Assembly: GCA_018240435.1 (NCBI GenBank)
Contig: JAFEFT010000010.1
Span: 1 to 50,873 of the forward strand
Reading direction: 5' to 3'
Length of the DNA: 50,873 nucleotides
From: Pseudomonadota bacterium
GTDB lineage: Bacteria > Pseudomonadota > Gammaproteobacteria > Xanthomonadales > Xanthomonadaceae
This document shows positions 1 to 50,873 of this stretch, piece by piece. Both the position numbers and the translations under genes were made by a program. Position 1 is the first letter of the stretch, and every line of letters starts with the position of its first letter. The notes beneath the pieces are model-generated. The model was not told where the DNA came from and ran no database searches. It worked only from the letters and a program-made list of their open reading frames with translations.

Positions 1-3
1 CGC

Positions 4-28
4 AGCAGATGCCCGCAGGGCATCTGCT
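4..28 (-). terminator. perfect hairpin at the pgeF 3' end
   Basis: An 11-bp perfect stem (AGCAGATGCCC paired with GGGCATCTGCT) with a 3-nt loop overlaps the stop codon of pgeF, which is read leftwards. The position suits a transcription terminator or a 3'-end-protecting hairpin. A U-run cannot be judged because the window ends 3 bases beyond the stem. Confidence 0.4.
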
Positions 29-902
29 AGGCGCGCCCGCTCACCCAGATCAAGCTCGCCATGCGCCCGCTGCGGCCATCGCGGCGATGCGAGAAGAATC
101 GCTGCGCATCGGTGATCGTGCACAGCCCGCCACCGTGGACGCGGGTGATTCCGGCGTGCGCCAGTCGCAATCGTGCCAGCGCGTACAGGTCGCACAGCCA
201 GTGGCCGGGGCGGGTGGCGACGAAAGCGGCGGCTGCCTCCGGATCGGCGTCGACGAAAGCCGCACGCACTTCCTCACCGACTTCGTAAGCCTGCGGGCCG
301 GCGGCAGGGCCGAGCCAGGCGCGCAATCGCGATGGTTCGGATTGCATCGCCGCGACGGTGTTTTCCAGTACGCCCACGGCCAGCCCGCGCCAGCCGGCGT
401 GGGCGGCGGCGACTTCGCGACCATCGTCATCGCAAAACAGCACCGGCAGGCAGTCGGCGGTGAGGATCGTCAGCACGACGCCAGGAATGTCGGTGACAGC
501 GGCGTCGGCTTGCGGTTCGGAGCACCCCTCCCCAACCCTCCCCTTCGCCTGCGGCGAAAGGGAGGGAGCGGTCTGCGGCAGAGAAGTACCAGAAGGAAAC
601 CGCAGCACGCCCGCGCCGTGGACTTGTTGCAGCCATCGCGGCTTCGCTGGCAGCCTCAAGTGCAGCCACAGTGCATCGCGGTTTGCGAGCACCGTCGCCG
701 GATCGTCACCGCCACGGATGCCGAGGTTGAGATGATCGAAGGGTGGCTGCGATTCCCCGGCCGGGCCGCGCAGCGTGGTGAATGCGCGCACCGACGATGG
801 CGCGTCCCAATCGGCGGGCAGCAAGCTGGCGGCGAAACGTTGTTCCATCCACGCGTCAATTTCGATGGTCTTGCAAAACGTTCGCCGCGGAAGTTCACGC
901 AT
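27..902 (-). CDS. pgeF: PgeF/YfiH-type laccase-domain protein (purine nucleoside phosphorylase / peptidoglycan editing factor)
   Basis: This is a cytoplasmic zinc-dependent protein of the multicopper polyphenol oxidase (Cu-oxidase_4) family. Members cleave purine nucleosides, and E. coli YfiH helps keep Ser-for-Ala errors out of peptidoglycan. The family signature is visible: ADCLPVLFCD supplies the metal Cys and AAAHAGWRGL the metal His, followed by the C-terminal CDLYALARLRL and FFSHRRDG segments. I chose the ATG at 902 because AAGGG lies 8 nt upstream and it starts 4 bases after the rluD stop; an ATG at 932 would overlap rluD, and one at 848 is also possible. The product is 291 aa, longer than the usual 240-260, partly because a palindromic repeat is translated in frame just before the metal-site segment. 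It probably forms an operon with rluD. Confidence 0.9.
   Translation of the reverse strand: MRELPRRTFCKTIEIDAWMEQRFAASLLPADWDAPSSVRAFTTLRGPAGESQPPFDHLNLGIRGGDDPATVLANRDALWLHLRLPAKPRWLQQVHGAGVLRFPSGTSLPQTAPSLSPQAKGRVGEGCSEPQADAAVTDIPGVVLTILTADCLPVLFCDDDGREVAAAHAGWRGLAVGVLENTVAAMQSEPSRLRAWLGPAAGPQAYEVGEEVRAAFVDADPEAAAAFVATRPGHWLCDLYALARLRLAHAGITRVHGGGLCTITDAQRFFSHRRDGRSGRMASLIWVSGRA
522..566 (-). repeat. REP-like palindrome inside pgeF
   Basis: The core is an imperfect palindrome at 536-566 (CCCTCCCCTTCGCC pairing with GGCGAAAGGGAGGG), with a tail reading GGTTGGGGAGGGGTGC on the minus strand. Palindrome plus a GGTTGGG-type tail is the same design as the 38-bp repeats at 4774, 5156 and 42117, but the sequence is a diverged subtype. 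It lies inside an open reading frame and contributes roughly SLSPQAKGRVGEG to the protein. Confidence 0.7.
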
Positions 903-906
903 CAGA

Positions 907-1956
907 TCAGCCCTTGCGATCCGCCGCCGCATCGGCGCGCAGCGCAGCGAGCAAATGCAGAAAATCAGCTGGCGGTTCGGCGGCGAAGGTCATCGTCTCG
1001 CCGCTGGCCGGATGCTCGAAGGCGAGCTTCTCGGCATGCAGCGCCTGTCGACGAAAGCCGCGCAGCGCCTCCACCAGATCGGGCGTCGCGCCGCGCGGAT
1101 TGGCCAGCCGGCTGTACACCGGATCGCCGACCAGCGGGTGCTTGACGTGCGCCATGTGGACGCGGATCTGATGCGTGCGGCCGGTTTCCAGCCGGCATTC
1201 GATCAGGGTGTGGGCGCGAAAACGCTCGCGCACGCGGTAATGGGTGACCGCCTCGCGGCCATTTTTCACCACCGCCATGCGCACACGATCGTTCGGATGC
1301 CGGCCAATCGGCGCATCGACGGTGCCGCCGGCGATCATCGGCCCCATCGCCACCGCGAGGTATTGCCGGTGCACGGCGCGCGTCGAAAGTTGTTCGACCA
1401 GCGCGGCGTGCGCGCGCAGGTTGCGCGCCACCACCATCAGCCCCGAGGTGTCCTTGTCGAGGCGATGGACGATGCCGGCGCGCGGCACTTCGGCCTGTTT
1501 CGCATCGTAGTGCAGCAGCGCGTTGACCAAGGTCCCGCGCGGATTGCCGGCGCCGGGGTGCACCACCAATCCGGCCGGCTTGTCGATCACCAGCACGTCG
1601 GCGTCGGCGTGGACGATGGTCAGCGCGATCGCCTCCGGGCCAGCCGACGTTTCGATGCCGGCGATCGCGTCGAGGCGAATCGCCTCGCCACCACGCACCG
1701 CATCGCGCGGACGCCGCACCTGCCCGTCGAGGACCGCCCGCCCGGCCTTGATCCACTCGGACAGCCGCGAGCGCGAATATTCGGGGAACAGTTCGGCCAG
1801 CACCTGATCGAAACGGCGGCCGGCCGCGTCGAACGGCACCGTGGCCACGCGGGCGCCGCCGGTATCGTCGGCGCCGTCGGCGGTTTCATCGTCATCGTCG
1901 GGGTCGGTATGCATGAAGAATCGGACGCTTTTCGGCAAACCGACAGTTTGGGCCAT
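907..1956 (-). CDS. rluD: 23S rRNA pseudouridine synthase, RluD type
   Basis: RluD isomerises uridines 1911, 1915 and 1917 in helix 69 of 23S rRNA. The protein has an N-terminal S4 RNA-binding domain (about residues 48-100, containing [10 protein letters not shown]) and a PseudoU_synth_2 domain with the catalytic Asp in [32 protein letters not shown] is the expected C-terminal family motif. Length (349 aa) is slightly above the usual 320-330 because of an acidic N-terminal leader with a [14 protein letters not shown] stretch. The start at 1956 has a weak AAGAA upstream; an ATG at 1914 would remove 14 residues. The rluD-pgeF pair diverges from bamD, an arrangement conserved in many gammaproteobacteria. 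Confidence 0.93.
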
Positions 1957-2139
1957 TTCTTGCCGCCACGGGGCGCCGGCCGGCCGCGCACGATCCGGCG
2001 CCGATGATCCACGCGGTCCCGATCGCCACCCACGCTGCGCCGGTACGCGCTCGTTCAGACCTCGCCGCGGATGGCCGCACCGTTTCGGCTATCATGGCCG
2101 TCCTTGCCGCCCCCGTGCGGCGCGCTGCCCCGACTTCCG

Positions 2140-3000
2140 ATGACTCCATCCCGCGGCCCGACCCATGGCCTGATCCGCTCCCTGCTGGCGATCGCCTTTC
2201 TTGCCCTGTTGCTCGCCGGCACCGGCTGCTCGCGTTTCCACGGCCTGTTCAAACACCAGGACCCGGAAACGGAAACCCTGCCGGTCGACAAGCTCTATGC
2301 CGCCGGTCACCAGCAGGTGACGGTCGGCAACTTCGAACGCGCCAGCACCTATTTCAAGCGCCTGACCGCGCGCTTCCCGTTCGGGCCATACACCGAACAG
2401 GCGCAACTGGAGCTGATCTACGCCCAATACAAGGGCAAGAAATTCGACGACGCCAGCGCCACCGCCGACCGCTTCATCCGCACCTATCCGACCCAGCGCC
2501 ACATCGACTACGTCTACTACATGAAGGCGTTGATCGACTTCAACCGTGATTCGCAGCTGCTGGCGCGCATGGTTCGCCTGGACATGAGCGCCCGCGACCA
2601 GGGTGCGCCACGAGCCAGCTTCAACGAGTTCGCCGACCTGATTCGACGCTTCCCGAACAGCCGCTACGTGCCCGATGCGCGCCAGCGCATGATCTACCTG
2701 CGTGAGGAGCTGGCCCGCCACGAGCTCAACGTCGGCCTGTTCTATTTCAAGCGTCAGGCCTACGTCGCCGCCGCCAATCGCGGTCAGTTCGTCATCACCA
2801 GCTTCCCGCAGAGCAAGTACGAGGGCGATGCGCTGGCGTTGATGGCGCTGGCGTATTCACGCCTGGGCGACGCCAAGCTCGCCGACGACGCGCGCCGGGT
2901 GTTGCAGCAGAACTACCCGAGCCACCCCTACCTGACCGGCAAGTGGCCGCCGAAGGAAGGCTTCCTGCGCAAGATGAACCCGTTCGCCGGCGGGCAATGA
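2140..3000 (+). CDS. bamD: outer-membrane assembly lipoprotein BamD (ComL)
   Basis: BamD is the essential lipoprotein of the BAM complex that folds beta-barrel proteins into the outer membrane. An N-terminal signal peptide of about 27 residues (SLLAIAFLALLLAG) ends before TGCS; the lipobox is imperfect but the Cys is where it should be. The mature protein has the tandem TPR-like helices typical of the family, starting YAAGHQQVTVGNFERASTYF, with RFPFGPYTEQAQLELIYAQY and RYVPDARQRMIYLREELARH. The 286-aa length is close to the family norm. The ATG at 2140 was chosen because an upstream in-frame ATG at 2071 would put a non-signal extension before the hydrophobic segment. It is transcribed divergently from rluD and convergently with nadE. 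Confidence 0.92.
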   Translation: MTPSRGPTHGLIRSLLAIAFLALLLAGTGCSRFHGLFKHQDPETETLPVDKLYAAGHQQVTVGNFERASTYFKRLTARFPFGPYTEQAQLELIYAQYKGKKFDDASATADRFIRTYPTQRHIDYVYYMKALIDFNRDSQLLARMVRLDMSARDQGAPRASFNEFADLIRRFPNSRYVPDARQRMIYLREELARHELNVGLFYFKRQAYVAAANRGQFVITSFPQSKYEGDALALMALAYSRLGDAKLADDARRVLQQNYPSHPYLTGKWPPKEGFLRKMNPFAGGQ

Positions 3001-3008
3001 GCACGCCG

Positions 3009-3041
3009 CGCCCGCACCCGGCCTGGGCCGGGCCGCGGGCG
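3009..3041. terminator. GC-rich two-part hairpin between convergent bamD and nadE
   Basis: The inner stem is CCCGGCC/GGCCGGG with a 2-nt loop. The outer stem is CGCCCGC/GCGGGCG, separated from the inner one by a small internal loop. It lies 9 bp after the bamD stop in the 133-bp gap to the nadE stop. There is no T-run on either side, so it may stabilise or pause transcripts rather than act as a classical intrinsic terminator. Confidence 0.4.
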
Positions 3042-3133
3042 AACGGGCGCAGGCACGATCGCGTTCGCGGCCAATCCGCCGAACCCTGGCCAGAGGCAAA
3101 CGTTCGGCAACCGGTCGCAGCGGTCGGTGCGCC

Positions 3134-4750
3134 TCAACGCGCTCCGCAGGTGATGGGATAGCGTCGCTCGCGGCCGAACGCCAGCCGCGAGACTTTCGGC
3201 CCCGGCGCGGCCTGCTGCCGCTTCCACTCGCTGATCCGCAGCAGGCGCAACACGTTATCGACCACCGCTGGATCGAAGCCGGCGGCGATGATTTCCGCCC
3301 GCGACTGCTGCAATTCGATCTCGCGCTGCAAGATGGCATCGAGCACGTCGTACGGCGGCAGCGAATCCTGATCGGTCTGGTTCTCGCGCAGCTCGGCCGA
3401 TGGCGCGCGCGCGATCACCGCGCGCGGGATGACCTCGCCGCCACCCTTCCCGTTGCGCCACTCGCACAACGCGTACACATCGGTCTTGTACAGATCCTTG
3501 ATCGGCGCGTAGCCGCCGCACATGTCGCCGTAAATCGTCGCGTAGCCGACCGCGTATTCGCTCTTGTTGCCGGTGGTCAGCAGCAAGCGGCCGGTCTTGT
3601 TGGCGATCGCCATCAGCAACGCGCCGCGACAGCGCGATTGCAGGTTTTCCTCGGTGACATCGGCCGGCCGGCCGGCGAACAGCGGCGCCAGCGTGCGCAG
3701 GAAACCTTCGAATGGCGATTCGATCGCCACCGTTTCGATGCGAACGCCCAGCGTGACGCACTGCTGCGCGGCCAGATCGTTGCTCAAATCGGAGGTGTAG
3801 CGCGAGGGCAAGCGCACCGCCAGCACGTTGTCGGCACCGAGCGCATCGACCGCCAGCGCCAGCACCAGCGCCGAATCGACGCCACCGGAAAGGCCCAGCA
3901 CGACCTGCGAAAAACCATTCTTGCGCACGTAATCGCGGGTGCCGCGGACGATGGCGCGGTACGCCTGCGAGTGGCGGCCCTCGTCGGTTTCAACAGGCCA
4001 ATGCACGCGCTCGAAGCAGCGCGTCGATGGATCGTGGTCGGCGATCAGCAGGTGGTCGTCGAAGGCGGCGGTCGCTGGATGAATGCGGCCATCGCCATCG
4101 GCCAGGCACGAGCCGCCGTCGAACACCAGACTGTCCTGACCGCCGACGAGGTTGAGGTAGGCGATCGGCAGCCCGGTTTCGGCGACCCGCTGCGCCAGCA
4201 ATGCATCGCGCTGCGCCGCCTTGCCGTGTTCGAACGGCGACGCATTCGGTACCAGCACCAGCTGCGCGCCGGCGCGTGCGGTCGTGGCCAGCGGCTCGGC
4301 GAACCACAGGTCTTCGCAGATCACCATGCCGACCTGCACGCCAGCGACCTCGAACACGCAGGCCGCATCGCCCGGCGCGAAATAACGGCGCTCGTCGAAC
4401 ACGGCGTAATTCGGCAGCTCGCGCTTGCGACAGGTCGTCTCGATGCGCCCCTCGCGCAGCACGCTGGCGGCATTGAACACCACCGCGCCGGCAGCCTCGG
4501 GATGGCCGACCACGGCGACGATGCCGTGCGTCGCGGTGGCGATGCGACCGAGCGCCGCCTCGCACTCGGCGAGGAAATCCGGCCGCAGCACGAGATCTTC
4601 GGGCGGATAACCGGACAACGCCAGTTCGGGAAACAAAATCAGATCGGCGTGATGGACATCACGCGCCTGCGCGATCAGTTCGGCAATGTGCCGCGCGTTC
4701 GCATCGACCGCACCGACTGGAAAGTCGAACTGGGCGAGCGCGATACGCAT
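3134..4750 (-). CDS. nadE: glutamine-dependent NAD+ synthetase
   Basis: NadE catalyses ATP-dependent amidation of nicotinic acid adenine dinucleotide to NAD+, using ammonia from glutamine. The N-terminal nitrilase-like glutaminase domain (about 1-260) shows the catalytic triad: Glu42 in FPELALSGYPP, Lys109 in CRKRELPNY and Cys145 in MVICEDLWF. The C-terminal synthetase domain has the PP-loop SGGVDS at 288-293 and the later TTGNKSEYAVGYATIYGDM motif. The 538-aa length is normal for the two-domain bacterial form. The start is ATG at 4750, giving MRIALAQFDFPVG. Only one base separates it from the stop codon of the DUF559 gene upstream, so the two may be cotranscribed. Confidence 0.95.
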   Translation of the reverse strand: MRIALAQFDFPVGAVDANARHIAELIAQARDVHHADLILFPELALSGYPPEDLVLRPDFLAECEAALGRIATATHGIVAVVGHPEAAGAVVFNAASVLREGRIETTCRKRELPNYAVFDERRYFAPGDAACVFEVAGVQVGMVICEDLWFAEPLATTARAGAQLVLVPNASPFEHGKAAQRDALLAQRVAETGLPIAYLNLVGGQDSLVFDGGSCLADGDGRIHPATAAFDDHLLIADHDPSTRCFERVHWPVETDEGRHSQAYRAIVRGTRDYVRKNGFSQVVLGLSGGVDSALVLALAVDALGADNVLAVRLPSRYTSDLSNDLAAQQCVTLGVRIETVAIESPFEGFLRTLAPLFAGRPADVTEENLQSRCRGALLMAIANKTGRLLLTTGNKSEYAVGYATIYGDMCGGYAPIKDLYKTDVYALCEWRNGKGGGEVIPRAVIARAPSAELRENQTDQDSLPPYDVLDAILQREIELQQSRAEIIAAGFDPAVVDNVLRLLRISEWKRQQAAPGPKVSRLAFGRERRYPITCGAR

Positions 4751-4751
4751 C

Positions 4752-5213
4752 CTACGAAGCTCCTTGCTGGTTTCCTTCCCCCGCTTGCGGGGGAAGGTTG
4801 GGATGGGGGCGAATTTCGATCAAGGCGTTCCAGATCGCTTCGGCTACGGCGTCGGTCTGCAACAGAACTTCATGGTTCCAGAATCGCAGGACGCGGAACC
4901 CCTGCGCGATCAACCAACCATCCCGCTGCGCATCGTGGCGAGATTGCATGTGCTGGCTGCCATCGACCTCGACGATCAGTTTCATTTCGATGCAGACAAA
5001 ATCGACGACATAGGGCCCAAGCGGATGCTGTCTGCGGAATCGACAGCCTTCGATCTGGCGCAGGCGCAGATGTCTCCAGAGCTTGCTCTCGGCATCGGTC
5101 ATGCCAGCACGCAAGCGCCTTGCCAGCGATTTTTTCGCGCCGTCACGCATGAAAGCGCCCCCATCCTGACCTTCCCCCGCAAGCGGGGGAAGGGATACTT
5201 CGACCCGCGCCAT
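4752..5213 (-). CDS. DUF559 (Vsr/PD-(D/E)XK endonuclease-like) protein framed by REP-like repeats
   Basis: This 153-aa protein belongs to the DUF559 family, which is structurally related to very-short-patch-repair and restriction endonucleases. The family signature is complete: LARRLRAGMTDAESKLWRHL, then RFRRQHPLGPYVVDFVC, then KLIVEVDGSQH. The acidic residues in VVDF and VEVDGSQH match a PD-(D/E)XK-type metal site. VLRFWNHEVLLQTDAVAEAI closes the domain. Both ends of the reading frame run through 38-bp palindromic repeats, so the N-terminus (LPPLAGEGQDGG) and C-terminus (PNLPPQAGEG) are translated repeat. The start may instead be ATG at 5150 (MRDGAKKS), just inside the repeat, giving 132 aa. 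Its biochemical role is not established. It sits between nadE and a heptamer array. Confidence 0.85.
   Translation of the reverse strand: MARVEVSLPPLAGEGQDGGAFMRDGAKKSLARRLRAGMTDAESKLWRHLRLRQIEGCRFRRQHPLGPYVVDFVCIEMKLIVEVDGSQHMQSRHDAQRDGWLIAQGFRVLRFWNHEVLLQTDAVAEAIWNALIEIRPHPNLPPQAGEGNQQGAS
4774..4811 (+). repeat. REP-like 38-bp element, left copy
   Basis: A perfect 24-bp palindrome at 4774-4797 (centre CCCCCGCTTGCGGGGG) is followed by the tail TTGGGATGGGGGCG. The reverse complement of the copy at 5156-5193 matches at 36 of 38 positions. Together they form inverted repeats around the DUF559 gene, with the palindromes outward and the tails inward. Confidence 0.9.
5156..5193 (-). repeat. REP-like 38-bp element, right copy
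   Basis: This is the inverted partner of the 4774-4811 element. On the minus strand it has the same 24-bp palindrome followed by TCAGGATGGGGGCG, differing from the left copy only at two tail bases (CA for TT). It overlaps the N-terminal codons of the DUF559 gene if the ATG at 5213 is used. Confidence 0.9.
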
Positions 5214-5223
5214 CGTGGGGGAC

Positions 5224-5363
5224 GACTCCCGACTCCCGATTCCCGCGCCCCTGCTCTCCGTCCCCTGCTCCCTGGTCCCTGCTCCTTGGTCCCTGCTCCT
5301 TGGTCCCTGCTCCTTGGTCCGTAGTCCTTAGTCGCTAGTCCTTGGGCCTTGGTCCTGGGACCT
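5224..5363. repeat. heptamer array A (20 consecutive 7-bp units)
   Basis: The whole interval can be cut into 7-mers without a phase slip. It begins GACTCCC, GACTCCC, GATTCCC, then passes into TGCTCCC, TGGTCCC, TGCTCCT, TGGTCCC units and ends TAGTCCT, TGGGCCT, TGGTCCT. The units drift, but TC at positions 4-5 is kept in most of them. A 14-bp double unit (TGGTCCCTGCTCCT) is repeated exactly in the centre. The array fills the gap between the DUF559 start and the sucD stop. Confidence 0.85.
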
Positions 5364-5366
5364 TGA

Positions 5367-6248
<882 letters not shown>

Positions 6249-6264
6249 GGGGATCCTTGGGTCT

Positions 6265-6678
6265 GGTCCGCGAAGATCGCGAGGGAAAGTCCGGTATTCA
6301 CTTCGCGCTCGTTTCGTCTTTCCCGGACCGGTCTGATCTTGGGTTGGTGGATGGCGGAAACACGACGTGACAGCTGAAGCTCGGTTCGCGAAGGCCGCAA
6401 AAGTCGCAAAACGATCACCTGAATCTTTCGCGTCTTTCGCGGACCGCTTCGCTTTTTGGCTGCTGGCGGGAGCGCCGATGTGTTACCTGAAAATCGTCCG
6501 CGAAGGACGCAAAGGCCGCAAACGAATCGTTTGGATTTTTTCGCGCACTTTGCGTGTTTCGCGGACAAGCTCGTTGGTTGGTTGCTGGCGGGAACGCTGG
6601 TGGGTCACATGAAAATCGTCCGCAAAGGCCGCAAATAAATCGATGGATCCTTTTGCGTATTTTGCGTATTTCGCGGAC
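6265..6678. repeat. four tandem ~117-bp hairpin units between sucC and sucD
   Basis: This accounts for the 439-bp gene-free gap. Imperfect inverted repeats lie at 6265-6329, 6383-6445, 6496-6566 and 6618-6678, spaced by 113-122 bp. Each left arm resembles GTCCGCGAAGGACGCAAAG and each right arm resembles CTTTGCGTGTTTCGCGGAC. Linkers are also related, for example TGCTGGCGGGAGCG and TGCTGGCGGGAACG. Short frames across it encode only repeat-derived Lys/Arg-rich peptides, so I treat it as non-coding. In the sucC-sucD transcript it would fold into four consecutive stem-loops. Confidence 0.85.
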
Positions 6679-6687
6679 TGCCTTGGT

Positions 6688-7848
6688 CTACTTGGCGGCG
6701 GCGACGGCCTTTGCCGCGCCATCGTTGATGTCGTCGGCGGCGATGATCGCAAGACCAGAACCGCGCAGCAGCTCCTTGCCGGCCTCGACGTTGGTGCCTT
6801 CCAGCCGCACGATCACCGGCACCTGCACGCCGACATCCTTCACCGCCGCGATGATGCCTTCGGCGATCATGTCGCAGCGGACGATGCCGCCGAAGATGTT
6901 GACGAAGATCGCGCGCACCTTGTCGGACGACAGGATCAGCTTGAACGCCGCGGTGACGCGTTCTTTCGTCGCGCCGCCACCGACGTCGAGGAAGTTGGCC
7001 GGCTCGCCGCCGGCGAGCTTGATCACGTCCATCGTCGCCATCGCGAGGCCCGCACCGTTGACCATGCAGCCGATGTTGCCGTCCATGGTCACGTAGTTGA
7101 GGTTGTGCTCGGCGGCCTGGACTTCGGCCGGATCTTCCTGCGCCACGTCGCGCATCGCCACCAGCTTCGGCTGGCGGAAGTCGGCGTTGTCGTCGGAGTT
7201 GACCTTGCCGTCGAGCGCCATCAGGTCGCCGGACTTGACGATCGCCAGCGGGTTGAGCTCGACCAGCGACAGATCCTTGTCGTTGAACAGCCGGTACAGG
7301 CCCAGCATGATCCTGGTGAGCTGGCCGACCTGCTTGTTGCCCAGCCCCAGCGCGAAGCCCATCTTGCGGCATTGATACGGTTGCAGGCCCTGCACGAAAT
7401 TGACTTCGAGGATCTGGATCGCGTCGGGGTTTTCCTGCGCCGTCTTCTCGATCTCGACGCCGCCCTCGGCCGAGGCGATGAAGCTCACCGCCTTGGCGCT
7501 GCGATCGACCAGCACCGACAGGTAGAGTTCCTTGATGATGTCGTTGGCCTCGGTGACCAGCACCACGTCGACCGGCAAGGCGCGGCCGCCGGACTGGTAG
7601 GTGGTCATGGCCTTGCCGAGCATGCCGGCAGCGGCCTCACCGGCCGCCTGCGCGCTCTTGACCAGCTTGACGCCACCGGCCTTGCCGCGGCCGCCGGCGT
7701 GGATCTGCGCCTTCACCACCCATTGCGAGCCGCCCAGCGCAGTCGCCGCCGCCACCGCTTCGTCCGCAGTGCGCGCGATGCGGCCGGCCGGCACCGGGAT
7801 GCCGTATTCGGCGAACAGTTCCTTCGCCTGGTATTCGTGGAAGTTCAT
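6688..7848 (-). CDS. sucC: succinyl-CoA synthetase (ADP-forming) beta subunit
   Basis: SucC is the nucleotide- and succinate-binding subunit. It starts [20 protein letters not shown], the classic N-terminus of the family, from ATG at 7848 with the ribosome site AAGGGTG just upstream. An ATP-grasp domain follows ([20 protein letters not shown]) and then the C-terminal ligase-CoA domain with [18 protein letters not shown] and [16 protein letters not shown]. The 386-aa length is standard. sucC precedes sucD as usual, but the long structured spacer could change the SucC:SucD ratio. Confidence 0.96.
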
Positions 7849-7985
7849 GGGACACCCTTGAATGGACGTTCGGCGCGCTGCGCGCACGACCGATATTGTG
7901 GGCAAGGGCCCGGGCAAAGGCAAAACGTGATCGCCTTTGCATCCTATACTCGCCCCGTGTTAGGCCAACGGGTGGCGATCACGGC

Positions 7986-9626
7986 ATGAGCCTGCAATTG
8001 CGCGCACCGGCGCCGGGCGAAGTCGGGCTGCGCCGCGAGCTGTACTTCCTTGCCTTGTTTCGCGTCGTCGAGGGCGGCCTGCTGACCTTCGCCGCGTACG
8101 GCCCGCTCGGCGCCACTGCCGTGCGCAGCGTGGCGTGGGCGGGCAGTACCGCGATCGCCTATTTGATCGTCGCCTGCGCGCTGTTTTTGCTCGCCAACAA
8201 GCCGCGCTGGACGCCGAGGCAGCTGCTCGCCGCCGGCGTCGCGCTCGACCTGCCGGCGTTCGCCGTGCTGTTGCACGAACTGCCGGGCTTCAGCAACGGC
8301 GTCAGCCTGCTGATGCTGTTCAACGTCGGCGCCTGTGCGCTGTTGATGCGGCTGGGCTGGAGCCTGATTCTGGGCGCGCTGGCGGCCTTGATCCAGATCG
8401 GCGAAGTGGTGGTGTCGGTGTTGACGCAGGTCGAGCCGCGCACGCTGCCCGAAGCGGTGATGTTCAGCGTCAGCTACCTGCTGACCGCCACCTTCACCAA
8501 CGTCCTTGGCCGCCAGTTGAGCCAGACCGAGGTACTGGCGCAGCAACGCGGCGTGCAGGTCGACAGCCTGGCGCGCGTCAACGAGATGATCATCCGGCGC
8601 ATGCGCACCGGCCTGATTGCGGTGGATTCGGGCAATGCCATCCGTCTGTTCAACGAGTCGGCGTGGTATCTGCTCGGCAACCCGGCGCCCGACCGCAAGG
8701 CCTTGGCCGACGTCGCCCCGGAGCTCTCGCGCCGACTCTGGTTCTGGCGTCACCAGCAGAAGCTCGACACCACGCCGCTGACGCTGGCGCCGGACACGCC
8801 GGCGGTGATCCCGCGCTTCACCTCGCTCGGCGGCGTCCACGACCTGACCTTGATCTTCCTCGACGACACCTCGCTGCTGTCGCGCCGTGCCGAGGAACTG
8901 ACGCTGACCACACTGGGCCGGCTCGCCGCCTCGATCGCGCACGAGATCCGCAACCCGCTGGCGGCGATCAGCCACGCCGGCCAGCTCTTGCGCGAATCGG
9001 TGATCGAGCCGGAAACCGACCACCGCCTCGTGGAGATCATCAATTCCCAGTGCCAGCGCATGGACGGCATCGTCCAGAACGTGCTGGGCCTGGCCCGCCG
9101 CGAGCGCTCGCAGCCCGAGACGCTGGAGCTGGTGGCGTGGTCACATCACTTCCTGGCCGACTTCCATCGCAGCCAGCCTGACGAGCGCGACGAGCTCAAG
9201 ATCAGCGCTCCGCGCGGCGCGGTGCGGGCGATGATGGACCCGCAGCACCTGCAGCAAGTGGTGACGGTGCTGGTGCAGAACGCGCTGACCTACGGCCGCA
9301 TGCCCGGCGAGGCGGCACGGGTGACGCTGGTGATCCATCGCGAAGGCGACGGCGAGCCGATGCTCGATGTCGTCGATCGCGGCCCGGGCATCGCCGCCGC
9401 TGCCGCCGCGCGGCTGTTCGAGCCCTTCTACACCACCAGCGAACACGGCACCGGCCTGGGCCTGTACATCGCCCGCCAGCTGTGCGAGGCCAATCAAGCC
9501 AGCTTGAGCTACGTTCCGCTGCCGGGCGGCGGCAGCTGTTTTCGCACCACCCTGGCGCGCGCCGAGCCGGTGTCGCAGCCGGTCCCCGTCGAAGCGCCGA
9601 CAGCGGCGCGTCCGGGCTCGGCCTAG
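7986..9626 (+). CDS. pilS: sensor histidine kinase PilS
   Basis: PilS is the membrane kinase of the PilS-PilR pair that controls pilin transcription. About six hydrophobic segments occupy the first ~190 residues (for example LALFRVVEGGLLTFAAYGPL and AIAYLIVACALFLL). A PAS-like region follows (MRTGLIAVDSGNAIRLFNES). The HisKA H-box SIAHEIRNPLAAISHAGQ carries His319. The ATPase domain has the N-box (VLVQNALTYG), the G1 box DRGPGIA, the F-box LFEPFYTT and the G2 box GTGLGLYIAR. I chose ATG 7986 (MSLQLRAP) because sequence upstream is not family-like. The protein is 546 aa. pilR follows after 59 bp. Confidence 0.93.
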   Translation: MSLQLRAPAPGEVGLRRELYFLALFRVVEGGLLTFAAYGPLGATAVRSVAWAGSTAIAYLIVACALFLLANKPRWTPRQLLAAGVALDLPAFAVLLHELPGFSNGVSLLMLFNVGACALLMRLGWSLILGALAALIQIGEVVVSVLTQVEPRTLPEAVMFSVSYLLTATFTNVLGRQLSQTEVLAQQRGVQVDSLARVNEMIIRRMRTGLIAVDSGNAIRLFNESAWYLLGNPAPDRKALADVAPELSRRLWFWRHQQKLDTTPLTLAPDTPAVIPRFTSLGGVHDLTLIFLDDTSLLSRRAEELTLTTLGRLAASIAHEIRNPLAAISHAGQLLRESVIEPETDHRLVEIINSQCQRMDGIVQNVLGLARRERSQPETLELVAWSHHFLADFHRSQPDERDELKISAPRGAVRAMMDPQHLQQVVTVLVQNALTYGRMPGEAARVTLVIHREGDGEPMLDVVDRGPGIAAAAAARLFEPFYTTSEHGTGLGLYIARQLCEANQASLSYVPLPGGGSCFRTTLARAEPVSQPVPVEAPTAARPGSA

Positions 9627-9672
9627 CCGGTCGCGCACGCCAGCGGCAAGGCGGGCGCGAACGGCCGTCCCG

Positions 9673-9678
9673 TATACT
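9673..9678 (+). promoter_or_regulatory. candidate -10 element just upstream of pilR
   Basis: TATACT preceded by CG lies 7 nt before the pilR ATG. No convincing -35 is visible. If used, transcription would start at or very near the start codon, giving a leaderless message. A similar TATACT at 7945-7950 precedes pilS. The call rests only on sequence resemblance. Confidence 0.25.
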
Positions 9679-9685
9679 TTCCGCC

Positions 9686-11068
9686 ATGAGCAAACCCAAC
9701 GTCCTCGTCGTCGACGACGAACGCGACATCCGCGAATTGCTGACCATCACCCTGGGTCGCATGGGGCTGCTGGTGGACAGCGCCGGCAACGTCGCCGAGG
9801 CCAAGGCGCGCCTCGCTGCCGGCCGCTACGGCTTGTGCCTGACCGACATGCGCCTGCCCGACGGCAACGGGCTGGAGATCATCGCCCACATCGTCGCCCG
9901 CCATCCGGAAACGCCGGTGGCGATGATCACCGCCTACGGCAACGTCGAGGCGGCGGTGGACGCCCTCAAGGCCGGCGCCTTCGACTTCGTCTCCAAACCG
10001 GTCGATCTGACGGTATTGCGCCGACTGGTCGGCAATGCCCTGGAACTGCAATCGCAACGGCGATCGTCCGCCGCGCCCGCGTCGGGCCTGACCGGGCAGG
10101 CGCCGGCCATGCAGCAGTTGCGGCAGACCATCGCCAAGCTGGCGCGCAGTCAGGCGCCGGTCTACATCAGCGGCGAATCCGGCGCCGGCAAGGAGCGGGT
10201 GGCGCGGCTGATCCACGAACAAGGACCGCGCGCGACCGGCCCGTTCGTGCCGGTCAATTGCGGCGCCATCCCCGGCGAACTGATGGAAAGCGAATTCTTC
10301 GGCCACCGCAAGGGCAGCTTCACCGGCGCCCACGCCGACAAGGAAGGCCTGTTCCAGGCCGCCAACGGCGGCACCTTGTTCCTCGACGAAGTGGCCGAGC
10401 TGCCGTTGCCGATGCAGGTCAAGCTGCTGCGCGTGATCCAGGAAAAATCCGTGCGCGCCGTCGGCGCCGCCAGCGAAGTGCCGGTGGACGTGCGCATCCT
10501 CTCGGCCACGCACAAGGATCTGGCGAAACTGGTCGAGGAAAACCGCTTCCGCCACGACCTGTACTACCGCCTCAACGTGATCGAACTGCGGGTGCCGCCG
10601 TTGCGCGAGCGCACCCAGGACATCCCGCTGCTGACCGAGGCCATCTTGCACAAACTGGCGACCGAACTGGGCGAGCCGGTACCGACGCCGAACGCCGAGG
10701 CGATGGCGGCGCTTGCCGATTACGCGTTCCCCGGCAACGTGCGCGAGCTGGAGAACATCCTCGAACGCGCGGTGGCGCTGTGCGAAGGCGACAGCATCGG
10801 CGTCGACGACCTGCAGCTGCCGGAGGTTCTCGTCACCCATACCGGGGTGCCGATTGCAACCTCGGCGCCCGCCGGCCCGGCCGCCCCCTCGGCAACGACC
10901 GCAAACCCGATCGCCGGCGACCTGCCCCGGCGCATGGAAACCCTCGAGCGCGAGGCGATCATCCGCGCCCTGGAGGAATGCCGCTACAACAAGACCAAGG
11001 CAGCTGCGCGCCTGGGCATCACCTTTCGTGCGCTGCGTTACAAGCTCAAGAAGCTGGCGATCGAGTGA
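9686..11068 (+). CDS. pilR: sigma-54-dependent response regulator PilR
   Basis: PilR is the NtrC-family activator of pilin genes. The receiver domain (1-120) has phospho-acceptor Asp54 in CLTDMRLPDG and Lys in VSKPVDL. The AAA+ domain has the Walker A GESGAGKE, the sigma-54-contacting GSFTGA loop (in RKGSFTGAHADKEG), and GGTLFLDEVAELPL for Walker B. The C-terminal Fis-type helix-turn-helix is NKTKAAARLGITFRALRYKL. The 460-aa length is typical. ATG 9686 (MSKPNVLVVDDERD) is fixed by the receiver-domain start. Its expected targets, the sigma-54 promoters at 14292 and 14980, lie within 4 kb downstream. Confidence 0.95.
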   Translation: MSKPNVLVVDDERDIRELLTITLGRMGLLVDSAGNVAEAKARLAAGRYGLCLTDMRLPDGNGLEIIAHIVARHPETPVAMITAYGNVEAAVDALKAGAFDFVSKPVDLTVLRRLVGNALELQSQRRSSAAPASGLTGQAPAMQQLRQTIAKLARSQAPVYISGESGAGKERVARLIHEQGPRATGPFVPVNCGAIPGELMESEFFGHRKGSFTGAHADKEGLFQAANGGTLFLDEVAELPLPMQVKLLRVIQEKSVRAVGAASEVPVDVRILSATHKDLAKLVEENRFRHDLYYRLNVIELRVPPLRERTQDIPLLTEAILHKLATELGEPVPTPNAEAMAALADYAFPGNVRELENILERAVALCEGDSIGVDDLQLPEVLVTHTGVPIATSAPAGPAAPSATTANPIAGDLPRRMETLEREAIIRALEECRYNKTKAAARLGITFRALRYKLKKLAIE

Positions 11069-11117
11069 CGAGGTTTCCTGCGCGGCTCAGTGCCTGAGGC
11101 TGAAAACCAGCAGCCCA

Positions 11118-14100
11118 TCAGCGGCGATCGGCAGTCTGATTGTCAGCCCACGCTTGCAGGAAGACGCGGATTGCGCCGTATCTTCCGGAAGCAACCTTGA
11201 TATCGTCTCCCCAAGCACTTTCCAGCGCGCCAACCTGCTGCGGATGACGGCTGCCGATCGCACCGAGCATGGCCAATACCAGCATCTGCTCGCGCAACTG
11301 ATCCGGAGCGTCACGGTCCGCGTGCAATCGCTGCAGCGCCTGTACCGCCAATGGCTGCAGTTGCGCGACATCCCGGCTCGCAGCGGCGGCGAAGGCGGCC
11401 AGCACGGCCGCACCGGCATTCGGCAAGGGCGCGTCGGCGGTCCGCCACCCAGGATTCAGCCATACGCCAACGAGATCATCCGCAGGCAGCAGCCCGATCG
11501 AATTGCCGGCCAGTTCCGAAACGTCCTTGTACCAGCGCTTGGCGAATTCCACATCGGCGCCGTTGTCGAGACCGTGCAACTCGCGAACCCGATCCGCCAG
11601 ATCGGGATCGTGAACCTGCAACACCCTGTCATCGCGCTCGCGCATCGCCTTGACGATCGCCCAAGCACGCACCGTGCGTTCCGCAAACAGGCTGTTGCGA
11701 TCGTAGGTGATCGCCGCCGGGTCAGGCGGCTGGCGCCCCTCGAGCACATCCAGCACCGGTAGTCCGTTGATCACCAGGTCTTGAAGAACGGTGGAACTTG
11801 CGGCCGTAAATCGCGTCCGCGGCCCCTCCAGCGATACGGTGGGATGGAAGTCCGAATGCGGACTGGCGCCGGTATAGGTCACGAATGCCCGCAAGATGCG
11901 CTCGGATCCGATGCGCCGCATCCGGAAATCCGCATCGTCGCGCAGCCCGACTTCCACCAGATCACCCTGCAAAGCGGACAGATTCCGGAGTACCAGCGGG
12001 GGCAACGGGCGATCGCGGGCGACGAACATCAGATCCGCGCTGTTGGTCAGATAAACGTCTACATGCGGATAAACGGATACCAGCGCTGCGACCATCGAGG
12101 ACAGCAGACGATCATCGATCTCGTAGGACTGAATCCACTGCACCAGCAGCCCGCCGGGGCGCAGGTGGCGATGCACGAAACCGTAGAACTCCTTCGTGAA
12201 CAGACTGGCCACGCCGCTGACCCACGGATTGGACGGCTCGGAAATCACCACGTCGAATTGCCGGTTTCCAGTGGCAAAGTAGGTTCGTGCGTCGTCGAAT
12301 TTCGGCATCGATCGTGGATCGGAATATCCGCGCGCCACCTTGGGCCCGAGCAACCGCGCCCCGTCGTGCATCGCCGGCTCGATCTCGATCGTCGTCACGG
12401 TTTTTGGTATCGGGCTGCCCAATAGGGTCGCCGTGGTCATCCCGGACCCCCAACCGATGACGGCGATCGTGTCGGGTCGCGACATCAGCGCCAACGGAAG
12501 AGCCGCCGCCATCCGCATGGTGATTTCGTCGCTCGACGCCAACCCCTGGCCGGTCACGTTGATTGCCGCGTCGGGCTTGCCATTGGTGGAGATCGCCGAA
12601 TACCCGCCATCCTCTTCGAACACGCTCACCGTCGCAGTCTTGCCGTCGCGCAGGAAAACCACCTTCTGTCCCGGCACGCGCGTTTGCCCGGTGCGGAACA
12701 CGCCCGCAGTCTGCGCCAGCGGATCCGGGCGTCCGAACTGCAGGCTGAACGCCAGCGCCAGCACGCCGCAGGCGGCGGACATCGCATAACCGACCCAGCG
12801 GGTAACCAGGCTCAGATAACGAAGCAGTAACAAGCCGAGCACGAGGTCGGCGGTGGCAGCCAAGGTGATCGAAAGGCCCACGCCAATGGCCGGAATCAGC
12901 GCATGCAGAGTCAGAAAAACCCCGACGATCGCACCCAGCGTATTGGCCGCATAAACTCGACCGATGCTGGCCTCGCCGTGCCCGCCGCGCAGCAACGCCA
13001 TGGTCAGCAAGGGCAAGGTCATGCCGGCGAAGAATGCCGCCGGCAGCATCACCAGCATCGCGATGACGGCGCTGCCGAGGTTGAACAACAAGTAGCCCGA
13101 ATCGTTGCGCGCCAACGCGCCCATCAACCACGCGACACCGTTGAAGGATTGCGTGAACACCGGCACCGAGATCAGTGCGGCGATGCCCATCCAGACCTGC
13201 GCATGACCGGTCGCAGCCACCGGATCGATGATGCGCGAACTGCGCCGCCGCACCCACAGGCCGCCCAGGGCCAGGCCCAAAATGAATGCCGACAACATCA
13301 ACTCGAAGGCATGTACGGTGGTGCCCAGCGCCTGGTTGAGCAAACGCACCCAGCCGAGTTCGTAAACGAACGACGTGGCGCCGGTGACGCCGGCTGCGAG
13401 CAACAACCAGCGGGGACGGCGAAGGCCACCGGGTCGCCCGGCATCGACGGTATCAACGGCTGGGGCTGCGATTGACGATCCACCTTCGCCGATGGCGGCG
13501 GCCACGCCCCACGCCAGCACCCCGACGAGGACATTGATGGCGCCAGCAACCCGCACCGCGCCGGGCATGCCACCCCATGGCAGCAAGACGAAGGTACACA
13601 ACAGCGCTCCGAAAGCCGCGCCGATGCTGTTGGTGAAATACAAACCACCGAGCACCTGCCCGTCCTCGCCCGGCGTCAAACGCAGGTAACCGCCGCTGAG
13701 CAACGGGAAGGTCATGCCCAGCAACACGCTTTGCGGCGCGATCAACAGCGCCGCCGTACTCCACTGCCAAGCATGAGCGAGCCCATCGTTGTGCAGGGCC
13801 GGCAGCACCACGTCCTGCGAAAATTCGGTGTAGCCGACGAACACCGAATGGAACACCAGCCCGACCATGCCGATCAAGATCTCGACCCACGCATAGGCGC
13901 GGATCAGCCGCTGCATGTCCGGCGCCTTCCGGCTCGCCAGCCACGCCCCCAGCGCCATGCCACCCATGTAGATCGCCAGCACCAGGGATTGCGCGTAGGC
14001 GGCATGTCCGAGCGTCAGCCCCAGATAGCTCGACCAGACAGACTGGTAGATCAGGCCGGCGACACCGGACAGGACGAACAGGGCCAGCAACGCTCGGCCG

Positions 14101-14120
14101 ATGGCGCGCGTGGAGTGCAT
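11118..14120 (-). CDS. MFS-like / spermidine-synthase-like fusion membrane protein
   Basis: The 1000-aa product begins with a long hydrophobic half (about residues 1-480) of roughly a dozen membrane segments, including ALLALFVLSGVAGLIYQSVW and SLVLAIYMGGMALGAWLASR. A Rossmann methyltransferase-like domain of the spermidine synthase superfamily follows, with the SAM-binding loop VIGWGSGMTTATLLGS near residue 552 and ISEPSNPWVSGVASLFTKEF near 625. A C-terminal helical extension of about 250 residues is of unknown type. The acidic residues that bind putrescine in true spermidine synthases are replaced by SEPSNPW, as in other MFS-fused members, so polyamine synthesis is not assured. ATG 14120 (MHSTRAIG) has GGGAAATCGGAA upstream. 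It lies between pilR (convergent) and the pilins (divergent); its role there is unknown. Confidence 0.8.
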   Translation of the reverse strand: MHSTRAIGRALLALFVLSGVAGLIYQSVWSSYLGLTLGHAAYAQSLVLAIYMGGMALGAWLASRKAPDMQRLIRAYAWVEILIGMVGLVFHSVFVGYTEFSQDVVLPALHNDGLAHAWQWSTAALLIAPQSVLLGMTFPLLSGGYLRLTPGEDGQVLGGLYFTNSIGAAFGALLCTFVLLPWGGMPGAVRVAGAINVLVGVLAWGVAAAIGEGGSSIAAPAVDTVDAGRPGGLRRPRWLLLAAGVTGATSFVYELGWVRLLNQALGTTVHAFELMLSAFILGLALGGLWVRRRSSRIIDPVAATGHAQVWMGIAALISVPVFTQSFNGVAWLMGALARNDSGYLLFNLGSAVIAMLVMLPAAFFAGMTLPLLTMALLRGGHGEASIGRVYAANTLGAIVGVFLTLHALIPAIGVGLSITLAATADLVLGLLLLRYLSLVTRWVGYAMSAACGVLALAFSLQFGRPDPLAQTAGVFRTGQTRVPGQKVVFLRDGKTATVSVFEEDGGYSAISTNGKPDAAINVTGQGLASSDEITMRMAAALPLALMSRPDTIAVIGWGSGMTTATLLGSPIPKTVTTIEIEPAMHDGARLLGPKVARGYSDPRSMPKFDDARTYFATGNRQFDVVISEPSNPWVSGVASLFTKEFYGFVHRHLRPGGLLVQWIQSYEIDDRLLSSMVAALVSVYPHVDVYLTNSADLMFVARDRPLPPLVLRNLSALQGDLVEVGLRDDADFRMRRIGSERILRAFVTYTGASPHSDFHPTVSLEGPRTRFTAASSTVLQDLVINGLPVLDVLEGRQPPDPAAITYDRNSLFAERTVRAWAIVKAMRERDDRVLQVHDPDLADRVRELHGLDNGADVEFAKRWYKDVSELAGNSIGLLPADDLVGVWLNPGWRTADAPLPNAGAAVLAAFAAAASRDVAQLQPLAVQALQRLHADRDAPDQLREQMLVLAMLGAIGSRHPQQVGALESAWGDDIKVASGRYGAIRVFLQAWADNQTADRR

Positions 14121-14291
14121 TTCCGATTTCCCGATCAGACGTCGATTGCAGTCTAGCAATGCGGCGAAGATCGGCGATAGCCGCCACTGATGGCAATCGA
14201 GCGCCCGCACGATGATCGCAACGCTCGTCCGTGATCCGCGAAATCTCGCAACACGACTCGGCATCCAGCCCGAGCAAAGGCCGCCCGGAAC

Positions 14292-14307
14292 AGGCACGAA
14301 ACTTGCT
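14292..14307 (+). promoter_or_regulatory. sigma-54 promoter of the first pilin gene
   Basis: AGGCAC-GAAAC-TTGCT matches the -24/-12 consensus TGGCAC-N5-TTGCW except for A in place of the first T. The 5-nt spacing is exact. It sits 89 bp before the pilA start, and PilR, a sigma-54 activator, is encoded nearby. Both support this call. Confidence 0.8.
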
Positions 14308-14396
14308 TGGCCATGCTCGAACGTCCCTCCGGCTTGCTCGGGGTCGTGCCCGGCCGCGGCAACCAAGCCGTCGTCCACGAGGTTGCGGAGGTTTGC

Positions 14397-14861
14397 ATGC
14401 ACCCGATGAACCGAGGCTTCACCCTGATCGAGCTGATGATCGTGGTCGCGATCATCGCCATCCTCGCCGCGATCGCCATCCCTGCGTATCAGGACTATCT
14501 GATTCGCTCGCAAGTCACCGAAGGCTTCAGTTTGGCAGGCGTTGCCGGCGCCAAATCCCAGATCGCCGAGTTCTACGCCAACAAGGGCTATCTGCCATCC
14601 AGCGGCGCATCGGTGAATCTGCCGTCACCGACCAGCGTCACCGGCAACTACGTCTCGCGGGTAGACGTTGGCACCGTCGCCGGCGGACCCGGGCTGATCA
14701 AGGCCACCTTCTCCAGCGCCACCCCACAGGAAGCCAATCGCAACATCAACGGCCTGTCGTTCGTGATGACGCCCACGCCATCGGCAGGTTCGATGCAATG
14801 GACCTGCAAGAGCGCACTCAACACGATTCCCCCGAAATACCTGCCGACATCTTGTCGGTAA
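14397..14861 (+). CDS. pilA: type IV pilin (major or alternative pilin, copy 1)
   Basis: The prepilin leader MHPMNRG is cleaved by PilD before Phe, giving the N-methylated [20 protein letters not shown] helix with Glu5. A two-cysteine C-terminal D-loop is present (WTCK...PTSCR). The 154-aa length fits group IVa pilins. ATG 14397 has GGAGG six bases upstream; an ATG at 14406 would shorten the leader to four residues. It is transcribed from its own sigma-54 promoter. It shares an identical 68-bp segment with the second pilin gene, while the rest of the two proteins is diverged. Confidence 0.93.
14415..14482 (+). repeat. 68-bp exact direct repeat, pilin copy 1
   Basis: This stretch, encoding [23 protein letters not shown], is identical base for base to 15147-15214 in the second pilin gene. 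Flanking coding sequence differs at many third positions. The identity at synonymous sites is more than protein conservation requires. Confidence 0.9.
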
Positions 14862-14979
14862 TGCGCCGCCATGACACAGAGCGTCAGTTTTTGACAATCG
14901 CTCGAGTGCGATTGACGTGCCACCGCCGATTCGCCATGCTGCGCCAGCAACAGCTCTGCAATTGAGGTTCGCCAGCAGT

Positions 14980-14995
14980 TGGCACGACATTTGCT
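14980..14995 (+). promoter_or_regulatory. sigma-54 promoter of the second pilin gene
   Basis: TGGCAC-GACAT-TTGCT is a perfect -24/-12 element. It is 133 bp upstream of the pilin ATG at 15129. A GTGTC motif (minus strand, 14873-14877) of the type bound by PilR in Pseudomonas lies about 100 bp upstream, but a single pentamer is weak evidence. Confidence 0.88.
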
Positions 14996-15128
14996 TGGCA
15001 TAGCCTGCGGGCATTCGGTGTGACTCGACCTGCCGTGCCATGGACGCGGTCTTCCAGTTCACCTGCCTGCGCATCATGTTCCACCGAAACACCCAAGGTT
15101 AGCTAACCCACCACCAAGGACTCATCAA

Positions 15129-15578
15129 ATGAACAAGATCCAGAAAGGCTTCACCCTGATCGAGCTGATGATCGTGGTCGCGATCATCGCCATCCTCGCC
15201 GCGATCGCCATCCCGGCCTATCAGGATTACGTGATCCGCTCGCAGGTTTCGGAAGGCTCCAGCCTGGCCGATGGCAGCAAGACCGCCGTCGCCGAGTTCT
15301 ACTCGAACAAGGGCACCTTCCCGAATACCAATGCCTCCGCTGGCGTTGCCGCCGCGGGCAGCATCCAGGGCAACTATGTTTCGTCGGTGACCATCACCGG
15401 CGGCGCTACTGGCCTCATCGACGTGCTGTACGGCAATCAGGCCAACACCGCGATCGCCGGCAAGCATCTCATGTTCAAGGGCACCCCGGCGGGTGGCTCG
15501 ACGACGTGGAATTGCAAGAACGGCACCAGCGGCACGAACATCAACGTCAAGTATCTGCCGACCATCTGCCGTCCGTAA
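15129..15578 (+). CDS. pilA: type IV pilin (copy 2)
   Basis: This 149-aa prepilin has leader MNKIQKG followed by the [20 protein letters not shown] helix and Glu5. Its globular domain is rich in Gly, Ala, Ser and Thr and ends with a two-Cys D-loop (WNCKNG...PTICRP). AAGGA precedes the ATG. It has the better sigma-54 promoter, a 130-bp leader and a strong intrinsic terminator right after it. That monocistronic design suits the highly expressed major pilin. Downstream is a GT-C glycosyltransferase. Confidence 0.94.
15147..15214 (+). repeat. 68-bp exact direct repeat, pilin copy 2
   Basis: This is the partner of 14415-14482; the two copies are identical and 732 bp apart. Confidence 0.9.
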
Positions 15579-15615
15579 CGGATAGCCGTTGTTTCGTTTC
15601 TGAATGCGTAGTGCC

Positions 15616-15646
15616 GAGGGCCGCCGCGAGGCGGCCCTCTTCTTTT
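15616..15646 (+). terminator. intrinsic terminator after the second pilin gene
   Basis: A perfect 10-bp stem GAGGGCCGCC/GGCGGCCCTC with a GCGA tetraloop is followed directly by TTCTTTT. It lies 38 bp past the pilin stop and before the glycosyltransferase gene, so most pilin transcripts should end here. Confidence 0.92.
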
Positions 15647-15702
15647 CGGCGTCGCCCGAACCCCATCCCGCGGGTGCTGGCATGGGTTATCCTCGACCGG
15701 CC

Positions 15703-17667
15703 ATGACATTCCCCACGCGATACCGCACCGCCGCCTTGCTGTTGCTCGTTTCGCTGACGACCACAGCGGTGTACTGGCCCGGCTTGCGCGGCTCTTATTT
15801 GTTCGACGACTTTCCGAACATCGTCGACAATCAAGCACTCCATATCGCGCACGGGACCGCCGCCCAGCTGATGGCGGCGACACAGTCCTCGATCGGGTTC
15901 ACGCGTCCGCTGGCAATGTTGAGTTTCGCGATCAACTACCTTTGTACCGGCCTCGACCCGTGGCCGATGAAATTCACCAACCTGCTGATCCACGTGCTCA
16001 ACGGGCTGCTTCTGTTTGGCATGCTGCGAACCTTGCTGCGCCTGCACGCACGCGCAAAGGGAAGCGAAGGCAGCGATGCAACGTCTCTCTACCTGCCGCT
16101 GGCCGTTACCGCCGGCTGGCTGTTGTTGCCGATCAACCTCACTGGCGTGCTGTATGTGGTGCAGCGCATGGAGAGCCTGTGCCAGCTCGCAGTTCTGGGT
16201 GGGTTATGGGCCTACCTGCGCGGACGCGAACGCATGCTCACCACCGCGCGCGGCGGTGGTTTTGCCATCGCCTGCTCCGGCCTGTTGCTGGGGCTCGCGC
16301 TGGGGCTGGCGTCGAAAGAATCCGCTGTCTTGCTGCCAGCGTACGCAGTCACGGTGGAATGGGCGTTGCTGCGCTGGATGGGACGCGACGGCCGCCCCGA
16401 TCGTCGTTTGCGGGTGATGTTCACGTTGATCCTGATACTGCCGGCCGCGCTGGGGCTGGCGTGGCTGCTGCCGAAGATGATGGCGCCGGCAGCCTACGCG
16501 TCGCGCACCTTCACGCTGACCGAACGATTGCTTACCGAGCCGCGGGTGCTGGTCGACTATCTGCGCTGGACGGTACTGCCGGATCCGAGAACGCTGAGCT
16601 TCTACCACGACGACTATGCAGTCTCACGCAGCCTGCTCGACCCGTCTGCGACTCTCGCCGCGATCGCACTACTGTCAACGCTGCTCGGCGCGGCGATCGC
16701 ACTGCGAAAACGCCGCCCGCTGATGGCATTGGGGATCGTCTGGTTTTTCATCGCGCACTTGCTGACCGCCACGTTCATCCCCCTCGAATTGGTGTTCGAG
16801 CACCGCAACTATTTCGCCTCGATTGGGGTACTGCTGGCCCTGTTCGCGCTCCTGCTGGGAGGGACCGCCCCTGGGACCGCCCCTGGGGCCGTGCGCTGGC
16901 AATCGCTGCGCGGCTCGCTCGTCGTCGTTTGGATCATGCTGTTCACCGGCGCCACTTGGGTGCGAGCACAAACATGGTCCAATCCGGTGCAGCTCGCCAT
17001 CGCCGAGGCCAACCTGCACCCAACGTCGATGCGGGCAAACTACGAAGCGGCGCGTCAGCTCATCATCGTTTCCGACTACAAGGCAAACTCACCGGCATTG
17101 AACCTGGCTTGGAAATTCCTCGATCGCGCCGCATCCGTACCGGGCTCGTCGATCCTGTATCTGCAAGCGATGGTGATGGCGCAAGACCGCTCTGGCGGAC
17201 AGGTCGACCCATTGCTTTGGCAGCGCATGATCAAGCAATTGCAAGCTCAGCCAACCTCCGACGAAGACATTTCCGCGCTGGAGTCGCTGACCAACTGTCG
17301 TGCCCGCGGATACTGCCGATTCCAACCCGAGCCGCTTGACAGGGCATTCCGCGCTGCCTTGTCCAGACCATTCCCACGCGCACGTCTATCGGCCACGTAT
17401 GCCAGTTTCGCGTGGCGGGTGCTGCATGACGCGCCGCTTGCCGACCGCTATTTTCATGCAGCAGTAAGCACCGAGCCGTCCACCGCAGTGTACCGTGCCG
17501 ATCTGGCGCGCCTGCTGGTGATCGAAGGCCGCAGCCGCGAAGCACTCGAACAGGTGGCGCAGCTGAAAAAGCTCAATACCAGCGGACAGCTCGATCAGGA
17601 CATCGCGCAAATCATGGCACGAATCGACACGCTTGCGCCGGCGCGCGCGCAAGACAGCAGTGACTGA
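15703..17667 (+). CDS. GT-C family membrane glycosyltransferase, candidate pilin glycosyltransferase
   Basis: The 654-aa protein has an N-terminal membrane anchor, then the Asp-Asp pair of GT-C enzymes in the first outer loop (SYLFDDFPNIVDN, Asp35-Asp36), then about ten hydrophobic segments up to residue ~430. A soluble C-terminal region with TPR-like helices follows (for example RADLARLLVIEGRSREALEQ). This layout matches lipid-linked-sugar-dependent transferases of the TMTC/TfpW general type; in Pseudomonas, TfpW-type genes next to pilA glycosylate pilin. That this one modifies the neighbouring pilins is inferred from position. The ATG at 15703 starts just before the first membrane segment; an ATG at 15682 is the alternative. 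The upstream terminator implies weak read-through or a separate promoter. Confidence 0.7.
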   Translation: MTFPTRYRTAALLLLVSLTTTAVYWPGLRGSYLFDDFPNIVDNQALHIAHGTAAQLMAATQSSIGFTRPLAMLSFAINYLCTGLDPWPMKFTNLLIHVLNGLLLFGMLRTLLRLHARAKGSEGSDATSLYLPLAVTAGWLLLPINLTGVLYVVQRMESLCQLAVLGGLWAYLRGRERMLTTARGGGFAIACSGLLLGLALGLASKESAVLLPAYAVTVEWALLRWMGRDGRPDRRLRVMFTLILILPAALGLAWLLPKMMAPAAYASRTFTLTERLLTEPRVLVDYLRWTVLPDPRTLSFYHDDYAVSRSLLDPSATLAAIALLSTLLGAAIALRKRRPLMALGIVWFFIAHLLTATFIPLELVFEHRNYFASIGVLLALFALLLGGTAPGTAPGAVRWQSLRGSLVVVWIMLFTGATWVRAQTWSNPVQLAIAEANLHPTSMRANYEAARQLIIVSDYKANSPALNLAWKFLDRAASVPGSSILYLQAMVMAQDRSGGQVDPLLWQRMIKQLQAQPTSDEDISALESLTNCRARGYCRFQPEPLDRAFRAALSRPFPRARLSATYASFAWRVLHDAPLADRYFHAAVSTEPSTAVYRADLARLLVIEGRSREALEQVAQLKKLNTSGQLDQDIAQIMARIDTLAPARAQDSSD

Positions 17668-17883
17668 CTCCGCGCGCGCACACTGGCGCACACACTGGCG
17701 CGCGCCTGCCACGGCATCTGACAACCCATCGCGAAAACCACGCAAAATCGAACCCTGTCCGATCAGGTTTCGCTTCCGCATCTGCTTCGACAGCACCAGC
17801 CGCACCTAGGGTGAGAAAGCAGATGTCGGCGTGCCGCTGGCGCTCATGCACGACGCAGAAGCAATGGGACAGCGCGGACGCAA

Positions 17884-19716
17884 TTATCGTGGCGAGATCG
17901 CAGTTCCCAACGCATGCGGGTGTACCACCGCACATTCCTTGCTGATGGTGGCGGTATCGATATCGCCTTGCGCCGGTCGGTTGACGATGCGCGGACGATA
18001 CACCCAGGTCGGACTGAACAGGCTCCACGACCGATCCTGGGTCGGGAAGCTGAGGCCGGCCATTTCGGCCAGCGATTCGAAAGTGCTTTCACTCATCGTG
18101 CGCTTGCCGGCGTTGGCGCGCAGGGCGGCGATGCGCGCCGGGAACGCCGCCAGGTAGGAATCGGAATACCACACCAGCGCCGGGATCTCGTATTCGTAGC
18201 GGGTGCCGTGGCCGTGGCCTTCGAGCTTGCAGGTGGCGCTGGGCAGCGATTCGCCATGATCGGACTCGAACCACAGCGCGGTCACCGCGCCCTCGTCATG
18301 CAAGATGCCGATGATCGAGGCCAGGATGTGGTCGGTGAACAGGATCGAATTGTCGTAGCTGTTGGTGATGCGCTGATGGGTCTCGGTATCGTCGTCGTCA
18401 TCGCTGCTGTCGTCGGCGCTGGTGTCGCTGGCAACCGTCGAGGCGGAGGCGTCGCTGGCGTCGACTTCGTCGTCCCATGGATCGGACTCGGTCGGCCGCC
18501 AGTGCTTGAAGGCATCCGGGTAGCGGTAGTCGTAACTCTGGTGGTTGCCCATCAGGTGCAGGACGATGAACAGGTTGTTGTTCGAATCGTGCAGCACGTC
18601 GCGCAGGGATTTGAGCAGCACGTCGTCGTAGGCGCCCGGCACGCTCCACGAGGCGTGATTGAGGAACAGCTGGTGCTGGGCCTCGAAGGCGAAGGTGGAC
18701 ACCGGCGAGTCGTACTTGCCGATCGCCTGCTGGTTGGAAATCCAGTAGGTGGTGAAACCGGCCTCGGCCATCGCGCGCAGGATCGAGGCTTCCTTCCACC
18801 AGGTGAAACTGGTGATGGTGGCCGGCTTGCGGGTGAGGATCATCGGGATGGCGGTGATCGACTCCGGCCAGGCCGAGTCGAGATTGGTGATCGGCACCAG
18901 ATTGGCGATCTTGCCCAGTTCCGGATTGGTCGGGCGGTCGTAGCCGAACAACGACCAATGATCGCGGCGGCTGGCTTCGCCGATCACCAGCACGTAGATT
19001 TGACGCTTGTGCAGGGGCGTGGCCAGACGTGCGCCGAAGCGATAGCCGTCCAGCCGGGCCACATTGGCGCGCATCTCGTTCCATTCGCGGCGATAGCTCA
19101 CCAGGCGCGGGATCAGCCCGAACGGCCAGCCGTACTGGATTTCGTCGCCCAATTCGGTCGTTTTCTTGCTGCCCGACTGCCAGCGCGCTTCGAGACTGCC
19201 CTTGGTGTTGATGCCGGCGGTGACCGCGATCGCCAGCGGCATGGCCAGCGCCAGCGCCGCCATCGTCCAGCGCATGCGTGGCGGCAGGCGCAGGGCGGCG
19301 CGCCGGCTCGCCCACGCGGCGGCCAGTGGCAGCGCCAGCGCCAGCAGCACGGAAACGAGCATGGGCACGATCAGCGCGCCGACGTACTCGCGCATCTCGC
19401 GCGGATTGCTGGCGATCAAGGTGGCGATGATCTCGGCAAAGCTCGGCCGCCGATAGGTGGCGATGTAGAACGACTCCAGCGGCGACAGCACCGCGAACGG
19501 CAGCAGCACGAGGCAGGCGACCCACAGCCGCCCGCCGAGCACGGCCAGCAACGCCAGCAACAACGCGACCGGCAGAATCACCGGCTCGACCCACGGATGC
19601 TGCAATTCGCGCCCCATCGCCAGCCAGACGAAGTTGGGCAGCATGATCAGCGCCAGCAGGGCGAGCAACAGGGCGATCGCCAGGCGGCGGCCGCGGGCAG
19701 GCAGGGGCGAACTCAT
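17884..19716 (-). CDS. phosphoethanolamine-transferase-like membrane sulfatase-fold protein
   Basis: The 610-aa protein has about five N-terminal membrane helices (residues 10-170) and a periplasmic alkaline-phosphatase-fold domain of the EptA/CptA/OpgE group. Expected metal-site residues are visible: Glu247 in VLVIGEASRRDHWSLFGYDR, nucleophile Thr288 in SITAIPMILT, Asp486-His487 in WFESDHGES, and His501/His503. Such enzymes move phosphoethanolamine from phosphatidylethanolamine to lipid A, glucans or, for Neisseria PptA, to pilin. Its start overlaps the pilD stop by 4 bp (ATGA), so it should be translated with PilD. An acidic Asp/Ser-rich insert at about 412-447 (SDPWDDEVDASDAS...DDDDDTE) is unusual. 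The acceptor is unknown. Confidence 0.85.
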   Translation of the reverse strand: MSSPLPARGRRLAIALLLALLALIMLPNFVWLAMGRELQHPWVEPVILPVALLLALLAVLGGRLWVACLVLLPFAVLSPLESFYIATYRRPSFAEIIATLIASNPREMREYVGALIVPMLVSVLLALALPLAAAWASRRAALRLPPRMRWTMAALALAMPLAIAVTAGINTKGSLEARWQSGSKKTTELGDEIQYGWPFGLIPRLVSYRREWNEMRANVARLDGYRFGARLATPLHKRQIYVLVIGEASRRDHWSLFGYDRPTNPELGKIANLVPITNLDSAWPESITAIPMILTRKPATITSFTWWKEASILRAMAEAGFTTYWISNQQAIGKYDSPVSTFAFEAQHQLFLNHASWSVPGAYDDVLLKSLRDVLHDSNNNLFIVLHLMGNHQSYDYRYPDAFKHWRPTESDPWDDEVDASDASASTVASDTSADDSSDDDDDTETHQRITNSYDNSILFTDHILASIIGILHDEGAVTALWFESDHGESLPSATCKLEGHGHGTRYEYEIPALVWYSDSYLAAFPARIAALRANAGKRTMSESTFESLAEMAGLSFPTQDRSWSLFSPTWVYRPRIVNRPAQGDIDTATISKECAVVHPHALGTAISPR

Positions 19717-20579
19717 CGCAATCCGGCGAAATACAGGTAGGCGTCGATGAGAAGTTTGCCCCACAACAACTGAACCCAGCCAGCGACTGCCAGATACGGG
19801 CCGAACGGAATCGGGGTGGCACGATCGCGGCCGCGTGCGAGCAGCCAGACGCTGCCGATCACCGCGCCGAGCAGGGCCGAGACCAGCACGATCGGGAAGA
19901 TCCCGCCCAACCCGCACCAGGCGCCGAGGGCGGCGAGCAGCTTGAAATCGCCTTGCCCCATGCCTTCCTTGCCGGTGACGAGCTTGAACAACCAATACAC
20001 GGACCACAGGCTGAGATAGCCCACCGCGGCACCAGAGATCGCCGACACCGGCTCGACGAAAAGGCCGGCGGTGCTGGCCAGAAGTCCCAGCCACAACAGC
20101 GGCAGGGTCATCTGATCTGGCAGCAAGGTGGTGCGCAGGTCGATGCCCGACAGGGCGATCAGCGTCCACGTGAAGGCCAGCGCGGCCAGCGACTGCCAAT
20201 TCGGCCCGAAATGCCACACCACCACGGCACTGGCCAATCCGGTCAACAACTCGACCGCCGGATACTGGAACGAAATCGGCGTCCGGCAATAACGGCAGCG
20301 CCCGCGCAGGGCCAGCCAGGACAGCAACGGGACGTTGTCCAGCGCCGTCAGTTGCTGGTGACAGCGTGGGCAGAACGAGCGTTCGATGACGATGCCCGGC
20401 GGCTGCGGGCCATCATCGCCCTCGATGCCGAGGATCTCCCGGCTATCGCGCCGCCATTGCCATTCCATCCGCGGCGGAACGCGCAGGATGACGACGTTGA
20501 GAAAGCTGCCGATCAGCAGCCCGAAAAAAAACGTGCAGCCGACCAGCCAGGCCGGCTGCTGAAGGACATCGATCAGCAC
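19713..20579 (-). CDS. pilD: prepilin peptidase / N-methyltransferase PilD
   Basis: PilD is an inner-membrane aspartyl protease that cleaves prepilin leaders and methylates the new N-terminus. The N-terminal domain has the conserved FGLLIGSFLNVVILRVP and the two CxxC pairs (Cys70/73 and Cys95/98). The catalytic aspartates are Asp147 in GIDLRTTLLPD and Asp211 in GMGQGDFKLLAALGAW. Hydrophobic segments account for about eight membrane helices. The 288-aa length is typical. It follows pilC by 18 bp. In related genomes pilD is normally followed by coaE; here a phosphoethanolamine-transferase-like gene takes that place and overlaps pilD. Confidence 0.95.
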   Translation of the reverse strand: MLIDVLQQPAWLVGCTFFFGLLIGSFLNVVILRVPPRMEWQWRRDSREILGIEGDDGPQPPGIVIERSFCPRCHQQLTALDNVPLLSWLALRGRCRYCRTPISFQYPAVELLTGLASAVVVWHFGPNWQSLAALAFTWTLIALSGIDLRTTLLPDQMTLPLLWLGLLASTAGLFVEPVSAISGAAVGYLSLWSVYWLFKLVTGKEGMGQGDFKLLAALGAWCGLGGIFPIVLVSALLGAVIGSVWLLARGRDRATPIPFGPYLAVAGWVQLLWGKLLIDAYLYFAGLR

Positions 20580-20597
20580 GTGCCGCCGTGGGCCGGA

Positions 20598-21869
20598 TCA
20601 GACGGCCGCGGCGAGCTTGAAGATGGGCAGGTACATGCCGATCACCATGCTGCCGACGAGGCCACCGATGATGACCATGATCATCGGTTCGAGCAGGCTG
20701 GACAGGGAGTCCACCGCATTGTTGACCTCTTCCTCGTAGAACTCGGCGATCTTGAACAGCATCGCGTCCAGCGCGCCCGACTCCTCGCCGATCGCCACCA
20801 TCGACACCACCATGTGCGGGAACAGGTTGACCTGCTTCATCGCCAGATTGAGCTGGTAGCCGACGGCGACGTCGTCGCGGATCTGCTTGACCGCCTCCGA
20901 ATAGACCACGCTGCCGGTGGCGCCGCCGACGGTATCCAGCGCCTCCACCAGCGGCACACCGGCTTTGAACGTCAGCGCCAGCGTGCGGGCGAAACGGGAA
21001 ATCGCCGATTCGTGCAGGATCTTGCCGATGATCGGCAGCTTGAGCGCCATGCGGTCGATGAAGTGCGCAAACTTCGTTGAGCGTTTGAACATGAAGATGA
21101 CGCCGAAAATCGTGCCGCCGACGATCAGCAAGGCCATCCACCAGTACTTGACCATGAAGTCGGACGCATTGACCAGCATCTGGGTGAACGCCGGCAGATC
21201 GGCGCCAAAGCTCTTGAACACGGCCTGGAACTGCGGCACCACGAAGATCAGCAGGATCGCCGAGACGATGATCGCCACCGCGATCACCGCCGCCGGGTAG
21301 TACAGCGCCTTCTTGATCTTGCCCTTGAGGGTCTCGATGCGCTCTTTGTAGGTGGCGACGGTGTCGAGCACGGTATCGAGCACGCCGGCACCTTCGCCGG
21401 CCTTGACGAGGTTGCGATAGAGCTCGTCGAATTGCACCGGGTGCTTGCCGATCGCCTCGTGCAGCGACGAGCCACCTTCGATCTGGTTGCGGATGTCGGC
21501 AAGCAGATTCTTCAGGCGCGGGTTTTTCTGACCGGCGCCGATGATCTCGAATGCGCTCACCATCGGGATGCCGGCCTGCATCATGGTGGCGATCTGGCGG
21601 CTGAAAATGGCGATGTCGCGTGCGGTGATGCGGGCGCCGCCACCGCCGCCGAACAGATCCTTGCCCTTGGCACGAACCATGGTCGGATTGATGCCCTGAC
21701 GGCGCAGGTCGGCGCGCAGCAGATTGGCGTTCTTGGCCAGCTGCTCGCCTTTCATCTTCTTGCCGCGCTTGTCGGTACCGGACCAGACGAACGGCACCAT
21801 CGGGTTGGGATTGCGCGGGGCGGGAGCTCCCTGCGTCTGGGTGCGTACCGCGGCTTTGCTGGCGGCCAT
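20598..21869 (-). CDS. pilC: type IV pilus inner-membrane platform protein PilC
   Basis: PilC is the platform through which the PilB ATPase drives pilus extension. Two T2SF domains are visible, the first around FSRQIATMMQAGIPMVSAFE and the second around ISRFARTLALTFKAGVPLVE, each followed by hydrophobic segments (VIAVAIIVSAILLIFVVPQF, MALLIVGGTIFGVIFMF, MVIIGGLVGSMVIGMYLPIF). The 423-aa length is normal. It starts 3 bp after the pilB stop, so the two are probably translationally linked. Confidence 0.95.
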   Translation of the reverse strand: MAASKAAVRTQTQGAPAPRNPNPMVPFVWSGTDKRGKKMKGEQLAKNANLLRADLRRQGINPTMVRAKGKDLFGGGGGARITARDIAIFSRQIATMMQAGIPMVSAFEIIGAGQKNPRLKNLLADIRNQIEGGSSLHEAIGKHPVQFDELYRNLVKAGEGAGVLDTVLDTVATYKERIETLKGKIKKALYYPAAVIAVAIIVSAILLIFVVPQFQAVFKSFGADLPAFTQMLVNASDFMVKYWWMALLIVGGTIFGVIFMFKRSTKFAHFIDRMALKLPIIGKILHESAISRFARTLALTFKAGVPLVEALDTVGGATGSVVYSEAVKQIRDDVAVGYQLNLAMKQVNLFPHMVVSMVAIGEESGALDAMLFKIAEFYEEEVNNAVDSLSSLLEPMIMVIIGGLVGSMVIGMYLPIFKLAAAV

Positions 21870-21872
21870 GGT

Positions 21873-23588
21873 TTAGTCCTTGGTTACACGGTTGATTTCG
21901 GCGAGGCTGGTCATGCCGTTCTTCGCCTTTAGCAGGGCCGACTGGCGCAGGTCGGGGATGCCCCCGCGTTGCGCTGCTTCGGCGATCTGCATGGCATTGC
22001 CACCCCCGAGAATGATCTTCTGGATTTCTTCGGTCAATTCCATGACCTGATAGATGCCCACGCGGCCCTTGTAGCCCTCGTTGCAGTCGGCACAGCCGAC
22101 CGGCTCGTACAGATGCAGGCCATGCTTGATGTCCGCCTCGGTGAAGCCTTCGGCAAGCAAGGCATGCTCGGGCAGCTGCACCTGGCGCTTGCAGTCGTGC
22201 AGGCGCCGCGCCAGACGCTGGGCGATCACCAGGGTCACCGAGGAGGTGATGTTGAACGGCGCGATGCCCATGTTCATCAGACGCGAGATCGTCTGCGGGG
22301 CGTCGTTGGTATGCAGGGTCGAGAGCACCAGGTGACCCGTCTGCGCGGCCTTGACGGCGATTTCGGCGGTTTCCAGGTCGCGGATCTCGCCGACCATGAT
22401 CACGTCCGGATCCTGACGCAGGAACGAGCGCAGCGCCGCGGCGAAGGTCATGCCCTTCTTGACGTTCATCTGCACCTGGTTGATGCCAGGGACGCGGATT
22501 TCGACCGGGTCTTCGGCGGTGGAGATGTTGCGCTCTTCGGTGTTGAGGATGTTCAGGCCGGTGTACAGCGACACCGTCTTGCCCGAGCCGGTCGGCCCGG
22601 TGACCAGGATCATGCCGTAGGGCTTGGCCAGCGCCTTGAGGTACAGCGCCTTCTGCTCGTCCTCGTAACCGAGCTTGTCGATGCCCAGCTTGGCGGCCGA
22701 GCTGTCGAGGATGCGCAGCACCACCTTTTCGCCGAACAGGGTGGGGCAGGTGCTGACGCGGAAGTCCATGGCGCGGGTCTTGGACAACATCAACTTGATG
22801 CGGCCGTCCTGTGGCACCCGGCGCTCGGCGATATCCAGCGAGGCCATCACCTTCAGGCGCGCGGTGATGCGCGGACTGAGCTTGACCGGCGCCTTGGCGA
22901 CCGTGCGCAGAATGCCGTCCATGCGCAGGCGGACGCGGTAGTCGTTTTCGTACGGCTCGAAGTGGATGTCCGAGGCGCCGCGCTTGATCGCGTCGACCAG
23001 CACCTTGTTGACGAATTTGACGACCGGGGTGTCGTCGGCCTTGTTCGGGTCGGCCGCTTCCGGCTCGGCCTCGCTCAGATCGCCGGTCTCGAGGTTCTCC
23101 AGCCCTTCGGAGTCGTCGGTGGACAAGGCGTCGCTGACCGTCATCGCCTTGTCGATCACCCGCTTGAGGGTGTCCTCGTCGACGAGGATCGGCTCGACCA
23201 TCGCGTTGCTGGCGAACTTGATTTCGTCCAGCGCACGCGTATTGGTCGGGTCGGAGATGCCGACGAACAGGCGGTTGCCGCGTTTGAACAACGGCAGGAT
23301 GCCGTGCTTCTGGATCAGCTCTTCGCTGACCAGCTTGGTGGCGGCCTGGGCCAGATCGAGAACCGATGCGTCGAACAGCGGGATGCCGAACTCCAGCGAG
23401 TTGGCATGCGCCAGTTGCGCTGCATTGATCAGCCGCCGCTCCACCAGATACTGCTGGACGGGCTTTTTCTCCTTGAGCGCCTCATCCATCGCCTTGCGGG
23501 CATCGGGCTCGGCCAGGGCGCCGTCCAGCACCAAGCGCCGGACAATGCCGGTGATGCCAACCAGATTGGCGGTGACCGCAGCGCTCAT
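21873..23588 (-). CDS. pilB: type IV pilus extension ATPase PilB
   Basis: PilB is the cytoplasmic hexameric ATPase for pilus assembly. An MshEN/T2SSE N-terminal domain covers about 1-160. The ATPase core has Walker A GPTGSGKT at 331-338, an Asp box around EDPVEIRV, Walker B DVIMVGE at 395-401 and the His box TGHLVLSTLHTNDA. The C-terminal metal site normally made of two CxxC pairs is only partly present: CADC at 499-502 is intact, but the first pair is HxC at 464-466. The 571-aa length is typical. It is the first gene of a pilB-pilC-pilD operon, divergent from the glycan island. Confidence 0.95.
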   Translation of the reverse strand: MSAAVTANLVGITGIVRRLVLDGALAEPDARKAMDEALKEKKPVQQYLVERRLINAAQLAHANSLEFGIPLFDASVLDLAQAATKLVSEELIQKHGILPLFKRGNRLFVGISDPTNTRALDEIKFASNAMVEPILVDEDTLKRVIDKAMTVSDALSTDDSEGLENLETGDLSEAEPEAADPNKADDTPVVKFVNKVLVDAIKRGASDIHFEPYENDYRVRLRMDGILRTVAKAPVKLSPRITARLKVMASLDIAERRVPQDGRIKLMLSKTRAMDFRVSTCPTLFGEKVVLRILDSSAAKLGIDKLGYEDEQKALYLKALAKPYGMILVTGPTGSGKTVSLYTGLNILNTEERNISTAEDPVEIRVPGINQVQMNVKKGMTFAAALRSFLRQDPDVIMVGEIRDLETAEIAVKAAQTGHLVLSTLHTNDAPQTISRLMNMGIAPFNITSSVTLVIAQRLARRLHDCKRQVQLPEHALLAEGFTEADIKHGLHLYEPVGCADCNEGYKGRVGIYQVMELTEEIQKIILGGGNAMQIAEAAQRGGIPDLRQSALLKAKNGMTSLAEINRVTKD

Positions 23589-23739
23589 CCGTTCCCCAAC
23601 GTCCGAAGCTTTGGCGGGAATCTACCGCAAAACGGGCCGGGGAAGTAGTGCGGGCATGCATTCGGCCGGCTCCGGGCCGCCGCCGACCGGTTTGTCGGCG
23701 CGGCCGACCCTGCTAGGCTTGGCCTCCGCATGACAAGAG

Positions 23740-24612
23740 ATGCGCGTGGATACCGAGCTGAGCATCGTGTTGCCGGCGAAGAACGAGGAAGCGGCGCTTC
23801 GCCAGTTCCTGCCGCGTTTGCGCGCCTCCTGGCCGCAGGCCGACATCGTCCTGGTGGACGATGGTTCGACGGACGGCACCGCGCGCGAGGCGGCGCAAGC
23901 CGGGGTACGGGTGCTGCGCTCGCCGTACAGCATGGGCAACGGCGCCGCGATCAAGCGTGGCGCGGTCGCGGCGCAAGGGGCGACGATCGTGTTCATGGAC
24001 GCCGACGCCCAGCACGACCCGGCGCACGTCGCGACCTTGCTGGCCAAGCTCGATGAAGGCTACGACATGGTCGTCGGCGCCCGCGACGCGCGCGGTCAGG
24101 CCAGTGTCGGTCGTGGGCTGGCCAATGGCTTCTACAACCACCTGTCGAGCTGGATGACCGGCCATCGCATCGACGACCTCACGTCGGGCTTTCGCGCCGT
24201 CCGCGCCGACAAGTTCCGCGAATTCCTGCACCTGCTGCCGAACGGGTTTTCCTACCCGACCACGATCACCATGGCCTTCTTCCGCAGCGCCTACCCGGTG
24301 GCCTACGTGCCGATCCCGGTCGGTCCGCGGATCGGCAAGAGCCACATCCGCCCGTTGCGCGACGGCGTGCGTTTCCTGCTGATAATCTTCAAGATCGCCA
24401 CCCTGTATTCGCCGCTGAAGCTGTTCATGCCGGTGGCGATGGCTTTCTGGCTGACCGGGCTGGGATACTACGGCTATACCTTTGCCACCGTGCACCGTTT
24501 CACCAACATGAGCACGTTGTTGTTTTCCGCCGCAGTGATCGTGTTCCTGATCGGGCTGGTGTCGGAGCAGATCACTAACCTTACCTATACGCGGCCCCGG
24601 AGCGATCGATGA
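23740..24612 (+). CDS. GT2 family polyprenyl-phosphate glycosyltransferase (ArnC/DPM-like)
   Basis: The N-terminal GT-A domain opens LSIVLPAKNEEAAL and has the nucleotide/metal motifs VDDGSTDGT and FMDADAQHDP. Two C-terminal membrane helices follow (LFMPVAMAFWLTGLGYYGY and LFSAAVIVFLIGLVSEQI). This layout is typical of enzymes that charge undecaprenyl phosphate with a sugar. The sugar cannot be told from sequence. The start may be ATG 23740 or GTG 23746. It is the first gene of the compact nine-gene plus-strand glycan run and overlaps the next gene by 4 bp. Confidence 0.87.
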   Translation: MRVDTELSIVLPAKNEEAALRQFLPRLRASWPQADIVLVDDGSTDGTAREAAQAGVRVLRSPYSMGNGAAIKRGAVAAQGATIVFMDADAQHDPAHVATLLAKLDEGYDMVVGARDARGQASVGRGLANGFYNHLSSWMTGHRIDDLTSGFRAVRADKFREFLHLLPNGFSYPTTITMAFFRSAYPVAYVPIPVGPRIGKSHIRPLRDGVRFLLIIFKIATLYSPLKLFMPVAMAFWLTGLGYYGYTFATVHRFTNMSTLLFSAAVIVFLIGLVSEQITNLTYTRPRSDR

Positions 24613-25790
24613 ATTCGGGTGTCAAGGCGATCCGCACGCCACGGGATCTCGCGATCAATGGCGCACCGCCAGCGTTTGCCGAACCGATACATGTCGGGCG
24701 TCCCAACATCGGCGATCGTGCCGCCTTCCTGCGCCGCGTCGAGACGATCGTCGACAGCCATTGGCTTACCAACCACGGTCCCACGGTAGGCGAGTTCGAA
24801 CAAGCGATCGCCGCCTATCTGGGCGTGCGTCATTGCATTGCCATGTGCAACGGCACCATCGCCCTCGAGATCGCGATCCGTGCCTTGGGCCTGCACGGTG
24901 AAGTCATCGTGCCGTCCTGGACATTTGTCGCAACCGCGCACGCACTGTACTGGCAAGGCATCACCCCGGTGTTCGCCGATATCGATCCGCAAACTCACAA
25001 CCTCGACCCCGATGCGGTACGACGGATGATCACGCCGCGCACGACCGGGATCATCGGCGTGCACCTCTGGGGCCGGAGCGCACCGATCGAGCCGTTGCAG
25101 GCGATCGCCGACGAGCATGGCCTGAAACTGCTGTTCGACGCCGCGCATGCTTTCGGAAGTACCCACAACGGGAGGCGTATCGGCTCCTTCGGCACCTGCG
25201 AGGTACTGAGCTTCCACGCCACCAAGGCCTTCAACTCGATGGAAGGCGGGGCAGTCGTCACCGACGACGACGAGTTGGCCGAGGCAACCCGGCTGATGCG
25301 AAATTTTGGATTCAAGGGATACGACAACGTCATCCATCCCGGCACCAATGGCAAGATGATCGAAGTTTGCGCCGCAATGGGGTTGGCCAATCTGGGGTCG
25401 TTCGAATCGGTGGTTGCCAGCAACCGCCGCAACCACGCCGCGTACGTGGAGGCATTGGCCGGCATTCGGGACATCTCGGTGATGGCCTACGACCCGGCCG
25501 AATCCAACAGCCACCACTACATCGTGCTTGAGATCGGCGACGCGTTTCCGGCCACGCGTGACGAACTCGCCGCAGCGCTGCAGGCCGAAAACATCCTCGT
25601 GCGCAAGTATTTCTGGCCTGGCTGCCATGGCATGCAACCGTACCGCGACCTGTTCCCGCATGCGCGGCTGATGCTGCCGCACACCATCGACATCGCCAGT
25701 CGTGTTGTCGTGCTGCCCAATGGCACCACTCTCGCGGACGACGCCATTGCCGCGATCGCCGCAGTCTGCCGCGTGCTCGCCGGCGCCTGA
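24609..25790 (+). CDS. DegT/DnrJ/EryC1/StrS PLP aminotransferase
   Basis: This fold-type I PLP enzyme family usually aminates keto-sugars on nucleotide carriers. The PLP-binding Lys206 lies in SFHATKAFNSMEGG. FDAAHAFGS supplies the Asp that contacts the cofactor ring nitrogen, and NGTIALEIAI the phosphate-binding turn. The 393-aa length fits. The C-terminal part (VRKYFWPGCHGMQPYRDLFP) resembles sugar aminotransferases of O-antigen clusters. No sugar dehydratase is encoded nearby, so the keto-sugar must come from elsewhere. It overlaps the preceding gene by 4 bp. Confidence 0.9.
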   Translation: MNSGVKAIRTPRDLAINGAPPAFAEPIHVGRPNIGDRAAFLRRVETIVDSHWLTNHGPTVGEFEQAIAAYLGVRHCIAMCNGTIALEIAIRALGLHGEVIVPSWTFVATAHALYWQGITPVFADIDPQTHNLDPDAVRRMITPRTTGIIGVHLWGRSAPIEPLQAIADEHGLKLLFDAAHAFGSTHNGRRIGSFGTCEVLSFHATKAFNSMEGGAVVTDDDELAEATRLMRNFGFKGYDNVIHPGTNGKMIEVCAAMGLANLGSFESVVASNRRNHAAYVEALAGIRDISVMAYDPAESNSHHYIVLEIGDAFPATRDELAAALQAENILVRKYFWPGCHGMQPYRDLFPHARLMLPHTIDIASRVVVLPNGTTLADDAIAAIAAVCRVLAGA

Positions 25791-25819
25791 ATGCGACCGC
25801 GACGCACGAGGGCGTGCCA

Positions 25820-26518
25820 ATGAAGATCGCGATCATGCAACCCTACTTCCTGCCCTACATCGGCTATTTCCAGCTTATCGGGGCAGTCGATCGGTTCGTG
25901 ATCTACGACAACATCAAGTACACCAAGAAGGGCTGGATCAACCGCAATCGTTTCCTGCGCAATGGTCGCGCCGAACCGTTCTCGCTGCCACTGAAGAAGG
26001 ATTCCGATGCTCTGGACGTGCGCGAGCGGAGCATTGCTCCGGACTTCGACCGCGCCAAACTGCTCAACCGCATCGCGGAAGCCTATCGGCGCGCGCCACA
26101 ATTCGAGGCGGTGTTCGGGTTGCTCCAGCAGATCGTCTGGCGCAGCGAGGACAACTTGTTTGGTTATATCCACGCCTCGCTGCTGGACGTCTGCAATCAT
26201 CTCGACATCCGTACGCCGCTGCTGGTCTCATCTGCGCTCGACATCGATCATGGCCTCAAAGGGCAGGAACGGATACTGGCGATTTGCCATCACCTTGGCG
26301 CCGACACGTACATCAATGCCAGTGGCGGCCGCGGCCTGTATTCGCACGAGGCCTTCACGGCAGCAGGCATCGACCTGCGCTTCCTGCAATCGCACCTGTG
26401 CCCCTACCCTCAGTTCGGCCAGCCGTTCGTGCCTTGGCTGTCGATCCTGGACGTGATGATGTTCAATGAGCCTGAATCGTTCTATCGCGACCTGCTCGGA
26501 CGATACGACTTGGACTGA
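25820..26518 (+). CDS. WbqC-like family protein
   Basis: The 232-aa product starts MKIAIMQPYFLPYIGYFQLI and continues YDNIKYTKKGWINRNR, the hallmark of the WbqC family found in O-antigen and capsule clusters. GADTYINASGGRGLY and FVPWLSILDVMMFN are further family segments. The biochemical activity of the family is not established. ATG 25820 has GAGGG eight bases upstream; a GTG six bases earlier is less likely. Its place after an aminotransferase suggests a role in modifying an amino sugar, but that is inference. Confidence 0.88.
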   Translation: MKIAIMQPYFLPYIGYFQLIGAVDRFVIYDNIKYTKKGWINRNRFLRNGRAEPFSLPLKKDSDALDVRERSIAPDFDRAKLLNRIAEAYRRAPQFEAVFGLLQQIVWRSEDNLFGYIHASLLDVCNHLDIRTPLLVSSALDIDHGLKGQERILAICHHLGADTYINASGGRGLYSHEAFTAAGIDLRFLQSHLCPYPQFGQPFVPWLSILDVMMFNEPESFYRDLLGRYDLD

Positions 26519-26542
26519 TGCCCTACCACGACGGAGCCGATC

Positions 26543-27505
26543 ATGTACCGCTGGCACAAGCTCGGACACATCTTCGACCCGCGGGACATCACTGACCGGC
26601 CGTGGTTGAAGGAATTTGCGCAGGCGCCAGCCACCCTGATACTGAAGGATCGCGTGCGCGTGTATTTCTCATGCCGGCCACCGGTCGACGCAAATGGTCA
26701 GTACGTGAGCCGCTCGGCCTGGGTGGATCTTGATCGCCATGACCTTTCGTGCGTGCTCGAGGTCGCCGCGAAACCGATCCTCGCGCTCGGCGATATCGGT
26801 ACCTTCGACGAATTCGGCACCTATCCGGTCTCCGTCGCTCGCGACGGCGACCGCGTAGTTGCCTATTACGCCGGCTGGACGCGCTGCCGCTCGGTTCCGT
26901 TCAACACCGCGATCGGCATGGCCTGCAGCCATGACGACGGCCGCAGCTTCACCAAGGCCGGATCTGGGCCGGTGCTTGGCTATTCGCCCGACGAACCGTT
27001 CGTGCTGAGCGGGCCCAAGGTGCGCCGCTGGAATGATGAATGGCACTTGTTCTACATCGCTGGCAGGCGATGGATTCTCGACGGTGACCGGCCCGAGCCG
27101 ATCTACCGCATCCGCATGGCGACATCCAGCGATGGCGTGACATGGGCGAAAGCGAACCGGGACCTGATTCCCACCCGCCTCGGCGACGACGAGGCGCAGG
27201 CAAGCCCGGATGTGTTCCGCGGCCGCGAGCGATTCCACATGTTCTTTTGCTACCGTCACGGCACCGACTACCGCAACCATGAGCGTGGCTACCGCATCGG
27301 CTACGCACATTCTGACGACCTGTTGCACTGGAGGCGCGAGGACGCACGCGCCGGGCTGGAGGTTTCCGCCGACGGCTGGGATGCTGAAATGGTCAGTTAC
27401 CCGCACGTGTTCGAACTCGACGGGAGCATTTACATGTTCTACCTGGGCAATCAGGTGGGCCGTTGGGGCTTCGGGCTGGCCCGGCTCGACGGCACTCTGG
27501 ATTGA
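26543..27505 (+). CDS. five-bladed beta-propeller protein (GH43/GH32-like fold), function unknown
   Basis: The 320-aa protein has repeated short blade motifs of a GH43/GH32-type propeller: LKDRVRVYFSCR, VVAYYAGWTR, WHLFYIAGR, FHMFFCYRH and IYMFYLGNQ, with SSDGVTWAK and SHDDGRSFTKAG as Asp-box-like turns. No signal peptide is present, so it should be cytoplasmic, unlike most glycosidases with this fold. Related proteins occur in surface-polysaccharide clusters without assigned activity. It is paralogous to the next gene: both open W-x-KLG-x-IFDP and share a WDxEM-x-x-YPH segment near the end. Confidence 0.75.
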   Translation: MYRWHKLGHIFDPRDITDRPWLKEFAQAPATLILKDRVRVYFSCRPPVDANGQYVSRSAWVDLDRHDLSCVLEVAAKPILALGDIGTFDEFGTYPVSVARDGDRVVAYYAGWTRCRSVPFNTAIGMACSHDDGRSFTKAGSGPVLGYSPDEPFVLSGPKVRRWNDEWHLFYIAGRRWILDGDRPEPIYRIRMATSSDGVTWAKANRDLIPTRLGDDEAQASPDVFRGRERFHMFFCYRHGTDYRNHERGYRIGYAHSDDLLHWRREDARAGLEVSADGWDAEMVSYPHVFELDGSIYMFYLGNQVGRWGFGLARLDGTLD

Positions 27506-27535
27506 AGTTTCGGCCAACCACCGCGAGGAAAGCGC

Positions 27536-28489
27536 TTGAGCTGGAGAAAACTCGGCAGGATCTTCGATCCGGCGCAATACGCGCTGCCGGGCGGATGTTC
27601 CGGCTTCGCGCAATCACCTCAGGCGCTGGTGTGCGACGGCTTCGTGCGCGTCTATTTTTCCTCGCGGGAACGCGAACCCGACGGCATGTATGTCAGCCAT
27701 GTTGTCTGGGCGGATTTCGACTCGTCATTCAGCCGCGTGTTGCAGGTCGCACCCGAGGTCGCCCTCGCACGTGGCGAACTGGGCTGCTTTGACGAACACG
27801 GTGTGTTTCCGTTCAATCCGCTGCGCCACGAAGGGAGGATTCTGGCCTACACCACCGGCTGGAGCCGGCGCGTTTCAGTTTCGGTGGAAACGGGCATCGG
27901 CCTCGTAGAGAGCAGTGACGGCGGCAAAACGTTCACGCGCGTCGGCAATGGCCCCGTGTTGTCAGCCTCGCTGCACGAGCCCTGTCTGGTCGGCGACGGG
28001 TTCGTGCTGGTGCACGAGGGCGTATTCCACATGTGGTACATCTTCGGTACCGGGTGGAAGCACTACGCGCCCGACGCGGCACCAGACCGAACCTACAAGA
28101 TCGGCCACGCGACCTCGACCAACGGCGTGTCGTGGCAGAAGGAGGAAGCCAGGCGCATCGTCGCCGACCGTCTCGGCCCTGACGAGAGCCAGGCCCTTCC
28201 GAGCGTGCTGCGCATTGGCACGCGCTGGCACATGGTATTTTGTTACCGTCAGTCCTTTGATTTTCGAAAGAACAGCGCGCGCGGTTATCGACTCGGTCAC
28301 GCCTGGTCGGACGACCTGTCAACATGGGTACGTGACGACCACGACCTTGGCATCGACGTGTCCGCCGAAGGCTGGGATTCCGAGATGATGTGTTACCCCC
28401 ACCTGTTCGAATACGCCGGGCGGCCACATCTGCTCTACAACGGCAACGCCTTCGGTCGTGACGGATTCGGCTTGGCGGTGCTGGAATGA
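27536..28489 (+). CDS. beta-propeller protein, paralogue of the preceding gene
   Basis: This 317-aa protein opens SWRKLGRIFDP and keeps the same blade motifs: CDGFVRVYFSSR, RILAYTTGWSR, FHMWYIFGTGW, WHMVFCYRQ and HLLYNGNAFG. It also keeps ARGYRLGHAWSDDLSTW and SAEGWDSEMMCYPHLFEY in the same order as its neighbour. The start is a TTG at 27536 with GAGGA ideally spaced upstream; there is no better ATG. The two copies are clearly diverged, so the duplication is old or they were acquired together. Substrate and reaction are unknown. Confidence 0.75.
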   Translation: MSWRKLGRIFDPAQYALPGGCSGFAQSPQALVCDGFVRVYFSSREREPDGMYVSHVVWADFDSSFSRVLQVAPEVALARGELGCFDEHGVFPFNPLRHEGRILAYTTGWSRRVSVSVETGIGLVESSDGGKTFTRVGNGPVLSASLHEPCLVGDGFVLVHEGVFHMWYIFGTGWKHYAPDAAPDRTYKIGHATSTNGVSWQKEEARRIVADRLGPDESQALPSVLRIGTRWHMVFCYRQSFDFRKNSARGYRLGHAWSDDLSTWVRDDHDLGIDVSAEGWDSEMMCYPHLFEYAGRPHLLYNGNAFGRDGFGLAVLE

Positions 28490-29697
28490 TGTCCCTGGAC
28501 TGGCAGTTGCACGTGAACCGCGCGAGCGAGGCGGAAATCCTCTCCCACCTCGCGCGTTGCAATGATCGCTTTGTCCCGCGGCTTTCCGCTCGCGTCGATC
28601 TGGCCGCCTATGCGCATCGCCTGCACATGCGGGCATCGCGGTTCGAGGCTTGGGCTGGCGGCGATCTCGTCGGCCTGATTGCGGCATACTTCGACGATGA
28701 AGGCGGCGTGGCCTTCATCAGCAACGTCAGCGTCGACGAATGTTTTCTGGGAAAGGGAATCGCCTCGGCATTGCTCGCACGCACGATCGCCCATGCGGGC
28801 TCCGCAGGCTGCCTGCAAGTGCGTCTGCGGGTCGGTGCAGGTGGCGCGGAAGCGCGCCGCCTGTACGAAAAGCACGGCTTCCGGGCTTGCCTCCGGGAAG
28901 GCGAGCAGGTACTGATGCAGGTTGATCTGCAGAGGGAGGATTCCATGGCCACCACCCGCGACTACGACATCGAGGGTCGCGACGTCGCCGGGCACAAATA
29001 CGCCTACGGCTTCGACTTCGATGTGATGCACCCGTACATGGTGCGTTCGTTCGAGCCGTTTTTCCGCACTGGCAGCTTGCTCGAGTTGGGAAGCTACCGC
29101 GGCGACTTCACGATACGCCTGACGCCGCATTTCGATGACATCACCTGCGTCGAGGCCTCGGAGGAGGCGCTGACCATCGCGCGCGACCGCCTGGGGGACA
29201 AGGCCACGATCGTGCACGCGCGCTTCGAAACCGTGCAGCTGCCTCGACGCTACGACAACATCGTGCTCACCCACGTGCTCGAGCACCTCGACGATCCGGT
29301 CGCGGTGCTGCAGCGTGTGAATGAGGAATGGCTGGCCGAAGGTGGCCGGCTGTTTCTTGTCTGTCCCAACGCGAACGCGCCCTCGCGCCAGATCGCCGTG
29401 AAGATGGGGCTGATTGACCACAACGCCGCGGTGACACCAGCCGAATCCGAACACGGCCACCGCATCACCTACTCGCTGGATACGCTGGAACGCGACGCCA
29501 CTCGCGCCGGCCTGCGAGTGGTCCACCGCAGTGGGATCTTCTTCAAGGCGCTGGCGAACTTTCAGTGGGATCGCCTGCTGCAGACCGACATCGTATCGCC
29601 GCAGTACCTCGACGGCTGCTACATGCTCGGCCAGCAGTATCCGGACCTTTGCGCGAGCATCTTCCTGCTCTGCGAATCCAGTGTCGGAGCGCGCTGA
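28486..29697 (+). CDS. fused GNAT acetyltransferase - SAM methyltransferase
   Basis: Residues about 1-150 form a GNAT domain, with the acetyl-CoA-binding segment SVDECFLGKGIASALLARTI and the C-terminal RRLYEKHGFRACLREGE. Residues about 154-403 form a class I methyltransferase: LLELGSYRGDFTIRL is motif I, VLTHVLEHLDDPVAVL the post-I region, and GGRLFLVCPNANAPSRQ follows. The reading frame is unbroken. However, a strong Shine-Dalgarno (AGAGGGAGGA) precedes Met154, so a separate methyltransferase could also be translated. The start overlaps the previous stop (ATGA). Together the domains could N-acetylate and O- or N-methylate a sugar; this is inference. Confidence 0.82.
   Translation: MMSLDWQLHVNRASEAEILSHLARCNDRFVPRLSARVDLAAYAHRLHMRASRFEAWAGGDLVGLIAAYFDDEGGVAFISNVSVDECFLGKGIASALLARTIAHAGSAGCLQVRLRVGAGGAEARRLYEKHGFRACLREGEQVLMQVDLQREDSMATTRDYDIEGRDVAGHKYAYGFDFDVMHPYMVRSFEPFFRTGSLLELGSYRGDFTIRLTPHFDDITCVEASEEALTIARDRLGDKATIVHARFETVQLPRRYDNIVLTHVLEHLDDPVAVLQRVNEEWLAEGGRLFLVCPNANAPSRQIAVKMGLIDHNAAVTPAESEHGHRITYSLDTLERDATRAGLRVVHRSGIFFKALANFQWDRLLQTDIVSPQYLDGCYMLGQQYPDLCASIFLLCESSVGAR
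28931..28940 (+). promoter_or_regulatory. internal ribosome-binding site within the fusion gene
   Basis: AGAGGGAGGA lies 4 nt before an in-frame ATG (28945) that begins the methyltransferase part (MATTRDYD). It is stronger than most start sites in this operon and lies exactly at the domain boundary. Confidence 0.6.
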
Positions 29698-29703
29698 GGC
29701 GCC

Positions 29704-31164
29704 ATGTTGAAAAGGCGCGCCTTCAATGCCACGCTTTGGAGCGCCGCGGACGTCCTGCTTCGGCAGGGGCTGCAGTTCGCAGTGACGATTGCGTTGACGC
29801 GGCTGCTCACGCCGGCCGATTTCGGCACCTTCGGGCTGATCCTGCTGTTCACCGGCTTGGCTACCGTGTTCGTGGACGGTGGCTTTTCCGCCGCGCTCAT
29901 CCAGCGCCAGGACATCAGCCAGACGGACGAATCAACCGTCTTTTGGTTCAACCTCCTTGCCGGCGTCGCCGTCGCCGGGGTTCTGTACTTGGCGGCACCG
30001 GCGATCGCCGGCTTCTATGCGCGACCGGTACTGGTTCCGCTGCTGGCGCTTATGGCGGTGAATGTCCTGCTGGGCGCGCTCGGTGCGATCCATGCCAGCC
30101 TGCTGAGCAAGCAACTCGATTTCCGCACCCAGACCAAGGTCGGTTTCACGGCGACGTGCACCTCGGGCGCGATTTCGGTGTGGATGGCCTGGAAGGGCTA
30201 TGGCATCTGGGCGCTCGCCGCGCAGGTCGTGGCAATGACGGGTGTCAGCACAGTGTTGTTCTGGTCAATTGGTCGCTGGCGCCCCACGCTGGAATTCAGC
30301 CGCGGATCTGCACGCAAGCTGTTCGGATTCGGCGGTTACCATTTCGCCTCGATCCTCATGGACATGATTTTTTCGCGGTTTTACACCGTGCTGATCGGCA
30401 AGTTCAGCGGGGTTCGTGCGCTGGGCTATTACAGCAATGCGGACAACACTCAGCAGATGCCCAGCAGCGTGCTGGTCAAGGTTCTGTCGCGGGTGGCCTT
30501 CCCGATGTTCGCCGTGGCGTCGCACGATCCGGCCAAACTGCGTCGCGGCATGCAACTGGGGATCCGTGGATCGATGCTGCTCAACGTGCCGATGATGCTC
30601 GGGATGGCGGCGGTGGCCGAGCCCCTCGTGAATGTGTTGTTCGGCGCGCAATGGCTGCCCGCTGTACCCATCCTGCGGGTGCTGTGCCTGTCCGGCGTGC
30701 TGCTGCCAGTGCACGTGCTCAATCTAAACTGCCTGATGGCGCAAGGCCACTCACGGCTGATGTTCCGTGTGGAATTGGCGAAAAAGCTGATCGGGGTCGT
30801 GGTGCTGGGCGGAGGCGCGTACTACGGGGTGATCGGGATTGCTTGGGCGATGGCGGGCTTCAGCGTGATCGGGCTGGCGATCAATGCGTTCTATGCCCAG
30901 CGGTTGCTCGGTTACGGTGTGCTGGCGCAGGTGCGCGAATTCCTGCCAGTTCTGGCTGCCGGCATCGTGATGGCGGTGGCGGTGGCCGTACTGGCGGAGC
31001 ATTGGGGTGCGCCGCCATTGATGAAACTCGCCGGCCTGGTGGCGACCGGGGTGATCGTTTTCCTGGCGATCATACTTGCAGTGCGCATGGATGCCTGGAG
31101 GGACGTGGCCGCACTTTTCGGCCGCGGGTCGACGGCGCCGCCCGCCCACGCGCAACTGCCATGA
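29704..31164 (+). CDS. Wzx/WzxC-type oligosaccharide flippase (MOP superfamily)
   Basis: The 486-aa membrane protein has about 12-14 hydrophobic helices and the N-terminal pattern LWSAADVLLRQGLQFAVTIA and RLLTPADFGTFGLILLF, typical of lipopolysaccharide flippases in the polysaccharide-synthesis/MOP family. It should move undecaprenyl-linked oligosaccharide across the inner membrane. It begins 6 bp after the fusion gene and overlaps the next gene by 4 bp. Its presence implies that the island builds a lipid-linked glycan in the cytoplasm. No Wzy polymerase is visible in the window. Confidence 0.9.
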   Translation: MLKRRAFNATLWSAADVLLRQGLQFAVTIALTRLLTPADFGTFGLILLFTGLATVFVDGGFSAALIQRQDISQTDESTVFWFNLLAGVAVAGVLYLAAPAIAGFYARPVLVPLLALMAVNVLLGALGAIHASLLSKQLDFRTQTKVGFTATCTSGAISVWMAWKGYGIWALAAQVVAMTGVSTVLFWSIGRWRPTLEFSRGSARKLFGFGGYHFASILMDMIFSRFYTVLIGKFSGVRALGYYSNADNTQQMPSSVLVKVLSRVAFPMFAVASHDPAKLRRGMQLGIRGSMLLNVPMMLGMAAVAEPLVNVLFGAQWLPAVPILRVLCLSGVLLPVHVLNLNCLMAQGHSRLMFRVELAKKLIGVVVLGGGAYYGVIGIAWAMAGFSVIGLAINAFYAQRLLGYGVLAQVREFLPVLAAGIVMAVAVAVLAEHWGAPPLMKLAGLVATGVIVFLAIILAVRMDAWRDVAALFGRGSTAPPAHAQLP

Positions 31165-32159
31165 TCGAATACAATTGCCTCGGCAGACGTTCCACCAAGG
31201 GTGAATCATCGATCCTTGTTTCGGCTTGCTTGATCACCCGCAACCACGCACGCTATATCCGGCGTTGCCTGGAGAGCATTGTCGAGCAGGCCGGCGAGGT
31301 TGCGATGGAGATCATTGTCGGTGACGACTGCTCCGACGACGGCACCAGCGCGATCATCGCCGAATTTGCCGCGGCCTACCCAGACTTGATCACCCACCTC
31401 CGCCACGACCCTCGAGTCGGCGGCTCAGAGAACTACCTGAGCGTGCTGCGGCGCGCGAAGGGGGCCTTCATCGCTCACTTGGACGGCGATGACTCCTGGA
31501 TGCCGGGCAAGCTCAGGCTGCAAGCCGAATATCTGGCCGCGCATCCAGATTGCGCGGCGGTCTACGCCAATTCGCTCGCCGTCAACGAGCAAGGCGAGCC
31601 GCTCGGTCGTTTCAATGATGCGCCGGGGACGCGCTTTGAACTGTCCGACCTGGTGCGCCATGGCAACTTCCTCAACACCAGTTCGATGATGTTCCGCGCC
31701 TCGCTGCGGCAGATGATCCTCGATATCGATGGCCCGGTGCTCGATTTTCGTATCCACCTGCGGCTTGCGCGCTGGGGATACTTGGCGCAACTGCCCGAGC
31801 CGCTGGCTGCGTATCGGGTCAATTCGACGGGATCGATGGTGGCGCAAGGAAACGATTTCGTGCGCGAACTCTACTGGAACGCCATTCTGGATGTCCCGCG
31901 CGATCGAGTGGAGGATCGGGACCTCGCTAGAGGCATGGCGGATTTCCTCAGGCGGGTGGCATTCCGTGCCCTGCGAACGCGCCGATTCGAACTGCTTCGC
32001 ACCTGGATGCCGCGCGTGTTCGCGGCCTCGCCATATGGCCGCGTCAGGACGGCGCTGCTGGTCATCATCCTGGTTGCGCAAGCGGCATACAGTGAGTTGG
32101 CCGGCTGCTTCCGCAAGGATTCGGATGGCCGTGCGCTGCGAGTGATCTACCATTATTGA
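31161..32159 (+). CDS. GT2 family glycosyltransferase
   Basis: The 332-aa protein has a GT-A domain with VSACLITRNHARYIRRCLES, the nucleotide-binding VGDDCSDDGTS and the DXD-like HLDGDDSWMPGKL. The C-terminal part ends with a hydrophobic stretch (VRTALLVIILVAQAAYSELA) that may anchor it to the membrane. The start ATG overlaps the flippase stop (ATGA). The donor sugar is unknown. Confidence 0.88.
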   Translation: MIEYNCLGRRSTKGESSILVSACLITRNHARYIRRCLESIVEQAGEVAMEIIVGDDCSDDGTSAIIAEFAAAYPDLITHLRHDPRVGGSENYLSVLRRAKGAFIAHLDGDDSWMPGKLRLQAEYLAAHPDCAAVYANSLAVNEQGEPLGRFNDAPGTRFELSDLVRHGNFLNTSSMMFRASLRQMILDIDGPVLDFRIHLRLARWGYLAQLPEPLAAYRVNSTGSMVAQGNDFVRELYWNAILDVPRDRVEDRDLARGMADFLRRVAFRALRTRRFELLRTWMPRVFAASPYGRVRTALLVIILVAQAAYSELAGCFRKDSDGRALRVIYHY

Positions 32160-32191
32160 TTGCGACGAGATCAAAACGACGAGGATGACCC

Positions 32192-32965
32192 GTGAACCTG
32201 CTGAAAATGGCGCGATATGCGCTCGCCGGATGGCTGCCCTTCGGCCGGCGCCACTGCGTGATCTGCGGCCATGCGGTGTGGAGGTTCATGCCTTTCGGTC
32301 GCGGCTGGGCGGGCGTACCGCCCTTGATGATCGCGCTGAAGGTCGTCGGCAGCGACCCCGAGCATTTCGAGTGCCCGCGTTGTGGCGCGCACGACCGCGA
32401 GCGTCATTTGCTGCTGTATTTACGTGCCAGCAAATTGCTGGACGACATGCATGGGAAGTTGATCCTTCACTTCGCCCCCGAGAAACGCCTCTCCAAATGG
32501 ATTCGCGCAGCCGAGCCTGCTGAATATGTGCCTTGCGACCTGTATCCGCAGTCGCCGGAAGTGCAGCGTGTGGACATGCTTGCCATGGATTTTGCTGCGG
32601 AAATGTTCGACGTCGTGATCGCCAACCATGTGCTGGAGCATGTCGGGGACGTGGACAAGGCGCTGGCCGAAATCCGGCGCGTCCTGAAACCAGCCGGCTG
32701 CGCCATCTTGCAGACGCCGTACAGCAGCAAGCTTTGCAAAACCTGGGAAGACCCGGGCGTTGACACGGAATCGGCCCGCTTGCAGGCGTACGGCCAGGAA
32801 GATCATGTTCGTTTATTTGGACGACATATCTTCGGCAGTATTGAAAGCGCTGGTTTTGATTCCAAGGTCCAAACTCATGCGCAACTTTTGCCGGATGTCG
32901 ACGCAAGGTCGTATGGCGTGAATCCGGCTGAACCTTTCTTCCTTTTTCAGAAATCCGACGGATGA
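32192..32965 (+). CDS. class I SAM methyltransferase with N-terminal zinc-ribbon-like cysteines
   Basis: The 257-aa protein has two CxxC pairs at Cys22/25 and Cys61/64 (HCVICGH and FECPRCGAHDRERH), which could bind zinc, followed by a methyltransferase domain with ILHFAPEKRLSKWI in the motif I position and VIANHVLEHVGDVDKALAEI as post-motif II. The start codon is GTG at 32192 with GAGGA upstream. It is the last gene of the plus-strand run and converges with the minus-strand GT2, with 9 bp between stop codons. Confidence 0.8.
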   Translation: MNLLKMARYALAGWLPFGRRHCVICGHAVWRFMPFGRGWAGVPPLMIALKVVGSDPEHFECPRCGAHDRERHLLLYLRASKLLDDMHGKLILHFAPEKRLSKWIRAAEPAEYVPCDLYPQSPEVQRVDMLAMDFAAEMFDVVIANHVLEHVGDVDKALAEIRRVLKPAGCAILQTPYSSKLCKTWEDPGVDTESARLQAYGQEDHVRLFGRHIFGSIESAGFDSKVQTHAQLLPDVDARSYGVNPAEPFFLFQKSDG

Positions 32966-32974
32966 CGTCAAACG

Positions 32975-33997
32975 TCAGCGCACTTCCGGCACACCATGCC
33001 GCCACAGCAACGACAGCTTGCGCGGCATCCACGTGAAGGTGCGCAGGTACTCTCGCAAACTGACGCAACGCTTGGCTTGCATCTCGTTTCGGAACTGCCG
33101 CAGCGTGAAAGGGGCGCGACAGGCGTAAACCAGCACGGGGCCGTATATCTTCCCGAAGATACCTGCATCCATGCGCAACAAGCTCATCAACACGCCTTCC
33201 ACCAACAGAAGCGCGACATGTATGGCAAGCAAGCCCCATACAAAAAAGGTTGGCATGCAAACAACCAGAATCGCCACCTTGTTGCGTTCGCTAAGAAATC
33301 TTCGCCTGATCGTGGTTTGCAGCTTCCCGGCACTGACACGATTTCCACCGAAGCTCGCACCTTGGCGATGGCGATATCCGCTATCCGTGAGGCAGCGCAC
33401 CGGGATGCCGCGCAAACGCGCCGCACAGCACAGATAGGCATCTTCAGCGAGCGAGCCAAACCATGCCGGAAAACCGCCAAGCACATGCCACAGCGCGCGC
33501 GGAATCCACAGGCAGGCACCCACCACATAGGCAACGTCTGCGCGCAATGGACTCGCGTTTGGAACCGGATTGTTGAACACGTCCAGAAAGCAGCCCCGAT
33601 CGACCTCGATTCCGGTTTCCCAATCCCGCTGCGGCAGCGTGAGGATTGCGTCGCCACCAATGCGAATTGCTTCCGATAGCAGCGTTTGCAACGCATCCGT
33701 ATCGAGCGCAGCATCATTATTCAGCAGCAGGTAGTTTTCTCTGGCGGCATCCGCCATCCTGTTGTTTGCCACGCAAAACCCCACGTTCTCGGTCGATGTG
33801 ATGACCCGAACTTGGGGGTGGTTTTTCGCAAGCAGCCCTAGGGAACCATCGGTGGAGGCGTCGTCATGCACGATTACCTCTACATCCAGCCCGCCAATCT
33901 GGCTGTACACCGATCGCAAGCAGTCGTCCAGCATGTGTTCGCCATTGAAGTTTGCGATGCAGATGGAACAGGTTGGAGTGCTCACGAGTGCGCTCAA
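32975..33997 (-). CDS. GT2 family glycosyltransferase (rhamnosyltransferase-like)
   Basis: The 340-aa protein starts MSALVSTPTCSICIANFNGE and has VIVHDDASTDGSL, NYLLLNNDAALD and GYRHRQGASFGGNRV. The C-terminal region carries a hydrophobic helix (VVCMPTFFVWGLLAIHVAL) and ends MPRKLSLLWRHGVPEVR. It is a clear paralogue of the GT2 at 35365-36414, which has the same motifs and nearly the same tail. Base composition in this stretch looks less GC-rich than the core genes. The acceptor is unknown. Confidence 0.88.
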   Translation of the reverse strand: MSALVSTPTCSICIANFNGEHMLDDCLRSVYSQIGGLDVEVIVHDDASTDGSLGLLAKNHPQVRVITSTENVGFCVANNRMADAARENYLLLNNDAALDTDALQTLLSEAIRIGGDAILTLPQRDWETGIEVDRGCFLDVFNNPVPNASPLRADVAYVVGACLWIPRALWHVLGGFPAWFGSLAEDAYLCCAARLRGIPVRCLTDSGYRHRQGASFGGNRVSAGKLQTTIRRRFLSERNKVAILVVCMPTFFVWGLLAIHVALLLVEGVLMSLLRMDAGIFGKIYGPVLVYACRAPFTLRQFRNEMQAKRCVSLREYLRTFTWMPRKLSLLWRHGVPEVR

Positions 33998-34030
33998 TGC
34001 CGTTACCGTGAATGGAATACCGACACCAAT

Positions 34031-34672
34031 CTACGCAATTCGCTCGTACACGAAGAAGCTCGCGCCCGGCGTTTCCGCACTATCCAACAGGTGATCGGGC
34101 CTGGGCGGGGCATCCGTCAGGTGGAAATCGGGGTAGCGTCGGGCAATCGTATCCGTGAATTTCCGGAAACGGACATGACGCCCCCGAAAGGATCGGGTTT
34201 CCTTGGCATCAACCGCATAGATCACCACCACACGATTGGCCGCGTGGAAGAGTCGATCCAGATAGTTTTGGAAGACATCGTCTTCGATCAGGTGGTAGAG
34301 CACATCCAGCGACAAGGCCGCATCGGCGGATTCATTGCGATACGCGTCGATATGATGGAACGTCTTGCTGGCGTCTCCTGCATACATCGACCGGCAGCAC
34401 TCGATCGCGGTACGGCTCACATCGAAACCTCTATAGCTCGGAATCTCCAAGTCGCGCAGTTGGTTCCCATCGCCACACCCGAAATCAATCACCGAACTGA
34501 TCTTGCGGCTCTTCAGGATTTTGGCAAGGAATGCCGTCTTGTAAGCCGCTTCCGCACCGTACGACCCCGCACCGGAGTTCCCACCGGAGGCATAACGCCA
34601 CTCCCAATACCACGCGGAACCGCGAAACCGAAAGAGGGCCAAGGCATTCAACAGTTTTTGGGGAAGTCGCAT
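34031..34672 (-). CDS. class I SAM-dependent methyltransferase
   Basis: The 213-aa protein has motif I VIDFGCGDGNQL, an acidic motif II region (YRGFDVSRTAIECC) and ALSLDVLYHLIEDDVFQNYL downstream, as in small methyltransferases of glycan clusters. WYWEWRYASGGNSGAGSYG near the N-terminus is a frequent lead-in for this group. The start at 34672 lies 6 bp after the end of the GT4 remnant. It probably methylates a sugar hydroxyl or a phosphate end-cap; the substrate is not deducible. Confidence 0.83.
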   Translation of the reverse strand: MRLPQKLLNALALFRFRGSAWYWEWRYASGGNSGAGSYGAEAAYKTAFLAKILKSRKISSVIDFGCGDGNQLRDLEIPSYRGFDVSRTAIECCRSMYAGDASKTFHHIDAYRNESADAALSLDVLYHLIEDDVFQNYLDRLFHAANRVVVIYAVDAKETRSFRGRHVRFRKFTDTIARRYPDFHLTDAPPRPDHLLDSAETPGASFFVYERIA

Positions 34673-34678
34673 ATTGAT

Positions 34679-35361
34679 TCAATCTCTTTGAACACACCGC
34701 ATATCCATGTTTTCAAGCCACAGTAGAGCGCGGAGGCGCTCCCCGAAACGCGACCATTCAAATCCCCGGGCGAAATCAATGCATGCGCTCCGCCCGCATC
34801 TCTGCTTACCGAGCAAGGAAATAATTGCATCCGCAAAGACATGATAGTCGCCTTCGGCAACAAGACGACCGGAAATTCCGTTCCCCACCGCGTCAACCAC
34901 TCCACCGGTAGAGAACGCCACGGTCGGTAAGCCATGCGCAGCAGCTTCCACCGCAACCATGCCGAAACCTTCCGGATCGCCGGGGATTTCGCGCACGGGG
35001 AAGACGTGAACGTCGCAAGCGCGATAGACGACACCGAGTTCGGCGTAGTCGGTGATCACGCCGAGAAATTTCAGGCAGCGCCCTACCCCTGCCGCGTCTG
35101 CTGCTGCCTGAATGCTGGCTGGCGATTGCGCTTGCGCATGCAAGGCTTGCGCGGGCGTATCGCCGACGATGACAAGCTTCACACTCGGATGTACGGCAGC
35201 AATGTGCGGCAGCGCCCGCTCGACGAATTCGCGCAGACCCTTGCGTGTGGTCAGACGACCGACCGACAGCAACAGCAGCCCCGCGCCCAAACCATGCCGG
35301 ACCCGAAATGCTGCCGCAGTTCGAGAACCACGGCTTCGTATTCGTGCGTGACTGAGTCAGA
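34679..35361 (-). pseudogene. C-terminal remnant of a GT4 glycosyltransferase, frameshifted
   Basis: From TTG 35290 leftward the frame encodes only the donor-binding half of a GT4 enzyme: LLLLSVGRLTTRKGLREFV, KLVIVGDTPAQALHA, and IPGDPEGFGMVAVEAAAHGL with the EX7E motif. Immediately upstream a different frame encodes HEYEAVVLELRQHFG, which is what should precede SVGRL in an intact enzyme, so a frameshift lies near 35285-35300. The acceptor half is missing altogether; the gene at 35365 ends right where it should begin. It is most likely a deletion relic. A short functional protein is possible but less likely. Confidence 0.75.
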
Positions 35362-35364
35362 ACC

Positions 35365-36414
35365 TCAGCGCACGCGGGGTAACCCATGTCGCCAGAGCAT
35401 TACCAGCTTGCGTGGCAGCGGCGTGAAGCACGATAAGAAACGCCCAATCGTGGTCGCGCGTGCGCGCTGCGTCCCCGCGCGCAGCCCCTGCAGGCGATTC
35501 CTTTCCCGCCAGAACGATGCGAACACGGGGAAGTAGATGTCGGTCAGTAGCCTGCGATCCCAACGCAAGAACGCGAGGGTTGCCCCCTCCGCCGCGAGCA
35601 ACCCCAGATGGGTGCAAACCAATAGCCACGCGAGCCGCGTCGGTGTGAAGATCAGCAGAGCATAGGTTCGATTGCGTTCGCTGAGGCGGCGCCTGCGGTA
35701 GGTTGTACGCAGGCCGTTTGTACCGACGCGATTGCCTCCAAAGCTGGCACCTTGGCGATGTCGATACCCACTGGTTTTGGTTACGCGCACGGAAAGCCCA
35801 CGCAGCCGTGCAAGGCAACATAGGTAAATATCTTCGGCGATGGACTCCATCCATTCCGGGAAACCGCCAAGCTCGCCCCACAAGGATCGTCGCAGAAACA
35901 GGCAGGCCCCAATCACGTAGGCGACATCAATGCGTCCTGGATCGAGATTCGGTACCGGGTTGTAGAAAGGATCGAGAAGGCAACCGCGATCGACAAGCGC
36001 GCCCGTTTCCCAGTCATATTGCGGCAGGGTGAGGATGCCAGGCTCCGGCGACGTGCTCGCGGCGGCAATCAAGGTGGCCAGCGCGTCGGGATACAACGCG
36101 GCATCGTTGTTGAGCAGCAGCACGTATTGACCGCGTGCATGTGCGACCATTCGGTTGTTGCTCACGCAAAACCCGACGTTCTCGGCGCTGGCCAGCAACT
36201 CTACCTGAGGGTAGCGCTGACGAAGCAGTTCCAGCGACCCGTCGCTGGATGCATCATCGTGGACAATTACCTCAAATGACGGTGCGCCACGTTGAGAAAA
36301 CACCGATTCGATGCAGTCGACGAGAAGGCTCTCGCCATTGTAGTTGGCGATGCAGATCGAGGCGGTCGGGCTCTGCACGCGGCAGCGCGATGAGTGAACC
36401 GTCATCTTGCTCAT
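35365..36414 (-). CDS. GT2 family glycosyltransferase (rhamnosyltransferase-like)
   Basis: The 349-aa protein has ASICIANYNGESLLVDCIES, VIVHDDASSDGSLELL, YVLLLNNDAALYPDAL and SGYRHRQGASFGGNRVG, and ends LPRKLVMLWRHGLPRVR. It is paralogous to the GT2 at 32975-33997. I chose ATG 36414 (MSKMTVHSS), which has GGGAG about 10 bases upstream; the 50 in-frame residues before it are low-complexity and not family-like. Upstream to 36607 is a 192-bp spacer without a gene, containing a GGGGC/GCCCC inverted repeat. Confidence 0.87.
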   Translation of the reverse strand: MSKMTVHSSRCRVQSPTASICIANYNGESLLVDCIESVFSQRGAPSFEVIVHDDASSDGSLELLRQRYPQVELLASAENVGFCVSNNRMVAHARGQYVLLLNNDAALYPDALATLIAAASTSPEPGILTLPQYDWETGALVDRGCLLDPFYNPVPNLDPGRIDVAYVIGACLFLRRSLWGELGGFPEWMESIAEDIYLCCLARLRGLSVRVTKTSGYRHRQGASFGGNRVGTNGLRTTYRRRRLSERNRTYALLIFTPTRLAWLLVCTHLGLLAAEGATLAFLRWDRRLLTDIYFPVFASFWRERNRLQGLRAGTQRARATTIGRFLSCFTPLPRKLVMLWRHGLPRVR

Positions 36415-36606
36415 TGCCGCAGCTCCCTTTCTGGCAATGCGCAGGCCGCATGCGCCAGGGGCCGGCGCCCCTCGCGCATGCATGCCTGGATCACATCCGC
36501 CACCACGCACGCAGACGCCTGCGGGGGCGCCGGAACGGAAGCGAAAGTACATTTTAAGCCGCAATCACCATCTTGATGGACACCAACCGACTTGACGGTG
36601 GCCGGA

Positions 36607-37731
36607 TCAAGCATGGCCCTGCCCCGCGGCCGCCAACAGGCCTTTGTAGATCGTCGCATATCGCATCGCACAGTCATCCCAAGTACCGACTTCACGCATC
36701 ATCCTCGCGCGAGCGGCTGCTCCGGCCGCCACGTTCATCGCCTGATCCTCGAGCCGCGCGAGAGCATGCGCGAATTCTCCGGGATCATCACAAAGAAAAC
36801 CGGTCACCGCCGGATCGACGATATCGGCGTGGGCGGGCACTCGCGAAGCGATTATCGGCAGGCCCGCCGCCATCGCTTCCAGCATGACCTGGGGGCGACC
36901 TTCGGCATGACGGCTCAGAGTCACCAAGCCGGCCGCCGCGGGGAACACGTCATTCATCAACTGCGCCGGCGTCGCCGCGCCGTGATACTGCACCCAAGCA
37001 GGAATGTCGACCTTTTCCTGCATCGGGCCGTACAAGTGCAGTTCGCGCGACCCATCACGAAACGGCCGTTCGGCCCATTCGAACAGCGGGCCAAGCTTGT
37101 CGCGGGTCAATCGCGTTACGGCAATCCAGCGCGCAGGACCACCACGGCGCAGGCGCTGCAACGAGTACCAGCCCGAATCAATGCCGAAAACGACGGGCTC
37201 GATCCGCGCCATTCCCGCAAAGGCCGCTCGCAACGGCGCCAACATCCATTCGGCATTCGGGCAGATGGCGACGGGACGTCGGCGCAGGACCCGACGCAAA
37301 ATGCTCGCCACCAATGGCAGCCGCAGGAGCTTCAGATCGCTTCCCAGCACCGTGATCAACGCCGGTTTGCCGTTGTCCGGAAGCGGCAGCGCGCACTGCA
37401 ACCAATTGACATGGTAGATGTCGACATCACGCTGACGGCGATACGCGGAAGCCAGCAGGCGCAGCAATCGCACCGGGGCGAGCGCGCCACGCACGCCACC
37501 GCCGCGCATCAAATGCGCGATGCCGCCTGCGGCCATCAGATCCGCGAGCCATCTGGCCTCTTCCGGCCGCATCACCGGGCGCGCTCTTTCCGCGTGCTCG
37601 CCCGGCGGATTCCAGAGAGACAAATCGATTGCATCGATGCGCGCCAGCGCATCGGCAAGGTGGCGAATGAACAGGCCGCGCCAGTCGCCGAGGTCGCGCG
37701 GGTAGGAGGTGCTGACCATCAGCACGCGCAT
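36607..37731 (-). CDS. GT4 family glycosyltransferase
   Basis: The 374-aa protein begins MRVLMVSTSYPRDLGDWRGL, the usual GT-B N-terminus, and carries the donor-site motif EGRPQVMLEAMAAGLPII with the EX7E spacing, plus RWIAVTRLTRDKLGPLFEWA at the linker. An upstream in-frame ATG at 37806 would add 25 residues; neither start has a strong ribosome site. This is the first gene of the minus-strand set and the only intact GT4 in the island. It ends the accessory region before coaE. Confidence 0.87.
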   Translation of the reverse strand: MRVLMVSTSYPRDLGDWRGLFIRHLADALARIDAIDLSLWNPPGEHAERARPVMRPEEARWLADLMAAGGIAHLMRGGGVRGALAPVRLLRLLASAYRRQRDVDIYHVNWLQCALPLPDNGKPALITVLGSDLKLLRLPLVASILRRVLRRRPVAICPNAEWMLAPLRAAFAGMARIEPVVFGIDSGWYSLQRLRRGGPARWIAVTRLTRDKLGPLFEWAERPFRDGSRELHLYGPMQEKVDIPAWVQYHGAATPAQLMNDVFPAAAGLVTLSRHAEGRPQVMLEAMAAGLPIIASRVPAHADIVDPAVTGFLCDDPGEFAHALARLEDQAMNVAAGAAARARMMREVGTWDDCAMRYATIYKGLLAAAGQGHA

Positions 37732-38041
37732 TGGTCTGCCGTCGCCAACGGCCACAGGCCGGGCAGAATCGGTCACATTGGGCGGACTGATAAAAGACTC
37801 ACCCATGATGGCGGCGATCCCGTAGTTGTATCCCGCAATCGTAACCGCGATCGGGGTGCAAGCCGACCGAGGCGCGCATCGCGGCGCCGCTGCGTTTCTG
37901 GATTGACTGGCGCCAACGTTGCGGCAAAGCCCGAAGTCAACGCATGACCGCACAATCCCGTGTACAGTTCGGGTAGCACCGTCGTTTTGGCGACACCGAC
38001 CCCGACCGATGCGGCCAGGCAACCGCCGCCATGCGCGCAAG

Positions 38042-38698
38042 ATGAGCTTGCCAAACTCGACCGCGCCCGTCCCCCCCCTCACCATCGCCATCACCGGCGG
38101 CATCGCGTCGGGCAAATCCGAGGCTTGCCGGCTGTTCGCGGGGCATGGCATCGCGGTGGCCGATGCCGATGTCATCGCCCGGCAGCTGGTGGCGCGCGGG
38201 CAACCGGCGCTGGCGGCGATCGTCGCGCGTTTCGGCGCGCACGTGCTGAACGCCGACGGCGAGCTCGACCGCGCCGCATTGCGCCAGCGGGTGTTCGCCG
38301 ATGAGGTCGCTCGTCGTGATCTGGAGGCGATCTTGCATCCGCGCATCCGCGATGGCCTGCGCCAGGCCTGCGTGACGGCGACCGGCACGTACGTGATCGC
38401 GGCCATCCCATTGCTGGCCGAGGGCGGCGGCCGCGCCGCGTATCCGTGGCTGGATCGCATCGTCGTCGTCGACGTGATGCCCGAGACCCAGATCCGCCGG
38501 TTGCTGGCGCGCGATGGCGGCAGTCTCGAACAGGCGCAGCGCATCCTCGCCGCGCAGACCAGCCGCGAGGCCCGGCTGGCGATCGCCGATGACGTGCTGG
38601 ACAACGACGGCACGCCCGCGGAGCTGGCTCGCCAGGTGACAGCCCTGCACCAGCATTACCTGCAACTGGCGGCAATGGCGCGCGCAGATCGCGGTTGA
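38042..38698 (+). CDS. coaE: dephospho-CoA kinase
   Basis: CoaE phosphorylates the 3' hydroxyl of dephospho-CoA in the last step of CoA synthesis. The P-loop is ITGGIASGKS. The family motifs DADVIARQLVARGQPAL, HPRIRD and IPLLAEGGGRAAYPWLDRIV are all present. The 218-aa length is standard. ATG 38042 has only a weak ribosome site. In Lysobacterales coaE usually follows pilD; here it is 17 kb away from pilD because of the glycan island. Its last 43 bp overlap the 3' end of the convergent NorB-like gene. Confidence 0.94.
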   Translation: MSLPNSTAPVPPLTIAITGGIASGKSEACRLFAGHGIAVADADVIARQLVARGQPALAAIVARFGAHVLNADGELDRAALRQRVFADEVARRDLEAILHPRIRDGLRQACVTATGTYVIAAIPLLAEGGGRAAYPWLDRIVVVDVMPETQIRRLLARDGGSLEQAQRILAAQTSREARLAIADDVLDNDGTPAELARQVTALHQHYLQLAAMARADRG

Positions 38699-40083
38699 CG
38701 GCGCAGCATCGGCCAAGCCAGCGGCGCGATACCAGCCAGCAGCAAGCTGCCGGCGACGATCAGGGCGCTGCCGAGCCAGCCCGGGAATACCCCGATCCAC
38801 GGCAACCGACCGCTGGCCAGCAACTGCCAGCCGGCGCCGACACCAACCCAAAGCAGACTGGCCCAGAGCAGCGCCAAGCCGATGTTGGCGACGATGATGG
38901 CGAACAACCGCCGTGCCGCCACCACGGGCGCCGCGGCGCCAGACTCGTGCACCAACCACAGGCCGACGGCGAGCATCGCCATGGTATCGATGCCGATCAA
39001 CGTGCCCATCGAATGCGCGGCGATCGCCAGGGTGCCGTGCACCACGGCGTTCAACGGCGGCACCGAGATCACCAGCGCCAGCAGCAACTGCAGCGCAGTC
39101 CAGCCGGTGGTGGCGATGAGCAGTGCGCTGATCGCCGGCTGGCCGCCGCGCGCCGCCCAGGCGCGGCCGATTCGGGTGCAGTCCCAGACCACTTTCGCGA
39201 AAATCACGATCTCGCTCATGCTGACCACGAACGACACCCACTTCATCGCCTCGCCTTGCGCCAGATGGTAGGTGTGATGGCCGTAGTTGGTGAAGGAATT
39301 GAGCACACCGACAAGGAACAAGGCGTAGGCCGTGTGCGATCGCGCATACCGCTCGTCGCCCGACAGCCGCGTGCCCAGCCAGGCGATGCTGCCGTACACC
39401 AGCAGGTTGAACGAGCCCACCAGCGAGCCCATCGCCTTCCACTGGATGGCCAGATCGCGTACCGGGCGCGCCAGCAGCCAATCGAGCACCCAGGCATGGG
39501 CCTCGACGAAGGAAAACACGAACAGGAACACGCTCGTGCCCCACATCCACGCGTAGACCGGCAGCCGGGCCAGCGCAAACCCGGTCACCTTGGCGAAATT
39601 GACTGCGAACAGCAGCCAGCCGGCCAGGATCGGCAGCGCCAGCCATGGCGGGTACTCCAGATATTCACGCCCGCTGGTGTAGCCGCTGGCATAGGCGAGC
39701 GCGGCGATCAGCACGCAGGCCGTCCACAACCACAACTGCGCGCGCGCACGCCAGACCAGACCGCGCGCCACCGCCAATGCCCGCTCCGGCGCCAGCGTCC
39801 GCTCCAGGTGATCGAACAGCCAGCGATGCACCATCGCCATGCCGCCCAGATAGATCCAGCCGATCGCCGCCCCGGTGTGCAGCGGACGCAGCAGGTACAG
39901 GCGCAGACCAAGGCCATTCAAGCGCGGCGCCAGCGGCGTGTAATACGTGGCGACGAGCAGGCCGAAGATCAGGCTCGCCAGCAGCAGGACAGCCGCTGCG
40001 CGCAGGAATCCAGCGGCGACACCGCGGCCCATCGCCGCAACCGGCGACGAATCGGCGACCGGAATCGACGACGCCGCAGTCAT
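38656..40083 (-). CDS. NorB/CcoN-like heme-copper oxidase superfamily subunit I
   Basis: The 475-aa polytopic protein resembles nitric oxide reductase and cbb3 oxidase catalytic subunits. Visible candidate ligands are His69 in LLRPLHTGAAIGWIYLGG, the adjacent pair His269-His270 in NSFTNYGHHTYH, and His349/His357 in VVHGTLAIAAHSMGTLIGI. Glu194 in FSFVEAHAW may match the NorB active-site glutamate. The helix that normally carries the third active-site His reads FVFSFVEAHAW, and the HxH pair seen in many relatives reads His-Ser-Met here, so the metal centre may differ. The start overlaps the cytochrome c stop (ATGA). NO reduction is plausible but not proven. Confidence 0.75.
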   Translation of the reverse strand: MTAASSIPVADSSPVAAMGRGVAAGFLRAAAVLLLASLIFGLLVATYYTPLAPRLNGLGLRLYLLRPLHTGAAIGWIYLGGMAMVHRWLFDHLERTLAPERALAVARGLVWRARAQLWLWTACVLIAALAYASGYTSGREYLEYPPWLALPILAGWLLFAVNFAKVTGFALARLPVYAWMWGTSVFLFVFSFVEAHAWVLDWLLARPVRDLAIQWKAMGSLVGSFNLLVYGSIAWLGTRLSGDERYARSHTAYALFLVGVLNSFTNYGHHTYHLAQGEAMKWVSFVVSMSEIVIFAKVVWDCTRIGRAWAARGGQPAISALLIATTGWTALQLLLALVISVPPLNAVVHGTLAIAAHSMGTLIGIDTMAMLAVGLWLVHESGAAAPVVAARRLFAIIVANIGLALLWASLLWVGVGAGWQLLASGRLPWIGVFPGWLGSALIVAGSLLLAGIAPLAWPMLRRQPRSARAIAASCR

Positions 40084-40859
40084 CGCTTTGTCTCCGCTGC
40101 CGTATCGCTGGCCGGCACCAGACCGTAGGCGAACCATGGCAGGGTGCCAAAATCCAGTGCTCGCCGCGGCGCCAGCGCGTCGCGATGTGCGGACAGCCAG
40201 TCGAGGAAGGCGAGCACCTGCGCCGTCTGCCGCCCATCCAGGCCCGACGGCGGCATCAGCCCGCGCCCGTGTACGAGCACCTGGCGCAGTTCGTCGGTGC
40301 TCAGGTGGGTTCGCGCCAGACTCAGATCCGGCGCCCGCAACGACGGGTCGACCGCGAAGCTGCGATGGCAACCACCACAGGAGCCTTCGCCGACGAGGCG
40401 CGCGCCGGCGACGACCTCGGCCGACAGCGGCCCCGCGGCTGTCCGTCCGCGTTGCAGCGCCGCCGCGAACAGGGGTCCATCATCGCCCGCCGGCGCTGGC
40501 GGCGTACCCTGGCCGGTGGCATCGACGGCCTGCAGATACGCCCAGATCGCCGCCTGCGCCGACGCATCGAGCCGGTACGCCGGCATCGGCCCGGCACCGT
40601 CGTGCAGCAGCTGCGCGAAGCGCGCCGGCGGCACCCGGCGGGCGGCGTTGGTCAGATCCGGCCCGAGAAACCCACCCATGCCGTACAGCGCATGGCAGCT
40701 CTTGCAGCCTTGCCGCCGGAACAGGGCTTGCCCGTCGCGCGCCAGCGGCGACATCGCCAGCGACGACCCCGGATGCGGCCCGACATCACGCCAGACGAGC
40801 GCCGCCTGCACGAAAAAGCAGGCAACGACCACGGCAAAAGCAGGCCATCTCCACCCCAT
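40080..40859 (-). CDS. membrane-anchored dihaem cytochrome c (NorC-like partner)
   Basis: The 259-aa protein has an N-terminal membrane anchor (AFAVVVACFFVQAALVW) and two haem-c sites: Cys52-Cys55-His56 in GCKSCHALYG and Cys161-Cys164-His165 in SCGGCHRSFA. Met92 (GPMPAY) and Met202 (LMPPSG) are likely sixth ligands. The first domain resembles NorC (SCHALYGMGGFLGPDLTN). It is translationally coupled to the NorB-like gene and should donate electrons to it from the periplasm. ATG 40859 has GAGG eight bases upstream; ATG 40865 or GTG 40889 are alternatives. Confidence 0.8.
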   Translation of the reverse strand: MGWRWPAFAVVVACFFVQAALVWRDVGPHPGSSLAMSPLARDGQALFRRQGCKSCHALYGMGGFLGPDLTNAARRVPPARFAQLLHDGAGPMPAYRLDASAQAAIWAYLQAVDATGQGTPPAPAGDDGPLFAAALQRGRTAAGPLSAEVVAGARLVGEGSCGGCHRSFAVDPSLRAPDLSLARTHLSTDELRQVLVHGRGLMPPSGLDGRQTAQVLAFLDWLSAHRDALAPRRALDFGTLPWFAYGLVPASDTAAETKR

Positions 40860-40974
40860 TTCCATCGCCTCATCACCCGAATTGCCCACCGCCAGGCACT
40901 CCCGGCGACCGAGTCTGCCGGATCGGCAACCAGCGCCGGCTGACCTGCATCAAGAGCCGGGGTGGCCGGAGGCG

Positions 40975-41051
40975 GGACTCGGGACTCGGGACAGACTACT
41001 GTCGACTGACTACCCTCTGTCCTCTGTCCTCTGTCCTCTGTCCTCTGCCCC
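40975..41051. repeat. heptamer array B (11 units)
   Basis: Units read in phase: GGACTCG twice, GGACAGA, CTACTGT, CGACTGA, CTACCCT, then CTGTCCT four times and CTGCCCC. The period is exactly 7 throughout. The stop codon and the last codons of the Nudix-ThiE gene lie inside it. Confidence 0.85.
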
Positions 41052-42023
41052 CCACAGCCCGCGAATCGCGGCGATGCCCTGTGCGCCGTGACCACGGGCG
41101 CTGCGCAGGTCGGCGCCGGTCATGCCGCCGAGGGCGTAGATCGGCAGGTCGCAGCGCTCGCGCAGGCGTGCGAAACCATCCCAGCCCAGCGGGGTACGGT
41201 CGGGATGGCTGGGCGTGGTCGCCACCGGGCCGAGCACGGCGAAATCGACGCCCAGTGCCTGCGCCAGCGCCAGTTCCTCGTCGTCATGACAGGACGCTGC
41301 GACCGGCACGGAGTGCGGCAACGGTCGCTCATGCAGCGCGCGCAATTGCGCGGCGCGCAGGTGCACGCCAGCGCCCAGTTCGCGCGCCAGTTCGATGTCG
41401 GCGTTGAGCAGCCACTCGGCACCGGCAGCGCGGCAGCGCTCGCCGACGGCCTGCGCCAGCGGTCGCAAGGCCTCGCTCGATCGCGTCCGGCAGCGCAGTT
41501 GCACGCGGCGCACGCCGGCCGCCAGCGCCACCCCCAGCGTCCGCAGGAAAGCGGCCGTGTCTGCGCCCGGCTCGGGGGTGACGAGATAACGGTCGGGCTG
41601 TTGCAGCGCGGCGACCACCGGCCGATCGGCGGCCGGCATCGAATAGCTGGAAAGCCTGGCCGGCGGTGCCCACGCCAGCGCCTGCTGCTCGCGGCCGCTG
41701 GCAGTGCCTTGCCAGCGCTCGACGATGCGCACGTCCAGCACGATGCGCTTGTGCGCGTAGGCAAACGGCACCGCGATCAGCGGCACGCAGGCGCCGACGT
41801 GGATGCCCAGTTCTTCGTGCAACTCGCGCGCCAGCGCCTGCTCGGGCGTCTCCCCCGGATCGACCTTGCCACCGGGGAACTCCCACAGCCCGGCCAGATC
41901 GCGCCCGGCCGTGCGCCGGGTCAGCAGGATGCGTCCACGGGCGTCACGGATGACACCGGCGACGACGTGGATGGCGGGAAGCCGGGAATCGGGAATGGGA
42001 AATGGGGAATCGATTTCCTGCAT
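41010..42023 (-). CDS. Nudix hydrolase (MutT) - thiamine-phosphate-synthase-like fusion
   Basis: Residues about 15-145 form a MutT-type Nudix domain with the box GGKVDPGETPEQALARELHE followed by ELGI, which hydrolyses oxidised nucleotides such as 8-oxo-dGTP. Residues about 160-330 form a ThiE/TenI-like TIM barrel (GVRRVQLRCRTRSSEALRPL, VAASCHDDEELALAQALGVD, VLGPVATTPSHPDRTPLGW, YALGGM). This fusion is common next to secA in this group; the barrel's function in it is unclear. The start at 42023 (MQEIDSPF) makes the first ~14 residues a translated heptamer array, and the last residues (RGQRTEDRG) come from another. A start closer to AIHVVAGVI is possible. Confidence 0.88.
   Translation of the reverse strand: MQEIDSPFPIPDSRLPAIHVVAGVIRDARGRILLTRRTAGRDLAGLWEFPGGKVDPGETPEQALARELHEELGIHVGACVPLIAVPFAYAHKRIVLDVRIVERWQGTASGREQQALAWAPPARLSSYSMPAADRPVVAALQQPDRYLVTPEPGADTAAFLRTLGVALAAGVRRVQLRCRTRSSEALRPLAQAVGERCRAAGAEWLLNADIELARELGAGVHLRAAQLRALHERPLPHSVPVAASCHDDEELALAQALGVDFAVLGPVATTPSHPDRTPLGWDGFARLRERCDLPIYALGGMTGADLRSARGHGAQGIAAIRGLWGAEDRGQRTEDRG
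41976..42010. repeat. heptamer array C (5 units), at the 5' end of the Nudix-ThiE gene
   Basis: The in-phase units are GGGAAGC, CGGGAAT, CGGGAAT, GGGAAAT and GGGGAAT. On the minus strand they are translated as SPFPIPDSRLP if the ATG at 42023 is the start. Confidence 0.75.
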
Positions 42024-42116
42024 TGCCTGCTTCTTTGGCGACAGCACCGATGGTGCCTTGATGCCTGAACTCTCCGCGATTCCCAAGGCCATGGCTGGAA
42101 GGTTTCGGGTATAGCG

Positions 42117-42154
42117 CGCCCCCATCCCAGCCTTCCCCCGCAGGCGGGGGAAGG
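42117..42154 (-). repeat. REP-like 38-bp element, solo copy
   Basis: This has the same structure as the pair around the DUF559 gene: on the minus strand a 24-bp palindrome with centre CCCCCGCCTGCGGGGG, followed by CTGGGATGGGGGCG. It differs from the left DUF559 copy at two positions. No DUF559 gene is next to it. It lies between the Nudix-ThiE start and heptamer array D. Confidence 0.9.
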
Positions 42155-42178
42155 AGTTTCATGCGAGCCCGGAGCCTC

Positions 42179-42290
42179 GACTCACGGCTCACGACTCATC
42201 ATTCGCCACTCCCCACTCCCCATTCACGATTCACCATTCACGATCCACAATCCACGATTCACGATTCACCATTCACGATTCACGGCCCCC
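42179..42290. repeat. heptamer array D (16 units) downstream of secA
   Basis: Units are in unbroken phase: GACTCAC, GGCTCAC, GACTCAT, CATTCGC, CACTCCC twice, then alternating CATTCAC and GATTCAC with GATCCAC and AATCCAC variants, ending GGCCCCC. TC at positions 4-5 is kept in nearly every unit, as in array A. It fills the space between the solo palindrome and the secA stop. Confidence 0.88.
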
Positions 42291-42294
42291 AGCC

Positions 42295-45033
<2,739 letters not shown>

Positions 45034-45274
45034 GGGAATCCGGGGTCGGTGGGGGCGTGCGACCTGCCGGACGGCGGGCAGGCGCGCCAACGCGAACGAC
45101 CGCCAGCGGCGGCCAAGTCGCTCATTCTAACGTGGGGGCGGGCTGGCGTGCTTCAAGCAAGCCGGCAAGGCGGTCCGGCCAGACCCGAGCAACCGCCCCG
45201 CCGCGGGGTCCGGCAGCGATTGACCCTCGCCGCGGCAGGCCCTACGCTGCACGCTCCAATCCGGGGGTGCCGCC

Positions 45275-45889
45275 ATGCCGATCTCGTTCACCATCGACCT
45301 GTCCGACGAGGACATCGCGCGACTGAGCCAAGCCGCCCGCTCCGATGCCCACGCAGCCGACAAGGCGTCGATCGAAACCGCCACCACCGCGGCCAGCAAG
45401 CTGATCGAGGAAGCCGGCAAAGGCAAGCTGCCGCCGTTCGTTTCCGATCGACTGGAAAAGCTCGACCGCATGATCGCGATGGTGCGCGACGAGGGCTGGG
45501 CGATGGCCGATGCCGACCTCCAGCACGTGCTGGCGGCACTTTCGTACTTCGTCGACCCGCACGACATGATCGCCGACGACACGCCGGTGCTGGGCTACCT
45601 CGACGATGCGATCATGATCGAGATCTTCGCCCGCGACCTGGCGCCGGAGCTGACCGCCTACGACGAATTCTGCGCCTTCCGCCACGACGAGGCGCTGCAA
45701 CGCGGCCTGGATCCGGCCAAGGTCGGCCGCGCCGAATGGCTGGCCGAGCGCCGCGAGGAACTGCATGACCGCATGCATCGCTGGCGCGACCGCGACTATG
45801 GCGAGGGCTACGGCAACAGCAGCGGCTACAAGAGCAAGACCACCTACGTCGGCAATGCCTGGCGGCCGTCGCTGTTCCGCACGACCTGA
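45275..45889 (+). CDS. DUF1232 (YkvA-like) protein
   Basis: The 204-aa protein carries the DUF1232 core YFVDPHDMIADDTPVLGYLDD, here more polar than the usual membrane-associated YkvA form. The C-terminal quarter is rich in Arg, Tyr, Gly and Ser and ends with SSGYKSKTTYVGNAWRPSLF. No signal peptide or clear membrane helix is present. The family has no settled function. It is transcribed divergently from secA and is separated by 94 bp from the acyltransferase gene. Confidence 0.8.
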   Translation: MPISFTIDLSDEDIARLSQAARSDAHAADKASIETATTAASKLIEEAGKGKLPPFVSDRLEKLDRMIAMVRDEGWAMADADLQHVLAALSYFVDPHDMIADDTPVLGYLDDAIMIEIFARDLAPELTAYDEFCAFRHDEALQRGLDPAKVGRAEWLAERREELHDRMHRWRDRDYGEGYGNSSGYKSKTTYVGNAWRPSLFRTT

Positions 45890-45983
45890 GGCGGCGCCAC
45901 GGCGGGCAATGCCCGGCGCGCGCGCAACAGCGCGAGGTCGCGACGGAGTTCGGGCTCTAGGCGGCTGACGCACAATCGCGCGC

Positions 45984-46775
45984 ATGGTGAACTCTGACCA
46001 TTCCCCGGCACCGGCCGATCATCTGCGGCCGCTGCGCTATCTGCTGCGCACGCCGCTGCTGTTGTTGCACCTGAGCCTGGTGCTGCCGGTGGTCATCGTC
46101 GCCATCAGCCTGCCGCAACGGCGCGACCGCGACCCGCGCGATCGCCTCGACGCCCGCGCCATCCGCTTCTGGCAAGGCGGCCTGCTGCGCATCTTCGGCT
46201 TGCGTCCGCAACGGGTCGGCACGCCGCTGCCGGGAGCGGTGCTGTTCGTCGCCAATCACGTCAGCTGGATCGACATCAGCCTGCTGCACAGCCAGCATGC
46301 GGTCGGTTTCGTCGCCAAGGCGGAAATCGCGCGCTGGCCCCTGGTGGGGTGGATGGCCAGCCGCGCCGGCACCATCTACCATCGCCGCGGCTCGGAGAAC
46401 TCGCTGCGCGAGGTGATGGGACGCGCCGGCGATCGCCTGCGCGACGGCCGCCCGGTCGGCGTGTTCCCCGAAGGCGGCACCGGCGACGGCCGAACGGTGC
46501 GCGTGTTCCACGCCCGCATCCTGCAGACGGCGGTCGATGCGCAGGTGCCGGTGCAGCCGGTGGCGCTGTGCTACGGCGTGAACGCCAGCGCGCAAACGCA
46601 AGTCGCCTTCGCTCATGGCGAATCGTTCCTGCGCAATTTCCTGCGCTTGCTCGGCGATCGCGGGCGGCCGGTGCAGGTGCACTTCCTCGCGCCGATTCCG
46701 CCGGTGGCGGGCGGCCGTCGTGGCATGGCCGACGACGCCCGCACGCAGATCGCCCGCACCCTCGCCGGGCCATGA
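45984..46775 (+). CDS. 1-acyl-sn-glycerol-3-phosphate acyltransferase-like (PlsC family)
   Basis: The 263-aa membrane protein has an N-terminal hydrophobic helix (LLLLHLSLVLPVVIVAISLP), the catalytic HX4D motif in FVANHVSWIDISLL, and the glycerophosphate-binding FPEGGTGDGR. It should acylate lysophosphatidic acid or a related lysolipid at the inner membrane. It overlaps the next gene by 4 bp (ATGA). It could equally be an ornithine-lipid or other lyso-acyltransferase of the same family. Confidence 0.87.
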   Translation: MVNSDHSPAPADHLRPLRYLLRTPLLLLHLSLVLPVVIVAISLPQRRDRDPRDRLDARAIRFWQGGLLRIFGLRPQRVGTPLPGAVLFVANHVSWIDISLLHSQHAVGFVAKAEIARWPLVGWMASRAGTIYHRRGSENSLREVMGRAGDRLRDGRPVGVFPEGGTGDGRTVRVFHARILQTAVDAQVPVQPVALCYGVNASAQTQVAFAHGESFLRNFLRLLGDRGRPVQVHFLAPIPPVAGGRRGMADDARTQIARTLAGP

Positions 46776-47767
46776 CCGCAACGACCGATTTCGCGCCACC
46801 GCGCTGGCTGCGCGGCCGGCATGTGCAATCCATCCTTTCCTCCAGCGGCCTGCGTCGCCGCGCCGGCGCGCGGGCACTGACACGACTGCGCGCGCAACAC
46901 GACGAACACCTGCTCGACGGCGGCGACGGCGTGCGCCTGCATGGCATCCACTCGCACCTGGCCAGGCCACCGCGGGGGCTGGTGCTGCTGCTGCACGGCT
47001 GGGAAGGCAGCGTGCAGTCGGGTTACATGCTGCACACCGCAGCGACCTTGCTGGCCGCGGGCTTCGACGTGTTCCGGCTCAACTTCCGCGACCACGGCGA
47101 CAGCCACCACCTCAACGTCGATCCGTTCCATTCCTGCCGGATCGGTGAAGTGGTGAACGCGGCGCGATCGTTGACGCAGATCATTCCGACCAGTCCGCTG
47201 CTCGTCGCCGGCTTCTCGCTCGGCGGCAACTTCGCGCTGCGCCTGGCGTTGCATGCGCCGCGCGCGGGCATCGCGCTGGCGCATGCGGCGGCGGTGTGCC
47301 CGGTGGTCGATCCGGCGGCCGGCCTGCGCGCGCTGGAAACCGGGCCGCCGCTGTACCACTGGTACTTCATGCGCAAGTGGCGCGGCTCGCTGCGGCGCAA
47401 GCGGGCGCTGTTCCCGCAGCGGCACGATTTCGACGACGCCGTGCTGGCTCAGGACATGCGCGCGCTCACCGCCTGGATGGTCGGTCGCTACACCGACATG
47501 GGTGCGCTGGAGAACTACCTCGACGGCTACTCGATCGCCGACGAGCGTCTGGCCGGTCTGCGCGTGCCGGTGAGCATCCTGGCCGCGCGCGACGATCCGG
47601 TGATCCCGATCGCCGACTTCCATCGCCTGCAACTGCCGGCGCATTCGCGGCTGGATGTCGCCGCCTTCGGCGGCCATTGCGGCTTTCTCGAAGGCGCCGC
47701 CCTGCGCGGCTACGGCGAGCGCTGGATCACCGCGCGCTTGCTGGCGGCGAGCGCCGTGCCGGCCTGA
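46772..47767 (+). CDS. YheT-type alpha/beta hydrolase
   Basis: The 331-aa protein starts MTATTDFAPPRWLRGRHVQS, typical of the YheT (UPF0017) group. The catalytic Ser is in AGFSLGGNFAL, the acid probably in ILAARDDPVIP, and the His in FGGHCGF. LLLHGWEGSVQSGYM carries the oxyanion loop. The substrate is not known; the family includes lipid esterases. Translational coupling to the PlsC-like gene fits a lipid role but does not prove it. Confidence 0.88.
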   Translation: MTATTDFAPPRWLRGRHVQSILSSSGLRRRAGARALTRLRAQHDEHLLDGGDGVRLHGIHSHLARPPRGLVLLLHGWEGSVQSGYMLHTAATLLAAGFDVFRLNFRDHGDSHHLNVDPFHSCRIGEVVNAARSLTQIIPTSPLLVAGFSLGGNFALRLALHAPRAGIALAHAAAVCPVVDPAAGLRALETGPPLYHWYFMRKWRGSLRRKRALFPQRHDFDDAVLAQDMRALTAWMVGRYTDMGALENYLDGYSIADERLAGLRVPVSILAARDDPVIPIADFHRLQLPAHSRLDVAAFGGHCGFLEGAALRGYGERWITARLLAASAVPA

Positions 47768-47840
47768 ACGCATCGCACTGGCCGGGCCGCGCCGACGGCG
47801 CAGGCTACAATGGCGGCTTTGACCCGACGGGAATCCCCGC

Positions 47841-49940
47841 ATGTTGCAAGACGTGATCGACGCGCTGCGGCGCAAGGCGCCCGAAGCGGTGGCGCTGGCG
47901 CGCGAAGAAGTGGCCGCCACGCCGGACGGCGCCGACGCCCATCACCTGCTCGGCATGGCGCTGCGCGAGAGCGGCGATTTCGCCGGCGCCCGCGGCAGCC
48001 TCGAGCGCGCCATCGAGCTGGCACCCGACACGGCGCTGTATCACTTCAGCCGCGCCCTGCTGGCCTGGGACGAAGGCGATCATGGCAACGTCGATCGCGC
48101 CAGTGCGCATGCGCTGGCGCTCGATCCCAACCAGACCGGCGCCTATGTGCTGCGCATCCAGCTCGCGCTGGCCGGCAACGACCTCGCCGAAGCCGAACGC
48201 CAATTCAACCTCGCCGAGAGGGTCGATCCCGGGCATCCGCAGTTGTTGTCGATCGCCGGGCAGATCGCATTGGCCAAGGGCGATCCGCAGGCCGCGATCG
48301 ACCGCCTGCGCCGCGCCCAGCAATCGCGCCCGCACGATCCGCAATTGCTGACCCTGCTCGGCATGGCGTGGCTGCAACAAGGCCATCCGGCGTTCGCCGA
48401 GCAGTCGCTGCGCACCGCCAAGGCGATCGATCCGCGCGGCATCGACGCCCGTCGCCTGCTGGTGCAGGCGCTGCTCGCGCAGGGCCGGCGCGACGAGGCG
48501 GGCGCCGAACTGGACGACTGGCGGCGGGTGCATCCCCACGATACCGGCGTCGCCCTGATCGCCGGCGAGCTGAACATCCATGACGGCAATCCGCAGGCCG
48601 CACTGGCCGATTTCCGCAAGCTGCTGCACGATGCGCCCGAACCGCTGCCGGCGCTGATCGGCATCGAGCGCGCGCTCAACGCCATCGGCGATGTCGAACT
48701 GGCGCGGCGGACGTGGGAAGACTGCCTGCACCAGCTGTCCGATTCCGACCAGATCTGGATCAATCGCCTGACCGTGGCCGCCGATGTCGACGACCGCCGC
48801 GAGGTGCTGCGCCGCTGGCGTCAGGCCTTGCCCGACAGCGCCGCCGCCTACCTCAACCAGGCCTGGCAAGACGACGCCGACGAGCAGTTCGTGGCCGCCG
48901 AGGCCGGTTACGACGCCGTGCTCGCGCGCGCACCGACCCAGGCCGAAGCCCTGTTCGGCAAGGCCATGCACGAATGGCGACGCGATGCCGATGCCGCCTA
49001 CGCCCGCCTGACTGCACTGGTTGCATCGGCGCCGCCGTGGCGCGCACGCCCGGCCATGGCCGTGCGCGGACTGGTGCTGGACAGCACCGGACGCACCGCC
49101 GATGCCGTCGCCGATTGGTCGCAGGCCCAGGCCGGCATGGGTGAATTGCCGGCACTGGCACCACTGCCAGCCGCCGTGCTCGGCGCGCTGCCGCGACCCG
49201 CGGCGCCGACCGACATGGACGATCCGGTGGTACTGCTGTGGGGGCCGCCCGGCAGCGGCAGCGAGCGCGTGGCGGAGGCCTTGCGGCACGCACCGAGCCG
49301 GCCGCTGATGTTGGCGATGGGGCAGATGGCGCCGCGCATCATTCCCCTTCCCGAGGAATTTCTGGCGCGCGCGCTGGATCCGGCGCAACTGCCGGGATTG
49401 GCGGCGGAAGTCGCCGGCGAATACGGCCAATCGGTCGCACCGCACCAGCACGCCGGCAACCTCGGCGTATTCGACTGGCATGCGGTCTGGGATGCGCGGC
49501 CGGTACCGACCCTGCGCCACGCCCTGCCGCGGCTGCGACTGCTGGCGGTGCTGCGCGATCCGCGCGACCTGCTGCTGAACTGGCTGGCCTTCGGCGCCCC
49601 GGTCGGGCCCAGCTTCGGCGATCCCGTCGCCAGCGCGCACTGGCTGGCCAACCAGATCCAGCACCTGCTGTTCAGCCGCGATGTACTCGGCCTGCTGGTG
49701 CAAATCGTCGACATGGATCGCTTCGATGCGCAGCCGGCGGCGGCGATGCAGGAGATTGCCACCTTCGCCGATCTGCCCAGCGCGCCTTCGGCCGATCCCG
49801 CGCTGCGCCTGCGCAGCGGCCCCGGGCGAGCGCCATCGCTGCTGCCGGCAGGCCGCTGGCGAGCCTATCGCGACGTGCTCGGCGAGGCCTTCGCGGTGCT
49901 CACCGTCGCCGCGACGGCGTTGGCCTACCCCGCCGATTGA
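47841..49940 (+). CDS. TPR protein with C-terminal sulfotransferase-like domain
   Basis: Residues about 1-290 are TPR units, for example ADAHHLLGMALRESGDFAGA and PQLLTLLGMAWLQQGHPAFA, continuing as degenerate repeats to ~440. The C-terminal ~240 residues resemble P-loop sulfotransferases: VVLLWGPPGSGSERVAEALR would hold the 5'-phosphosulfate loop of PAPS and LLAVLRDPRDLLLNWL the 3'-phosphate site; PAGRWRAYRDVLGEAF is the closing motif. No signal peptide is seen. Whether it is catalytically active is unclear. A TACAAT at 47806-47811 could be its -10 box. Confidence 0.8.
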   Translation: MLQDVIDALRRKAPEAVALAREEVAATPDGADAHHLLGMALRESGDFAGARGSLERAIELAPDTALYHFSRALLAWDEGDHGNVDRASAHALALDPNQTGAYVLRIQLALAGNDLAEAERQFNLAERVDPGHPQLLSIAGQIALAKGDPQAAIDRLRRAQQSRPHDPQLLTLLGMAWLQQGHPAFAEQSLRTAKAIDPRGIDARRLLVQALLAQGRRDEAGAELDDWRRVHPHDTGVALIAGELNIHDGNPQAALADFRKLLHDAPEPLPALIGIERALNAIGDVELARRTWEDCLHQLSDSDQIWINRLTVAADVDDRREVLRRWRQALPDSAAAYLNQAWQDDADEQFVAAEAGYDAVLARAPTQAEALFGKAMHEWRRDADAAYARLTALVASAPPWRARPAMAVRGLVLDSTGRTADAVADWSQAQAGMGELPALAPLPAAVLGALPRPAAPTDMDDPVVLLWGPPGSGSERVAEALRHAPSRPLMLAMGQMAPRIIPLPEEFLARALDPAQLPGLAAEVAGEYGQSVAPHQHAGNLGVFDWHAVWDARPVPTLRHALPRLRLLAVLRDPRDLLLNWLAFGAPVGPSFGDPVASAHWLANQIQHLLFSRDVLGLLVQIVDMDRFDAQPAAAMQEIATFADLPSAPSADPALRLRSGPGRAPSLLPAGRWRAYRDVLGEAFAVLTVAATALAYPAD

Positions 49941-50025
49941 GCATCGGCACGACTACACTGCCGGCAACGACGGCGAGGCGATCAGGACGGCCCGCTTCGC
50001 ACGAAACCGCTTTCCAGGAGGCGCG

Positions 50026-50664
50026 ATGAAACTCCACAGCGACAGTTTTGCCGACGGTCATGCCATCCCGGAGCGTTGCGCGATGGGCACGCCGACCGGC
50101 TTGGGCGGCAATCGCAATCCGCAGCTGTCGTGGTCCGACCTGCCCGAAGGCACCCAGTCGTTGCTGCTGTGGTGCGTCGATCCGGACGTGCCGACGGTGG
50201 CCGAGATGGTCGGCAAGGCCGGCGTCGAGATCCCCGTCGAACAGCCGCGCTGCGAGTTCACCCATTGGCTGCTGGCCGACATTCCGGTCGCGGTCAGCCA
50301 GATCGCCGAAGGCGCGTGGTCGGACGGCGTGACGCCGCGCGGCAAGGCCGCGAACCCGGCGGCTGGCGCGGATTGGCCCGCGCCGCCCCACCCGGCCCGC
50401 GTCGGCCTGAACGACTACACCGGCTGGTTCGCCGGCGATGCCGCGATGGGCGGCGATTGGCACGGCTACGACGGCCCCTATCCACCCGCCAACGACCTGC
50501 GCCTGCATCGCTATTTCTTCCGCTTGTTCGCGCTCGACGTGGCGCATCTGGACCTGCCCGAACGCTTCACCGCCGCCGATGCCCTGACCGCCATGCACGG
50601 CCACGTGCTGGACGAAGCGCGCCTATGCGGCATCTACTCGCTGCATCCGCTGCACCGTACGTGA
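50026..50664 (+). CDS. YbhB/YbcL-family (PEBP-like) protein
   Basis: The 212-aa protein has the phosphatidylethanolamine-binding-protein fold signature: LSWSDLPEGTQSLLLWCVDPD, FTHWLLADIP and GYDGPYPPANDLRLHRYFF. ATG 50026 is preceded by AGGAGG, the best ribosome site in the window. An insertion containing GDWHGYDG makes it a little longer than E. coli YbhB. The cellular role is unknown. It overlaps the next gene by 4 bp (GTGA). Confidence 0.88.
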   Translation: MKLHSDSFADGHAIPERCAMGTPTGLGGNRNPQLSWSDLPEGTQSLLLWCVDPDVPTVAEMVGKAGVEIPVEQPRCEFTHWLLADIPVAVSQIAEGAWSDGVTPRGKAANPAAGADWPAPPHPARVGLNDYTGWFAGDAAMGGDWHGYDGPYPPANDLRLHRYFFRLFALDVAHLDLPERFTAADALTAMHGHVLDEARLCGIYSLHPLHRT

Positions 50665-50867
50665 GCTTGCAGGCCTGGCTGCTGTGGAACGTGGTGCTGA
50701 GCTCGTTCGGTCTGGGCTATTTCATCTACGGCAAGAAGCAGGCCAAGGCGCTGCCGCTGGCCTGCGGCATCGGTTTGATGATCTTCCCGTATTTCATCGA
50801 CCAGGCGTGGGCGCTGTTCGCCATCGGCGGCCTGCTGCTGGCGCTGCCCTGGTTGCTGCGCACCTGA
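50661..50867 (+). CDS. small two-helix membrane protein
   Basis: A 68-aa protein starts at GTG 50661 (MSLQAWLLWNVVLSSFGLGY), overlapping the PEBP-family stop by 4 bp. It has hydrophobic segments WLLWNVVLSSFGLGYFIY and ALFAIGGLLLALPWLL with YGKKQAK between them, and a middle stretch CGIGLMIFPYFID. It resembles many uncharacterised small inner-membrane proteins; no function can be assigned. Confidence 0.7.
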   Translation: MSLQAWLLWNVVLSSFGLGYFIYGKKQAKALPLACGIGLMIFPYFIDQAWALFAIGGLLLALPWLLRT

Positions 50868-50873
50868 CGCCGT

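Follow-up and report, generated by a model that had tools for sequence, protein, structure and literature searches.

A DUF559 nuclease-like gene enclosed by inverted hairpin-plus-tag elements in a Xanthomonadaceae genome: a candidate partner of REP-like dispersed repeats

The stretch of DNA analysed here (the window, 50,873 nucleotides of contig JAFEFT010000010.1 of a member of the Xanthomonadaceae) carries a single DUF559 gene enclosed by two inverted palindromic elements, which raises the question of whether the encoded protein is a bystander of these repeats or the agent that spreads them. Each element is built of a perfect hairpin of 24 nt and, after it, a G-rich tag. On the 3' side of the gene (4774-4811, plus strand), the hairpin 4774-4797 is followed by the spacer TT and the tag GGGATGGGGG; on the 5' side (5156-5193, minus strand), the hairpin 5170-5193 is followed by a spacer and a G-rich tag of the type xCAGGATGGGGG. 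Toward the gene, both elements run from a C-rich arm through a short loop into a G-rich arm, and then through two spacer bases into the tag, with the hairpins outermost and the tags on the gene side. The two are identical at 36 of 38 positions as reverse complements, and the first-pass annotation was right to describe two inverted 38-bp elements that bracket a single DUF559 gene with their palindromes outward. The sides differ in the bases before the tag, CAGGAT in the 5' element and YYGGGAT in the 3' element. Folded as single-stranded DNA, 4774-4811 reached -11.7 kcal/mol (z -3.07), a value that none of 200 shuffles equalled.

The DUF559 open frame (4752-5213, minus strand, 153 amino acids), found in the list of open reading frames and by profile match (PF04480/DUF559, about 4821-5135, E 1.9e-41, 140.8 bits with a gathering cut-off of 20.6), spans both elements. 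The same annotation had let the first and last codons of the gene run into the elements; this stands at the 3' end, where the C-terminal residues PHPNLPPQAGEG are encoded in the element, but probably not at the 5' end, where translation is likely to begin at the ATG at 5150, immediately on the gene side of the 5' element. A further copy recognised by its similarity to these elements, at 42117-42154 on the minus strand, matches them at 36 and 34 of 38 positions; it does exist as a solo copy, yet it is no rarity, the exact class A hairpin occurring 55 times in the genome. The conserved neighbours of the gene on its 3' side (3134-4750) and 5' side (5367-6248), both on the minus strand, are presumably nadE and sucD, the names used in the first-pass annotation. 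Short tandem repeats adjoin the gene at 5225-5350.

Examination of the protein by profile and alignment points to a Vsr/EDxHD type of PD-(D/E)XK fold with the acidic and histidine residues expected of it. Matches to PDB profiles included 3hrl, an endonuclease-like protein (E 2.8e-39), and, over part of the domain, 3r3p, a mobile intron protein which we take to be I-Bth0305I (E 0.0023). E21, D50, E61, D63 and H67 are invariant in 53 DUF559 sequences, so the nuclease site looks kept, and an AlphaFold2 model of the window protein reached a pLDDT of 80.9. The accessible part of PMC9403480 also assigns a DUF559 gene to EDxHD.

The genome to which the window belongs (3.18 Mb in 71 contigs) contains three DUF559 genes, 55 exact hairpins of class A and 36 of a second class. 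To score flanking repeats, the best inverted repeat between the 250-bp flanks of a gene was taken, with a threshold of 14. The window gene is flanked by class A elements and the second gene (L010) by inverted palindromes of class X (score 31). The third (L011), near a contig end, reached only 10, below the threshold; its protein falls in the class M clade, and an M-type tag lies by eye about 210 bp downstream. In 21 sources from this genome, 16 of the 22 close element pairs (within 600 bp, the window's pair included) had their tags inward, four had them outward and two were direct, a share that is not a genome-wide figure because these stretches were selected by their element hits. The difference between CAGGAT and YYGGGAT on left and right recurs in ten of the 16 tags-in pairs, the window's among them. 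Eight copies of a unit whose spacer measures 47 bp (45 in one of them) are spread over six loci. The spacer is conserved in this unit, as are about 25 bp outside, which gives it the look of a MITE as judged from these alignments. Runs of a 7-bp repeat (GGGACTC/GGAACTC/GGGAATC) border most of nine aligned solo units (L012-L031; for example L018, about 980-1100). The outer flanks of the window gene showed no significant match to the flanks of solo units (left 14 nt, 0.037; right 14 nt, 0.096; 25 nt, 0.21 and 0.19), and this lack of a significant match counts against a mobilising role for DUF559.

Flanking of DUF559 genes by inverted palindromes is real and general. Among 80 DUF559 loci picked by protein similarity alone, 79 could be scored (L075 was too short), and 60 of these had an inverted pair at or above 14, as against 41 of 3,696 control positions and six of 340 control genes (from a simple ORF caller) in the same loci; the flanking copies that the first-pass annotation had expected beside DUF559 genes elsewhere are thus present. 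At a score of at least 20, 53 DUF559 loci and seven control positions remained. The best DUF559 match of each of 28 genomes sampled across the phylum gave a pair in 16 (controls, 3/255). In another 28 loci, 25 from relatives and the three own genes, a pair was found in 19 (those without: L117, L120, L124, L126, L127, L128, L131, L132 and L011; the weak partial hits L133-L136 were left out of this count). Hairpins of any kind stood on both sides of 78 of 108 DUF559 loci and of 27 of 1,416 control positions, and under a loose rule a hairpin with a C/T-rich 5' arm was found on at least one side in 100 of the 108 and on both in 60.

The pairs extend to other phyla: 36 in Chloroflexota (L074) and 22 to 28.5 in Nitrospirae (L079, L095, L110), with scores below the threshold in Spirochaetae (L094, 13.5), Dadabacteria (L047, 10.5) and Omnitrophota (L052, 10). 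From a plasmid collection with 45 DUF559 records, eleven were examined (E. coli, N. gonorrhoeae, five Azospirillum, three cyanobacteria and one Deinococcus) and eight scored. Pseudanabaena reached 61.5, Picosynechococcus 17 and Deinococcus 56, there with the tags outward. In E. coli, N. gonorrhoeae, two Azospirillum and one Synechocystis (a plasmid copy, 9), elements lie near the DUF559 gene without forming a scoring pair (9 to 10), and these five loci argue against mobilisation by DUF559. On the Synechocystis plasmid (L188, 1390-1836), the gene adjoins one annotated as a BREX pglX methyltransferase, a possible defence context.

Several loci carry further kinds of hairpin upstream of DUF559. 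L068 and L105 (Nitrosomonadales/Gallionella) share a longer one, CGACTAGGCTGGCGTTGTTTGCCAGCCTAGTCG in L105 and less perfect in L068, and the long palindrome TTTTAAAGGCATCGAATTCGATGCCTTTAAAA is common to L046 and L064 (Desulfobacterota). L036, L119 and L124 have a class whose tag itself contains another small hairpin (CCTTCTCCCGC..GCGGGAGAAGGTGCCCGCAGGGCGGATGAGGG and relatives), and elements of this class are repeated in tandem in L090 at about 1959-2900.

Sorting the elements into classes suggests that each goes with a lineage of the protein. Six classes were defined by regular expressions, written after the loci had been viewed; of 136 loci, both sides could be classified in 40 and at least one side in 85, the 3' side being used where the two differed. 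Left and right classes agreed in 39 of the 40 (8.9 expected). On a DUF559 tree of 106 columns with mostly weak forks, the classes of the 85 loci required 21 changes, while 300 shuffles averaged 47 and never needed fewer than 40; the strength of this match, not its existence, is uncertain because the classes are post hoc and the tree is weakly resolved. Class W taken alone did not cluster significantly (64 of 500 shuffles were as low). Element similarity also drops with protein distance (Mantel r -0.20, none of 2,000 permutations as low), and it does so among pairs from different host classes (r -0.12, 4 of 1,000 as low). From these comparisons, element class appears to track the DUF559 clade even across host classes.

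Co-occurrence in whole genomes was examined at two scales. In 40 genomes (the own genome and 39 relatives), the two exact hairpin classes summed to as many as 145 copies where DUF559 gave a strong hit (E 1e-20) and to at most three in the 18 others; at least one exact hairpin was present in 20 of the 22 strong-DUF559 genomes. In a sample of 249 genomes, own included and by inference all Pseudomonadota, the hairpin pattern occurred at least five times in 48 of 71 strong-DUF559 genomes and in 14 of 178 others (P 2e-21, without correction for the tree), the opposite of the equal abundance in DUF559-free genomes that the first-pass annotation had named as fatal to its proposal. Counted by family, 21 of 26 and 7 of 40 were hairpin-rich. 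The effect of DUF559 was seen in genomes with a Y1_Tnp match (25/35 vs 6/103) and in those without (23/36 vs 8/75), again without tree correction, and Y1_Tnp had no detectable effect on hairpin abundance in either DUF559 stratum (P 0.61 and 0.27). A profile search of the own genome found no PF01797 (Y1_Tnp) match at E 0.001, in keeping with the earlier suggestion of a RAYT-like pairing between a PD-(D/E)XK-type protein and its own palindromes without a Y1 transposase. Exceptions go both ways and speak against mobilisation: 23 of the 71 strong-DUF559 genomes had fewer than five hairpins of the pattern used, and the 14 of 178 others with five or more had up to 154. The low-hairpin exceptions include family f54, with many DUF559 genes and, in the three loci inspected, other element sequences.

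How long has the window gene been where it is? The order sucD-DUF559-nadE is found in eleven further loci (three of the window's genus, Lysobacter telluris, [Pseudomonas] boreopolis, a Luteimonas and five others of the same family), and the window gene shares 50 and 51% identity with the other two of its genome, so it looks like a resident member of its family at an old locus. A recent movement of the minimal mobile cassette proposed in the first-pass annotation was accordingly given up, as was an insertion sequence with recent multiple copies of a gene-bearing unit. An inverted pair of at least 14 occurs at four of the 12 nadE-sucD loci, namely the window and its three genus mates. The eight loci without a full pair (L036 at 13.5, L039, L063, L117, L124, L126, L128 and L131) count against DUF559 as mobiliser; in seven of them, a hairpin of the same kind is kept 5' of the gene.

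The build of the window elements, a C-rich arm, a loop, a G-rich arm, a short loop and a second G-rich arm, is that of the BoxC repeats, which are the same as PIT and "triplex motif" (TM_ECO) repeats and follow the pattern CCCTCNCCC-N3-6-GGGNGAGGG-N3-GGGNGAGGG (PMC4666352); class X has this published build too. According to the accessible part of that paper, E. coli MG1655 has 23 BoxC, all five inverted BoxC pairs join second loops of type A with type B, the repeats are absent or variable in close relatives with copy numbers that differ much, and one triplex pattern has 3,610 occurrences in 262 genomes. An intrastrand triplex of TMECO formed in vitro, a result for the E. coli motif and not for the window's class. 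No mobility genes are reported around BoxC there; this part of the text names no partner protein and has no mention of DUF, ycjD or fabI. By the positions given in the paper, four of the five pairs have their tags inward with 16-27 bp between them and the fifth has them outward, and TMECO no. 9 (Table 1) has as its neighbours fabI and the DUF559 gene of E. coli, ycjD. A left/right difference like that of types A and B was also seen by eye, uncounted, around several DUF559 genes. We found no paper linking DUF559 with such repeats in a literature search that covered few subscription journals and bioRxiv preprints, most of both lying outside it.

Comparison of E. coli genomes revealed filled and empty alleles at two BoxC loci. 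At hrpB-mrcB, the K-12 region is covered to at least 80% in 3,521 of 5,426 genomes; three strains without the BoxC pair all have the same empty allele, shorter by about 102 bp, and a fourth retains a single fused hairpin. At fepB-entC, covered to at least 80% in 2,752 of the 5,426, the empty allele is shorter by 186 bp and common to two strains (one from seawater, one O157:H7). The direction, insertion or loss, is inferred from the fact that the empty allele is shared. Two further candidates were discarded: at ygfF-gcvP, the strains without the pair match on the gcvP side only, and at alx-sstT, which has a longer allele in other E. coli strains, strain GN05056 has a deletion fusing the pair instead of an empty site. 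Of the 5,426 genomes, 3,364 have ycjD at 80% cover. One O157:H7 strain has no ycjD after sapF, and BoxC matches are found in O157:H7 strains, at 14 places in one, with the hrpB-mrcB pair kept in a strain other than the one without ycjD; the gene is thus not needed to keep the copies, a further point against mobilisation by DUF559. In three strains without ycjD (L149-L151), no clean ycjD empty site was found; an MFS/RND efflux operon follows sapF there, with fabI beyond the stretch shown. The site after sapF apparently has two alternative gene contents, ycjD in K-12 and the efflux operon.

DUF559 genes and hairpin-plus-tag elements are associated in their flanking, in the match of their classes, in a co-occurrence independent of RAYTs and in paired solo copies, filled and empty alleles being seen as well, and the simplest reading would be that DUF559 spreads the elements. 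We lean towards a resident Vsr-like nuclease that recognises and spreads its cognate elements in a RAYT-like manner. Each nuclease would be paired with its own hairpin-plus-tag class, of the BoxC/PIT/triplex-motif build of REP, whose elements often bracket the gene, their tags pointing inward, much as an insertion sequence is bounded by its ends. Short gene-less inverted tags-in pairs would be non-autonomous derivatives, MITE- or REPIN-like, dispersed in the genome. When replication or repair exposes a folded single strand, either the hairpin or a triplex of the G-rich strand, the nuclease may recognise it and cut at the element, whereupon element pairs would be copied to new sites; recognition, cutting and mobilisation by DUF559 are all parts of this proposed mechanism. 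The gene itself would be inherited vertically, as RAYT genes are.

DUF559 could instead be a Vsr-like repair nuclease and the elements regulatory sites or repair hot spots, with copies produced by repair-linked duplication and no mobiliser at all, an account that seems unlikely to us. Caulobacter cells that lack a methyltransferase mount their SOS response only with VsrA, a DUF559 protein, which its authors read as a mismatch-repair nuclease in the accessible part of PMC12907096, which weighs against a mobiliser; the VsrA-dependent response also fits DNA damage in vivo by a member of the family. Tandem and fused copies (L065/L070, L185, L196) and the several orthologues that retain a single element, on the 5' side, would suit repair as well. 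However, the dispersal of one defined unit over six loci and the filled and empty alleles at two E. coli loci look like insertion, and repair alone would leave the class-specific pairing without a reason.

Alternatively, the elements may be spread by something else, DUF559 being a nuclease gene of the homing type that would cut at element pairs and for that reason repeatedly enter them or be captured there. The resemblance of the family to EDxHD/Vsr-like homing nucleases (3r3p; PMC9403480) favours this idea, which we nevertheless hold to be improbable: the elements are rare in genomes that lack a strong DUF559 hit, which would not be required of a mere target, element class tracks the DUF559 clade even across host classes, and the gene stays at one locus within the family. 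Lastly, that these are ordinary REPs moved by Y1 transposases with DUF559 as a bystander was rejected as very improbable, since Y1_Tnp matches occur in 27 of the 40 genomes but the own genome, with its 55 and 36 exact hairpins, has none, and across the 249 genomes Y1_Tnp had no effect.

The wider form of the preferred reading, for which we see barely better than an even chance, is that DUF559 represents a second, transposase-free mobiliser of REPs that reads a hairpin or triplex and spreads the BoxC class in Proteobacteria, Cyanobacteria, Deinococcus, Nitrospirae and others, with YcjD as the partner of BoxC. This would provide a candidate partner for orphan repeats described since the 1990s, whose spread is unexplained, and a candidate role for a family still named for its "unknown function". 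If true, dispersal of the REP type evolved twice, with unrelated enzymes.

Among known systems, the likeness is to REP/REPIN-RAYT systems, in which a resident gene is bracketed by inverted hairpins, the clade of the protein and the class of the element go together, and inverted solo pairs are dispersed in the genome. Here too, the gene is flanked by inverted hairpin elements that are also found dispersed. In contrast to RAYTs, the enclosed enzyme is predicted to be a Vsr-like PD-(D/E)XK protein and not a Y1 HUH transposase, with no Y1_Tnp in the genome, and each element consists of a G/C-rich hairpin that carries a G-rich tag at its 3' end. The homing EDxHD/Vsr-like endonucleases share a profile likeness over part of the domain (3r3p), but no intron or intein was seen at the window gene, which is bounded by repeats that are dispersed at unrelated sites.
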